Source: Clytia hemisphaerica (lineage: Eukaryota > Cnidaria > Hydrozoa > Leptothecata > Clytiidae). Taken from it: a stretch of 64,000 nt of DNA. The position numbers were made by a program, and so were the translations under genes. Below, piece by piece: positions 1 through 64,000 of this stretch. Location: NCBI GenBank assembly GCA_902728285.1, contig CACVBU010000490.1, forward strand, positions 1 to 64,000, in the 5' to 3' direction. Under the pieces are notes generated by a model that saw nothing but the letters and a program-made list of their open reading frames with translations, did not search any database and had not been told where the DNA came from. Positions within the stretch are counted from its first letter, which is position 1. Every line of letters starts with the position of its first letter.

Positions 1-334
1 ACCACTCTAATCCCCCTATGTTATTAAGTCCATGCTACGATGTTACTCTGTACAGTTTTATTTTTTTATTAATTTCGCCTAGCGAAAGTATTGTTTTCAG
101 CGTGTTTCTGCGGCGACGGCGGCGGTTAGGAATTTTTTTCGGGCGTAACGGGAGGAATGAGGGCGTCACATATAGGGCGTCCCAGGATACTTTGCTAAGA
201 CAAGGCCCTGTCTATACGTTAACTTGAAATAAGTAATGCTAATTAGCTTGGGATTTATGATGAAATGTAACACGGGTCCAAATCTATCGCTATTCCCCAA
301 GCTTCCCTGACCGCTGAAGTACAAATAGATTATT
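1..334. other. No gene seen
   Basis: I see no convincing exon here. A short GC-richer stretch with GGCGAC/GGCGG runs (about 108-175) interrupts AT-rich sequence. It could be the edge of a gene outside the window, but nothing supports that. Confidence 0.4.
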
Positions 335-577
335 ATGTGTATGGCTGAAAATGATCCTGTTTTGTATTCATCATTGTCAGATTTTTTACAAACATATCAC
401 TATGAGAATTCAATAAAGGATACTAAAACACAATTCCTGTGTAAATTTGAACAAGATTGGAGAAATCTTCACAGTGTTATGGCTGAAAATTATTGTTTTT
501 GGACTTTGAGGAAATTTCATCATGATAATGATAATGATAATGATATATCTTTCTTTTTCAGGTCTATGTACATTTAA
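335..577 (+). CDS. Possible exon(s) of an unidentified gene
   Basis: An 80-codon open frame starts at an ATG. Its core, about 381-520, follows a CAG that could be a splice acceptor, and reads as a plausible helical segment (DFLQTYHYENSIKD, then FEQDWRNLHSVMAEN). The same block occurs three more times, degenerate, at 1070-1650, which suggests either a duplicated exon or a repeat that happens to be open. The tail (DNDNDND) is a GATAAT microsatellite translated and is probably intronic. The FLQTYHYENSIKD stretch is loosely LisH-like in length and hydrophobic spacing, but that is a guess. I assign no function. The alternative is a non-coding repeat unit. Confidence 0.25.
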   Translation: MCMAENDPVLYSSLSDFLQTYHYENSIKDTKTQFLCKFEQDWRNLHSVMAENYCFWTLRKFHHDNDNDNDISFFFRSMYI

Positions 578-1025
578 AAATCTCCTAAACGAAAAATAAC
601 CCTAAGGGCTTTCGAGCTCGAAAGGACATGAAATGAAAATACTATGTACATTAAAAGGAAGTCTACAAGGTGTCATAATGAATAAACAACAATAAACATT
701 ACAACAACAACAACAACAGATTTAATTAAATCTGTATATAAAATTGAATTGGGTGTGTAGAGAAGGAATAATACTTTATTAAGTGACGAACAGTCTTGAT
801 TTAAGTTTCTTGGTGAAAATCGAAAAGCTACTGGTGGATAAATCCAGGCAAAAATGGTTCCAACAATGAGGGCCATAAAAACGAATGGGAGAAGGAGAGT
901 CAGCAAAAACTAAAGTTGTCAGTGAATTGGATGCAGGTTGACGCGTGCCAAGATTATGAATTGGTTTACTGAATAACATGTTAAGACTTTTAGGTGATAT
1001 TTTATGGATGAATTTATAGATGAGT
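578..1025. other. AT-rich spacer, no gene seen
   Basis: Non-coding sequence with a short ACAACA run (about 700-718). Open frames on the minus strand at 673-979 lack protein-like composition. Confidence 0.4.
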
Positions 1026-1660
1026 TCATCGCGGCTGGTGACCGTTCCTTTTGATTTTTCAAACCCGACACAAATTTTTTACAAACATATCACTATGAGA
1101 ATTCAATAAAGGATACTAAAACACAATTCCTGTGTAAATTTGAACAAGATTGGAGAAATCTTCACAGTGTTATGGCTGAAAATTATCGTTTTTGGACTTT
1201 GTCGTAAATTTCATCGCGGCTGGCGACCGTTCCTTTTGATTTTTCAAACCCGACACAGATTTTTTACAAACATATCACTATGAGAATTCAATAAAGGATA
1301 CTAAAACACAATTCCTGTGTAAATTTGAACAAGATTGGAGAAATCTTCACAGTGTTATGGCTGAAAATTATCGTTTTTGGACTTTGTCGTAATTTTATCG
1401 CGGCTGGCGACTGTTACTTTTGATTTTTCAAACCTGCACAGATTTTTACAAACATATCACTATGGGAATTCAGTAAAGGATACTAAGACACATTCCTGTG
1501 TAAATTTGAACAGATCGGAGAAATTTTTCACAGTGTCATAACTGAAAATGATTTTTTGGACTTTGTCGTAATTTCATTGGCTGGGGCGACCGTTCCTTTG
1601 AAGATTTTTCAAACCCGAAACAGGTTTTTTCCAAATATACCACTATTTAGTACATACCAC
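1026..1660 (+). repeat. Tandem array, about 185-bp unit, copying the 381-520 exon-like block
   Basis: Three units are visible, starting near 1072, 1258 and 1440. Each holds the exon-like block followed by a spacer containing CGCGGCTGGCGACCGTTCC and CAAACCCGACACAG. A partial spacer precedes the first unit at 1026. The first two units are nearly identical; the third is more diverged, with several indels. In the array copies the frame closes right after the block (TTTGTCGTAA), so they are not functional exons as they stand. Confidence 0.8.
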
Positions 1661-2310
1661 ACTATTGTACCATTTTATTTGGTTTATCCTACTCTCCTCC
1701 ATAAATTATCCCAACAGAAAAATAATGCTTAGCTAAAAGCCGTGGCCTCTAATTAGGCTATTTTCTCCCCAAAATTTTTATCCGGACAATCAAATTAACG
1801 GCGCATCATGGCTTCACTATTGGCAAGTTTTCTCTTAAGCCGGAGCTTCCAGCGCAGCTGGTTTATTTGTGTTAATTTCAAATTGTAAAAATTTCATGAC
1901 TATTAAATACTTGACTAATTATATTTGTGTAATTAATAAAGTAGTTTGATTTAGCGGTTCAAATTTCTGCCATGCTGGAAAAACGGACAAATGATGTCCA
2001 CTAATTGCACAAGTTTGAGAGAAGACTGTTAAATTTTTGCGAATTCGGCCTATTATATTTTTGTCTCTTCGGGGGAGAGGCACGAAGAAGAGAACTGTTT
2101 ATCTCTCTGCAAAAACAACAACAAAATAACAAGATATACACAAATTCAATTAATCGTTTAATCTATATTGGCATTAGCATGCCTACATTTACTCATATAT
2201 TACTGATAGTGTATAATATCATAAAAGATGCTAACAAAGTTTTCCAATCAGCTGAATGATGAAAGAGATTGATTGAAACACTGCGTCGAAACTCGGAACT
2301 CTTGTGAACA

Positions 2311-2680
2311 ATACACGTTTTTTTTTTATTAGAACCTAGTTTATAAGAACATATAGGCTGAAACTCGTCGAAAAATTAAGAACATCTTAAGAACATGCCC
2401 AACCTCAGTTTGGAAAAAAATGACAAGAAACTACAATTTTTTCCTCTTTTTGAGCAGTTTTAACCGAATTTAGGGGTGGATCTTCAAAAGTCGAGAGTCA
2501 AATATTGTCCAAATTTTGCCAAATTTAAGTGCTCTTTATTTTGTATCATATTGTCGATTTAGAGTAGTCTGAAAAATTAAGAACGCACTTAAGAACATTT
2601 TATCTGAAAATTGCTAAAAAAAATAAGCACATCCAGGCTCAGCCAAATTTTAGGTGTTCTAATAAAAAAAAAACGTGTAT
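2311..2680. mobile_element. Inverted-repeat element (MITE), ATACACG-T-run ends
   Basis: The left end ATACACGTTTTTTTTTTATT, followed by AGAAC, is mirrored on the right by GTTCTAATAAAAA ending in ACGTGTAT. The inside has no coding potential and repeats AAGAAC motifs. Similar ends occur at 6383-6541, so this looks like a family of non-autonomous DNA elements. Confidence 0.65.
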
Positions 2681-3984
2681 CCCATAACCACAAAACGATG
2701 AATGTAGATTTGCACATGAAAAAATAAAAATAAATTAATTAAATATAAACATCAATCAGTCCCAAAATGAAGTATAAGCTGAATCTTGAACCTTTCTCAG
2801 GCAAGAAAAAGTAAATTCTTATATTTTTTACGCCGTATTTTGACGAGACGTATATGATTTAGTGATTTCTTTGTTTTTTGAATGGTATATTTTTTGAAAG
2901 CTAGTGGGAAATTTTAGTTTCTATCTGTTATTTGTAGAAAAAACAGGCGGGTCGCTCAAGGCCGCACAACTTTGGTGGGATGGGAAGGCTTAAAATCCCA
3001 CTGCACTAAGGAGATCCAATTCTAGCCCTTCGGGGCTTACTTCATTGATCAGCCCCAACTTAGGGCTGTTTTTAAGAGTGAAATGCATGCAGGGGTTGGA
3101 TTTGTTTCAAAATAATCACATAGGTGTGTTTGAAAGTCTTTTGTTTAAGCACTTTTATTAGCGCATGTACCTCATATTTATCGATATACAGTATTTATAA
3201 TTATCGATACATATTTTCAAGGCGAAATTTTCGACTTTTCAGTCGTCTTGTTTTTTTTATTTTACCCTGTGAAAAGTTGTATTGAGCAGCTATCTTTATA
3301 CTTTTTCCAGGAAGATTTTTTGAAACTACTACAAGTATTACAAAATCGAGTACAAATGACTTTTTTATCTGTCTTTTAATTTTTTCAACATCCTCTTCTT
3401 TGACATTATTGTTATGACTCACTAGCAATAAATTCTTGGTGAAATGTAAAGGTCTTATTAGTTTGTATTTTAAATTCTGTATTAATAATGGAGTCGTCGA
3501 TTTCTTATACATTTTGAAATTTCTTCGCTTTGCGAAAACAGAACGCTCGTTCCGCAAGCCCTTTTATGTTGATCCATTTTTTCAGAAGAAAAATATTCAA
3601 TAAGTGACACCTTTTTTACGAACAGAAGGTTATTCTATTTAGCTGTCAAATTGAAAGCTTTGCAACATCCTTGTGTCATAGACCTGCAAATATCAGCCCC
3701 ATCGGAAAATTGACTTTGCTTTCATACAAATTTGAAATTTAAGGGGAAAGATTGCACTCTAAAGCCATCCCAATGGAATTTTTGACCTGGGAACAAGAAT
3801 TTCTATTTCCATTGGGAATACAAAAGAAATTTTCATCACAAATGTTGGAAGAAGCTCCACTGAGGCTTTGAGACAGGGGTGTTTTTCAAAAAGTTTAATA
3901 AGGTATTCTCATGATAATGAATAAACAACATTAATTATCAAATAACAAGATGAAAATTTTTGATGCCTTTTTCTTTTTTTTCAG
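2681..3984. other. Non-coding stretch with a doubtful minus-strand open frame
   Basis: A 118-codon minus-strand frame at 3201-3557 has a segment of mixed, protein-like composition (NNNVKEEDVEKIKRQIKKSF, then LDFVILVVVSKNLPGKS). It lacks recognisable motifs and clear splice context, and AT-rich DNA can give such frames by chance. A degenerate repeat at about 3670-3890 resembles 5890-6100: both have a 'cccaa' core and end in GAGACAGGGGTG or GAGGCAGGGGTG. Confidence 0.35.
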
Positions 3985-4323
3985 AAATCAAAATTCAGTT
4001 GGCTACCGTCAGCAGATACCAAATTCCATCATTCGCGACCAAGTCTTACGTCACCCGAATCGGAACATTCTTCAGGAAATTCAGATTCCGAAACGGATTC
4101 ATCGGATAATGATGACGATGACTACTCAAGCGAACGCGAAGGAACGCCTCGCCATCCTGAAGAGATAAGCTCAGTTACAGGTTCATCTAATGATCTTGAA
4201 GAATGTATCGAAACATTACGTCATATTATTGTCGATGTTGGGGATGAGGACCTTATGAGGTTGGCCCTTATGGCGGATGGTGATAGCACGAGGGCGTTAA
4301 ATTTCCATTTTGGCGGTCAATAG
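3985..4323 (+). CDS. Terminal exon of an unidentified gene, acidic tail plus UBA-like C-terminus
   Basis: A strong polypyrimidine tract and TTTTTTTTCAG precede the exon, which is open in phase 0 for 112 codons to TAG at 4321-4323. The protein is Ser/Asp/Glu-rich (SGNSDSETDSSDNDDDDYSS) and then folds into a helical tail, LEECIETLRHIIVDVGDEDL followed by MRLALMADGDSTRALNFHF. The pattern of a short helix, an MRLAL helix and a final ALNFHF resembles a UBA/CUE-type three-helix module, but the usual MGF-type loop is not clear. Upstream exons are not identified; the block at 381-520 is one candidate. Protein-like composition and the clean acceptor make a real exon likely. The function is unknown. 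Confidence 0.55.
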   Translation, partial: KSKFSWLPSADTKFHHSRPSLTSPESEHSSGNSDSETDSSDNDDDDYSSEREGTPRHPEEISSVTGSSNDLEECIETLRHIIVDVGDEDLMRLALMADGDSTRALNFHFGGQ

Positions 4324-4859
4324 ATCAGTATTTTTGATAGACTCTATAACTTCTGAGAAGGTTGTCTGTTCACCAAAACTTTGTATTCCGCACATAATCA
4401 AAGATTGCATATAGGGAACAAAAGATATGATTAAAGTTAAAGCCTTGTTGGAAAGATACTTCTAATTTGGTTTATTTGATTTAAAAATTATTTTCAAATA
4501 AGATTCTTAGATTTTTCAGAAAAGCACAAGATTTTTTTACGCTCTTCTGGCTCCTCTAGCATTATATTATGAATGGGTCTTTTATTTCCGAGGAGGTTGT
4601 CTCCAATTTTTCACGTTTTGTGTCAGCCAGGTACACTCTCTGTCAAACAGTTTGTAAATAATTTTTCTCCATAGAGATTCATTTATACATTTCTTGTTTT
4701 TTTATACTTAATTGTATTAATGACTAATATATTTGAATTTAATTATTTTCGATGTTTTCAGTTAATTTATTTTGTAGTTCAAAATTTCATTCATGATTTT
4801 ATAAAAAATTATATTTTTCAAAATTCTGTAGATCAAATTACCACTATTTTTTCGTTGAA

Positions 4860-5070
4860 TTGTTACCGGGGGTAGTAGGATTGCAAGATGACGGGTATGT
4901 GCCGCCCAGATTTCGTTCACAACACTTAATGGAACTGAGATGTATTTTTTTAATTTTCCAAATCCTTACAGGGACTGCCACGTTCCTAAAGGCACCCTTA
5001 AGGACGACACATCCCGTACCCTTCACATACCTAAGTACCCTCTCCCTGGAATGGTCACACTTTGCAAACA
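4860..5070. repeat. Dispersed repeat, copy 1 (ACGGGTATGTGCCGCCC / CCCGTACCCTTCAC)
   Basis: It shares word order with 19125-19290 and 43140-43380: a GGGACT-type segment, GGCACCCTTAAGGACGAC, CCCGTACCCTTCAC, then a stretch beginning AGTACCCTC. The copies are diverged. I see no terminal repeats, and the edges are approximate. Confidence 0.5.
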
Positions 5071-6382
5071 TTCTGAGATTGATTAAGCGTTCTAATGGGA
5101 ATAATTTGGAAACTTTTTACGCTTATGAGGTAAAACCAACCCTCAGACCCGTGAGAATTTAAACCTTTTTGCGACACTTATTTTTTCCTGGTTCTGGTCC
5201 TTCTTCACCGATTTTTGGTCCAAGATTTTAAAACCGTGACCATGTAAAAGATTTCTTTCGAAATAAACTCATTTCAATTTCACTTTGAGGTTTCTGGGGA
5301 ATTCGTAAATACTAAACTGCATACTGATACAGTCTGCTTGACATTAATATGGTAATATTTGCTCTTTGATTTTTTCTACAGTGATTAGATTGACACATGC
5401 GCGATAAAAGTTCTATTATTGGTCTTCAGAAGTTAATATATTCTTTGAAAACTTAACCTCTGATACTCAGGGTACGAGAATGTATTTGTTTCTCATTTTT
5501 TAGCATTGTAGCCCTAATGATAGTTCAACTTCATAAAGAGTTGTTTCAGAACATATTGTTACATCTTACTGATTATATCTGGACATAAAATTTTAACTTG
5601 AATTAATTTTTTCCAACGAAAATCTGAATGGAAGTTGATTGAGACATTTTTTGAATAAATTCTCTAAATCGAAATCTATTGGAATTAAGTTATGATGATA
5701 GGGTATTTACTTAGTCCTAATGAACGAAGGAAATGGGGAAAATAGTTTCAATATTTATTGTTCTATGCTAGATATTTTGACGAAAATGTTTGACCTAACT
5801 TTTGGGATTACAATTTGGGGGCCTTTATAACTCGACATAATAAGTCTGTCAAATTATATAAAACTTGTTTGTTATACTTTCATAACATGAAAGTACTACC
5901 TGAGAGATGATTTATGTTGACATTTTCAGCTTTTACGATGTGTCCCAGACCCACTGGGACCCCAGCCCAATCAGAAAATTTGCCTAAGTTTGGAACAATA
6001 GAATTTCTATCCCAATTTGGACTTAAGTAGAAATTTTTGGACCCGCATTGGGAAAAAGTTCCACCGGGGCTGTGAGGCAGGGGTGTTGTTACATTATTCA
6101 CATATTTCTACACAAAATTTTCAACCTACAAAATAAAAACAATTTTCTTGTCTCTTCTTTTCGTCCTTTCTTTTACTTTTCCTCATTTGTAGCACGATAA
6201 AATTTTAATATCTTTGTTAATTTTTTGTCAGAGTATATTTCTAAAGTATGAATTTCACTTAGAGAACAATAATTTCCGAGGAATACCGAAATTCTATTCT
6301 CAACAACCGAATCTTTTCACCTACATTCTGGGGGTTAAAAAGTGAAAAAATCCAATTTTCAGAATAACACAATGCTCTTTAG

Positions 6383-6541
6383 AATACACGCTTTTTTTTA
6401 TAAGAATAGTGTACTTTGGTTGAGGGTGAGCATTATTCTTATTTTTCTATTGTTCTAAACAATAGGCCTATTGTTTTAAACCCGAAATCTCACCCTGATA
6501 TTCTTATAGAAGTTATTCTTATAAAAGAAAAAGCGTGTATT
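6383..6541. mobile_element. Inverted-repeat element (MITE), AATACACGC ends
   Basis: AATACACGCTTTTTTTTATA is mirrored by an end reading AAAAGCGTGTATT. The subterminal TAAGAATA / TATTCTTATA pair extends the arms. There is a second internal palindrome, ATTGTTCTAAACAATAGG. At 159 bp it can fold almost fully. It is related by its ends to 2311-2680. Confidence 0.7.
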
Positions 6542-7423
6542 GTTTTGGCACAAAATATTTCTAAAATTTGCTGTTAGAGTTAATCCAATTGAAAAAATGT
6601 CAACATTTTACTATTACTAGATATAAAGCCATAAAACCAAACCTACATTCTGGGTGCTATAAGGAAAATGGGAGTCAACTTCAAAGACTAAAAAAATTGG
6701 CCTATCTATCAAAAGTAATGAAAATAACCCCTGGGAAAGGATTTTTGGGAGATTTCTTTGAAAACATTTAAAATCTTTTAAAATGCAAATCTACATCTTT
6801 CAGGTCTGATTCAAATTTCACCTACATTCTCGGGGTCATGTGCTGTACCCTTCAATACTGGACAAAAGGTTGTAGACAAATGAAATTTCAGTGAAAAATG
6901 ATGAGAAAAATGACTCTTCAATGTGTCCGAGAGGGGATGGAAGTTAAGAAAAACACTTTTGAAGTCGTTGCGTTGCTTTTGAATTGCTTTTGAGGGAACC
7001 ACAAGCAAAAAATCAGCGTTTTGATACTGGTGTAAGCCAGTTAATCAAGCCCTTGTGGTATGCCCTTGCGGTTGGATTGTGGATGGGTTTGGAAAGCACC
7101 CACAGCCTCTTGGGAACTTGTTTTTGATCGATATTGAAGTATTTTGCAAATATTGCAGAAGTCTACAAACCTTTTGTCCAGCATTGTTACCGTTCCCACA
7201 AACCTAATATCCATTCTGCCTGGATGGCCCCCCCCCTTCCACTTTCATCAGAAAAAGGATGCTTTTCAGTTTTAGATGAAAAGTTTAAGAAAAATACTTG
7301 AAGTCTCAGGGATATAATCACCTTGGTAATGGTTTCAAAATGGGGCAGACGTTGCACTCAAAACAATTTATAAAAATGCCCATTGCAATTTCAGACTCCG
7401 CATTGTTTTTAAGTTGTTCTTTA

Positions 7424-7975
7424 CAGGGTGTCCGGAAAAAAAGTATCGAGTCTTACCACTTCTATAGGAAGAAAGTTCTTGTGTGTGTTTCACTAAATTT
7501 GCAATGTTTATTTGAGTTTTTCTTTGTGTCATATTAATTGTCATGAGACTACATCTTTTATGATTAACTAAAAAAAAACAATTCTGAATAACTTTAACGT
7601 CATGAGAATAGCACACCGGTATGCAAACGTCATAATTATTACTTTTGGTTTTTGACCGAAATTCAATCCCACAATCCTTTTCATATTGATTCGTAATGCG
7701 TGCAAGTTATTACTTTTGTATTGTCAATAAGTGTAATTGACTTGCAAAAGCAATTAATGCAAGGGATGATGGGATTAAAAGTCGGACAAATAGTAATTTT
7801 GATGTCTATTTTTAGAATCACTACGGTATGCTATTGTAAAGAAAGTTATTTGTTTTTAAATCATACTGGCTTTTGCAAAACAATATTGTTGTGTTGATAT
7901 ATTATATATATTTTCTTCACATTTTGTTAAACTCAGAATTATGTTCTAACTCGATACTTTTTTCCGGACACCCTG
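7424..7975. mobile_element. Non-autonomous mariner-like element flanked by TA
   Basis: The terminal inverted repeats of about 28 bp begin CAGGGTGTCCGGAAAAAAAG and end with its mirror, CTTTTTTCCGGACACCCTG. Both ends are directly flanked by TA (7422-7423 and 7976-7977), the classic target duplication of Tc1/mariner elements. The inside (about 550 bp) encodes no recognisable transposase. A lone, diverged end, TTTTTTTTCGGACACACTGTA, lies at 8131-8151. Confidence 0.85.
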
Positions 7976-9656
7976 TATTTTTTGACGATTAATTGTTTCA
8001 TCGTTACTCTATTTCTTTTTCAAAAATCAATTTTGATAGCTTGGGAATTGAACAAAGAAATTCCATCTCAATTCGATTATTTCTAACTCCAGGGAGATAG
8101 TGAGTTTTGATTGTTTTACTCTGTTCCATTTTTTTTCGGACACACTGTATATTCTGTTCGAATTTCATTTTAAATGGTTTTATTACTGTTTTATAAAGGT
8201 GTTGACTTTTATAAAATACAGAGTGCCTCTCTTACTAATAAATTATGTACAAAACTCTACTAAATAAAATCCCTAACAAACAAACAAAAAAAATCAAAAA
8301 GATTATCATCATGCATAATGCATCTAAAATTTCAACTGTTGCAAAAAGAATTTGTTTTCAAAATAAAAATATTATGTTAAAACAAAACTTAAACTATTAT
8401 TTGTAGAGTCAAAAACCCTTTACGCCTAGACTTAAATTCATAACAGGGAAAAGGGCTAATAGTTTTTCATAACCGCCATCGATAGATCTTTTCCTAAATT
8501 ACGTTATGAACGTCACTTGCCTCGTATTCAAACAATTACCATTGTGATTATGTCCCTTGAGACGTGATCTTTTATGAATAGAAAGTAGTTTTAATAAAAT
8601 CCACTGCGGGAGTTAATCACTATGGCAATAATTTCTAAAAGAAGCAAGTAATGTCCGTCCTAAAAAATTGACAGTCTGCACGTTTTCAAACGTTGCTCTT
8701 GAGGAGAAAAAAATATATAACTAAAAGTAACACCTCGTTGGAAAGATCATTTCGAGCAGTTTGAATTCTGTGAAAAGTTTAAAATGAAAAATGAAAATTA
8801 AAGAAGACAAGATTTTTCCTAGTCGGCCAAAAATTTTTATTCAGCTAGAAAAGGGCAAAAAAACTTTTTAAATTGAGAAAGTTATCCAAAAATGTGTAAC
8901 TAGCCATTACCTATTAAATTATTTTACGGAAATACAATAGAAACATTAATTACACCATAAGTGCGCCTTGGATCATCCATTAATACATTCATTCATTCAT
9001 TCCTTTATCTTGGGGGTGAATAAAATAAGTGTGAAAGTTTACTGTTTTGTATGCAGTAGAACAGTGGGGGACGTACGAGATTTCGGTATTGCGGAAATGG
9101 GCCTATTTTTGTGCGGAATTTCGGTAATTACGTCAAAACACTTCGGTATTTCGGAATCCAAAAAGACTTCGGTTTCGGAAAAATTCCTATTTTTACTGCA
9201 GAAATTCGGTCTGAAGAGCTTTAATTTCGGTTTTTCGGTATCCAATTGTGTGCTTCGGAATTAATTTCTATCCACAAAAGACGCTTTCTGAATCAATGGC
9301 GTCAAGCTAGAGGTAAACACAATCTTATTTCTTGCGCGGACCTTTTGTAAGCAGCAAAAAATGGAAGATTTTTCAAAACGGACCAATGTATGGCACGATG
9401 CCTTGAGAGCTTTGTGAGAAGGTCATTTATTCTTCTTGTTTTTTAATATGGCCAGTATTTAGTATAAAGTATATAACTTCGGTTTCAAGGTCAAGAATGT
9501 TTTTTGCAGGGGCTTCTTAAAGGGTCTCTATCTAATTATAATTCATTACCCTCTTCAATAAGAGTGAACAGGAATAAGAGGGTACGCAAGCTATTGAGGC
9601 GATCCATTTACATTACCGAGGACATTGGTGTGAGCTAGATTTTTTCCCTTTTCCAG
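7976..9656. other. Gene-free stretch, with a TTTCGG-rich segment
   Basis: Mostly AT-rich filler. An ATTC microsatellite is at 8985-9002. At 9080-9265 the motif TTCGGTATT / TTTCGG / CGGAATT recurs about ten times. A short frame ending near 9625 (RRSIYITEDI) just before the next exon could be coding but does not join cleanly. Confidence 0.4.
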
Positions 9657-9948
9657 AGAACAGTATGAGCTGAAGCCGCTTCCAGAGGCTATTGGTATGG
9701 TATCTGAAGCATTGTTCTCTATTTTGTCATTTGAGACAGACATCAGAAAGAACATTAATAAAACCCCGGATACTCTAACTGATGCTCATGGTTTTTTTTC
9801 GACCAAATCGTTTATCTCACTTCAACTTACGGAATGGTCTTTAAAAAAACTTAAAGAAAACACCGACATGTTTAATTTGAAAAGCACTAGCACGTTGAAT
9901 ATGATGACACTTTTTGTTGAATTTATAAGGTTCGTAAGAATCTCTTAA
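9657..9948 (+). CDS. Possible exon of an unidentified gene
   Basis: The exon begins after TTTTCCAG and stays open for 96 codons with protein-like composition: PLPEAIGMVSEALFSILSFE, then ISLQLTEWSLKKLKEN and NMMTLFVEFIRFVRIS, stop at 9946-9948. Alternating hydrophobic residues suggest an amphipathic helical fold. A donor-like AAG|GTTCGTAAG lies near 9928-9930, so the real exon may end there instead of at the stop. Two bases are needed from an upstream exon; the nearest candidate (to about 9625) gives a stop on joining, so the partner is unknown. I recognise no family. Confidence 0.4.
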
Positions 9949-10095
9949 ACGTTTGTATCCATGTTCGGCTCACTATTTTACCAACAGAAAAGGTAGCTGG
10001 TATCCTGTGACCAAAAGTTCGATAAACTTCAAAGAACTTGTTCAATGATTTTTATTAATTTTGTAAAGTATGTTTATTTTGAAACTAGAATTAGG

Positions 10096-10693
10096 GTGTG
10101 ATAGCAACCTCGTTCCCAGCGTACTATTGGCTTTTTCGACGTTTACTGATGGGCGTCAGATACTGGAATTGTTTGGTTTTCAAACGCGTAAAATTACGCA
10201 ATCGTAAATGAAAACGTCAGATTTCCGTGGGTCTTTAATTTTGAAGTCATTGCAGCGTAGTGCATCTTTCTAACGTCAAATCATTTTAAGACGTAGTGTT
10301 CCCACTGACCTTTATATACCCTGGACCAAGCTTCTCAATCCCAGCCAAGCAAAATCTTTGATCGGAGTTTTTTGAAAATTGGTACCCTAATGGCAGCACT
10401 ACTCGATAGCAGTGTAAAAGCATCGAGAGTGCTAGGTCTACATTTCCTCTGATGACAATTCTTTTGATGATGTAGCGGCGTTAGACGTTAATTTTTAACA
10501 CTGCAATGGCCTCTCCTCGGGTGCCAATTCCAAAAGAACTCCAATCAAAGATGGCAGATATTGCTTGGTCCAGGGTTATAAAAAGGTCAGTGAGGAACTC
10601 GACCAGCCAGTTCCAGGGTTTTCTCTGGCGTCCATCAGTAACAAAAATAAAGCCTGGGATACACGGGGCACGAGCTCGAGGTTGGTGTAATAG
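10096..10693. mobile_element. Degenerate foldback element
   Basis: Several mirrored segments are nested around a centre near 10400: GCAACCTCGTTCCC (left) against GAGCTCGAGGTTGG (right); ACTGATGGGCGTC against GGCGTCCATCAGT; CCCTGGACCAAGC against GCTTGGTCCAGGG. The mirrored order indicates one old palindromic element with about 250-bp arms and many substitutions. It has no convincing coding content. Confidence 0.65.
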
Positions 10694-11866
10694 TTGTACT
10701 GTATGACCGCGACCTTACTTCAACAAATAAAAATATTCTTTTCCCACAGTTTTCCCACAGTTTCTTCCTTAATTTTGTCCGCGGGAATAGCAAAGTTTTT
10801 CTTTAAGTGAAAATTATCTACAGAAAAAAAATCGGTATCGGAATTAGCAAAATATTTTTGCGGAAAATCGGAAATCAGGTAAAAAATGCTCGGAATTTCG
10901 GAAATCAGAAGCCCCGTACGCCCCCCCCCCCCAGAACACCGCTTTCTCGCATAACCGGTAGAACTTTTTCAGCGTGTGGGAGTAAAAATAACTAACTGAA
11001 ACTCCATGAGGACTTTGCCTGTACCAGACTACCACGGCTTTGCCCTCGACACCGTCCATATTTTTTAAATTCTTGTATTCCTCCGTCTTTATGTATGGTG
11101 GTAAGCTCTATATTTTTTATTCAAAAAATTTGAGCAATTTATTTTCAATGCTTTTATTGATAGATGTATGGTTGTTACTTTTCTGCTTTTTACTTTTTAA
11201 GCAATGAAAATTTTATAAACAACACTCAATACATTTCTTGTTGTGTTTAATTTTTGTAACATTTTGTAAAATCAACACAGCGAAACACCTCAGAATATTT
11301 AAAAAAATTCTGCGGTAAGTCTCAACAACCAAGATTTTTCTTTTCCTTTCCACCCGCCCTTCTTTGTTTATGTTTTCGGCCGCCATCTTTTTTCGTCGCT
11401 AGTGACGACGAATTTTATAAAAAAAACACGGTGTCGATAAATTCGGTCAAGTTCTCCATCGTAGACGCGAAAGTGGTAACAAGCGATAGACCAACAGAGT
11501 GATAAAAAATCGCGTGTTGGGATAGAGATAGGCTAATGAGGACTATGATATTCCCATGTTCTATATAGCCGGGGATTTGTTATCCATCATTTTTGAGGCA
11601 GAAAACTCAGTGGGAATGGAAAAAATAGCATAACATTTACGAGGATCGGTTTATTTGATCATTTTAAGTGGGGTAAAAAATTTGAGTATCATTTTCCACT
11701 GGGGACAATATTTTGGCCAATTTTTACGGTGGGAAGGGGTTCCGTGGGTCAGTGAGATGGGTGTGTAGTGGATACAAGAGTTAAACAACAGTGAAATGAA
11801 ATCGAAAAAAAAAGAAATACTTAAGATGATTATTCATTCATTCACTTAATGTTTATCCATTCATTC
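10694..11866. other. Gene-free stretch
   Basis: It contains CGGAAATCGG-type words (10850-10900) like those at 9080-9265, a C10+ run at 10921, and a GC-richer segment near 11340-11480. No supported exon. An ATTC microsatellite (11832-11850) precedes the 3' end of the coiled-coil gene. Confidence 0.4.
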
Positions 11867-14800
11867 TCACAACCCACCATCAGACAATTCATCTTCAGAG
11901 GGATCAAGAGACGAAAGCGAATTAAAATCATTGTAGTCTTCTTGACATTCAACCAATCGAAGTTCGTCTGAAAAATAGGAAAATGAAAGAAAATTAAGTT
12001 GTTAATGATTACAAAATTATATTTTTAAAGCAGTCTCTAAAGCTTAAAAACGCACTGGAAACTTAAATTTGCTATCAGAGTTAAGGAAAATTTGAGCAAT
12101 AAAGGCTGTCTCAATATAATCTCATAAAAACCTCATGGTTTGGTTCCCCCTGCTAAAAATCCAAATTTTTCTCGATTATCATTTTTATCCCCCCCCCCAC
12201 TATATTTGAATTTTCAGTCCGGTTTGTCCGGTGCCAAAAAGTATCTCTCAGCCACACCGGAAACATTTTTTTTCCGGTGTTAATTTTCGAATTTCTGGAC
12301 ACCGGACAAAGTTTGTTTCAAAAGTAATGCGCACCGGACACGCCGGACTCAATTCCGGTGTCGAGATCGTCCGGTGTTAAAAAGTATCCTCGATCAACAC
12401 CGGAATTTACGTGTCCGGTGTTTGTAAAGTCCGGTGCGTCGACAGGGGCGTTACAACTTACGTGTAACCAATGTAACGTTAGATTGACGTCAAAATAAAG
12501 TGATCTGTCAAAAAGCTTCTTTATTGAAGAAATCTTGACTTACGTAGTTCATCCAATGTTTTAAATTCAACTCCAGAATCAGCCAGTTTGATTTCCAAAT
12601 GTCCCATTTTCTCTGTCAGTAATTCCAATTCTTTCTGCGACGATTCCAAAAGAGTTTTTTCTCGTTTGGCTTCTGCCTTGTACTCGTTATATTCCTTTTT
12701 GTTTCTTTCTACTTGAAGTTTGTTCTGACGCTCAGCTGCTTTCTGCCATTTCTCTTTAAGAACTTTCATCTGTAAAACAAAAAAAAGGAACCATGCAAAT
12801 TATATATAACTTTCAACCTACGCTTTTATAAGCTTCATCTGCACAAAACAAAGTATCTCTTTGGGCTTGCCAGTAGAATCCTGGAATGAAGAAATTGAAT
12901 ATTGGGGAAAAAATACGCGTCAAAGTGTTCTATAATGCCTCGTTTATTTGATAATTAGCGTTTGCCTAAGGACTTTCAAGCATCAACACCAAACAACTTT
13001 CTTAGATCTATCTAAGTATGAAAACAGCAACTCAGCGATGACGTCATGCTTAGCCATATAGCAATGGTAGAGTATCCAGCTACGGTTTAATTCCCAGCAG
13101 TCATACTAAAGACTTCGTTCCTACTACAAAAATGGTACTTAATGCCTTTCTGGTAGATGCTCAGTAATTATGAGAAGGAACGAGGGTAAGTGGAGCAATC
13201 CGGAGAGAAGAGTGGCGTCCTCCGCTTACTTCGGGTGAATAGCTATCGAAAGAGCAGCCTTCGACTGTGATCGAAAACTTACTTAGCTACTTAACCAATA
13301 TAACAGCTTGAAGTTGTCTAAAACCAATACACTACTTGTGTGTACACACACCCAGTAACTACGATTAATTTCAAAAATTCATTGCCGTAGAGGTATGTTG
13401 TTATTGTTTTTTCTCATTTGAGATTTTTCAAAATGACCACTGCGATGGAGTGAGGGAGACGACAAGAGAAGTGTTGCTATTCATAAATCATACTTCATCG
13501 CAGAGGCCTCCGTACGGGGATTTTTATATCAAATAGACAATGTGCACAGAGTGTACTACGAAGCAATTTTCGTTAGATACACTCTGGTACAGAGTAATAC
13601 ACTACAGGCTAAAGTCCCCCCTATGGTTAAGAGATTTATCTTAACTTACATTATCTTTAGCATCGTCGATATTCTTGGTAGCATTATCAACTTTGATTCG
13701 TAATTCGATTGCACTGTGAGCCAAAGCATCTCGCAACTTCTCAATCACTTGAATCTCCAAATTGCTCAACTCTTTTAAGAATTCTCCTTCCGCCTTCATG
13801 GCTGATTCCACTAACGCTTCACCGCAAACTAAAATGGAGAAAAAAATTCTCCGTAAAATCTACTCTATCACATGTAAAAGGGACATAAAAGTACTGACCA
13901 AATTTGTAAACAAACCGTATGCAGCGGGATACCTAAAACAAAATCACCATAATTGAATTGGCAGTGAAAATGAATTTATCCTAACAGTCACAGTAATTGT
14001 TATTCTTATTTTTCATGGTCAATTCACACATTCTACACATCACTTTTCTCGAGATAGAAAAAAAATTTATTACTGACCACATTTTCAAAGAGAACAATTA
14101 TCAGCTATCTGGACTGGTATTTATATATTTTTTCTAATTTAGATGTATTCCAAAAGCGACTTACTGCTCATTTTCTCGACCACTTTGCGAGCAGTGTTTG
14201 CTTTAGCCTGGATATCTTCCAATGCAGCACGATGCTCTTTCATTTCTTTCATCAAGTCGTCATGAAGCTAAAAATTTAGGAATTGAAAAGATATTCATAC
14301 ATGCTGAACTCGTATAATTTGTCTAATTTTGAATACAATCAAAGTCATAATATTTGAGAAAAAAGGGAAATTCTTATCATCTTACAACCACAAACGATTT
14401 GGAAGTGCTCTAAATCAGGTTGGAAGGGTAGAGTTTTAACGCTGAGGATCCAAAAGTCTAAGAATGGTCCAATAGGGCAGAATATAGAGCCTGGAAGTCT
14501 ATAAACCCAACCCGATTTGAAATATTCGAATAAATTTATCAATCAGCCCAAAAACAACTTTCTCGCCCGAACTGTAAAATGCTAAAAACGAGGAATTAAC
14601 CTAAATTCTCAATATATTTTGAGCGAGATTACACTTCATCAAAACTGAGGATGTTATTAAAAACATTTTTATAGAAATTTTTAAGAAAATATCTAAAAAC
14701 AGAGAATGGATAAAGCCCTTTGCAGAAGAAACATAAATCCCAGCCTTTTGAGAAAAAACTACTCAAGATAAATCCCAACCTTTTGAGAAAATAGTAATCA

Positions 14801-17800
14801 AGTTAAATCCCAACCTTTTGAGAAAAGAGTAATCAAGACAAATCCCAACTTTTTGAGAAAATAGTAATCAAGTTAAATCCCAACCTTTTGAGAAAATAGT
14901 AATCAAGACAAATCCCAAATTTTTGAGAAAATAGTAATCAAGTTAAATCCCAACCTTTTGAGAAAATAGTAATCAAGACAAATCCCAACCTTTTCAGACC
15001 TTTTGATAAAATAGTAATCAAGACAAATCCCAACCTTTTGAGAACGTAATTGAACTTGCTTTTGGAAGCTCAACTCTACTCTTCGGTTTTCAGCTTCTTC
15101 TTTCTTGATTCGTAATTTCTCCTCTAATTCTTCAATCTCTTTCACGTTGAAATCTAAATGTTCGTTCCTGATCTTGATGTCTTGGTTGTAGAGTTCAGTT
15201 GCTTTCTTCTGCCGTTTCTCTTGTTCGTCCTCGATTTCAGCTGAGAGAAAAATACATCCAATTAAAATTCTATATAGCTCAGTCCATAGAGCATTAGCCT
15301 TACAACCCAAAGGTTGTGATTTCGTTCCCCTGTCACCGCTAATTCAGCAAAAGAGTATATAGTAGATTGGGAATCCGATCAGGCTCGTAGATGGGAGCTG
15401 AGAGTAGGTTTGGTGCTCAGTTTCAGCATTCGATCTCCCAGGCTAAGCGCCAATAGAAAAGGGGTTATAGACTCCCTCACTCTCAACTCCGAAGAGAGCC
15501 ACACAAGATGAATGTTCTTACTATGCTAAAGCTCTGCAAAACTGCAAAGAGAGGTAGTACGCGAATTAGTCCTAGACCTAAAGAATGGAGTCACCTCATT
15601 ACACCTAAATAACTACTAAAGTTATGAACGCGAATCGGTTACCCTTGCTTTTTAATTACAAGAATTTAAAAAAATTTGAGCTGTGGTGATTTTCGAAAAC
15701 CCTACCTTGCCTTGTCGCACTCATTTTTCCCGCGTTAAATACTTGATTATTTATATAAGTGTACTCTTAGGTTCAGAATAAACGTATTCGCTGGGTTATA
15801 AGTTTGAATAGGAACATTAGAGACCTCAAATTTTTCAAAAGAAACCAAAACGAATGAAATCATACTAAGTTTTTCTTTGTCCGCTTTGCACGTTGTAATC
15901 CACGTGTCCACCATATCAATTTCACTCTCCACCACAGCGTCTATTTCAGTTTTACTATCATGGCATTGAGACATACGGTTTTCCTCTACTTCTCGTTTGT
16001 TCAACTTGGTGATTTTTTCAACATCTGCCTCAGCAAATTTGATGGCATTATCTGTAGAATATAATTCAAATAACTTGCATATTATAAGTGTTTGATGAGA
16101 AATAGTCAATAAAGCGTGGCATGCCTTTTGAAATATTCGGTGAATGCAACGGTGAGACATGAGTTTTTTGCCTAAAAGCTATCATAAGTCAGAAAATAAT
16201 ACGAATAAAAAAAACTTTCCAATTTCTTTCAATTGCCAATAGAAGAACAGCACTTTTTATTAGAGAAAGTAGATAGCAGGCCATTTTTCATGGTCATGCC
16301 CTTTAAGCACCCGGTTATCAGACACTGCCCTTGAAATTACTAAAATATTGGTAAAAACAGCCTTTTTAATAAAAAAACACTGGAAAAAGTGCCCTTTTTG
16401 GTCACCAACAGATGCTGCCTTGTCTTTCTAAAATATGGCCTGGATAGCAAGAAAATTCTTACCAATATGCTGTTTTGAAATGTTTGATTTCTCAATCCGA
16501 AGATCAACATCCAATCCAGCTTGTCTGACTTCATGTCTTACTTCTTCAAACTTCATCAATTCATAATCTACTTGATCATTTTCAGTTGTACACTCTTTAG
16601 ATTTTTCCCAGATGGATAAAAATGCTGGGAATACTGATTGGACGATTTCCATTGCTCTTTTCAATGTGCTATCACCATCGTTTGCAATTTGTTTGGTTTC
16701 TTTCATTTTGGCTGAAAAAGAAATTTAAAAATTGTTTCTAAATTGTAAACAATCATGGTTGAAATATATTGAGAATTCCGATTATTTTAACGTTTTTCAA
16801 GATTTAAAGTTCTGGCGAGAAAGTCGATTTTTTCTCTTTAATTTTTAAAATCGAATATTTCAATTTGGGATGGGGGATGGGTTTGCAGACCTCGAGGCCT
16901 ATATTCTGAGCCTTATTGGACTATTTTTGAGCTTTTGGATCCTTAGATCCTATCTAGCGTTAAAACTCAGAGTTAAAACTCTACCCTTCGAACCTACTTT
17001 AGAGTACTTACAAATCGATTGTGGTTTCAAAACTTCCTGGGGAATTTCCCTTTTTTCTCAAATATTATGACTTTGATTGTAGCTGTATTGTTGCAGGGTA
17101 CTGACCCTTACTGACCCTAATTATTCAGGAAAAATTTGTCTTAGATACCACAACTCCCTCTTAGTACCTGGTAAAATAGGGACCCCCACCCCCTACATAG
17201 AAGCCGGTTTACCAAGAAAAAACATTCCCAAATCACCCTAGTACTAACTTTTTTAAGATTGAAAATTAGAGACCGACATGGGTAAATTTAAAGGACCTCC
17301 GAGGTAGGTCCAATAAAGGCGCGAAAGTTGTTTTACCTAATGCAGTTTCGGCAGCTGCAATCAAATATTCTCTTCTGACATTGTCCTTGTTTTTGATCAT
17401 ATCCTCAAGGTTTTTTATCTCAGTCTCAATTTCACGATCTAGAAAATGAAAAGTTTACTCCATACATTTGTTTTGAAAGGAAGATGAAATATAATTTTTC
17501 TGTAGTTTGGAGTAAGATTCTCAGTAAATTAGTGATTAACACTATGTTTTCAATGTAAATAATAAAATTTATTCATATTATCAAAGATTCAAATCAAAAA
17601 TACTAACCAAGATTTTTCTTTGCTTGTATTCTCTCAATAATTTCTGGAATCTTTTCATTATCAAAATAAACCAATTCCTTTTTCATTCGAACTTCTCTCA
17701 AATTCTTCAACTCTTTAATGTCTTTCCTTTGTTCATGTCTATCACCGTCAGCGCGACAAGCAGTTTTTATTGAAGGTGGAGGAGCAAATGAATCAGACAT

Positions 17801-17890
17801 ATGTGGAACAATGTCAAACCCACTATCATGTGAGGTACTTCTTGTTGATGAATCATCTTTAACAGGTGAAACCATGACTGTATCATCCAT
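11867..17890 (-). CDS. Coiled-coil protein of unknown function, about 560 residues
   Basis: Ten exons join on the minus strand: 17890-17608, 17438-17337, 16711-16463, 16051-15866, 15240-15035, 14267-14165, 13828-13650, 12880-12822, 12769-12544, 11967-11867 (stop TGA). All junctions are GT/AG and phases agree, except 13650/12880, where one extra base is needed; a tiny exon may be missed. The start MDDTVMVSPVKDD follows an acceptor at 17926, so the 5' UTR is spliced. An N-terminal Ser/Thr-rich segment is followed by nearly continuous charged helix (e.g. IEELEEKLRIKKEEAENRR, KWQKAAERQNKLQVERNKKE) and an acidic tail (DPSEDELSDGGL). No membrane segment or catalytic motif is visible. It is likely a structural or scaffold protein. 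I do not recognise the family. Confidence 0.8.
12217..12438. repeat. Intronic cluster of TCCGGTG / CACCGGA words
   Basis: About a dozen copies of TCCGGTG, CACCGGA or CCGGAC lie in 220 bp, in both orientations, within the last intron of the coiled-coil gene. Two paired spacers read GTGTTAAAAAGTATC and GTGCCAAAAAGTATC. The CG-rich words contrast with the AT-rich surroundings. It could be a decayed palindromic element or a cluster of protein-binding sites. Confidence 0.7.
13050..13310 (+). mobile_element. tRNA-derived SINE-like repeat
   Basis: The head resembles a tRNA with RNA polymerase III boxes: an A-box-like TAGCAATGGTAGAG and, about 20 bases later, a B-box-like GGTTTAATTCCC. A GC-richer body follows (GGAGAGAAGAGTGGCGTCCT). 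It lies inside an intron, antisense to the host gene. The 3' edge is uncertain, and I see no clear target duplication. Confidence 0.5.
14345..14545 (-). repeat. Dispersed repeat, family R1, copy 1 (intronic)
   Basis: The minus strand matches 16868-17085 and 18298-18520 in order: AGCCTGG..., a GGATCC/GATCC word, GTTAAAACTC, a stretch near CACTTCCAAATCG, then GGGAATTTCCC-like and TATTATGACTTTGATTG at the end. It is about 200 bp and non-coding. Confidence 0.7.
14748..15034. repeat. Minisatellite, about 35-bp unit, abutting a 5' splice site
   Basis: Seven to eight units of AATCCCAACCTTTTGAGAAA plus ATAGTAATCAAG(A/T)... run up to the end of the fifth coding exon of the coiled-coil gene. On the coding strand each unit contains CTCAAAAGGTTGGGATT, the same sequence that forms the exon's own donor (CAAAAG|GTTGGG at 15035/15034). 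The array therefore repeats the splice donor several times inside the intron. Confidence 0.85.
15262..15520 (+). mobile_element. tRNA-derived SINE-like repeat
   Basis: The tRNA-like head TATATAGCTCAGTCCATAGA continues to an anticodon-like ACAACCC and a B-box-like GATTTCGTTCCCC. The body includes AGACTCCCTCACTC, which also appears in the minus-strand repeat at 45905-46095, so the two are likely one family. It is inserted in an intron, antisense to the host gene. Edges are approximate. Confidence 0.6.
16868..17085 (+). repeat. Dispersed repeat, family R1, copy 2 (intronic)
   Basis: It shares AGCCTTATTGGA, TTTTTGAGCTTTTGGATCC, TTAAAACTCAGAGTTAAAAC and GACTTTGATTGTA with the copies at 18298-18520 and (reversed) 14345-14545. 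No terminal inverted repeat is evident. Confidence 0.75.
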
Positions 17891-18297
17891 TCTTGTTTTG
17901 TTTAATAATTTGTGATTCAAATCAGCTAAAAATATCTTAACAACACAGATAAAATTATATCAAATAAACACTTAACAAATCTTTCATTCGTTAATGGTAA
18001 AACTATAATGTTCCCAATCCAGGTTTCTCATAAGTCATTTACTATTTATTGCCTGATCATAAAATTAACATACTTTGGATTTCAAATTACCCTTGGTCAA
18101 TTAAATTCATAAAATGTACACAATGATAATATAAGATAAATTCATCAAGCCTTTTTCTAAAAAGCAATAATAAGCAGTTAATCAACAATCAGCACTGAAA
18201 CATATTGGCCATTTTGAATATTTCAACTTTTTTCAGAATCGGGTGAGAATTGCAGTTTCAGTACTTCCATTTTGCTTCATTGGATTTTACAAATTGG

Positions 18298-18520
18298 GAG
18301 GTGATAAGTAGCTTCCAGGCTACATTCTCAGCCTTATTGGAACATTTTTGAGCTTTTAGATCCTGAGATCCTAAGCTCCTAAGTCTTAAGTTTAATGTTA
18401 AAACTCAGAGTTAAAACTCTACTTCCAAACTGTACTTCAAAGCACTTAAAAATCATTTGCTGATTTTTAAACTTTGGAATTCCCCTTTTGTGCCAAATAT
18501 TTCGGCGCTGATTGTAGACT
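18298..18520 (+). repeat. Dispersed repeat, family R1, copy 3
   Basis: It shares AGCCTTATTGGA, TTTTTGAGCTTTTAGATCC, TTAAAACTCAGAGTTAAAAC and a closing GGAATTCCCCTTTTGTG...GATTGTAGACTG with copy 2. It lies just upstream of the coiled-coil gene's coding start. Confidence 0.75.
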
Positions 18521-18825
18521 GAAAGTCAGTTAGTGGAAGTACTTCGATTTGTGCCTTTACGTCACATAGAACGATAGAAAATAGCAAAAGAACAAAGGAA
18601 TTACCCATAGCCACCATTTCGCAACTATGGGAATCACGATTTTACAGAAATGGGAATCTTCATATAGAATAAAGCATCTTCTGAAAATTTCATTCTTCCC
18701 CATAAATGCGAAAATGAAAGCTTTTGTTTTCTGATCGTCTTTTTAATCTGCCATGATGTGTTATAAAATTTCTTATAGAAAGACACATTCTCCTACAAGA
18801 GGCTTCTAGAAAAAAGTTGTTAAAA

Positions 18826-19115
18826 AGTACCGTCAACTGCTCTAATCTGGGACTATCTGACAAAACATGGGACGGCAATTCAATCACCATTTCACCGAAC
18901 CTCTAAAGTCATTTGATTTGAGTTAATGAACAGCTTTTTAAAAAATACACAATTTCCCTTTCACACCAAGTAAGCTTTTAAATCAAAATATGAAAAAAAT
19001 CCGTAGTGGAACATACACGAGTGTCTGTTACGAAGAAGAACAAATAGGCCAGGCCAGATATCAACAAGTCCCATGTCGCGTACACTCGTACGAAGTTGGA
19101 GCAGTTGACGGTACC
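18826..19115. mobile_element. Inverted-repeat element (MITE), GTACCGTCAACTGCTC ends
   Basis: The left AGTACCGTCAACTGCTCTAA is mirrored by the right TTGGAGCAGTTGACGGTACC. The element is 290 bp. The 66-codon minus-strand frame at 18690-18890 overlaps its left end and is not convincing as a gene. Confidence 0.7.
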
Positions 19116-19124
19116 TCCTGAAGT

Positions 19125-19290
19125 TAAAATTTTCCTATTTTTCCGACCCTTAGTGGGACTGAAATTTGATTTTCTGATTTTTCCGACCCTTAGCGGGACT
19201 TTGGAAGTCCAAAAAAGGTACCCTTAAGGGCGGCAAATACCGTACCCTCCATTTGCCTGAGTACCCCCCCCCAGTATAGACCCCACAAAA
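19125..19290. repeat. Dispersed repeat, copy 2 (CCGACCCTTAGTGGGACT family)
   Basis: CCGACCCTTAGTGGGACTGA and a second CCGACCCTTAGCGGGACTTT are followed by AAAGGTACCCTTAAGGGCGG and a stretch ending in GAGTACCCCCCCCC. It is the same family as 4860-5070 and 43140-43380. Confidence 0.65.
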
Positions 19291-21010
19291 ATTACGGGAA
19301 ACGCATGTTTGGACTTTGTACCCTATGCTGCACTCAAGCACTTAAGTTTATTTTTCCTTTTTTTGCAAAAGTTCTAGGAATGAAAATAAAGGGATAATGA
19401 TAATTGAATACTATCCATTGATGACCCGCTGCACTATCGTAAAGCTAGAATCGCTTCGGGTACTCTCCGCTTGAGAAAATGATTGACAGATTGAAGTTTT
19501 TCACCCGCGCAGGAGTTTGCGGAGCATTCTCGGCTCAATCCTCGGACCGCGCTAAAAATGGTAGACTGAGCTGTGATAGATCATTTCGATGGAAGTTGTT
19601 GGAATGTTTACAAGGCTCTTGACAGAAAATCGTTTGTTTTATTGTCAATGATGACAGTGCGGTTATTAATTTTGTTAGATCTGACGAATTGATGTTTGTA
19701 AGTGCACTTTATAGTTTTGATTCCCATTGAAGAATCATATTCTGGTTTTCATGTTATTAGATGCTGTTTTAGAGCTTTAGGCAGCCTAGACTAATGTTAA
19801 ATTTCGTTTCCGCGCAAATTCGTCACATTTTGTCTCGATAACCTCATAACTATAGAACTTATCGTTAGAGGCAATCGAGCAAGAACAATAAAAAAAATCT
19901 TTATTTGGCTCTGTAGAAAAATTGCAAAATAGAAACTCGCTTAAATTCGCAATACTGATTCTTTACCCCAAAACGAAACTTTTCTATTTTGTAAATCTTT
20001 CTAACACTTCCCCATACGTAAAAAATAGAGTACTTTCGTTTTCCCCCCAAACTTGCGAAAAATGTTAAGACCGCATGTTGTCCTCGCGGACTTTCCCAGC
20101 GTAATTTATTTGTGTGATGTCATAATGTTATTGTTCTCTTCTCAGATTATTACTGACGGCACTTCAATCGCTTACGGGATTGGACAATGGTTGACAATAG
20201 ATCGTGACGTATACAACAATTCGATGACGTGGACGAATAAAAGTTCATTTTGGGTGGCTTGATAACACTCGTAAATTCTTTATTTTTCTCGTGTATTTTG
20301 TTTTTTCGTTTTAGAAGAAATACTATACGGTAGAAAATAAGGTTTTATACTATTATTTTTTAATTTGATATTTTAAATGCCTATTATAAAGAAAAATTTG
20401 TAAGTGGGCGGAAAAATGAAAACGCCTTTGTTTTGAACGCCCGACTGCAAAAAACTCGGGATTCTGGGACTTCTTTTGAGACGGGGGTTAGACATGAAAA
20501 CAAAGAGCTAAGTAGAATAGCAGAATCGACTTTTTAAAAGTTTAAATACAGTGTAAAGTATTTTTGTAATCAAACATTATATTTAGCAAATATATTGAAA
20601 AGAAATATTTCGTTATAAGCAAAGATAACTTGTTCGGAAATAAAAAGTCTTCATTCTTCAACCCCCGGGTTTTTCATCGCATAATTTCTACGGGAAATCG
20701 AAAGTAATTTCATTCGGCTTGTGATGTTTGAAAGCTTGGATGTTGGGAAGCTGCAGGAAAAAAGGTAAACAAATTATAGTCTTTTTTCTGAAAGAAAAAT
20801 TAACATTAGTCTAGGCTGTTAGGTCTACACTGCCACCCCCCCTGGCTGAAAGTTGACTCAAACTCAATTTTAGACATAAAATCTCACTGCAGATTTATTT
20901 TTTTACAGGACTTGTAGTTTTAATTAAGATTGTGTGGTGTGGATGAAAAGATTCTTGCCAGAGCTATATGCCAGCTTATAATTTATGTATTTTACAATTG
21001 GATGCTCTTA
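19291..21010. other. Gene-free stretch
   Basis: No supported exon. The 69-codon frame at 20053-20262 has no recognisable motif and no clear splice context. The 5' non-coding exon of the coiled-coil gene could lie somewhere here, but I cannot place it. Confidence 0.35.
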
Positions 21011-21532
21011 TATCGGATGGCCAATAGTCACCTTCATTTTTTTATTTTATTTTTTTATCCACGGATCGCTGATAGTCACTTTTCCGGGGGTTAGGTAGGG
21101 TCGGGTTGCTAGTAACGGCTTGTCACTGTGCCGGGTGCATACTCGGCGCCTTGGGCCCTGCAGGGTTGCTAGTAACGGCTCGAATTTCAGTCAGGTTTAA
21201 AAAAGGGGTACTGTTACCCATATTATAATAATATTACCCCCGTCTTTTGCCAGTTCAGTATAATATGTTATGAATTGCGTAGTTTTGCTGTGCGGCGATG
21301 GCTCAACGGATAGAGCACTGGCTTCCGAAGCTGAAGGTCTTTCTTTGGTGGTGGTTCGAATCCCACTCGGTGCGAAAATTAGACTGGTCAAAATTGATGG
21401 ACAAATGATTGACAGGTATGAAAACTCAGTCAGAAATGATAAACTAAGTCTCAGAAACTCAGACAGTCAGAAAAGAGAAAAATAGGATAAGAGATCGGAA
21501 AGAAAACAAGGTGACGATTGGCCATCCGATAT
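21011..21532. mobile_element. Inverted-repeat element carrying a tRNA-like sequence
   Basis: The left TATCGGATGGCCAATAGTCA is mirrored by the right TGACGATTGGCCATCCGATA, giving arms of about 24 bp. TA/TATA flanks both sides. Inside, GGGTTGCTAGTAACGGCT occurs twice (about 21103 and 21162), and a degenerate tRNA-Arg-like sequence lies at 21292-21374. No transposase is seen. Confidence 0.75.
21292..21374 (+). pseudogene. tRNA-Arg(CCG)-like sequence, degenerate
   Basis: The acceptor arms GCGGCGA and TCGGTGC pair at six of seven positions (one G-G clash). The D arm GCTCAACGGATAGAGC is intact. The loop TTCCGAA would give anticodon CCG. The anticodon stem has a mismatch and two wobbles, the region before the T arm is enlarged, and the T stem is one pair short (GTGG / CCAC around TTCGAATC). 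It is therefore a tRNA pseudogene or tRNA-derived module, although both polymerase III boxes look usable. Confidence 0.65.
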
Positions 21533-22720
21533 AACATCTACCTTTACAATTGTTACTTGCACTTAGGTGGCCGCATCTTTATGATTAGTCCAGGCTATAA
21601 GGCGGTCTCCATCCTTTTTATTTTGTGGATACCGTCTCTCATGTATTTTAAGTGTTCAAATGGTAAATAAATAGTTACTTACTAAAACAACCAAAATTAA
21701 CCAAAAGTGAAAGTAAAAGTAAGTCCAGTCAGCCAGTAAAGTCTGATCTGAAAGTATCTCAAGAAGCCATTAGATTTGATGATAATGACTAATGTGCAAC
21801 AAAATTAATCTTAAAGGTAAAGAAAAACACAAGCAACGATCAAGTCAATTGAAATTTAATTACTCACCCTCTTGAAAATCTTTTGGTTTTACGACAAGAG
21901 AAGGGTCTGTTTAGAGCAGGTATTTGTTTTCGGTAAAAAATTTTAAAAGTGAAAGTACCGACATGCTTTGCGAAGAATCCACAGTCCTCTAATTGTTCTT
22001 CTCCGTGAAGGTTTATGCCAGTCAATCTCCTATGGAATCAAAAATAAGCAAAAGAAAGAGTGCGACTTTTGAGTTCTCAGGAATTTTGCCTCGCCTACCA
22101 TCACTATCATTCTAAATTTGCAAAGGAGACATCGAGACTATTTAGCTGGCTCTTTTATAGACTAGAGTCTACTTTTGGCTGAACTTTGCTTTTTGATAAT
22201 TTTTTATGACGCTGAGTCCAGTGAAGTAGACTAGGAGCATTTGGCGAGGTTGCCATTTTGAAAAAAAAATTAAATAATCCAAAGAACAAAAAAACTACTT
22301 GGAGTTGAAAGATATACTCAAAAATGAGAAACAAACATCAGTAACAGATTTGCAATCCCATATTCTCAAATAAAAACATCGCTTCATACTGTTTTTATTT
22401 TCAAAAAACAACTTAAATCTGGCGGACTGTTTTACAGTCCGCCTAGGCAAAAGGCTATTACCATATACTACCGGGCCACTTAATCGCGCCATCCAGTCTA
22501 TAAAAAAAGCTTTAAGTGGACCCCGGGCTAGCTCTTTTATTCAAACTAACAGGAATACCAAACTAACAGCTAAACTCAAAAAATTGTTGTGGGCAGCAGC
22601 GTTTTTCCAGTTTTTAGTGTTGAAAATGACAAGTTGATCGAATCCTAAATGCTAGAAAAAATCAGGTTTAGAGCTAACGAATTCTGATCCTTCGATGAGT
22701 CTATACATGTTTGAACGGAG
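21533..22720. other. Upstream region of DGKE, no other gene seen
   Basis: AT-rich sequence with no recognisable exon. A GGCGGACTGTTTTACAGTCC palindrome-like segment, continuing GCC, lies at about 22420-22443 (GGACTGT...ACAGTCC). The DGKE promoter and 5' UTR must lie here or in an unseen upstream exon. Confidence 0.4.
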
Positions 22721-25700
22721 ATGGATCAAGTATCGTTTTTCGAATGGCTAGAGCAACCAAGACAAATAGTTTTATTTTCATCGTTTTTTATGATTTTATG
22801 TTTTGCTATAACAAAGATTTCAAAACTGCGAAAACACAGACATCATGATTTCAGAGTTAGAGATCCACGTAAAGGGCACCATTGGGTACATTCAGACTTT
22901 ATTATAAAGCCAACTTTTTGCAACATCTGTGAGACAACAATTGTTCGGGGAGTATTCTGTGACACATGCTGGGTTTGTGTTCATGATGAGTGTGAGGAGG
23001 ATGGAAACAAAAGATTAGCATGTAAAGTTATGAGTTTATCAACAGAAAGAAGGACTATGAAGCATCACTGGGTCAAAGGAAATCTTGCTCTCTGCAGCGC
23101 ATGTGCTGTATGTACCAATCCATGTGGAGTTGAACCAAAACTATGTGATTATCGATGTGTTTGGTGTCAAACCACTGTCCATGAAGGCCAATGTTTTGGA
23201 CAGTTTTTAGATCACTGTACATTTGGTGAAAACAGTAAAATGGTTCTTCCCCCATTTTCTATAACTTTGAAGACAGTTGGGTGGAAAGGTGTGTATACAA
23301 GATTTAAATCATATTGTTTATACAATGTAAAAATCTTTTTGCTGTGTGGAAAGATGTGTAAACTTTTATGAAAATTCTCAAAAATTTGAGATATGAGGGC
23401 ATCTTGGCGATGATGATTTCAAGTGGGTCTGTCAAAATGTCTAATCAGAGTTGCTTTAACTTAAAAATTACAATTTTAAGGTGTATCAATAGTAAAATTA
23501 TTGATAGCTTGATTGATTTTATTGATAACTCTAGAAGCGGCTAGTTCGAAACGCAGGTCACAGGCCACAGGTCGCAGGTCACAGGTCACAGGTCAGTGAT
23601 GACAGGTTGACTCTAATCAATGTCATTGCAGAGGAAAATGTTTGGAAAACACAAAGAATTATCAAAAACATAATTCTCAAGCAATTTCATCCATATAAAA
23701 CCATTTCAAACATCAAAATTTAACCATGTACTTTTATCGATCTTTCGCAGTTTGCGCCGTGTATAACGCAGACCAGAAAATTTAAAACCATATTATACGT
23801 ATGACAGGTATATTACATATTGTAATGTTTGTAATGTTATATGATGGTTACATATAATTAAAACTCATCGTTCTAAAACTACCTTCTCAGAGAACTCACG
23901 AGCTTCTGATTGGTGTAATTTTATATCCAGCCATATTGTTATCATCACATTCGGTATGCTAAATATTTTTGGTGTTTTTCTCTTGTAAGACATGATATTT
24001 TGTGATTATGTCAACATTTTTGTCAAAAATTGTCATTAAGTCATTAAAATAACAATTGGATGATTAATTAGTTTCATCCTTCTAAAACCACTCTCTTAGG
24101 GACCTCACAAGCTTCTGATTGGTGCCGTTTTATATCCATTCACACTATTAACATCACATTCTGTATTATAAATATTTTTCGTGTTTTTGTCTTGTTAGGC
24201 ATCATATTTTATGATTTTGTAATTATTTTTGTAAGTAAGTGTCACTAGGTTGTTATTTTATTCAATTGTCATTTTATAATATCTAAATAACATGTATTAC
24301 TTTTTTGTAATTTAACGCGTTATGAATTGATGTTATGTTATGTATATGTTATGATCTTATTATCTTTTTTCCGGTCTGCACTTTGTTGACCTGTGACCTG
24401 TGACCTGTTGACCTGTGACCTGTGACCTGCGTTTCGAACTAGCCGCTCTAGAAGGGACATCAGTAAAAGTTACAAAGAAAGCAAGCTGTTAAAACAAAGC
24501 ACAAGGGATGCTCGTGGAAGTTAAGAAAAAAGCGAGTTGATAAAACTAAGCATAAGAGACGTTTGTAAAAGTTATGAAGAAAGCGAATTCTGAAAACTTA
24601 AACATAAGAGACGCTTGTGAAAGAAATGTAACGAGTTGACATTTGTTGACCATTCTTGTTATTTTAAAGCTTACAAAGAAAAACAAGTTAAAAACTAAGA
24701 AAGTGAATTAGAAACTCTAGTGAAATTTATGAATAAAACAACAAAGGCTTAGAGAAAATGTTAAAAACGGATGCTACGGTTGTGCCTAAGAGACAGGGGT
24801 ATTCTGTTTCTCAAAAAGTCTGCTATATGTATCATGCAACCGTCATACTCTGTCTTTAGACATTTTGTTTGTAAAAATTTGGACACTTAAAAACACTACA
24901 ATGACTTTTAAGTTGTATCAATAATGTTTTATTGCTTATTTTCTATTGCTTATTTTTCATTGTTATCAATAACTTTCTATCGCTAAATAGCACTGCAATG
25001 ACTTCTTTAACAAAAAAGCTCTTATCGCTATTTCTATCGCTAATTTGGCATTGCTAAATTCTTATCGATAAAAGTCTATCATTAAGCCTATGTGATGTAT
25101 CGATAGGTGTATCGATAGAATCGTTAATTTAACCATATCGATAAAGTGTTGAAAACGAAAGTAATCCTTTTTCTATGGAATGTCACAATTTTTCTTTTCT
25201 TGAAAACTAATAAATAATTACTTCAAACTTGATTACTGCACCTCAAAAAACCATAACATTAGACATAAACTCAAGCTGAAAAACATCAGCAAAGGTGCAA
25301 CAATAATCCTTATTCAGCTGATGGTAAATTGTTTTCCTGGGAATAGAATCGCACGACAAAATGACGTCATATTTCAAATCAAATAAAATTGATCTTAATC
25401 CTTGATTTATAGCAACAAAATACTTGGTTTTACTACAGTAATATAATGTTTTTGCTGGTTCTTGTGAATTTAGAAACACCTTTAAAAGTTAAAAAGAAAG
25501 CAAGTTGATAAATGTGAACTTAAAAAACACTCTTCAAAGTTAGGAAGAAAGCAAGTTAGTAAAAGTAAATCTAGAAACACTCTTGTTTGAAAGTAACAGA
25601 GAAAGCAAGTACTTAGAAACACTCTTCAAAGTTACGGATAAAGCAAGCCAAAACATTGAAAGTTATGGAGAAAGCAAGTTGATAAAAAGAGTGAACCTAG

Positions 25701-28700
25701 AAACACTCTTGAAAGTTACGAAGAAGGCAAATCAATAAAACAGAAAGTTATAAAGAAAGCGAGTTGATAAATGTGAATCTAGAAAAACTCTAGTTTGAAA
25801 GTAACAGAGAAAGCAAGTTGACAAAAGTCAACTTAGAAACAGTCTTGAAAGTAACGAATAATGCAAGCCAATAAATTGAAAGTTATGGAGAAATCAAGTC
25901 GATAAAAAGAGTGAACCTAGAAACACTCTTGAAAGTTATGAAGATGGTGAATCAATAAAATTGATCATACACTCTTGAAAGTTATAAAGAAAGCAAGTTT
26001 ATAAATTAAAAGTGATCTTGGAAACACTTGGTAAAGTTGTGATAAAAGCAAGTGGATAAAAAAGTGAACTTAGAAACACCTGTGGATAAAATTACGAGGA
26101 ATTTGGAGATAAGAACATTGTAAGAATAAGATCAGCCAAATTTGCTCAAAATTATCTGAATTCAAAAGAAATTTCATAATGGCGGTAATTCTTTTAGTTC
26201 CCAATTTAAAATGAAACAAATTTGTTTGTCCTTTCAATCCATGGTAATTTTTTAAATTTTAAGCAAATTGATTTCAAGAACACCAATAAGAACATTATGG
26301 GCTAAATATTGTTAAAAAATATACGATTGCATTCAAAAATAGAACCCCAAAAAGTGAGGTTTTCAATCACAGCCACTTTTTAGCCCACAGCGTTGATATT
26401 CTTGTGGCTGCTGTGTAGTACAAAATTCTATAAAATAAGGAAATTGATGAGCTTTCCAAAAATGTGGCTCCCTTTGAAGTTGAGTGATTCAGTCTTGAAA
26501 TATAAGATGGCAAATTTAGGGCAGGTTTTGTGGCTGTATGTCATGTGGCTCACTCAACAGGTTGGTTGGCTTATATGTGCTGTCCTGCTTTAAGACTTCA
26601 ATATTTTTTAACCGTTTTTCTTGGAATTTGTAGTTTGAGGTCTGATAAAGATACTTATGGGTTTAATTTGTGGCTGCAGGGTTTTTAATGGGCTTAAAAC
26701 AGCTTAAAATGTGGCTTCAATCACTAATTTATAAATTTATAAATTCCAGGTTGGGTTTTGTTTTCGAAATATGAATATTTGCAAAACCTGATGCAAAGCA
26801 AACACAATCTGATACAATACAGTGTTATTTTAAGAAAAAGTGTACATTTTGTTGCTGCAAATACCATTTTTTGTACATAAAACCTTCTGAGCTGTTACAT
26901 ATAAGTATTAGTTGGCATTTTTAGGGTTGGCTCATGTGCTGTCCTGCTTTAAGACTTCAATATTTTTTAACCATTTTTCTTGAATTTGGTAGTTTAATGT
27001 CTTATAAAGATACTAATAGGTTTAATTTGTGGCTGTAGGGTTTTCAATGGGCTTAAAATGTGGCTTCAATCAAAGCATATTAAAAAATCGTCAACTTTGA
27101 GCCGCAATTCTAGCCCAGTGACCCAATGATTTTGGTTCCATTTTTGATATTTTGTGGATAAACCCTTTTGCTACGAGTTTCATCTGAAAAAAATGATTTT
27201 TACTCAATGAACAAATTTGTGGCTGCTGTTTTATCAACATAGTGTTTTTCTTGATTTGTGCCGCAGTTTTGGCCCATTTTACAAAAAAAAATTTTTCAAC
27301 CTACTTATATCACCTTTAGAACCAATATTGTGAAGTTTCGTTTGAAAAGAGTTATTTTTAAAAAGGATATTCAAATTTCTTTTTTTTTGCTGTTTTTGAA
27401 AACCTCACTCAATTTTTGAATGCCATCATACACAACTGTAATCAAGAAGTTCTAATAAAAAATGTGTATTCCAATCTTTCACTCTTTGCCTCCAAAACTA
27501 AAAGCCTTCTGCACTGCATGGAAAGCTTTATCAACCAAGAGGAATGCATTGGAAATGCTAAACTGTTGTGGTGATTTCATGTTGCAAGATTATCAGACAT
27601 TCTACTCAAATTAAACAAAGTCACAGGAAAAAAAGTATCAAAAGTTGGAGTAATTTCTTTAAAACACCTCACAATTTTAATAAAAATTAGAAAATGATAA
27701 TTACTTACCTAACAAACTTACTTCAACCAAACCAGACTTTTTATTTTTATTATTAATAAATCGCTTGCAGGGACACATATGGCTTATTACAAATGTCTAC
27801 TAAAGAATTAACTTTTATCCTTCATCCACCTCAACAAAATCAGTCATGAAAAGTTTTATTTTGTAGCTTCAGTATTGACAATTATAGTGGATCTTATACA
27901 TGCTTGAAAAATGCTAAAGTCATCATTAAAAAGCCAATGTTTTTATTATCATTGCAAAGGTACATAGTAGGGGAATAACTCAGGGTATTTCCAAGTTTTT
28001 TGTGGTTTTTCCCAATTAACATTTTTAATCCAAAACTGCTGACATAATTGACAAAGGATCCATTCAAAGAATCATCAGAATTTCCCTTGGAACATTTAGT
28101 TGCTGTTTAGTAATGTACACTATGGCTTTTTTACAGAGTAACAAAAAGGAGAAAAATAACATTCAAAATATCAAAATTATTACTAGCTACCAATTTTATA
28201 ATAAGCAACTAATTAAAAAGCATCTTTGTCACTAAATGTATGAAAAAAAGTTAATACTTAAAATTACGAGTTTATGGTCCCGTTACGCTGAGCAATAATG
28301 AGCTACAATTTAAGATATCTTAGAAATAGAAATAAAGGGCCTGTAGTTTTAAAAACGATCTGCTCAATATCTAGTGAAGATTTGTTGAAATAAGCAATTG
28401 TTTTTTTCCTCAGGACGAAGAAGACATGTCATAAAGGAAGTAAAAGCACCTCCATTTAAAGATTGGGAACCGACGCTAGTTATTGCCAACCCAAAGAGCG
28501 GCAGTAACCAAGGGGTCAAATTATTGAGAGCCTTCCGACTTTTGCTGAATCCAGCTCAGGTATGAAGGATAATCACTGTTGGAACCTTTTCATCTGTAGA
28601 CAAATCTGCCCGATGAGATTCTTCCTTGGATTGTTGTTCTCGTTTGTGACCCTTAGAAGAACAAAATTTTGCCAAATCTATATTTTGACTTTCTGGCATT

Positions 28701-31700
28701 ACATCCAGATTCACCAAAATTGGTTGCAACACAGGATAATTTTTAATAATTTAAGTCAATAAACTGACTCTCACTTTGATGTTTATTTTAACTCAATAAA
28801 AATGAAACCCATTAATTGAAAAAGTATTGTTTTAAACACCCAACCATGAAATATCCTAGTCTATTTTAATTATTAATAAAGGTTAGACTTTTGTTCATGT
28901 TATTGCTATTGGAAAGGAATCAGGAAAATTCAATGAACAAAAAGTGACTCATGTTATGAGCAAAAGAAATTTTAACCAATAATCAAAGCACTCTATTTTA
29001 CGTTATCTATTATTCAAATTAAATTTTAAGGTTATTGATTTATCTGAAATACCACCAGAAACTGCATTGGAATTTTGCAGGCTTCTACCAACAACACAAT
29101 GCAGAGTTTTAGTTTGTGGTGGCGATGGAACAGTAGGATGGGTTCTTGATGCACTTGATAAAGTTGAGCTACCTGTAAGTTAAGCTATCTGAGTGAATAA
29201 TTTTCTCATGTGATTCTTGGAGTTTCTATAGTTCAGGGTGTCAAATTTCCTTAAGGGTGAAATAAGTTGGTCATCCAACATCCAATGGTCCTGTCATTTT
29301 CTAGAACATTGAAGTAGCCAGCCATTTGAAACTTCTGTTACACTGAAAAGCTCAGTTTTGTTTCATGAAATGTTTCAACATAAGCTTTAGAGCAAAAAAT
29401 AATTACCAGTTTTGTTTGATTTTCTAGAAAAGACCATTAATTGGTATACACCCAATGGGTACTGGCAATGATCTTGCACGTGTTCTTGGATGGGGCGTCA
29501 AATATGTCGGGGATGAGCATGAGATTGACGAACTCTTACAAGATTTTGAGAATGCTACCAGAACACCCTTTGATAGGTATATTGTTAGAAACAATCTAAC
29601 ATCTTTTATAATAAGCAACAAAGTCCAAATATAAGCATTATATTTTTTCTAATTGTCTGGTTTTGCTGGTTTCTAATTTTTTTATTGTGGATTTTTCTGA
29701 CCAAAAATTGTTCAAATTGTCCTAAATGAATGTCTCATAATTTTTGCAAATATATACTTTGAGATAATGCTTAAGGAGTTGTAGCTTTGTCCTTTTCAGC
29801 TTTTCTGATGAGAATCTCTAAAACTCGATAATTGCCATAATTCAAATGATTTTTAAAAGGCCTGTTCCCTGTCAAAAATATGTTCTTTTGGTTTTATAGA
29901 TGGACTGTCAATATTAAGAATACTGGTTTGTTTGGAAAAAATCTTCCTGCAAAGGTAATACTAGTTTTTCCAATTTCTAACCTTAAACTTATTGTGCTTC
30001 TTGCAAAACTTGAATCCATGAAAATGGAACCATTTTATGTAAAGTAGGCCTAATTTGATTTTGATTTTTTATTATTTGATTTTATTATTATTTTATAGTG
30101 CCAAATTAATCACTTTTAAAAAGATTTATTGATAAAATTGAACTCAAATCAAAGTGCACATTGTTTTATTACTATTTTTATTCCTATTGAAAAAAAAAAC
30201 TTCATATTACTTGAGAAATAAATCACTACAATTTTTTACATCATTTTCCTCTGAAAATACACCAAAACATCACTTTCCTTAAAAAAAGTAAATCGTTTTC
30301 TTCTAAAAATACGAAACATAATTTTCCTTGAAAATGCACTGTATCATTCTGCTTGGAAGGTACAAAAAAACAATTCCCTTTGAAAACACAAAACATTAAC
30401 CTCCTTGATATATAAGAAAAACCATGTACCTTGGAAATATGCTGTGCCTTTTACACTGAATTACAAAGAATCCAGGAATCCAGGAAAATGAGAATAGGAA
30501 ACAGCATTCTCCTTGGAAAGTAAGGAACATCATTCCCTTGGAAGATACAGCCACATAATTTTCCTTGGAAAAAAAGAAATATCATTTTCCTTGGAAGATA
30601 AAAAGAATCAATTTCCTTTGAAAATAAAAATTGTTTTTCCTTGGAAAATACGGAACGTTATTTTCCTTGAAAAATATGGAACATCATTTTCCTTGGAAAA
30701 TACGGAACATAATTCTCCTTTGAAAATATGTAAAGTCATTCCCTTTGAAAATGAGAAATATCATTTTCTTTGGAAGATAAAAAGAATCAATTTCCTTTGA
30801 AATTGAAAATAAGAAATATCATTTTCTTTGGAAGATAAAAAGAATCAATTTCCTTTGAAAATAAGAAACATTATTTCCTTGAAAGATAAAAAGATTCAAT
30901 TTCCTATGAAATTTAGAAACATTATTTCCTTGGAAAATACAGAACATTGTTTTTCCTTGGAAAATACGGAACGTTATTTTCCTTGAAAAATATGGAACAT
31001 AATTTTCCTTGAAAATTTTCCTTGGAAAATACGGAACATAATTCTCCTTTGAAACTATGTAAAATCATTCCCTTTGAAAATAAGAAATATCATTTTCCTT
31101 GGAGAATACGGAACATCCAATAACATTGCTTTCCTTGCAAGATCATTTTCCTTGGAGAATACAGAACATTATTATCCTTGGAAGAAAAAAAGATTCAGTT
31201 TCCTATGAAATTTAGAAACATTATTACCTTGGAAAATACAGAACATTGTTTTTCCTTGGAAAATACGGACCTTTATTTTCCTTGAAAAATATGGAACATC
31301 ATTTTCCTTGGAAAATACGGAACATAATTCTCCTTTGAAAATATGTAAAGTCATTCCCTTTGAAAACAAGAAATATCATTTTCCTTGGAAGATATAAAGA
31401 TTTAATTTCCTATGAAAATTAGAAACATTTCCTTGAAAAATATGGAACATAATTTTCCTTGGAAACACCATTTACATTGGAGAATACAGAACATTGTTTT
31501 CCTAGGAAAATACAGAATAGAGAACATCATCTTCCTTGGAAAATACAGAACATAATTCTCCTTTGAAAATAAGACACATCATTTTCCTTGGAAGATTAAA
31601 AGAATCGATTTCCTATGACAATTAGAAACATAATTTCCTTGAAAAATATGGAACATAATTTTCATTGGAAAATACAGAAAGGTGAATTGTAGAAAAATAG

Positions 31701-34700
31701 TACAATGTCCCGTCCGCATGAGGCACTTTTTGATGAACTCTACTAAATAGCCTTCCTTAGATTGTCATATAATTTTTTTGTTACAGCCCCAATCTTGAGA
31801 AAAATGTTGCGGACGGGACACTTCGTTGTGGACAGGACAAAAAGTTTTTCACTCATAGCTAGTACATGTAAAGTCAAGAAAAATGATACTGCTGCAAAAA
31901 GCATGTGGTTCCCTAAAGTTCATTGGCTTGATACAGTTAGAACATTAAAGTTGTCTAGAAAAAAAGAGAAATCAAGACTTTTGTGCCGTTGCAGACAGGA
32001 CAAATTTTTGCACCGTACTAGTTTTTACCAGTTAAAAAATTCTAAATAGATTATTTAAAGGCAATAAATGTCTTTAACACAAGAAACCATTTAATATGTC
32101 ACAACAAAACAAAAATGGGGGTCCTCTAGTTCCCAGATCTTGTCTTGTAAGCATAAATAGAGCCTTTGTTGCGGATTGAACATTGTACTATTTTTCTGCA
32201 ATTCACCCAGAACATTGTTTTCCTTAGAAAAAACAGAATGTCATTTTCCTTGGAAAATACGAAACATAATTGTCCTTGGAAAGTACGGAACATAATTCTC
32301 CTTTGAAAATAAGAAACGTCATTTTCCTTGTAAGATAAAAAGAATCAATTTCCTTTGAAACTAGAAATATTATTTCCTTGAAAAATATTGAACATTATTT
32401 TTCCTTGGAAGATACGAAACATTGTTTTCCTTGGAAAATACAGAACGTCATTTTCCTTGGAAAAGACGGAATGTCATTTTCCTTGGAAAATACGGAACCT
32501 CATTTTCCTTGGAAAAGAAGGATTAGAACAAATTATTAACCTTGATAAAAGCATTGAATAATTAATACTTTGATGTAATTAGCTTTAACTGGGATTAAAT
32601 TTCATGTGGATCAACTCTATGATTTTGGCCAATTTTCACAATTCAAATTGTTGTCGAAACCCTAAGAAAATGAGAGCAATTAGGTCAAAAAGAGACTGGT
32701 AACCAAATTTTGTCCATGCAAAAATTTCAAATTTCAAATTTCCTTGAAAAACTTAAATAATTTTCCTCTAACAATAGGAGACAATGTATTTCTTAGGGAA
32801 TACCAAAACCTCATTTTCCTCGCGGGAAATACACTGAATAATTTCCCTTGGAAAATACCAAATATCGATTTACTTTAGGGAAGATACTGTATCATCTTCA
32901 TTGAAAAACACAACGCTTTTACCATAGGAAATACATAAATACCGGGTGATTCACACAAAATTTTATACATTTCTTTTGAGTTTATGCAGTTAATTAGAAA
33001 ATGACTTATAAATTGACTTAATTAATAAGTTTTATGACATTAAAAATTATTAAAAATGCCTTTGAAAATCACTTTCAAGACGCAGGCAATCGCGCTCGTG
33101 CTAAAAGCGTTTGTGCTTTATTTTGTGGATTTTTTTATAGATTTGAAAGAAAACAGAATTCTGTACAACTTTTTATCAGAGTGGATGAAATCATACCAAA
33201 ATTAAGTAAATAAAAATTAGCCAAAAAAAAAAAAAAATTGTATGCACATGACCAACCATAATCACGATGTGAGCCTCAGCCCGAATTTCGCGTATGTTTT
33301 CCTTTGCAAATACAAAACATCTTCTTTTTTTTCAAGGAATTTTCCTTAAGGTTAACACAATGATAAACTTCTTACTTCAAACTTATATTTGATCAAAATA
33401 TTTATTTTTGTTTTCAGAATCTATCCATGAACAGCTATGTTTCATTGGGGTGTGATGCTCAAGTTGTTTTGAATTTCCATAAGCACAGAGAGCATCAGCC
33501 ATCACTATTTACAAGCAGAATAATTAATAAGGTGGGTGTTAAACCTTTATGTTTACTGTGTTTTATTTGTTGTTTTGTCTTTCTGTTTTTGTTTTTATAA
33601 TCATTTTTTACCTTTTTTTGATTAAAGGGATTAAGGTTTTCTTGTTTACTGCTATGATGATTGATGGTAAGTTAGAAAAAAAACAGAAACCTCAATCAAA
33701 TGGATTTCAACTTAAAGAGATGAGATAGCCAAAGTTGAAATGAATATCTCGATCAATACAATTACTGCAACCAACCTCAAGTTTCAACATTTCGCTTTTC
33801 AGCTGATGTACTTCATCTACGGGTCAAAAGATGTCTTGGAAGCGCAGTGCAAGAACTTACACGAACGCGTAGAGTTGGAGCTGGATGGAAAGAAAATTAA
33901 ATTACCTCATTTAGAAGGAATTGTTATATTAAATATAAATAGTTGGTGTGGTGGATGTCAGATATGGAACAACAACCAGTTTGAGGTCGATAAAGAATCA
34001 AGGTACGTGGATTAATTGTTGTTAATTTCTGTTACATCTTCATCGTGGGGAAATAATTGGGTTGAGGCTTTATTTTTACTTGAAGAAAACTATCGCTGTG
34101 ACCTCAAAAAATTTTCTTTCTACAATAGCATAAGATATTTCATGAAGTCATCTCACTATTTCAACAGCCATGACTTAAATACTGGAAACAAGGAAATTTT
34201 GTATAGCTACTGTTTACATTTTTTATAGTCAATCCATATCCATTTGGGTAATCATTAGCGAGCATTCAAAATTAAAAAACCTTTCTTCCAATTAACAAAA
34301 TGAATTTCAAAACTTCTGTGTAAAAAACAATCAGCCATTAGTGAAACTATATTATACCTTTGCCTCATCTAGTTTTAACGATGGATATTTGGAGATTGCT
34401 GGTTTGTACTCTGCCCTTCATATTGCAAAACTACAAGTCAAATTGGCTGAACCAATCAAACTAGGACGAGCCAAAGTTGTCAAGGTTGGTTGGTTTACTT
34501 TTGATACGTTTTGCCTACGAGTACAACTTATTAGAATATCTGATTGATTATATGATTATGTCTTACTGCCAGTGTCAAAATTTTCCTTTGAAAATACAGG
34601 GAAATAGTACATCGACATGTCTGCAACAGAAAGCTGTCGAGTTTGGTTGGCTTTTCATACTTTTCTCTTAAAGTAGAAAATAGCCTAATTGATAATTTTG

Positions 34701-35388
34701 CGTAACTGCCGTTGTTAGAATTTTCCTTTAAAAATACAGGGAATTAGTACCTAGTCTGCAGCAGAAAATTGTAACGTTTAGATTGCATTTTCATACTTTT
34801 TCTTTAAAAGTAAAAATAATCGGATTGATAATTTATGCGTAACTGTTGGTATAAAAATTTTCCTTTAAAAATACAAGCTAATAGTATCTTTATATAATCT
34901 GCAGTTGAAAATTGTTAAGTTTCGTTGGCTTTCCATGCTTTCTTTCTACGCGTGCGGTCAAATGTATCCTCAACTGTTGGTGTCAAAATTTTCCTTCAAA
35001 AATACACGGAAATAGTACCTCAATATAGTCTGCAATAAAATACGTTTCATTGACTTTTGATTCTTCTCTCTCTCCGGTATAGATAATCTGTTTTGTATTT
35101 TGTTTTTAACTGCTGGTGTCAATATACACTAACCACTCACATACCCCGGGACACTCGATCCCAACAATGGTTATAAAACATCTCCTGGAAAACTTAATTT
35201 CTGAATTTTATTTTGGATGTTTACAATGTTTATCTTACTTTTCATCACAGATCACAGTTCATAAGACGAAAGAGGCGAAGAAAGTTCCCATGCAGTTGGA
35301 CGGTGAACCCTGGGAACAAGGTTCATGTGTGATCACTGTCACACATAAAGGACAAGTCCTCATGTTAAAGAAAAAGGATGATAGTTGA
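22721..35388 (+). CDS. DGKE: Diacylglycerol kinase epsilon
   Basis: It phosphorylates diacylglycerol to phosphatidic acid, feeding the phosphatidylinositol cycle at membranes. Nine exons join in phase: 22721-23288, 28414-28559, 29031-29174, 29428-29576, 29900-29954, 33418-33531, 33803-34002, 34373-34484, 35251-35388, giving 541 codons (human about 567). An N-terminal hydrophobic helix (residues about 16-30, [15 protein letters not shown]) is the epsilon hallmark. Two Cys/His-rich C1 domains follow (about 54-101 and 114-157). The catalytic domain shows [11 protein letters not shown] (213-223), the nucleotide-binding [11 protein letters not shown] (GGDGT at 268-272) and [11 protein letters not shown], then the accessory domain with [17 protein letters not shown]. 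No EF-hands, PH or ankyrin repeats, as expected for the simplest class. Introns 1, 5 and 8 are filled with tandem repeats and mobile elements. The start is the first ATG of a long first exon. Confidence 0.95.
23537..24446. mobile_element. Inverted-repeat element with AGGTCA arrays at both ends
   Basis: The ends are GCGGCTAGTTCGAAACGCAG and its exact mirror. Both are flanked by TCTAGAA (23530-23536 and 24447-24453), a clear 7-bp target duplication. Just inside each end lie AGGTCAC repeats facing inward: left up to AGGTCACAGGTCACAGGTCA, right a run of TGACCTG units. The interior holds a diverged direct duplication (about 23885-24060 and 24085-24245, sharing AGCTTCTGATTGGTG). No coding capacity. 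It sits in DGKE intron 1. Confidence 0.9.
24455..26110. repeat. Degenerate minisatellite in DGKE intron 1, about 50-60-bp unit
   Basis: Units read approximately GAAAGTTATGGAGAAAGCAA, GTTGATAAAA, GTGAACCTAGAAACACTCTT. They are dense at 24460-24620 and 25470-26090, with an unrelated AT-rich block (about 24750-25480, rich in TATCGATA-like words) between. Confidence 0.75.
26570..27085. repeat. Direct duplication in DGKE intron 1
   Basis: Copies at about 26570-26730 and 26935-27085 share TGTGCTGTCCTGCTTTAAGA, CTTCAATATTTTTTAACC, TTTAATTTGTGGCTG and AATGGGCTTAAAA.... The block is part of a wider region rich in GTGGCT words (26370-27250) that may be one mobile element ending near 27470 (AATAAAAAATGTGTATT). 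Confidence 0.65.
30190..32525. repeat. Large minisatellite in DGKE intron 5, about 28-30-bp unit
   Basis: Roughly 60 or more units of the form ATTTTCCTTGGAAAATACGG plus AACATC. The core TTTTCCTTGGAAAA is close to palindromic and is the most conserved part, while the linker varies (GAAAAGAATCA, TATGTAAAGTC). Higher-order repeats of several units are visible (e.g. 30660-30760 resembles 31280-31380). An inverted-repeat element (31681-32207) interrupts it. Weak units persist to about 33340. Confidence 0.95.
31681..32207. mobile_element. Inverted-repeat element inserted in the minisatellite
   Basis: The left GGTGAATTGTAGAAAAATAG is mirrored by the right CTATTTTTCTGCAATTCACC; arms of about 28 bp (through TACAATGT) differ at one base. 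Inside, GTCCCGTCC and GGACGGGAC form a second inverted pair. A 95-codon plus-strand frame (31762-32049) is rich in Lys/Ser and has no transposase motif. A clear target duplication is not visible in the repetitive flanks. Confidence 0.85.
34540..35110. repeat. Tandem repeat in DGKE intron 8, about 125-bp unit
   Basis: Four to five diverged units contain GCCAGTGTCAAAATTTTCCT, TTGAAAATACAGGGAAATAG, TCTGCA(A/G)CAGAAA and GGCTTTTCATACTTT. No coding potential. Confidence 0.75.
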
Positions 35389-35792
35389 CAACGCTTTTGC
35401 AAAAAAGTGATTAGGTAGTACAATATTGAGGGCTTTTTGAATGACTTCCGGGGTATTAGGTTTGCGAATAGATGGGTATGTTAGAAGCACAGTTCAAAAT
35501 TCAACCCTGTGAGAGACTGAATTTCGAAAATTTTACGACCTTGTGAGAGATTTTTGTCCAAATTTTCAGCCAAAATTTTCAATTTGGTCCAAATTATGAG
35601 AATTTATGACACTGTGAGGGGGTCAATTTTTGATATTTCGTGATTGCTCATTTTTTGTACCCCTGTAAGAGACTAGGATGTAAAATAATGATCCTTGTGG
35701 CACGCACATACCCCACACCCATTTTGCCGCTTTTTCACTTTTAAAACTCTCAGAGGAGTGAGGGAAAAGCTTTGATTTTAAACAAGTCGAGT
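35389..35792. other. DGKE 3' flank
   Basis: Probable 3' UTR and spacer. The word CCCTGTGAGAGACT (and GTGAGAGA / CTGTGAGGGGG variants) recurs four times at about 35500-35660, suggesting an old short tandem element. No exon seen. Confidence 0.4.
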
Positions 35793-35939
35793 AAGGGACC
35801 ACTCACATATCGATTTTCCCACGAATAACGTCAAAATGACGCTAAGTCCAAGACTATAGCGTCACTGCCTTTGACTCACCCTGCACTTCGCGTCAATTTG
35901 ACGTAAGTCGTGGCAAACAATGATATGTGAGTGGCCCCT
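35793..35939. mobile_element. Short inverted-repeat element (MITE), CCACTCACATATC ends
   Basis: AAGGGACCACTCACATATCG at the left is mirrored by GATATGTGAGTGGCCCCT at the right. It is 147 bp, flanked by TA. The inner part has CGTCAAAATGACGC and GCGTCAATTTGACG as a second mirrored pair. Confidence 0.8.
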
Positions 35940-36536
35940 ACAAAAACCTTGCGAATCATTATTTCAAAAGGTCGTTATTAGTTGTTTTACATAATCATGT
36001 CAATATTTAAAAAATGTATTTTTATTTACTTTATATTTTTATTACCCAGTGGTAGCTTATTATACAAGAGTACATACTTTTTTCCTGGATTTTTTGAAGA
36101 TATACTTTTATTAGGCGGATTTTCAGTTATTAAGATAATTGGCTACGAAGCCTCAGTTAAAATTCGATTCGTTTTTCTTTTGCTCCTTGATTGGGCAAAA
36201 CGGTTTAAACTCATTTAAGCTGCAGGGCCTTTGCCATCTGAAACCTTTTCCCTTCATTAATAGGAGTTTACAGACAAAAAAAGTACAAGAATTACCCAAA
36301 ATAATGTCGTGTTCAACAATGGGGTCAAAGCAGGGTCAATGCAATATGAAAGTGGCCGAGACATGACAAAACATGGCAGATATTGTTTAACAGATACTAA
36401 GATATTTTATCACCTTTTTGTCGAATTTTATGGTCCGTGCACTACGTAGCATCTGGATTTAAAATATTTTTTGACAAAGGTCGATTTCAGGAAAAAGGAC
36501 GATCATTAACGATTATCCAGATTAAACTGGCATTCA
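35940..36536. other. Gene-free stretch
   Basis: AT-rich. The open frames at 35982-36366 are hydrophobic by composition only. No supported feature. Confidence 0.35.
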
Positions 36537-36806
36537 TTACTCTTTTGTGCTTAATTGTAAGGGGTTGTAAGGGGGGTCACTTTGCAATTTTTTAGAAAAA
36601 ATCACGCCGCATTAGCATCCTATAATGACCACCCATTTTATGAAATTTTACTGAAAAAGTGCCAAAACCTTCATTTTCCTAGAGGATTTTGGGAAAATCA
36701 CCCCAAAATGACTTAATATTGACTCTCCCGCTCCCCCTCCATTTTATGGATTTTCTCCCAGAGTACCAACCCTACCCCCCTACAATTAAGTAGCGCAAAA
36801 GAGTAA
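36537..36806. mobile_element. Inverted-repeat element (MITE), TTACTCTTTTG ends
   Basis: TTACTCTTTTGTGCTTAATT at the left is mirrored by AATTAAGTAGCGCAAAAGAG plus TAA at the right (a few changes), each followed inward by a G-run or C-run (GTAAGGGG / CCCCCTAC). 270 bp, non-coding. Confidence 0.75.
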
Positions 36807-37039
36807 AGGATTCGTACTCCTTATACTACCTGGGGCTTTGTAGAGGTCTACCATTCAGACTGGGTGAAACTGAATGAACAGTCTACAGTGTTCCTCATAA
36901 AGAAGATACTCAGAAAATAAGATCGCATCTCTTAAAAAGGACGGAGCTATTGAGCTTAATTTTTTAAGCCAGCAACTAGCTGAAAACATAGCCTTTAAGT
37001 TTTGTTTGGTTTTAGAAATTTATTACAAGGATAATTTTT

Positions 37040-37965
37040 GGACCTACCTCCGGGTACCCCGGTGGAGGTTCTATAAATCAACCCTTGTCCGTTCGTTCGT
37101 CCGTCCGTCTGTTACCAGCTTTTCTCAGGATTGGCTCATTAGTTTTTTCTGATTTTTTGCACGATGATGCAAAATGGCAATGCCCAGAACGTGACGGAGC
37201 CCGATTTTTGAGAAAAAATTTATTTGGGCAAATTTGGGCCAAAAACTACCTAGGGTTTTTTGGACTTTGTGCAAAATCCTGTCGTTACTTTTTTCTGATT
37301 TTTTGTACAAAGATGGAGGGCAAAATTCTCTAAAGAATGGCAGAAAATATAGCTTTTCTCAATGTTGACTCGTTATTTTTTTCTGATTTTTTGCACAATG
37401 ATGCAAAATGGCAATGCCTAAAATGTGTCGGAGCCCGATTTTCGAAAAAAAATATATTTGGGCAAATTTGGGCCAAAAACTGCCTAAAAATAGGGTTTTT
37501 TGGACTTTGTGCAAAATCCTGTCATTACTTTTTTCTGATTTTTTGTACAAAGATGGAGGGCAAGATTCTCTAAAGAATGGCTGAAGTGGTTTTTCCTGGA
37601 AAATTCTTATTCGCCTTAAAAGACGGATTTTCGTATTCTGTGGAAATTCCCTTTAACCAAATAAGAAAATATAGCTTTTCTCAATGTTGACTCATAATTG
37701 TTTTCTGATTTTTTGCACAATGATCCAAAATGTGACGGAGCCAGATTTTTAAGGAAAATTATTTCGGGCAAATTTGGGCCAAAAACAGCCTAAAAGGTTT
37801 TTTGGGCCTGAATGGTTTAAGTGATTTTCGTATTTGGGGAAATTCCTTTTTACCATTTTACATTATTCAACACACAAGCTTTATTTTTCCATTCTGAATT
37901 TTTGTTCAATTATTGTCACTTTTTTCTTATATTCATCTGATGTTAATCATTAGGTAGGTCCATTG
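37040..37965. mobile_element. Repeat element with three internal tandem units
   Basis: TTGGACCTACCTCC at the left is mirrored by AGGTAGGTCCATTGG at the right. Near the left end are a CCGGGTACCCCGG hairpin and a CGTCCGTCCGTC run. Internally, units start at about 37125, 37365 and 37685 and share TTTTTTCTGATTTTTTGCAC, GGGCAAATTTGGGCCAAAAA and GGTTTTTTGG. The 60-80-codon frames on both strands come from these repeats and are not genes. Confidence 0.65.
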
Positions 37966-39015
37966 GGGGGGGGGGCCTCCATTCAGCATGTTGCTTGTTT
38001 GTTTTGTTTGAACAGATCAAGTACGTTTTCTGATAGTTACTGAATTGAAAAATGATGACAAAATCCAGGTTTTTTAGCAAAATAAAGACTATATAACAAA
38101 TTAAAGGAAGAAATTTTTCGGTTCAGTTTATTTCTTGACAAAAATCAGATTAATTTTCGTGAGCGAAAAAATCGCGAAATTTTATGGATCCATTTTAGAG
38201 AATCGGTGTTTTGAAAATTTTCGCTTAAATTTAATTTCACGAATGAGCTAAGGCTCAGTTAAAAATTGCCCTGAAAACTTCCATTCTCGTCAAAAATAGC
38301 AAGTTTACAGGGTACACGTTTTTTTTTATATAAGAACATATGTAAGGGGGGGTTTGTAGGGGTTCGAAATACCGTTTTCCCGTCAAAATTTTTGCTGAAT
38401 CCCGGAATCCCGAAAATAATAACACCGTCACACCGGTTTGTACAGGTTCAAATACCGGCATAATGACAAAAAATAATCTGATTTTAAAATACCGTTTTCC
38501 CGTCTTTTTTTTCGTCAAATCCCGTAATACCGTACTAAAAAAAGGCGGGCAGTCAGGCAAATTGACCGACGGGTATGTGCGGCGGTTAAGGGTATGTTTT
38601 TCGAAGATTTTATATTTATTACGATGATTTTGAGGTTTTATAGATTTCCAATTTTTTTGAGAATTTTTCGCGAGCATAAATTTCGCGAATTGCCCTGTTA
38701 AGATTTATTTTCGCGAAAAAGGCCAAAATCGCGAAAGTTTCTACAGAAAATGGCTTCGAAAATTTTGGATGATCTCTTAAAAAAAAGATGTGTATTTTAC
38801 GCCGAAAATGATCTCGCTCGATATCCGAAAAAAAGCAACAATTCGCTAAAAAACGCGAGATTTCCAAATTCCATGAAAATGACAATGAAAAGACATGTCA
38901 ATTAAAAGAAATTACAGTAATATTTTTTTTTTTTGATAATAAAAAGTAAGTTTTAACTTATTGTGTGTAATCTGTATCATATCTCTAAAAGGTACAGCCT
39001 GTTACGAATAACATG
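37966..39015. repeat. Dispersed repeat region with TTCGCGAAA and CCCGT words
   Basis: No gene. An element may span about 38308-38795: GGTACACGTTTTTTTTTATA at the left and AAAAAAGATGTGTATTTTAC at the right resemble the MITE ends at 2311 and 6383. The interior is rich in CGTTTTCCCGTC, CGCGAAA and TTTTCGC. Edges are uncertain. Confidence 0.45.
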
Positions 39016-39087
39016 TGGAGGTGCGGGGGATCGAACCCCGGGCCTCTCGCATGCAAAGCGAGCGCTCTACCACTGAGCTACACCCCC
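39016..39087 (-). tRNA. tRNA-Ala (anticodon TGC)
   Basis: It folds as a complete cloverleaf. The acceptor GGGGGTG pairs with CACCTCC (one G-T), followed by discriminator A. The D arm is GCTC...GAGC with loop AGTGGTA. The anticodon arm CTCGC-TTTGCAT-GCGAG reads TGC. The T arm CGGGG-TTCGATC-CCCCG is perfect. It is 72 nt with no intron and no encoded CCA. Both internal polymerase III boxes are canonical. It stands alone between genes. Confidence 0.96.
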
Positions 39088-40209
39088 CTGTGAGGCTAAT
39101 ATACACACGGCTGATATGTTTGTTAATAATAAACAATACACCGTTTAAGAGTCTCGCCATCTCCACCGTAGAGGCAGTAGTTAAAAATGCTCACTTTAGT
39201 AGTTTAGTACTGTGGAAGGTTAGAGAAATGTAAACATTGGCATTTTTTTTCTTTCCTTTAAAGAGAATGTTTTAGATATTTGAACATGATATCAATGATA
39301 ATTTTATGGATCTCTCCTGAAAATTTCATAAAAATTCATCAAGAGGAAAAGAAGTTATGATTAAAAGGAGTTCTTTACATACCATTTCTCTGCTGGGTTT
39401 TCTTATGAGAACTGGACAGCTCGATGTTTCCTACCATTTTTTACGGGGGAGAGTGAAGTTTCCCGTGGTTGCAAAAATCAAAACAATGGAAAATTGTTCA
39501 TACGCGTGCGCAGTCGTCACTGTTAAACGGTGTATTAAGAAAAAATGTTTTTCCGAAATTACCCTTTGGCTACTAAGATGTGAAATGAGAAGAATCTTAT
39601 CTATACATCAGGCCCGAATATAATAGGCCCATTCTCGCTACATATAAAAGTACAATGATGTAGTCAAAAAATCTCATGCCTTTGTATTTTGTATTGACGA
39701 AAATTCTTCGGCAGAATTTCTGGGCGTGGTTCTTGTTTGAATCTTCACGTGACTTTAAATAACAAACGACATGAAAAGTGTGGAAACATTAGTAGGAAAA
39801 TTGTCGTGAAATCAAAATCGATCGGTTATAATTCTATATACACAAGAAAGTTCCTTGATACACACAATCGAAAAAGCTAGAATACAGAGAATATCAAAAA
39901 ACTTGAATGGCTTGAGAATCAGGGAGGTAGTAGAGGTCACTATGTCTTCCCGTGTGCAGCAGCTTGTACAAAGGGATTTTATGATTGATGATTGATCCTT
40001 GAATGTAGAAGATCAAAATTTGAGAGGTGGGGCCGGGTGTGACCACCTGTTGCCATGGAAACTGACGTCATTGGTTACCATGGCAACCAAAATAAAAAGT
40101 CGCCAAAATTGAGAAGTTTTCGTTTCATTCGAAAGAGCATGAAAGAATATCTTCCAGTAAACATAAAATATTACTACGAAAACATTTGAAAATTCGTTTA
40201 AAAAATATA
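39088..40209. other. Gene-free stretch
   Basis: No supported exon. A short palindromic segment, TTGCCATGGAAACTGACGTC to GGTTACCATGGCAACC (about 40051-40088), stands out. The 88-codon frame at 39357-39623 lacks protein-like features. Confidence 0.4.
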
Positions 40210-40589
40210 TTAGGCGAGACCAATTTGATTAGTTGTTATCAGGCCCGGACCGACCCTGAAATTCCGAAAATCGAAATAAAAATAAAATTGATTTTGGCAG
40301 TGCATTTTTATTTTCATTGCTTTACAGATGGACAAATTTTCAAAATTTATATAGTTTTTTCAAAGTTTCGAGAATTTTATGTTCAAATTTTCAATTTATC
40401 TATGAATTCGAGCTATTTGTGTCTTTTTATTTTCTATTTTGCACTTTTGTCAAGCGGAAGTAGTTTTTGCTGCCTTTTTAGGAGATTTCATAGGTAAAAT
40501 TCTACTTTTATTTTTTTGCCGACCGACCGACCCTCTTTTTTGGGTAGCTTGGCCCCTAAAACAACAAATCAAATTGGCCTCGCCTTATT
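40210..40589. mobile_element. Inverted-repeat element (MITE), AGGCGAGACC family, copy 1
   Basis: TTAGGCGAGACCAATTTGAT at the left is mirrored by AAATTGGCCTCGCCTTA at the right. Subterminal GTTGTT / AACAAC extend the arms. Internal word CCGACCGACCGACCCT. Same family as 45147-45496. Confidence 0.85.
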
Positions 40590-41735
40590 AGCCAAAATTG
40601 ATATTTTCAGTATTTTTCTAAATAGCAATTCTGTAAGAACTAGGAACTATTATCGGCCTTTATTTTTCTGTAAACCTAACAATCAGGCTAGGTCAGTCAG
40701 GTTAGAACAGCACCATTTTTTTCCAATCTGGAGTATCTAAAGCATCATAAATCATCTCTCATAAAACGAAGACCACGCAAAATTGGATAAATATGTGTAA
40801 CAGAAAATTTCGTTCCTTATATATGACGAGTTTCAATTTTTTTTTGGAATTTCTAAATTTTCAGTTCTTTAGGCTTAGTATAATTTTTGATTCACCGAAA
40901 GATTTTGAAGTTTTGTATACGAAAATTTCGAGGCTTACCCCTGAACTAAATAAATAAATCATCTCAAATGTTTTATCCTTGAAGCTCGCAATATCTTTTT
41001 TAATACAACCGATGTCTCAGCCACAAAAATATTTAAGCGTTTGTAGTTGATAGTAAAAGATAATATAGAATATATTTTTTATACAATGATGAAAAAAAAT
41101 TAATGAATAGATACAAAAAATTGTTATAATTTTGTAAGTGTTGAAATCGAAGAGAGTGACATAAAATAATATGAATGGGAAAAAATAACAAATAAAAGAA
41201 ATTGACAATATTTTGAGAGGAAAAAAACACAACAACAAAAAAGAGAGCAGCCCCTATTTATAATATGTCATTTTTTTCTACCATATAACATAAAAACTAT
41301 CAAAAAATAATTATTAATACTAAAAACTACAGAATAGTAATGGCTGTATTCTAAACTGAGCGGCGATTAACCGCTTTTTTGTTTAGAAAATACTTGCATT
41401 GTCAGGCAATCCTTGACCAAAAAGTATCTTTAAATTTCTTTTTTTAATTGATTAGCGCTAACATTTGAAGTGTAACATTGTTGAAGCTATAATTCAACTA
41501 TCGTTGCATTTCTAGACCACCATACTCAAACACGATAGCCTAAATCTATTAATAACATCATCATCATTTAAGACTTTTATCCCTAAAGTAATAGTGTCGG
41601 GGTGTTAAACTTCTTTTCATGCTTTAAATTTGTAATTTTATCTATAAATATACTAAAAAATGTTTCCATCTATACCCTGAAGTAAAAAACTGTTCTTTTT
41701 GTTCATGATTCATTAAATTTCCAGTGGGGAACCTC
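40590..41735. other. 3' flank of the septin gene
   Basis: AT-rich spacer. Part of 41000-41735 is probably septin 3' UTR, since transcription comes from the right. I cannot choose a polyadenylation site. Confidence 0.4.
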
Positions 41736-44700
41736 TCAAGCATTAGTTGCTACCTCTCCAGTGGAGTGAGCAGGTGATGGTGACCCTTGGTTCATCTTCT
41801 CCGCCAACTTCAGTCGACGGTAATTCTCGTAATGAATGGCTTTGGTGACTTCGATCATGTCCTCCATGTGTGTTCTGTAAACATCAAGAAAATAAAATTT
41901 AGTTGAAGAAAAAGCGGGAAGAACTCAGCTTGAACGAAGAGCCTTAGAACAAAGATAGATACAACAATCATAACGTCCTAATAACGTTCATAAGGTGGAC
42001 GCTGAAACGCTGTTATGCAGCAGCAATAATCAGCGGTCAAAACAAAGCTTATTATCTGAGACGGAAAATGACTCAACACGACAAATTAGCTTTTCAATAT
42101 TTTTGCTGAGTTTGGCTAAATACTAAGGGCTTAAAAGCGGGATGAGGTGGAGTTTTTACAAGCTATTATTTAACGCTTGGTTCTAAAGAACGCGTCATTT
42201 TTATCACTTCAAATTACCAATAATTAAAGTATCTTATAAAAACTCAATCTCATCTGGTAAAAGCCTCTTTTTCCATACTTCTTTGAGACAGAAATCCGTC
42301 TGACACAGAAGAATTGTGAACATTGAATTTATTAAAACTCAGTAGACGAACAACCTTTAAACGTTCATACAAACTTGGAAGTTAGCACTAGGTTAACGTT
42401 GTTTTGACGTTAAGAGTAAGGTTGGGCAGTACTGTTATTTGTACAAAAATGTACAAAAATACGTGATTACCTTATTGGAACTAATTTTCGCGGGAATAAA
42501 TTTTAGCGTTTTTCGCGGTTTTTTGGAATTAGTTCCAATAAGGTATCTGAAAAATCTCGGAACAAGATATTGAAAAACGTGGTGAGAATAATTCCATGAA
42601 ATAAATAAATAAATATAAATAAAAAAGTTCTTACTTAATGAGTAGATCTCTCAGGAGTGGAAATTCGCAATGTGCACGGTTTTCAACTGAAAAAGAGAAA
42701 TGCTTGAAATTAACATTAGTTTAAAATTGTAGACTAAAATATTAGGTTTTAGCTCTCTTTTAAGAAAATCAAAATATCAAAAAATGTCTTGAATACGTTT
42801 CGTTCGAATTTCCTTAGAAAAATTGCGTCAACGTATCTCTATATCCTGGAAACGATCATCATTGAATTCTTGCTGGAAAACATGAAGAATCGGAATTCAA
42901 AAAATACTAGAAGTTCCATAAAAACCAAAGTTTTTGACGAGTAAATACAATTGATATAATATATAAATTAAGCTTCGAGCTCACCTTCGATGATTCCCCA
43001 TTTCGTTTTGCGACCGAGAACATTTTTACTTCCAACACTGACGTATCGATCACTTCCCACAACTGCAAATGGGATTTGCTCCTGGAATGATTGAATAAAT
43101 ATAAATTTCATTTTGAGTAAGAACTCTATGTTTCGGGGGGGGGAGTACTAGGGTAACGAGCTGACGGGTATGTCAGCGGGACTAAAAAGAAGGAAAAAAG
43201 GAAAATTTTGTGAATTTTACGACCCTTATTTGGAACAAATTAACCAGATTTTTCTGGGGGCAAAATTTTCTTATTTTTCCTACCCTTAGTGGGACTGTCA
43301 GGTTCCAAAAAGGTACCATTAAGGGCGGCACATTCCCGTACCCTTCACTTGTCTAGGGATCCCTTCCCCTCCAGCTCTATGTTCCTTTGGAGCTCCCACA
43401 TAATATGGATGATTAAAGAAGTCGGACAAGTAAAATATTCTTTTTTTATCTATTTAAAAAATTGTTCAAAATGGCCCTGCAAGTAAAGCAACATAGTTTA
43501 ACAACATATAGTTAAAGTCACAAAAATATATAAATCCCCAGTTTCTTTAGGAATATGCAACACTTGAATGCTTTCTAAGATCGAGTCACTTTTACGACAG
43601 CTGATTGGTTGAAAATGAAGTAATAGGTAGGGAAAATAGAAGAGTTACATCATTTCGGAGAGTGAAGCGGATGAATTTAAAATCTTTTACCTTGACTTTG
43701 TTGTTGAATTTGATCTCCTCTTCTGTCAGGTTAGAGTGCATGATGGGATAGATGTTCAAGTTGTTCAATTGGACGTCTTCGCGAATCTGTAGTAAAGTAA
43801 GATAATGTTATTCAAAAGAGCTAAAAATCGACACCTTAATAGAAACATCCAGTATCAAGTAAAAGGACTTATAAATAAATGATGGATGGATTTTGGTAGT
43901 TTTTGAAAACAATAGATTAAAAAAAAGTTGGTAGTCTATTATATTTGTAAGTCGTTGGTTTGAAGTTCCAATGAAATTTGGCAAGTCCTCTCTAAAAGGA
44001 TTTGTAGAGCTACTAGGATCTATTTGGACACTGAGAAACAACATATACCCTTTTCTTGAAAGCTTCTCGTTCTTCCAGTGTCAAAGTATCAGCTTTTGCA
44101 ATAACTGGGATGACGTTGACACATTTGTCCAAATGTTTCATAACAAGGATATCCAATGGCTTCAATCTAAAAAAAGAATTCAAGGGGGGGGGTTACTGAA
44201 GCATTATTGAAAACATAGCTTTCTAAACAATGCTGAAGGTTATGATGTCAATGAAAAAACACCTCTGGAGTATTAATAAACAATCTGATTGTTTTAAAAA
44301 GCTCGAAATCTGTGGCAATCACCTAGAATTCCACAATGCATTTTGCTCTAAGGTTTTGCAATGTCAATAGAGTCCAGGAATTTACTTTACTGGCAGTTCA
44401 GCTAAAGCCTAGACCTGATAACTACTTTTATTCGCCTTTGACTGCCATTCATGTATTCATTTATAAAGGTGGAAATCTCAGAGTAAAAATGAAAAGATTC
44501 ATGCAAGGTAAGAATAAAGAAAAATGATACCCACCTGTGTCCAGTAGGTGCGATAAAATAGAGACAACAATGAACTCTGTTATCAGGGATTTTCATACGT
44601 CTGTTGATACTGATCTCTTCGTTCAAATAAATATCGTATTGGCGATTGATGTATCCAAGCACAGGATCCCAGCTAGAAAACAATAACCATTAAAATATCT

Positions 44701-47700
44701 GTTTACCTCATGATAGATAAAAAGCCATTTTCTCATTCAAAAACATAAATACTGCTTACTATTTTAAGTTATGCGACACAATGTGAGCTAAGAAAATTAA
44801 TGAGGACCATAATTGTATGCTTTCTATAGCATGGTCAAATAAAATAGATATTTTGCAGAACCTGAAGTAAAGTCAAAGGTTAGAGGACTGCAGAGCTAAA
44901 AATTGAACTAGAAGCTGAAAATGGTAGTCTGGGTAGTCAAATATTTTCTATACCAATTTTTATTATTGATTTGATCACCGAATCCAGGTGTATCTGTCAC
45001 TGTTAACTTCAGGTTGACGCCCTTTTCCTCCAACACTGTAAAAATGTTATTCAATGTTTTTTTAAACCATGCTTAGTCAGAAAGTTTCATATAGGAATAA
45101 TTGGTTATGTATCTCTTAAAGAAAATGAGTAAATTTTACTATTGTATTAGGCGAGACCAATTTAATTTGTTGTTAAAATCAAAAAAATAATAATATCGAA
45201 TTTCCACTACAATATATTTTACACACTAGTTATTTGCAAGAATCAAATTAGATTAAAACTGAAAATTAATTCAAGAAATTGAAAATTTTAGAAAATCATG
45301 CATTCCATCCATACACTGATCTTCATCGAAGATAAAAAAAGTGAATTTTTGAATCTGGATATATTTTTTGGAAAACATTTTCGGTACTTTACCAACCCTG
45401 ATAAATGAAAAATTTATTCTTATTTTTCCGACCGACCAACCCATATTTTGCTAACGATCTGCCCGTAGAACAACAAATTAAATTGGTCTTGCCTTATCAA
45501 AATAAAAATCGATTTTGAAAGAAAACATTGCTGTGTATTTTAAAAGGAAAATAAGTAAATTGTATATTTCTAACCTGTTCTAATAGAAAAATAACTTTTG
45601 ACAGAAATCATTAATGTGTGTTTAAAACTTTAGGAAAATAGTCAATTAGGAATATTTGAAAGAAAAAGTTGAAGAAAGATGCAAAGTATAAAAGTCAAGA
45701 TAATAATAATTCTTACCATGTGTAACACTCTTGATTTCTACAGTTTTGGGGATTTCAGAGTTTTCAGGTGTACAACTTGTTCGAGAAGCTCTTGTTTTGA
45801 ATAGTGTGTTGATGAGGGTAGATTTACCAAGACCAGAGCAACCTATAAGAAAAGAGAATTAGCTTCATAAAATCAAACTAAAAGTAAAAATATTCATCTA
45901 TTGGCTGTCAGAGAAGATGGGAGTGAGGGAGTCTGTTCACTTTTCTATTTCAAATGCTGGGGTGGAGAGTTCCTGAACTCTTATTACTTGGATCAGATTG
46001 CCAAACAAAGTTCCTCAATGTCCCAGTAAGCGAAAACCAGGGATCAAATCCACAACACTGAAAAATGCTCTAATCAGCTACCTGACCATTAAAATAAATG
46101 GTATTAAATCAAAAACTATTCTAAAATCTTGATTTAGGCAGAATTTGTAGCCTTGAAATAATATACCTTAAAGGAAGAAATTTTGGCGGAAAGAAAATTT
46201 GGCGGATTTGGCGGATTTGACTGAAATCCGCCAAATTAAGTTCCCGTCAAAATTTCTTTTTTCTGCCATCCGCCAAATTAAATTCCCGCCAAATTAAACA
46301 TTTTGAAAATATGATCTCTTTTAAGGTGTTTTTGCTGTTTTTTCGCTGTTTTGACGCCATCTTAAGGTTAAATTTTTAAGCGACTGCCAAATTAAATTCC
46401 CCCCAAATTAAATTTTTTCGTCCATCCGCCAAATTAAATTCCCTCTGAAAAAACTTTTTTGGCCATCCGCCAAATTAAATTCCTGCCAAAATTTCTTCCT
46501 TTAAGGTAATCCTTATGAAAAGACCTAAGGTACAATTTTAAGATAAATTTATTAAGAAAAGTTTCAATGCAACAACAAGGAGCAACCCTAGCAAAGAGAG
46601 AGAACTACTATAAAATAATCTACACATTATCATACTTTTATCAAGCAGAGAGCTAAAATAGATCATCAAACTTACCAACAACCATAACATTGAACTCAAA
46701 ACCACGTTTCAAAGAATTTAACCGAATTTGTTCTTGAATTGAATCAAAGCCAACATAGCCATCAACTTGAGTTTTCAGTTTTCCTCCCCATTGAGTGGTC
46801 ATTGACATTGTTTCAAGCATTATATTTAAAAAGTTTGTATATGAAAGCATTCCTGAAAATGAAATTATGAAAGCATATTAGAGATAAAAAGTTGTGACAA
46901 CCTGTTGAAAATATCCATTCTAAAGAGGCAAGATATATTTCTTTAAATATTTGTGATGGTTTAAATTCTGTGATATCTGTTGACTTTTCTGTCACCCCTT
47001 TTCATAAATCTCAGTTTCTTTTAAGTGCAATGGCTTTGTGTTCTGTTCTGTTAAAATATTGAATAAAAGAACAGTAGATAATGGAAAATGTATCAATTTA
47101 AATTTGACAAATTAAAGAATGAAAAATATATCATACCTTTCTCTGCTCTGGCTTCAGCTTTTTTGCAAACGCTTTCTTTTTCTGCTTCGCTAAAATTTGG
47201 GCCCATAAGTTGGACTGCTAGAGTTATAATTGTTGCAACATCAACTTTGCCTGTTTCTTCCACATCTGCAAACTTGTAAACTTTCAACAAAGCTGAAATG
47301 AATGAACATAACGAGAATTCTTAAATTGTTGATAATAGGAAAAATGCAACACAAAATTACAAAATCATCAAAGAGGGAAAAAAACTTCACACAAATAAAT
47401 ATGACCCCCCAAGCAATTTGGAGTACATTATAAATGAGACCGGTCTTGGTGCGGACAGATCGATAATATGTGCGGCAAAAAAGCGGCGAAAAGATTACCG
47501 TGCAGTAAAATGATACCTTTGTATCTACCAGAAATTATCCGAAAATCTTTCCTAGAAATTCCATTCAAACGCACTTGATCGGTCACTAAAGAGCACCATT
47601 AGAATGAGTGCGGTATTCAGTGCGGTCATGGTGCGGACATTTTGTTTTTATTGTTTTGCTTGTTTGAACTCGAGGCTGAAATTCTTACGGCAATCGAAAG

Positions 47701-50700
47701 AAATATAAACAAACGGCTGGGACCGCACCATCGTCCGCTTTCGTTGGCACTTTGTCCGCACGGACCATACGGTACTGTGTGGTCTTCTGGCCGCTTTTTC
47801 AGGCTTTTAGTCGCACAATTAACCAGTCCAAAAGCGGCAGAAGCATGACCGCACCAATACCGGTCTCATTTTTAATGTACTCCAAATCGCTTGGGGGGTC
47901 ACAAATTAGCCAAAATATCTTCAAGAGTCTTGTCTAATTTTCTTGACCTTCAAGACAGAAACAGAAATATCTCTTCCATACTTTAATAAGCAAAATCTTT
48001 GAAAACTGAAAAATATTCTCTCTCAGTGCACATTTTTTTTCTTACCAGCTTTTTTAACATAGTCACTTACAGAAAAATAGAGTGAACATGACTAATTCAC
48101 AAAATGAAACAAATATTATACCTTCAGCTTGGGCGTTGGTCAAAATATTCTAAGAAGAAAAGAAAATAATTACATAAACTAAACATAAACCATTTTACAA
48201 CAGCCAGGCAGAGGAGTAACTAAAATAATCCCATCATCTTGGGGAACCTGCCATTTAGCCCAGGATAGGTGAACTAGCCCTAATATATATAGGCAAGTTA
48301 GCTGATAATGAAGAAAAAAATGTTTTTAGATCAAGTACCTTTATGACAATGATTTTTACATGTAATTCTTTTTTTAATATGGGTACATATTATCTGAATA
48401 TGGCAGATGGAAAGCCAAAGGGTCTATTTTGTTCTAAGACTTGGCTCCCGGCCAGGAATTCCTTTTTTTCCAAAGAGTTTCAGGCTCAAAGTTCCTTATA
48501 GAGTTCCTTATTTACTTTATTTAGTTCCTTATTTTGAAGTTTATAACTTCTGTATAGGTAGAACTTTTCTCTTTTTGACACATTGCATACCGTTTCAGAA
48601 AAATTTCACCATCTCTTTATTTAGGTTATTGTAAATGTTTGTAAGTTCAAGTTTAACTCTTACTGGTCCTTAACTTGATTTCTTATTCTCAGCCTGAGCA
48701 GTTCCTTAACAATGCCTTATTTTTTGGACCAATTTCAGGCTTGAGTTCCTTACTAACGTGCTCCTTATAAAAAAAATGTAATATCTGTCTATTTTAAAAA
48801 TTAAAATAATTAATAATATAATAATATAATAATTAAAAAAAATGTAATATCTGACTATTTTGGCAAGAAGAGAAGATTTTTAGAATAGAACAGACAGTTT
48901 AGACCTAGACTCCTATTAAGATTACAGGATTTCAGGCCTGGCTATGAATAATAACTTAAGCGTGCCAAAATAGCACTCCATAAAAAATATGTCATAGATT
49001 ATGGCGTGTTATTTTTGTACGTTCTTGCATATTTTAGAAGTGCTATTTTAGCACTCGCTCGGGTGAGTTAAGGCATGTCCCAAATATATTTTGCGTGACG
49101 CGCACCGCTTCCCATTATTCCTTAACTCTCATATATAGCTCAAAACAATCGTATCAATGAGAAGATTTTGAAAAGTGCTGGGTCAAAAATTTACAATAAG
49201 TCAATCTGAAGATATTGGTCAAAAACTGATTTTGACGTTATAAAATACATCGAAAAAACACGTCAAAAAGACAATTTAATTGATGTCATTATTGAAAAAA
49301 GGCAATAATTCTGATTAACTTACTACAATCAAAGCAAAATTTTGACTGGAGATGTTGAGTATTTATTTTGAAATATTTCGTGAAAAAAAATTGGAAATTC
49401 ATGATGACGTCAGCATTTTTTGACGTTTTTTAAATTTTTTCGACAACAAATGACGTCATTGAAATATTCTGAAATTTTTTTAACAAATATTTCAGAATCG
49501 TTAATTTACAACTCCAGTCAAAATTTGGTGTTGATTGCATTAATAGAATTGAAGTTATCGCCGTTTATTTGAATCTTACTCATGACGTGTTTTTTCGATG
49601 TATTTTATAACGTCAAAATCAGTTTTTGACTGATATCTTCAGATTGACTTAATTTAAATTTTTGACCCAGCACTTTTCAAAATCCTCTCGTTGATACGAT
49701 TGTTTTGAGCTACATATGAGAGTTAAGGAATAATGGGAAGCGGTGGGCGGCGTCATGCAAAATATATTTGGGACATGCCTTAACTCTGCCGTCCAAAGCA
49801 AAAACCAGGTAAGTCCAAAATTTCGAAAAATTATTTTTTGCTAAAAATTGACTCTATAGCACCCAAGTAACCTATTTTTGAAAAAAAAAATTCAAAATAT
49901 TTTTCCTACCGGGAAAAACGGCCATGTCATTTTCAGGTGTGTCCATCGAAAAAAGGAAATTCCCAAGCAAAGGAAGGTAAGTCCACCTATTACACAGAAA
50001 TGGACATACCTTCTTTTTAAAGAAAATAAATTATTTCTCTGAGATGGACTTACCTCTTTTATGGACTTACCTTAGTCTAATTATGGACTTACCTTCTTTT
50101 AAAAAATGCTACTGCACTGTCAATTTTCCAGATACGAACGTTTAGCATTTCGAATGTGTCAATCGAATGTTCGAATTCATTCTAGAATTCTAAAGTTTGT
50201 TTCGAAATTTCCCTCACTCTGAACTCGTCTTGTTAATTTAAACATGGACTTTTTTTGAAAAAATACTATATAACCACGACATTCATTTCTTATGTCAAAA
50301 GCAGGTAAGTCCACAATCTCTCAATAAATCGATAATAAATAGCTGAGTAAAAGAAATTGACTAGCCTTTTACTTTCTACAATTACTTTCTTTCCAAAAAT
50401 ACAAAACTTGAGCTAGTTAATAGAGAAAAGGTACCAAATTTCGGCTTGCACGCTTGATGATTCTTGTCGCCTGAACAAACCTATGCTCAGACAGGGTGTC
50501 TACGGATTTTTTTCTCAGGATTTTCAAGGTTTTCAAGTTTTTTTGGTCCTTTTTAAGTGGTTTTTCAAGGTTTTTTGGCTAACGATTTTGCACTTTTCAA
50601 GGTTTTTTTTATACTCAGTTGACATATCTCTCTACAGGGTTTTTTTTCAGAGTGGTACTATGCGAAAGTAAAATAGAAGACGACAAATAAAATTTATTGG

Positions 50701-52839
50701 CTTTTAGCAACCGGCGAATTATTTCCACAGTTAAATTCCTATCTCCCTCTCGAGAACGATATATACCACATTTTTACTCCAGCTACCTAGTCTTTCAACT
50801 GTTGAAATAAAGAATTAGAAGTAAAAACCAAATGTTTACAGTGACCTAGGAGGTGCAACCATGGTTTGCGTTAACAAGAGAAAATTTTAATTTTGACTCT
50901 TTCAAATGGCTAAAAAACGTCCTGTTTTTGATTGCTTTTGCCAAAAGTGTTGTCTTAAGTAAATTATTTTCGATGCTACAATCTTTTAAAAAATCTTAGA
51001 GTTTGATTATTATTTTTAATCGAACTTTAATCGTTCAATGGAGTTCGATTGGTTCGATTGTTCGATTGGTTCGACAAATTCGATTGATCGGGCCTGGTAT
51101 ATTTAAGGTATTTTTCCTATGAAAAGACCTGCTACATACATTTCTCAGGTGATCAAATTAAGATTACATTGTAACAGATCACCATTTCCAGCTGTACAGC
51201 TGTACCCCAGACCCGATCAATCAAACTTGTCGAACCAATCGAACTAATCGAACTCCATCGAACGATTAAAATTCGATTAAAAAAATTAATCGAACTGTAA
51301 GATTTTTAAAAGATTGTGAGTGTTCGATTAAGTTTGACCAATGGGTTTCGGTTCGATCAGTTCGATAAACCAATTTTGTTTGACAAGTTTGTGCTGCTCC
51401 ACCACCGTATATTAGTTTCTTTTCAAAGCCAAATTCGGAATGTAAATCGGGAAATTACTTCCGATAACGGATTACACACTTTTCCTGTATTGTTTTAGCG
51501 CCAGAGGCGGTTTGTTGGGGCGTAGTATTCCGCCACTCGGCCGCGCACGAAATCGCAACAGAGGGGCTACGGACTTTATTTTGGATAGACAAATATCCGG
51601 CTACAATAAACGTTAAGCTGTTTAGTCCGGGAATTGTTGAAATGGCAATCACGTGCCAGGCAGTCAGGCACATCCTGGCAAATGAACGGGGTGAGCATTT
51701 GCATGGGGTATTCGTCACCCAGTGTAAATGAGATAGGACGTCTCAGGCTAAAAACGTGAAAATGAATAAAAATGAACTTCAAACTGAAAATGGGAAAAAA
51801 GGAAGAAAACTGGGGACTTTATTTTTTCGTTAAAAGTTTCTTCAATCTTCGAAGACAAAATTGACCCATGGAAAAAAAATTTCATCTATGCAGATTTTTG
51901 AAATGAAGCAAAATATTTCCAACCTGGTGTGGTTCAATTGCGTGGGGTATTCAGTGCTATTACATCACTTTTGTTTTCGACCCCTTGCATTTGCCACCAA
52001 TCGCAAGTGAAAAATACCCCGTTCATTTGCCAGGATGTGCCTGACCGCCAGGATAAAGTTTTTGCAAGCGAGGGAAGATGTGAGGATTTAATATCATCGA
52101 ACTGCTCTGACCAAACTAATGGAACTGCTATTGCTTCAAAAATTGTGAGTGTTCGATTATCGAACTTTAATCGTTCGATGGAGTTTGATTAGTTCGATTG
52201 TTTGATTGGTTTGACAAGTCTGATTGATCGGGTCTGGTGTACCGTGAATTCGGGTAACATGCATCAGTGGAGGCAAACATGCATAGCCCTCAAATGAATG
52301 ACCCGTCTGGTCATTAAAATACAAAGTTAGATAAAAATAAAAATGGTAGAGTAGAGCTGCAAGCGGAGCTGCGTAGTTCATTTGTTTTGAAATTTTACTG
52401 CTTTGATTGGTGAATCATTTGATGGCTATGCAATTTTCCCTCTACTGATGCAAGTTAACCGACTTCACGGTATGCCTTTCATTCCCAGCTCTTGTTTTTC
52501 TTGTCCATGAAAGGTTAGCTACAGAATAAAAATTTACCTTCGATAGATTTGGTGCTGCCATTTTTAGTGATTTGAATAACCAGTTTACACAAGATAAAGC
52601 TGTTATTTATTTGATTTTAAGCTAAAGTAAGAATCGAGTCAATCAAAAAATTATCACCTTATAAATAAAATCCCAGACAGCAAGCCAAGACAAAAAATTA
52701 TCAGCTTTTTGTCTGGTTTGACTGAGAAGTTTTTCAGTCTTGTCAGTCTTGAGAAATAAAAAAAGAAACCTTTACAAAAATAAATAAAGGAAAAATTGCA
52801 ATAGGAACTGTTCATTTCTATCCCTACCTGAGGAGACAT
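41736..52839 (-). CDS. Septin (SEPT3/9/12 group) with an N-terminal EF-hand-like pair
   Basis: Septins are GTP-binding proteins that form filaments at the cell cortex. Eleven exons join with consistent phase: 52839-52828, 48149-48122, 47292-47137, 46852-46676, 45842-45717, 45035-44954, 44672-44535, 44166-44049, 43786-43691, 43081-42985 and the pair 42686-42635 / 41874-41736 (the last two counted together make twelve segments), 406 codons, stop TGA. Residues 117-406 form a septin: [11 protein letters not shown]-loop GCSGLGKST (125-133), DTPGFGD (181-187), [26 protein letters not shown] (263-266), [18 protein letters not shown] and [15 protein letters not shown] and the lack of a C-terminal coiled coil place it in the SEPT3/9/12 group. 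Residues about 7-82 look like half a calmodulin ([18 protein letters not shown]..., [10 protein letters not shown]); loop 1 is [12 protein letters not shown] and loop 2 lacks calcium ligands. The start exon (MSPQ, donor CAG|GTAGGG) is inferred. Confidence 0.93.
42468..42545. mobile_element. Tiny inverted-repeat element in a septin intron
   Basis: TACCTTATTGGAACTAATTT and AATTAGTTCCAATAAGGTA are near-perfect mirrors around a CGCG-rich centre (TTTTCGCGGG, TTTTTCGCGG). At 78 bp it can form a single hairpin. TA lies at both ends. Confidence 0.85.
43140..43380. repeat. Dispersed repeat, copy 3 (CCTACCCTTAGTGGGACT family), septin intron
   Basis: It contains GACGGGTATGTCAGCGGGAC, TACCCTTAGTGGGACTGTCA, AAAGGTACCATTAAGGGCGG and CCCGTACCCTTCACTTGTCT, in the same order as 19125-19290 and 4860-5070. 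Confidence 0.7.
45147..45496. mobile_element. Inverted-repeat element (MITE), AGGCGAGACC family, copy 2, septin intron
   Basis: TTAGGCGAGACCAATTTAAT at the left is mirrored by ATTAAATTGGTCTTGCCTTA at the right, with GTTGTT / AACAAC inside. The internal CCGACCGACCAACCC matches copy 1 at 40210-40589. Confidence 0.88.
45905..46095 (-). mobile_element. tRNA-derived SINE-like repeat, septin intron
   Basis: On the minus strand the head reads GGTCAGGTAGCTGATTAGAG (A-box-like) and then GTGGATTTGATCCCTGG (B-box-like). The body ends with AGACTCCCTCACTCCCATC, shared with the repeat at 15262-15520. It is in the same orientation as the septin gene. Confidence 0.6.
46164..46508. mobile_element. Inverted-repeat element (MITE), CCTTAAAGGAAGAA family, copy 1, septin intron
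   Basis: TACCTTAAAGGAAGAAATTT plus TGGCGG is mirrored by CCAAAATTTCTTCCTTTAAG plus GTA, flanked by TA. The interior repeats TTTGGCGGA and TCCGCCAAATTAAATTCC many times in both orientations, so most of the 345 bp can fold. Confidence 0.88.
47402..47901. mobile_element. Inverted-repeat element with about 55-bp arms, septin intron
   Basis: TGACCCCCCAAGCAATTTGG and the following GAGTACATTATAAATGAGAC are mirrored at the right by GTCTCATTTTTAATGTACTC and CAAATCGCTTGGGGGGTCA. Interior rich in GTGCGGAC / GTCCGCAC and AAGCGGC words. The two 60-68-codon frames (47642-47937) carry no transposase motif. Confidence 0.9.
49065..49786. mobile_element. Foldback element, about 720 bp, septin intron 1
   Basis: GAGTTAAGGCATGTCCCAAA at the left and TTTGGGACATGCCTTAACTC at the right are exact mirrors. 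The mirror continues inward for over 200 bp (AAGTGCTGGGTCAAAAATTT against AAATTTTTGACCCAGCACTT; CATCGAAAAAACACGTCA against TGACGTGTTTTTTCGATG). The centre near 49420 is TGACGTCA-rich. No coding capacity. Confidence 0.92.
49787..50990. other. Septin intron 1, low-complexity repeats
   Basis: The words AGGTAAGTCCA and ATGGACTTACCTTC recur at 49810-50110 and 50305 (both orientations around a centre near 50000), suggesting a degenerate palindrome. No exon seen. 50490-50660 is rich in TTTTCAAGGTTTT. Confidence 0.45.
50998..51110 (+). repeat. Copy of the TCGATTGGTTCGA arm
   Basis: It carries ATCGAACTTTAATCGTTCAA, TTCGATTGTTCGATTGGTTC and GATTGATCGGGCCTGGTAT. It matches 52150-52243 in direct orientation and the arm at 51195-51300 in mirror orientation. 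Confidence 0.8.
51195..52245. mobile_element. Large nested foldback, septin intron 1
   Basis: GACCCGATCAATCAAACTTG (51211) mirrors CAAGTCTGATTGATCGGGTC (52217). CAGTCAGGCACATCCTGGCA (51661) mirrors TGCCAGGATGTGCCTGACCG (52029). The common centre is near 51840. The outer arms consist of repeated ATCGAACT words. Open frames of up to 87 codons on both strands come from the palindrome and have no domain. Confidence 0.8.
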
Positions 52840-54498
52840 ACATTTATATCAGAAAAAAAAAGTCACTTTTCATTCACTTTTTACTTCAAAACCAAAACAA
52901 CCTCCCACTTTCAGCGTTCTAAATAAAAATGGCCACGGCAACTTTTGGCCATAGCCCGGAGTCGCATAAGGAGGCGCCTTTCGCGCTAGAAAAACGAAAT
53001 AAGTCGATCGAGTCGCGGATGTTATTGTTGGCTTAACTTGACCCATAAACTGTATTCTTTAACTTAAATATTTAATTTTCTTCAGTTGTCAAGAGTTCAA
53101 TCAATAAAAACACTGTGTAATCTTTTGAACGATTTGATTCTTAGCACTAACACTCCATAGGGAGCTCTCTAAATCTACTACAATAGACTGGTGTGCGAGA
53201 AAGACATAACAATATAACATCACAAGGTAAAACAGCGATATTACATTTTCGCCGTACGAGATGTTTCGCTTACAACGAGGACGATTTCAACAAACAATGT
53301 AAAGAACAGGGTCACAAAGACTTAGAATGTTTCCGTTCGTAACCCCTCTCACACTTATAATACCAACAAGACAAGTTTCATTTGCAAAAGTTTCTAAATT
53401 GTAATTATTTAATATTCATTTTCTATTCTACATTAGATATAAATCCACATTTTAATGCGATAACATTGGCCGGTTATTATTAAAGCAATCAGGGATTATA
53501 TAAACATGGGGTTTTGTGGCTCAAAAGTAATTTGACGTTATTACATTCAAGTCTACATTTAGCTCATTTCTAACCAATGACCGATCTAATCGAATATGAT
53601 ACATGTGAGTATTGAATGAAATTATGTGAAAAGTTTTCGTAAATTGTGATGGAAATAGAATACACGAGTTACATAACACTCCAAATGAGGCTATACATAG
53701 TCCTTCCCGTTTCGTCTGGATAAGGCAATGGTTCTTTTAAGAATATCAAAATTAACACTTCACTTCATAGACAGACTTTAACTATAAATTCAACGAATGT
53801 CCTGCTGATGGGACTGAAAATATGACGCAAATTTAATTTAAGATTTTTCTTTAAGTGGCAATTTCACTATCAATTTGGTAAAGCAACTTACTTAAACTAA
53901 AGGACAGGGGAAGAAAAGAATGGGACCATTGACAGTAATTTTAGATGTGTTTTTCGAAAGTATTTCACTTGATTACAAAAAGGGGTATCTAAAACTTGGA
54001 GAAAAAAAATCACACATTGAGAGTTCGATTTCTTCGAATCGTAGATCTGAATCTTTTAGTAAGAAAAAAGAATAATAATTTCATAAATCATATATACAAT
54101 TTGTACAAAATAAATACAAAAAAATTGTCACTGAATTCTAACTAACTCTAAAAGAAGACTGGAGAGACAATAATGGAATTGCAATTTCGTAATCGTCTTT
54201 GTCAGAGTGGGGAACTGGCGTAACAGGGTACAAATCAAGCATCTAATCGATAAGAAAAATTCAAAACTGAAATTGACATTATAAAAGATCGGGGAAAAGG
54301 ATAAGGGAACAGGGTCCAGGGTTTAAGTCGTCATGTCATATGAATACAATTCATAAAATATAAGCAACAAAACCGCCTACATCTAGTGAAAAAATTAATC
54401 ATAAAACAAAACGAAATCAGAGTATTTTCATCAAAATTTCTCCATGAATTGTTTTTCATTAGGTAATCCAAGACATCAAAACAGAGCTAACTCTAGTA
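52840..54498. other. Septin 5' flank
   Basis: A GC-richer patch at 52928-53030 (GCGCCTTTCGCGCTAG, GTCGATCGAGTCGCGG) just upstream of the inferred start exon may hold the promoter or 5' UTR. The rest is AT-rich with no exon seen. Confidence 0.4.
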
Positions 54499-54775
54499 TC
54501 AGTCTATTTGCTCTGTGTACGATTTGACAAGCATATAAGCACTGTCAAAATCGTATCCAATCATGTTTGTTGTATATCTCTCATTGTGACATGCTGCATA
54601 GAGCACTCGTAACAATTTCTTCTTGCCGTAAAATGCAATGTTAATATTGTAATACTTGAAATGTCTGAATCTGCTCCATATATAACTCAATAGGCACTCG
54701 GTTTATTGAGACTTACAAACCTTTCAATTTCAAGGAAATAACCATTTACTGTTCATTTATTAAGAACCACCAACC
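54499..54775 (-). CDS. Two possible exons of an unidentified gene
   Basis: The downstream exon (54664 to stop at 54499) reads HFKYYNINIAFYGKKKLLRV followed by LYAACHNERYTTNMIGYDFD and a tail to SYTEQID. The upstream candidate (to about 54775, acceptor TTTAATTCAG near 54866) reads LNLQHFQHVARIIYGIPYEL then YYESHG; joining at GGTAG|GTTGG to CAG|ACATTTC keeps the frame. Composition is protein-like and both acceptors have pyrimidine tracts. It lies 390 bp beyond the LENG8 stop, on the same strand, so it may be a separate small gene, an alternative LENG8 3' end, or a decayed fragment. I recognise no family. Confidence 0.4.
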
Positions 54776-55165
54776 TACCGTGACTTTCATAATATAGTTC
54801 ATAAGGGATACCATATATAATGCGTGCTACGTGTTGAAAATGCTGTAAATTTAACTGAATTAAAGGGTAGGTAGAAACACCATGTAGGATGAATTGACAT
54901 AGTGACAGCACAGCGAACAGGATAAGATATAGGGCAGGATCTATGAACAGGACCTTATTTTTCATTTTTTAAAGCTTAGTCTCTTTTTGTGTAGTGACTG
55001 AACTACTACTACCGTGTAGGGGGTGCGAATAAAACCTTCTTGGTAAAATGAGAGGACCTTGACATGAAAATCAGGCTTCTTTCCTCCTTTGCTTTTCATT
55101 GGATGAGGCACTCAACCAACTTTCACAGCCATGAAAAAACTCGAACGAGCTGTATGCTCTCTCCC

Positions 55166-58100
55166 TTATGTAACAACAGATGCTTTACAATCAACTTTAG
55201 TGGGGTCGTTAGCAAGGAATATGATATTCAATTCTTGAAGCCAAGCGAGGCATTCGTCTTCAGATTTGAAGGCTAATTGGGTTGTTATATGTGCGACACT
55301 TAAACTTGGTCGATACCTATCAACCACGGTTGAAAAAGAAAGAAAAAAAAACATGAATATACAGAGAAAAGGTAGATTGAGCTTTGTAAAGGACTGAAGT
55401 TACAGAGGACAGATTTAGTCTCAAGGTCTATCCCGAGGGTTAAAACTTACCTGCGCATCGGTGAAAAAATTCCCAGAGTCCCGAGAATTTATCCCAGCGA
55501 AAAATAGTAAACTTTTTGGGGCAAATTGTTTTGTAAAGATATTTGAGATTCTCATATATTTAAGTCGAAGTTTCTCCAAATCCAATCACATTCTTACCGA
55601 TACTGTCGCCCACTGGCTAAAAAATCCTCAATGGGGAGCTTAGATTTTTTAATAAGAAAATTTTAACACTTAAAAGTGCCTTAAAAAGAAATACAGGATG
55701 TGTTAACAGTACTACTATACAGAGGAGGTAATTATAAAGAAATGTATGTGCTTAGATGGGGTTGACTTTATATACTAAAAGGATAATGGTTGAAGAGATA
55801 AGTTTAAACTGCTCATTAGATGTGAGGAAAGGCGACTGATTTCTAGGATAGGCTGGCTGGTTTCAGAAAGAAGGGGAGGGGAGGGGTGTTTATATACTTA
55901 CGCCTTCACTAGCCGTTTGAGCTTCTTTACGTTCCCTAGCTATAAAAAGGTCAATGAGAGATCCACCCATTTTTGGTGCTTGTAAATAAAACTTGAAAAA
56001 TGAACGATAATTATCTAGTGCCAATGCAGAGCGCACCGACAGGGCGTGTTGAACAAGCGCGTCTTTCTTCAGATCTTTGGTCAGTGAGGCAAGACAAGAA
56101 TTTAAGTCCAAAGTGCTTTTTGTGTAAATATAGTAGAGAATACTGTAGGCCGTAAACTCGGCTACTTGACCGTTGATTCCTTTGCTGTAAAGCCTACGTA
56201 AACACGTTTGGCATTGATTGAATTCCTCTCGATCACCCTGGAAAAAGAGAGAGACAAAATGAAAGATTACCAAGTTGTGGTTATTATAAAAGGATGGGTC
56301 ATATTAAATGGCTTTAAAAATATTTAAAAAGGATGGGATACAATTATGAAGAGGGGAATGTCTGCCTAAAACTTACTTTTTCGAGAGCAATTCTAGCGTG
56401 GGTTTCATATACTGTAACTGTGAATTCGTTTTCAATTCCTTGGACGGTCAAATCTTGACGGATGGACTTCATCTGTTCGCAAGCGAAATGGTAGTCGTTC
56501 TTCTTCTTCCATTGCGTTTCGACGTGTTCCAATGACTTCTTCAAAATGTTGACGGGACGGACTGTCGATGGATCAGGCGCCTGCGAAGGAAAAATGGGGA
56601 AATCATAGAACCGAGAAATCAACTGTAATGTATTTGAAACCATACATGACTAGGAATCAAAGATGGCTCTTCCAGTTAACTATTAGTTTCCCCTAAGTGT
56701 AATGCAAGCAAGCACCTACTGAAAACCCTTCCGTAAGTTTTGCATGCATGTTAAAATTTATGTAATAACTTAACAATGTTTCCTTTACAGAACATTGTAA
56801 AAAAATCTAACGTAAAATGGAAAATGTCATGTTACAGTAAAAGGGGTTAAAACATATTACCCACCGAAGTTAAACGTAAATATGGTTTTGTCAAATCTTG
56901 GCAGTATCCGTTGATGTGAAAGTTCATGTCGACATCTTCATCCATTGGCTGCAAAAGAAAACAAGATGTATTGTTATAGAGTTGAATGGTCCGTACGATT
57001 GGTAGAAAATTGGTATGACAGGTTCCTAGTTAACCATTGAGTTAATAAAATATTTGCAAATAATAAATTTAGGAGTGAAACTTAGCACCGGTTGTTGATG
57101 TAATGGAGACTCCCCAAAAAGCCATTTACGCCATAAAGTTTGCCAAAGTTTCAGTATTGAAATCTTTAGGAAACTAGTAGAGAAAAACTTACTGATTCTC
57201 CTTTCGGTATTAAATTGGACGAATTGAAGCTCGAAGACTTCTTGAAGTCTTTCTGAAATCGTGCAGCTCGATCTTGTTTCTTCTGTGTAACCTCTGTATC
57301 GTTTTCAATCTTAAATTGTTTCATGTTAGGTGTACTTTTGCTTTTGGCCATGATGTTGTTATTGGAATTTTTGATCATTTTCTTACCGAGTCTGTTCTTC
57401 ATTTTCTTACTGAATGCAGGTCGAACGTTCTCCAGACTGTCGTTAGAGGAGCCACCACTACTTGAAGAGCGCCTATGGGACGGTCTACGAGTAGGTGTAT
57501 TACTCCTCGAACGACTTCTGGAGCGCGACCGACTGCCAGTGTTACGATATGAACTTCTTGAGCTACGTTCGTATCCTTTTGGTGGAGTTCTAAACAAAAA
57601 CGATTAAGGGAGTCAAATAGAATGTCCAAAACCATACATGACTTCTAAAAGAAACATTTTCAAGTGTTATAGAGTACATTTAGTAAGATGGATTAAAGAA
57701 AACAATTCCTAGGTTTTTCAGCTCAGTTTAGAAATCTTACTTGAAAAGAGCCTTTAACTGCCAGTTGATAGTCCATGCACTACCATCACTGATAACTTGA
57801 TTTACAAAGGTTTTCAATTTCTCTTCCATTTTATCCTTAATTCGTTCACTACCACACTGCTCAAATGATTCTCTGACCCATGTTTTCATTGCTTCAGGCC
57901 ATTCCTTCTTTTTATTGTTCTCGCTGAAAAGAATTATTAAATTTTTAAAATAATAAAGACCTGTAAAGACAGCGGTATTGACAATAATTCAAATGAAAAT
58001 CTATTTAAATCTATTGTTAACATGAAAAGCAGTACGATCAACTTAGCAATTTGAAGGGTTTTTTTACCTTTAAGGTCATTTACATAAGTATGCACACTCT

Positions 58101-60727
58101 AGAGCCATGTAAGTGTAATTCAATACTTAGTGGGATAAATGTTCGTAGGGACTTTATTTCGCAGATTGCGCTATTGGGAGACAATATTGTCACGATTTTA
58201 TGCCTTCTACCGCCAAATCCTACCAGCTGGTTGTTGAAATAAACATCATTAGCGCTTCTCTGATGTCAGTAAGCATTCAAAAATTGTTTATTTGACAATT
58301 TCGAGTTTTGTTGAAAAATATTGTGCAGATGATGCCTTTCCAAATTTCCTTTGCAGATGACACCAAAATTTTATCCCATTCAAAGTAATTCCTTCTAAAG
58401 AGAGTGCACACTTCCAAACCAATGTATTTTAGAATACATACCTTTTTAAAGGAGTTGTGGGCTTGGTGTGCTTTGCTTTAGGCTCATCTGTGTTTTGATC
58501 ACCATTTTTCAAGTCTTCTCTTTCACGTTTTTCAACATTTGTATTAGCATCAGGTTCTCCGTCATTGGGTTTTTCTCCAACCTTGAGGAATCCCCCAGAT
58601 GCCCATCCTTTATTTTGAGGGTTCATATCATTTGATTGTTTGAAATTCATTGTAGCTAAAACAAAAATTCAGCAAAGGGTTCGTAAGTGGGTGGATAGGA
58701 CAACATGACGTCAAATCTCAACATTGTTAGTTGTACTAAGTGTGAGTTAGATATTGTTCTGAGAAAAAGCTGATGATAGACCACTTATTCTTACTTATTC
58801 CACTTAGTCTTTTATGGTTCAATAACAGAACGCTGACAATCTTAAGTTCACTTTAATTGGACAACACAAGCATTTCTTCATCAATTTAAGTTTGCTAAAA
58901 TATGGATTGGATGAATAGCGACAAAGGATTGAAAAAAATTTAGGTACCTTAAAGGAAGAATTTTTGGGGGAATTTAATTTGGCGGATAGCTGGATAAATT
59001 AAATTTGACGGGAGCTAAATTTTGCGGTTGCAGGATATTTTTGGCCAAAAGCGTTATTAAATAGGCCAAAAAAAAAGTTTTAAGGCTTGAAATAGCATGA
59101 ATTTGGGGAATGCGTGAAATAAATCAAATTTGGCGGGAATTTAATTTGGCGAATGGAGGAAAATATAAATTTGGCCGGAACTTAATTTGGCAGAATTTGG
59201 CTAAATCCGCCAAATTTTCTTCCTTTAAGGTAGTCATATTAGGCTAATAATGCCAGTACAAGTTATAATGCTTACACTTTTGTTTCCACATCTTGTTATG
59301 TTTGAGAGCATCTGCAAAAGATTTTGGTTTTTCGATGACTTTTTCTTTGAATTCTTCTTGTTTTGATTTGTCTTTCATGTTATTTTGGTTCTGTATTGGC
59401 GAAGAAAATACAAAAGGTGTAACTAATCAAATTTTGAAAGGGTTTAGAAACATTTAAGGGTTGAATTTAGACTGATCAGTTGTCTGTACTGTACAGCTCC
59501 ATAGATTCATCCCTGAGCTCAAGGAGTGGGGATCTTTTATTTTTGTTTGGGGAAATTTTTGGGGCTATGTTTTGAGTACTTGTACTGGAGGATGAGCTGA
59601 TTTCAAATAATTTTTAATTTTCAATCATTTTTTCCTTGTGTGACCATGCATCATGTTGATATTTTTTGATAGGAAAAACTTTCTTATTTAGGTGAACTTG
59701 TTTTGTTTAACAACTTCCAAGGATAATTTTTCTTTTATCAATTTTCCCCTCCCATAAAAAATTGCTGGGGGACCCCCTTTGCACTTTATGCAACTGTAGT
59801 ACAGACCTCCTGCCAGAACTGTACACAATAAGGAGCTTTTCAAAATGTACTTTAACGCACCTGAATGTTTTTAAGCGGAGGTCCTCCATTTTGTTGATTT
59901 ATAGGAGCACCATAATAACCACCTTGAATGTTATTGTTAATGTAATTAGCAGGAGGTGGTCCATTGAATCGTGGGCGACCATTGTAAGGACCATGATTTC
60001 CATACTGAGGCATGTAATTATTTTGATAACCTTGGTAGCTAGGATTATAAGGCATTCTAAAATAAAAATAAAAGACATTAATTTTATAAAATATAATGGG
60101 ATTACACATGAGACAAGAATCATGACTGAACTCGTTAGCAGCATGTCAGTCAGGCTTTAAATATTGATTATTTCTTTGTCATCATCTCTTTAAAGGGTAA
60201 TCTCTTTGAAAGGTAATCTCTGGGTATCAAGACAATAATAATAAGTTAAAGCAATCACTGATGGGACATTTGGATCCACTTGAATTGTTACTTCAGGCCA
60301 TGTCTAAGCTAAATTTAAAACCCAGAGATGTATACTATTATATAATAAGTAACTTTGGCAATCGGCAAAAATCCTTTAATAAAAAAGCAGCAATCCTTTT
60401 GGAGAAGCAGCATTTTTTTAAATTTTAAAAGATAAGCTAGTTAGCATCATATCATTACCTTTGGTACGGTCCAGGTGGTGGTTGATTATAATAGCTACCA
60501 GGTGGTGGACCATTAAAGTGAGGATTAAAATTATTGTATGGTGGGTATCCATTCCCAATCATTCCGTTTGAATAAGGGTTTGCATAACCACCATTCATAC
60601 CATTATGTTTTGGTTTATTCTTATTAGCTTGCAAATCTTTCAATGCATTTTGAGCTTTATCCCAGGCATTATTATCAGCACTCTTTTCCTCAATTTGTGT
60701 TTCATTGTTATTCTCCATTTCTTTCAT
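55166..60727 (-). CDS. LENG8: LENG8 (Thp3-like, SAC3/GANP domain protein)
   Basis: The family acts in the nucleus in mRNA processing and retention, with PCID2 and SEM1 as known partners of the human protein. Exons: 60727-60459, 60056-59861, 59390-59276, 58655-58442, 57923-57741, 57589-57193, 56948-56865, 56580-56377, 56237-55902, then 55316-55166 (stop). About 715-735 codons. The N-terminus is Asn/Pro/Gly/Tyr-rich ([20 protein letters not shown]). The middle has [11 protein letters not shown] and an RS segment ([20 protein letters not shown]). The C-terminal SAC3/PCI region is strongly conserved: [82 protein letters not shown]. Phases agree throughout, except that the last exon needs two extra bases: one short exon between 55317 and 55901 is not firmly placed (a 41-base candidate ends at a GTAAG donor near 55598). 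Confidence 0.92.
58945..59232. mobile_element. Inverted-repeat element (MITE), CCTTAAAGGAAGAA family, copy 2, LENG8 intron
   Basis: TACCTTAAAGGAAGAATTTT is mirrored by AAATTTTCTTCCTTTAAGGT plus A, flanked by TA. The interior has ATTTAATTTGGCGGA words. It is the same family as 46164-46508. Confidence 0.88.
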
Positions 60728-61780
60728 CTTTGTATCTATTCTTGTCCTTGTATATTCAATTTTTATGCTTAACTTAATGTTACTGGAAATGTAAGGAACA
60801 GTGGTCTTAATAAATCAATACCTCTTTAACCCATTAATAAACGCAATTTTAACATTCAAAAAAGTTTAGAAGCTGTAGGCTGCTCCATTATAGATATCCA
60901 TATAGGGGCAAGCAAACCTTTTCAAAAACAATCAACATATTTTGAATTGTGTGGATACCTCCAGGAAAAATGGCAAATTTTGCAATAATCCCCTGCGCCC
61001 TGGAAAAGGAATTCTATTGGTCCCGGATAATTCTACTTTATTACCAGTAAAATGAGGGTTTACCCCTTGGAAATTCCAGAATTTCTTTGAACCCTTGACA
61101 GCAAACCAACATTTTCTTTTAAGTACAGCATTACTTGTTTTCTGGCCCTTTTTTAACAAGATTTACTTTCAGGGGTTGAAATCTTCAAATTTCCATCCCA
61201 GGTGGGTTAGTGAGAAATACCATTGTATGTTTTTTTGAAAGCGGAACATACTTCCTTAATTAATTGGTCTTTTTTAGTAAATTAAATGTAGCATAGGTTG
61301 TGCATTAGGATTAGTTGCAAGATGACAGGGGTAGGGTAGGGCCAGTCCCCTCCAGCAATGACCCACAAAACTGCCTGGTCATGTTTGGGCCTAAATATTG
61401 CAAGACATTCTTTCAGACCAAGTTTGGGGGGTTTTGAGATTTTATGGGGGATCAAGTAAAAATAGGGGGATAACAACTTTTGTTCAAAATATCAATCATA
61501 TTTTATATTGAAATTGATATTTGGTGTGGGACAACTTAGAAACAAGTGTAGATAGCTAAATTTTTGCCTGTCGCACCATGTTGAACTCTTTTTTTCATAT
61601 AATTTTAAACACAAATTTCAATGTTTTTGGTTTTGAATGACCAGTGGACTGCTGCTGTAAATGGCATGGGTTCGAAATTTCACTAAAATAGGGGAGGGGG
61701 GTACACAATATAGTTCTTCAGTTGAGCTAGAATCTGAGAATACATCTGTGTGCATGTTTTAAAACTTTGGGGCAGCCTGG
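60728..61780. other. LENG8 5' flank, no gene seen
   Basis: The LENG8 promoter should lie just right of 60727; no motif is decisive. The minus-strand frame at 60932-61159 (NFQGVNPHFTGNKVELSG) looks faintly protein-like but has no splice context or known domain. Confidence 0.35.
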
Positions 61781-61784
61781 AGAC

Positions 61785-62065
61785 TTCAAAAATTGTCAGT
61801 TTTGGCTGAAATTTGGCTCACTTGTTCCTTGCGTGAATATCTGAGGGTGTTTTTTCTCATTTTCAAAAATTTTGAATTTTAGGGCCTGGGATCGAGTTTT
61901 TCACCAAAACAAGGCTAAAATTTTGGGGCAACCTGGAGACTTGAAAAATTGGCGGATTTGGCTGAAATTTGGCACACTTGTTCCTTAGGTGAATATCTGG
62001 ATGTTTTTTTTCTCCTTTTTTCAAAAAATCTGATTTTTAGGGCATTAGGACGTTTTTGCCAAAAC
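61785..62065. repeat. Tandem duplication, about 145-bp unit
   Basis: Two copies share GGCAGCCTGGAGACTT / GGCAACCTGGAGACTT, GGCTGAAATTTGG, CACTTGTTCCTT, TGAATATCTG, and a T-run followed by TTTTAGGGC. Non-coding. Confidence 0.85.
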
Positions 62066-62530
62066 GATCTTTTGGGACAATCAGGCCTTTGAATAATCTG
62101 GTTCTCATGAGGAAACCCTGCAGAGAAACGGTAGAGCTCCTTTTAAGGCGGCAATCACAAATATCTTTGTTTTGCGTTGCCCTACCAACTCTCGAAAATT
62201 GAGTCGGTGATTTAGTAAATTTATTGTCAGACTTTTTTGTCGATGACGTTTTCTTCGTTCAAAAACTTTATTATTGCTGATTTTTTGCAAGCGATTTCTA
62301 GCGCATTCGCGGTATTTTGACTTTGTTTATCATTAAGTGTGCCAGTTTGGGTCACATTGTTCAAAGGTCATAATTTGAAACCACCCATAACAAGCGGTTG
62401 TTTTGGCTGCTGGCTGGCTGGCTTCAAGAATATACTCAAAAAATGGATGATGGAGGTCGGACGAGAAGAAGAAGCCCAGAAACTTTTACGACCGATCGGA
62501 CTCACTTTATAGACCCAACGAGGACGGGAA

Positions 62531-62707
62531 ATGAAGATATTTGTGATTGCCACCAAAAATTCACCAAAATTCGAAATTTCCAAGGCAATTGAATTAAAAA
62601 AGGCAAAAAAGAGTGGAATTTCCGATGCATTTTGCAAAAGTATATACATGGATTTTTATCAGAATTTGCGACCACCACTGGAAAAGAAAAATTATTTCCA
62701 AAGCTAG
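62531..62707 (+). CDS. Possible short ORF, 58 codons
   Basis: ATG to TAG with protein-like composition: MKIFVIATKNSPKFEISKAI, then ELKKAKKSGISDAFCKSIYM. There is no splice context, no domain, and the upstream frame is closed. It may be a decayed fragment of a mobile-element gene or chance. Listed because its composition is better than that of its neighbours. Confidence 0.2.
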   Translation: MKIFVIATKNSPKFEISKAIELKKAKKSGISDAFCKSIYMDFYQNLRPPLEKKNYFQS

Positions 62708-62766
62708 AAAAAATTTTAGAATGCACGTCGTCCGTCAGTCAGGAACAGTCGCCTTATTAGGAGACG

Positions 62767-62802
62767 CCTCCTGATTAGGAGACCCGTCTCCTAATCAGGA
62801 GG
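62767..62802. repeat. Perfect 17-bp hairpin
   Basis: CCTCCTGATTAGGAGAC and GTCTCCTAATCAGGAGG are exact mirrors separated by CC. Additional GGAGACG and CACGTCTCC words flank it (62760-62820), so it is the centre of a wider palindrome built from TAGGAGAC words. Confidence 0.9.
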
Positions 62803-62988
62803 TTCACGTCTCCTAATTTGAACGAAGAAACTGCGCATAATTTGGTTGCTCCCATTGGAAAGAGCACAAAAATGGTGACCATAATGGTGATTTTCAGAAA
62901 AATCCACCGGTGGAATCAATCACAATTCTAACAATCCATAAGAACCAATCAGAAGTAAGAATCTGTCTTCTGAACAAAAGGGGTGCAT

Positions 62989-63549
62989 GTCACTAGTCCG
63001 ACACTTTCTAGTCCGACAGTAAAATAGTTCGAATCTATAAAATAAATTTAGAATTTGCAAGTCTTTTTTTCCGACGTCACTTTTGTCCGAAAACGAAAGA
63101 TTTTAGAGTGTCGAATGTTGAATAAGGGTTTTTCACTGAGATAATATTTTAATAAAATTTCATTTTGGCGGCATTAGGAATAGGTAATTAGGTAATTAGA
63201 AATAAAAGACCGACCAGGGTTGTAAATCAATAAAGAAGGGTCGTAAAACAGCCAAATCCAATTTCTTGACTCTTAAAAGCCTAATCCTAACAAGCTTCCC
63301 AAAATTTAAGAAAAGTCGGGTTCAGGGGCCAAAATTTAAGAAAAGTCGGGTTCAGGGGCCTAACCTCAAAATCGGGACTCTGGATTTTCAAATAAAAGAT
63401 GTGCCTCCTCTTCCGCGATTCATATTTCGTTTTTTATATGTTTTTTTTTACTCGTTGTCGGACAAAATTGTTGTCGGAATACTGACGCATTCGTCAAATC
63501 CAACGTCGGACATTTTTACTCTCGGACTAGAAAGTGTCGGACTACTGAC
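62989..63549. mobile_element. Inverted-repeat element, TAGTCCGACACTTTCTAGTC ends
   Basis: Left CTAGTCCGACACTTTCTAGT and right ACTAGAAAGTGTCGGACTAC are mirrors, with GTCAC / CTGAC outermost and GTAAAA / TTTTAC inside. TCCGAAAACG and GTCGGACAAAATTG form inner pairs. A 33-bp unit ending in AAGTCGGGTTCAGGGGCC is tandemly duplicated at 63297-63362. The 122-codon frame at 63266-63634 runs over the duplication and is not convincing. Confidence 0.82.
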
Positions 63550-64000
63550 GACCTCCCAACAAAAGCGTCTCAAAAAGAAAAATAGCGGACATGAAAAAAA
63601 TCAAGAGGGGCTTCCTTGTAGTGCTTTATATTAGGATTGTGATCGATTGCATCAACAATTCAACATTCAACAATTTCTGTGCTCCTATAATTTCTACAAT
63701 ATATTTTACTTTTAAAAGGATATAGCTATGGGTTGTGAATTTTAGAATTAGAATCGCAGAAAAATTGCCTCCCCAGTTTGCACTATTTTTGGTCGACCCA
63801 CCATGTTACTGTGTACTGTATGTGCAGTTTGTATGGTTGGGGAAAGCAGCACAGATATTTGTTCAGAAAAAATATGAGATTGTTGGTCCCTCAGGTTCTT
63901 GCTTGGGATTAAGATACAACAACCACAACTAACCACCAATCAAAATAATGTTGACGGAATCGAATACACCAGAAACCAAATTTTTTTTTGAGGTCCATTT
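63550..64000. other. No gene seen
   Basis: AT-rich sequence to the window edge. The short overlapping frames at 63735-63939 on both strands have no recognisable content. Confidence 0.4.

What the first reader, a model, noticed from the sequence alone, without database searches (positions are those of the whole stretch)
46676..48149. A septin with an in-frame EF-hand-like half-calmodulin at its N-terminus
Seen: the segments at 48149-48122, 47292-47137 and 46852-46676 join in phase and encode about 80 residues that align in order with one calmodulin lobe: an entering helix ([17 protein letters not shown]), loop [12 protein letters not shown] with Gly at position 6 and hydrophobic at 8, a linking helix, a second loop (ARAEKGMLSYTN) and a final helix [10 protein letters not shown]. 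The septin G domain follows without interruption. Known: septins carry variable N-termini; I know of none with an EF-hand pair. Inference: loop 1 lacks Glu at position 12 and loop 2 lacks ligands, so it probably does not bind calcium strongly and may act as a light-chain-like docking module.
Basis: partly seen in the sequence, partly recalled or inferred. Interest (0 to 1): 0.85.

Follow-up and report, generated by a model that had tools for sequence, protein, structure and literature searches.

The report
Septin fused to half a calmodulin
In what looks like a hydrozoan (jellyfish relative) genome, the gene for one cytoskeletal septin begins with a calmodulin-like helix pair that has lost most calcium-binding residues, a combination I found in no paper searched; it may give this filament protein a new docking or pairing surface.

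Summary
The three segments join in frame at AG/GT sites and run into an intact septin gene (410 aa, 12 exons with a newly proposed, provisional ATG exon at 52561-52538). The N-terminal 78 residues match EF-hand pairs: all 33 PDB hits are EF-hand proteins, best E 5.6e-8, though Pfam scores stay below curated cut-offs. New, independent support comes from introns. One lies exactly where 15 of 20 fetched (selected) calmodulin-like genes of this genome have it (codon 12, phase 1); the next has the phase of their codon-60 intron, about 2 codons off. The septin part shares its VVG|xSG intron with 3 of 4 other septin loci. So this reads as a calmodulin-type N-lobe fused to the only SEPT3/9-type septin found. 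Both loops lack key ligands, so calcium binding is unlikely; I favour a calcium-independent docking or pairing module at the centre of the septin octamer (inference). No transcript, second species or whole-domain fold was available, and folds of single exons were weak or untrustworthy. Five literature searches listed no EF-hand septin. New variant of a known kind; interest 0.6.

The parts
52538..52561 (-). Proposed first coding exon, MAAPNLSK, donor in phase 0 (provisional)
   Evidence: Best donor score of 116 ATG-to-phase-0-donor candidates, purine at -3 and G at +4, in-frame stop 16 codons upstream; no transcript
48122..48149 (-). Exon 2 (28 nt): start of EF-hand 1 entering helix, [10 protein letters not shown]
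   Evidence: AG/GT flanks, phase 1 end; intron falls at calmodulin codon 12, phase 1
47137..47292 (-). Exon 3 (156 nt): EF-hand 1 loop ([12 protein letters not shown]), linker, EF-hand 2 entering helix
   Evidence: within the phmmer matches; codon preferences of its first 40 codons in the top 0.5% of stop-free intronic windows, last part only top 7% (training set is mostly calmodulin-like exons, so it leans towards EF-hands)
46676..46852 (-). Exon 4 (177 nt): EF-hand 2 loop end and exiting helix, linker of about 20 residues, septin alpha0 region up to VMVVG
   Evidence: One open frame through both parts; septin part matches SEPT3/9/12
45717..45842 (-). Exon 5: G1 motif GCSGLGKS
   Evidence: intron before it (VVG|xSG, phase 1) shared with 3 of 4 other septin loci
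44954..45035 (-). Exon 6: G3 motif DTPGFG
44535..44672 (-). Exon 7: septin G domain
44049..44166 (-). Exon 8: G4 motif AKAD
43691..43786 (-). Exon 9: septin G domain
42985..43081 (-). Exon 10: septin G domain
42635..42686 (-). Exon 11: septin G domain, near its end
41736..41874 (-). Exon 12: C-terminal end and stop TGA; short tail without room for a coiled coil
   Evidence: Pfam Septin ends at residue 385 of 402

Best explanation
A real single gene encodes a SEPT3/9-type (Group 1a) septin whose N-terminal extension is an EF-hand pair descended from the N-lobe of a calmodulin-like gene, captured together with that gene's exon layout (phase 0, then codon 12 phase 1, then about codon 60 phase 1). 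[Gene fusion: about 0.85.] Both loops have lost calcium ligands, so the pair most likely folds as a calcium-independent four-helix module, like the non-binding lobes of myosin light chains (recalled). [quoted passage not shown] the two EF-hand modules would leave from that same place, about 20 residues before alpha0. I propose that they pair with each other, or grip an amphipathic helix of a partner, and so give the octamer centre an extra contact. [Docking or pairing given fusion: about 0.45, inferred only.]
For: In-frame exons and one exon holding both domains. EF-hand matches, E 5.6e-8, 33 of 33 hits EF-hand proteins; 0 of 2000 shuffles reach the calmodulin score. Intron at calmodulin codon 12 phase 1 exactly, seen in 15 of 20 fetched calmodulin-like loci of the same genome; 12 of the 20 show both this acceptor and a donor after base 1 of codon 60 (leaving out L067, whose apparent donor lies in a C-lobe exon). 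Genome's centrin genes are split elsewhere. Septin half: Pfam E 3.5e-110, ten best of 44 PDB sequences all SEPT3/9/12 (386.7-369.2 bits, next SEPT7 332.2). Only gene of this group found: one exon of each other locus matches SEPT1/SEPT2 (L016, L017), SEPT7 (L018) or SEPT6/8/11 (L020) best. Central-dimer position of Group 1a and lack of coiled coil: PMC8801916, passages seen. Loop residues read directly.
Against: No transcript or protein evidence and no second species. Pfam cut-offs for EF-hand not reached. Second intron is about 2 codons off by alignment, and the first, phase-0 intron is one codon off and on a provisional exon. The 20 loci were picked from the 154 matches because their hits looked exon-shaped; by my count of its (cut-short) list, 17 rows run from residue 8-13 to 57-67, while 22 rows run from residue 7 or before to 71 or beyond and so lack the codon-12 and codon-60 introns, the canonical calmodulin on C308 among them. 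AlphaFold on the second exon piece gave one long helix and Foldseek on the first gave no significant hit. Nothing tests docking or pairing.
Confidence: 0.62

Rival explanations
1. The EF-hand-like exons are only in one optional isoform (or are an abandoned upstream piece); the main septin starts at a Met inside exon 46852-46676 from a promoter in the preceding intron, as a short-N-terminus SEPT3-like protein.
For: The frame in that exon is open upstream of the acceptor to 46877 and has Met codons near its start; a start at 52561 requires a 4.4-kb first intron and is provisional.
Against: The EF-hand exons are in phase, stop-free, with good splice sites; the EF-hand alignment runs across the junction of two exons; codon preferences of most of 47292-47137 are coding-like.
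Confidence: 0.2
2. The module is a working calcium switch: loop 1 ([12 protein letters not shown]) still binds calcium or magnesium weakly, and this changes septin assembly, as calcium-sensing EF-hands are said to do in large Rab GTPases.
For: Loop 1 keeps Asp 1, Gly 6, a hydrophobic residue at 8 and Asp 9. EF-hand plus GTPase fusions described as calcium sensors exist (PMC8303950, title and start of abstract seen).
Against: Position 12 is Thr and 3 is Glu; loop 2 (ARAEKGMLSYTN) has no acidic residue at 1, 3, 5 or 12.
Confidence: 0.12
3. The N-terminus is an unrelated helical extension and the EF-hand likeness is coincidence.
For: Pfam cut-offs not met, and HAUS4 also scores 0.073; best single-stretch E only 0.004; E 0.013 with the genome's own calmodulin-like profile.
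Against: Two-domain E 5.6e-8, only EF-hand proteins among 33 hits, shuffles fail, and calmodulin-type intron position and phase.
Confidence: 0.07

Closest known systems
SEPT3/SEPT9/SEPT12 group septins (Group 1a)
   Same: G domain, G1/G3/G4 motifs, alpha0 region, no room for a C-terminal coiled coil; best PDB matches
   Different: N-terminal extension is an EF-hand pair; SEPT9's long extension binds microtubules and crosslinks actin (PMC8801916, passage). The word EF-hand occurs 0 times in the three septin papers searched by term
Calmodulin and calmodulin-like proteins, N-lobe
   Same: Helix-loop-helix pair pattern, ungapped from LT to the loop-1 Asp; codon-12 phase-1 intron
   Different: One lobe only, loops without most calcium ligands, covalently joined to a septin
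Centrin-2
   Same: Best PDB score, E 5.6e-8
   Different: This genome's centrin genes are split at other places
Large Rab GTPases (Rab44, RASEF/Rab45, CRACR2A-L)
   Same: EF-hand domain N-terminal to a P-loop GTPase (abstract starts)
   Different: Rab, not septin, GTPase; coiled coil between; described as calcium sensors

Membership tests
Septin, SEPT3 group (Group 1a) | Septin G domain (PF00735) over curated cut-off | tested here: met
   368.1 bits, cut-off 26.2, residues 111-385
Septin, SEPT3 group (Group 1a) | G1, G3, G4 motifs intact | tested here: met
   [18 protein letters not shown] read
Septin, SEPT3 group (Group 1a) | Closest to SEPT3/9/12 among septins | tested here: met
   Ten best of 44 PDB sequences; no tree was built
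Septin, SEPT3 group (Group 1a) | Assembly into hetero-octamers at the centre | not testable with these tools
   Needs biochemistry
EF-hand superfamily, calmodulin type | Score above a curated EF-hand profile cut-off | tested here: not met
   EF-hand_9 19.0 of 37 bits, EF-hand_7 17.2 of 30
EF-hand superfamily, calmodulin type | Significant similarity to known EF-hand pairs | tested here: met
   PDB E 5.6e-8, 33 of 33 hits EF-hand proteins; control 0 hits; 0 of 2000 shuffles
EF-hand superfamily, calmodulin type | Calcium ligands at loop positions 1, 3, 5, 12 (positions recalled) | tested here: not met
   Loop 1 D-E-T-T, loop 2 A-A-K-N at those positions
EF-hand superfamily, calmodulin type | Two helix-loop-helix units in the fold | tested here: inconclusive
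   Exon piece 47290-47138 alone: helices 8-13, 18-29, 35-50, mean pLDDT 68, no significant Foldseek hit; the other piece folded as one helix, also over the stretch expected as septin strand beta-1, so that model is not trusted
Calmodulin-like gene lineage | Introns at codon 12 phase 1 and codon 60 phase 1 | tested here: met
   First exact; second same phase and about 2 codons downstream, so only approximate; comparison loci, a selected set
Large Rab GTPases | Rab-type GTPase domain | tested here: not met
   GTPase is a septin

The most novel reading that the evidence does not exclude
A calmodulin-like gene gave its first exons, introns in place, to the Group 1a septin of a cnidarian lineage. 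The loops then lost calcium binding and the two copies in each octamer now pair at the central NC interface, making a 'split, calcium-free calmodulin' that replaces the missing coiled coil and sets filament stability or bundling.
Probability: 0.25. Interest if true: 0.78.

Novelty: new variant of a known kind. Interest (0 to 1): 0.6.

Why it matters
Septin N-terminal extensions vary widely in length (PMC8801916, passage); a folded domain of calmodulin descent at the octamer centre would be a new way to tune septin filaments, and a clear case of domain fusion in which both parents' introns are still visible. It also gives a simple animal group (hydrozoans) in which the module's loss or swap could be followed. 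If it is in all cnidarians, it bears on how SEPT9-type extensions arose.

Tried and rejected
Instead the calmodulin-like profile was run over all 1641 window ORFs of 25 aa or more: at E up to 10 it listed six ORFs, two of them the gene's own EF-hand exons (from 47320 and 46877), and none on the minus strand upstream of 48150. The listed rows of the calmodulin search show none on this contig (list cut short). Centrin as parent: best PDB hit, but its genes here are split elsewhere. HAUS4 as an alternative family: E 0.073 only. 18S rRNA search for the organism failed (machine error) and was not repeated; the mitochondrial contig was read instead. Literature, listings only: searches (1 paper; 5 papers) required septin and EF-hand; others (15 of 67 papers listed; 12 of 73 listed) required three of four terms, so not always both; (exact phrases) found 0; 17 and 34 were on septin evolution and cnidarian septins. 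None listed an EF-hand septin; only an open-access library was searched. No eukaryotic genome collection was on hand, so orthologues in other hydrozoans could not be sought. A count that I corrected: one search prints 13 donors after codon 60; one (L067) lies in a C-lobe exon and is left out.
Full report
What was given. The finding claims that three segments at 48149-46676 (minus strand) encode an EF-hand pair joined in frame to a septin. I checked the sequence, the gene around it, the rest of the genome and the literature.

The gene. Eleven exons on the minus strand from 48149 to 41736 have AG before and GT after (the last ends in a stop) and give 402 residues without a break. Just before 48149 the frame is closed by TAG, so the start lies upstream. 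Between the end of the upstream gene (about 55165 by eye; a SAC3/GANP-family gene on the same strand, PF03399 E 2.2e-9) and 48150 there are 116 ATG-to-phase-0-donor candidates of at most 240 nt; the best, by a donor score trained on this gene's own ten donors, is 52561-52538, encoding MAAPNLSK, with good bases around the ATG and an in-frame stop 16 codons upstream. With it the protein has 410 residues. This exon is provisional.

The septin half. Pfam Septin gives 368.1 bits (E 3.5e-110). Against the PDB the ten best of 44 sequences (E up to 1e-20) are all SEPT3, SEPT9 or SEPT12 (386.7-369.2 bits), then SEPT7 at 332.2. The motifs [14 protein letters not shown] and AKAD are present, so GTP binding is expected. 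A Pfam search of the whole genome found septin exons on C340 (this gene), C753, C797, C941 and C599, and one weak hit on C250 that looks like another P-loop GTPase. One exon from each of the other four loci matches Septin-1/Septin-2 best for L016 and L017, Septin-7 for L018 and Septin-11/6/8 for L020. So the window gene is the only SEPT3-type septin found here. None of the others matches the EF-hand part: the 121-residue N-terminus hits only itself and, from residue 88 or later, the alpha0 exons of the four other loci at E 0.1-0.5 (6 of 6 candidates scored).

The EF-hand half. The 78 residues after the first exon hit 33 PDB sequences at E up to 10, all of them centrins, calmodulins, myosin light chains (one row labelled myosin head) or another EF-hand protein; the best is centrin-2 at 5.6e-8 for the whole sequence, with best single-stretch values near 0.004. 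A hand-made scramble hits nothing. The local score against calmodulin's N-lobe is 57; the best of 2000 shuffles is 44. A profile made from 11 calmodulin-like N-lobes of this genome plus calmodulin gives 13.1 bits, E 0.013, just outside HMMER's inclusion line but ahead of 2000 shuffles (best 9.1); among 1641 window ORFs the best, 6.8 bits, is the frame of the EF-hand exon itself (from 47320), the next 6.7, and the frame of the following exon (from 46877) is listed at E 8.4. Against the reading, no Pfam EF-hand model reaches its cut-off (EF-hand_9 19.0 of 37, EF-hand_7 17.2 of 30). I take it as a true but diverged EF-hand pair.

Introns as an independent witness. Anchored without gaps on LT...D of the first helix, the window's second intron falls in the codon equal to calmodulin codon 12, phase 1. 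I fetched 20 calmodulin-like loci of the genome, chosen from the 154 matches because their hits looked exon-shaped. In 15 of 20 an AG acceptor sits exactly before base 2 of codon 12; in 12 of 20 there is also a GT donor after base 1 of codon 60 (L067 left out because its apparent donor lies in a C-lobe exon). The window's third intron is also phase 1 and lies at loop-2 Gly 6, about two codons after the codon-60 place by alignment. The canonical calmodulin of this genome (C308) lacks both introns but has an acceptor directly before codon 2, in phase 0 (its ATG exon was not sought); the abalone calmodulin genes too have a first exon with only the start codon (PMC6171432, passages seen). The provisional first exon of the septin likewise ends in phase 0, two residues before LT where calmodulin has three. 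Centrin genes on C129 and C162 break at other places: their first exon match runs through the codon-12 place. By my own count, two introns placed at random over 234 sites would hit one of these places exactly and the other within two codons in the same phase about 2 times in 10,000; this was worked out after seeing the match and on a selected set, so it is a guide only. In the list (cut short), 17 rows run from residue 8-13 to 57-67, as expected for the split layout, and 22 run from residue 7 or before to 71 or beyond and so lack both introns.

The septin half carries its own witness: the intron VVG|xSG in phase 1 is shared with L017, L018 and L019, while L016 reads on through it; in L016, L017 and L018 a likely acceptor (by eye) lies 4 to 9 codons before YVGF, where the window's exon runs on into the EF-hand part. 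So exon 46852-46676 begins at a calmodulin-type boundary and ends at a septin-type boundary: a chimeric exon.

Other checks. Codon preferences of the first 40 codons of the exon 47292-47137 lie in the top 0.5% of stop-free 30-codon intronic windows, the last part only in the top 7%; the training set is 2834 codons, of which 282 are septin and the rest calmodulin-like, so it leans towards EF-hand composition. AlphaFold on that exon alone gives helices 8-13, 18-29 and 35-50 at mean pLDDT 68, which fits the exit helix of loop 1 and the entry helix of loop 2, but Foldseek finds nothing significant (13 matches at E up to 10, one of them an EF-hand protein, AtCBL2, at E 9.3). AlphaFold on the next exon gives one helix of 54 residues, also over the stretch expected as septin strand beta-1, so I do not trust it.

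Organism. A 14,551-base contig (C900) carries COX1 and, by my reading of the translations, COB, ND4, ND1, ND4L, ND3, ND6, ND5, ND2, COX3, ATP6 and COX2 in that order, with TGA read as Trp. I recall this as the order of hydrozoan linear mitochondrial DNA; no call names the species.

How it may work. Loop 1 has D, E, T and T at ligand positions 1, 3, 5 and 12; loop 2 has A, A, K and N. Calcium binding is unlikely. In octamers Group 1a septins form the central dimer through the NC interface and lack the coiled coil that emerges there in other septins (PMC8801916, passages). The EF-hand pair is tied about 20 residues before alpha0 (its place recalled from septin structures), the helix of that interface, so each octamer should carry two modules side by side at its centre. 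Pairing of the two, or a shared grip on a partner helix, is my preferred inference. Similar architecture exists in large Rab GTPases with N-terminal EF-hands (abstract starts only).

Novelty. The word EF-hand occurs 0 times in the main text of three septin papers searched by term (PMC11238149; PMC6323724; PMC8801916). Full-text searches (listings only, two of them capped and with looser term rules) listed no such protein. Only open-access papers are held, and automatic annotation of related genomes may already show the architecture, so this is a claim about what I searched and no more.

Noticed in passing
47402-47901: A MITE-like element with 56-nt, 93% complementary inverted arms sits in the intron between exons 48149-48122 and 47292-47137.
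   Followed up: partly
about 55165-58000, minus strand: Upstream neighbour is a SAC3/GANP-family gene; LENG8-like by recall.
   Followed up: partly
L028-L032 (G000:C827:1177832-1189760): Five matches of equal score to calmodulin at a spacing of about 2.88 kb: a tandem array of a calmodulin-like gene.
   Followed up: no
L049-L064: Many calmodulin-like genes of the genome share codon-12 and codon-60 introns although its canonical calmodulin (C308) lacks them.
   Followed up: partly
   Followed up: partly
22715-23371, plus strand: 218-aa open frame with a C1-like zinc-binding pattern, possibly part of a diacylglycerol kinase (by eye).
   Followed up: no
G000:C129 and C162: Two centrin-2-like gene copies with near-equal scores, either duplicates or unmerged haplotypes.
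   Followed up: no
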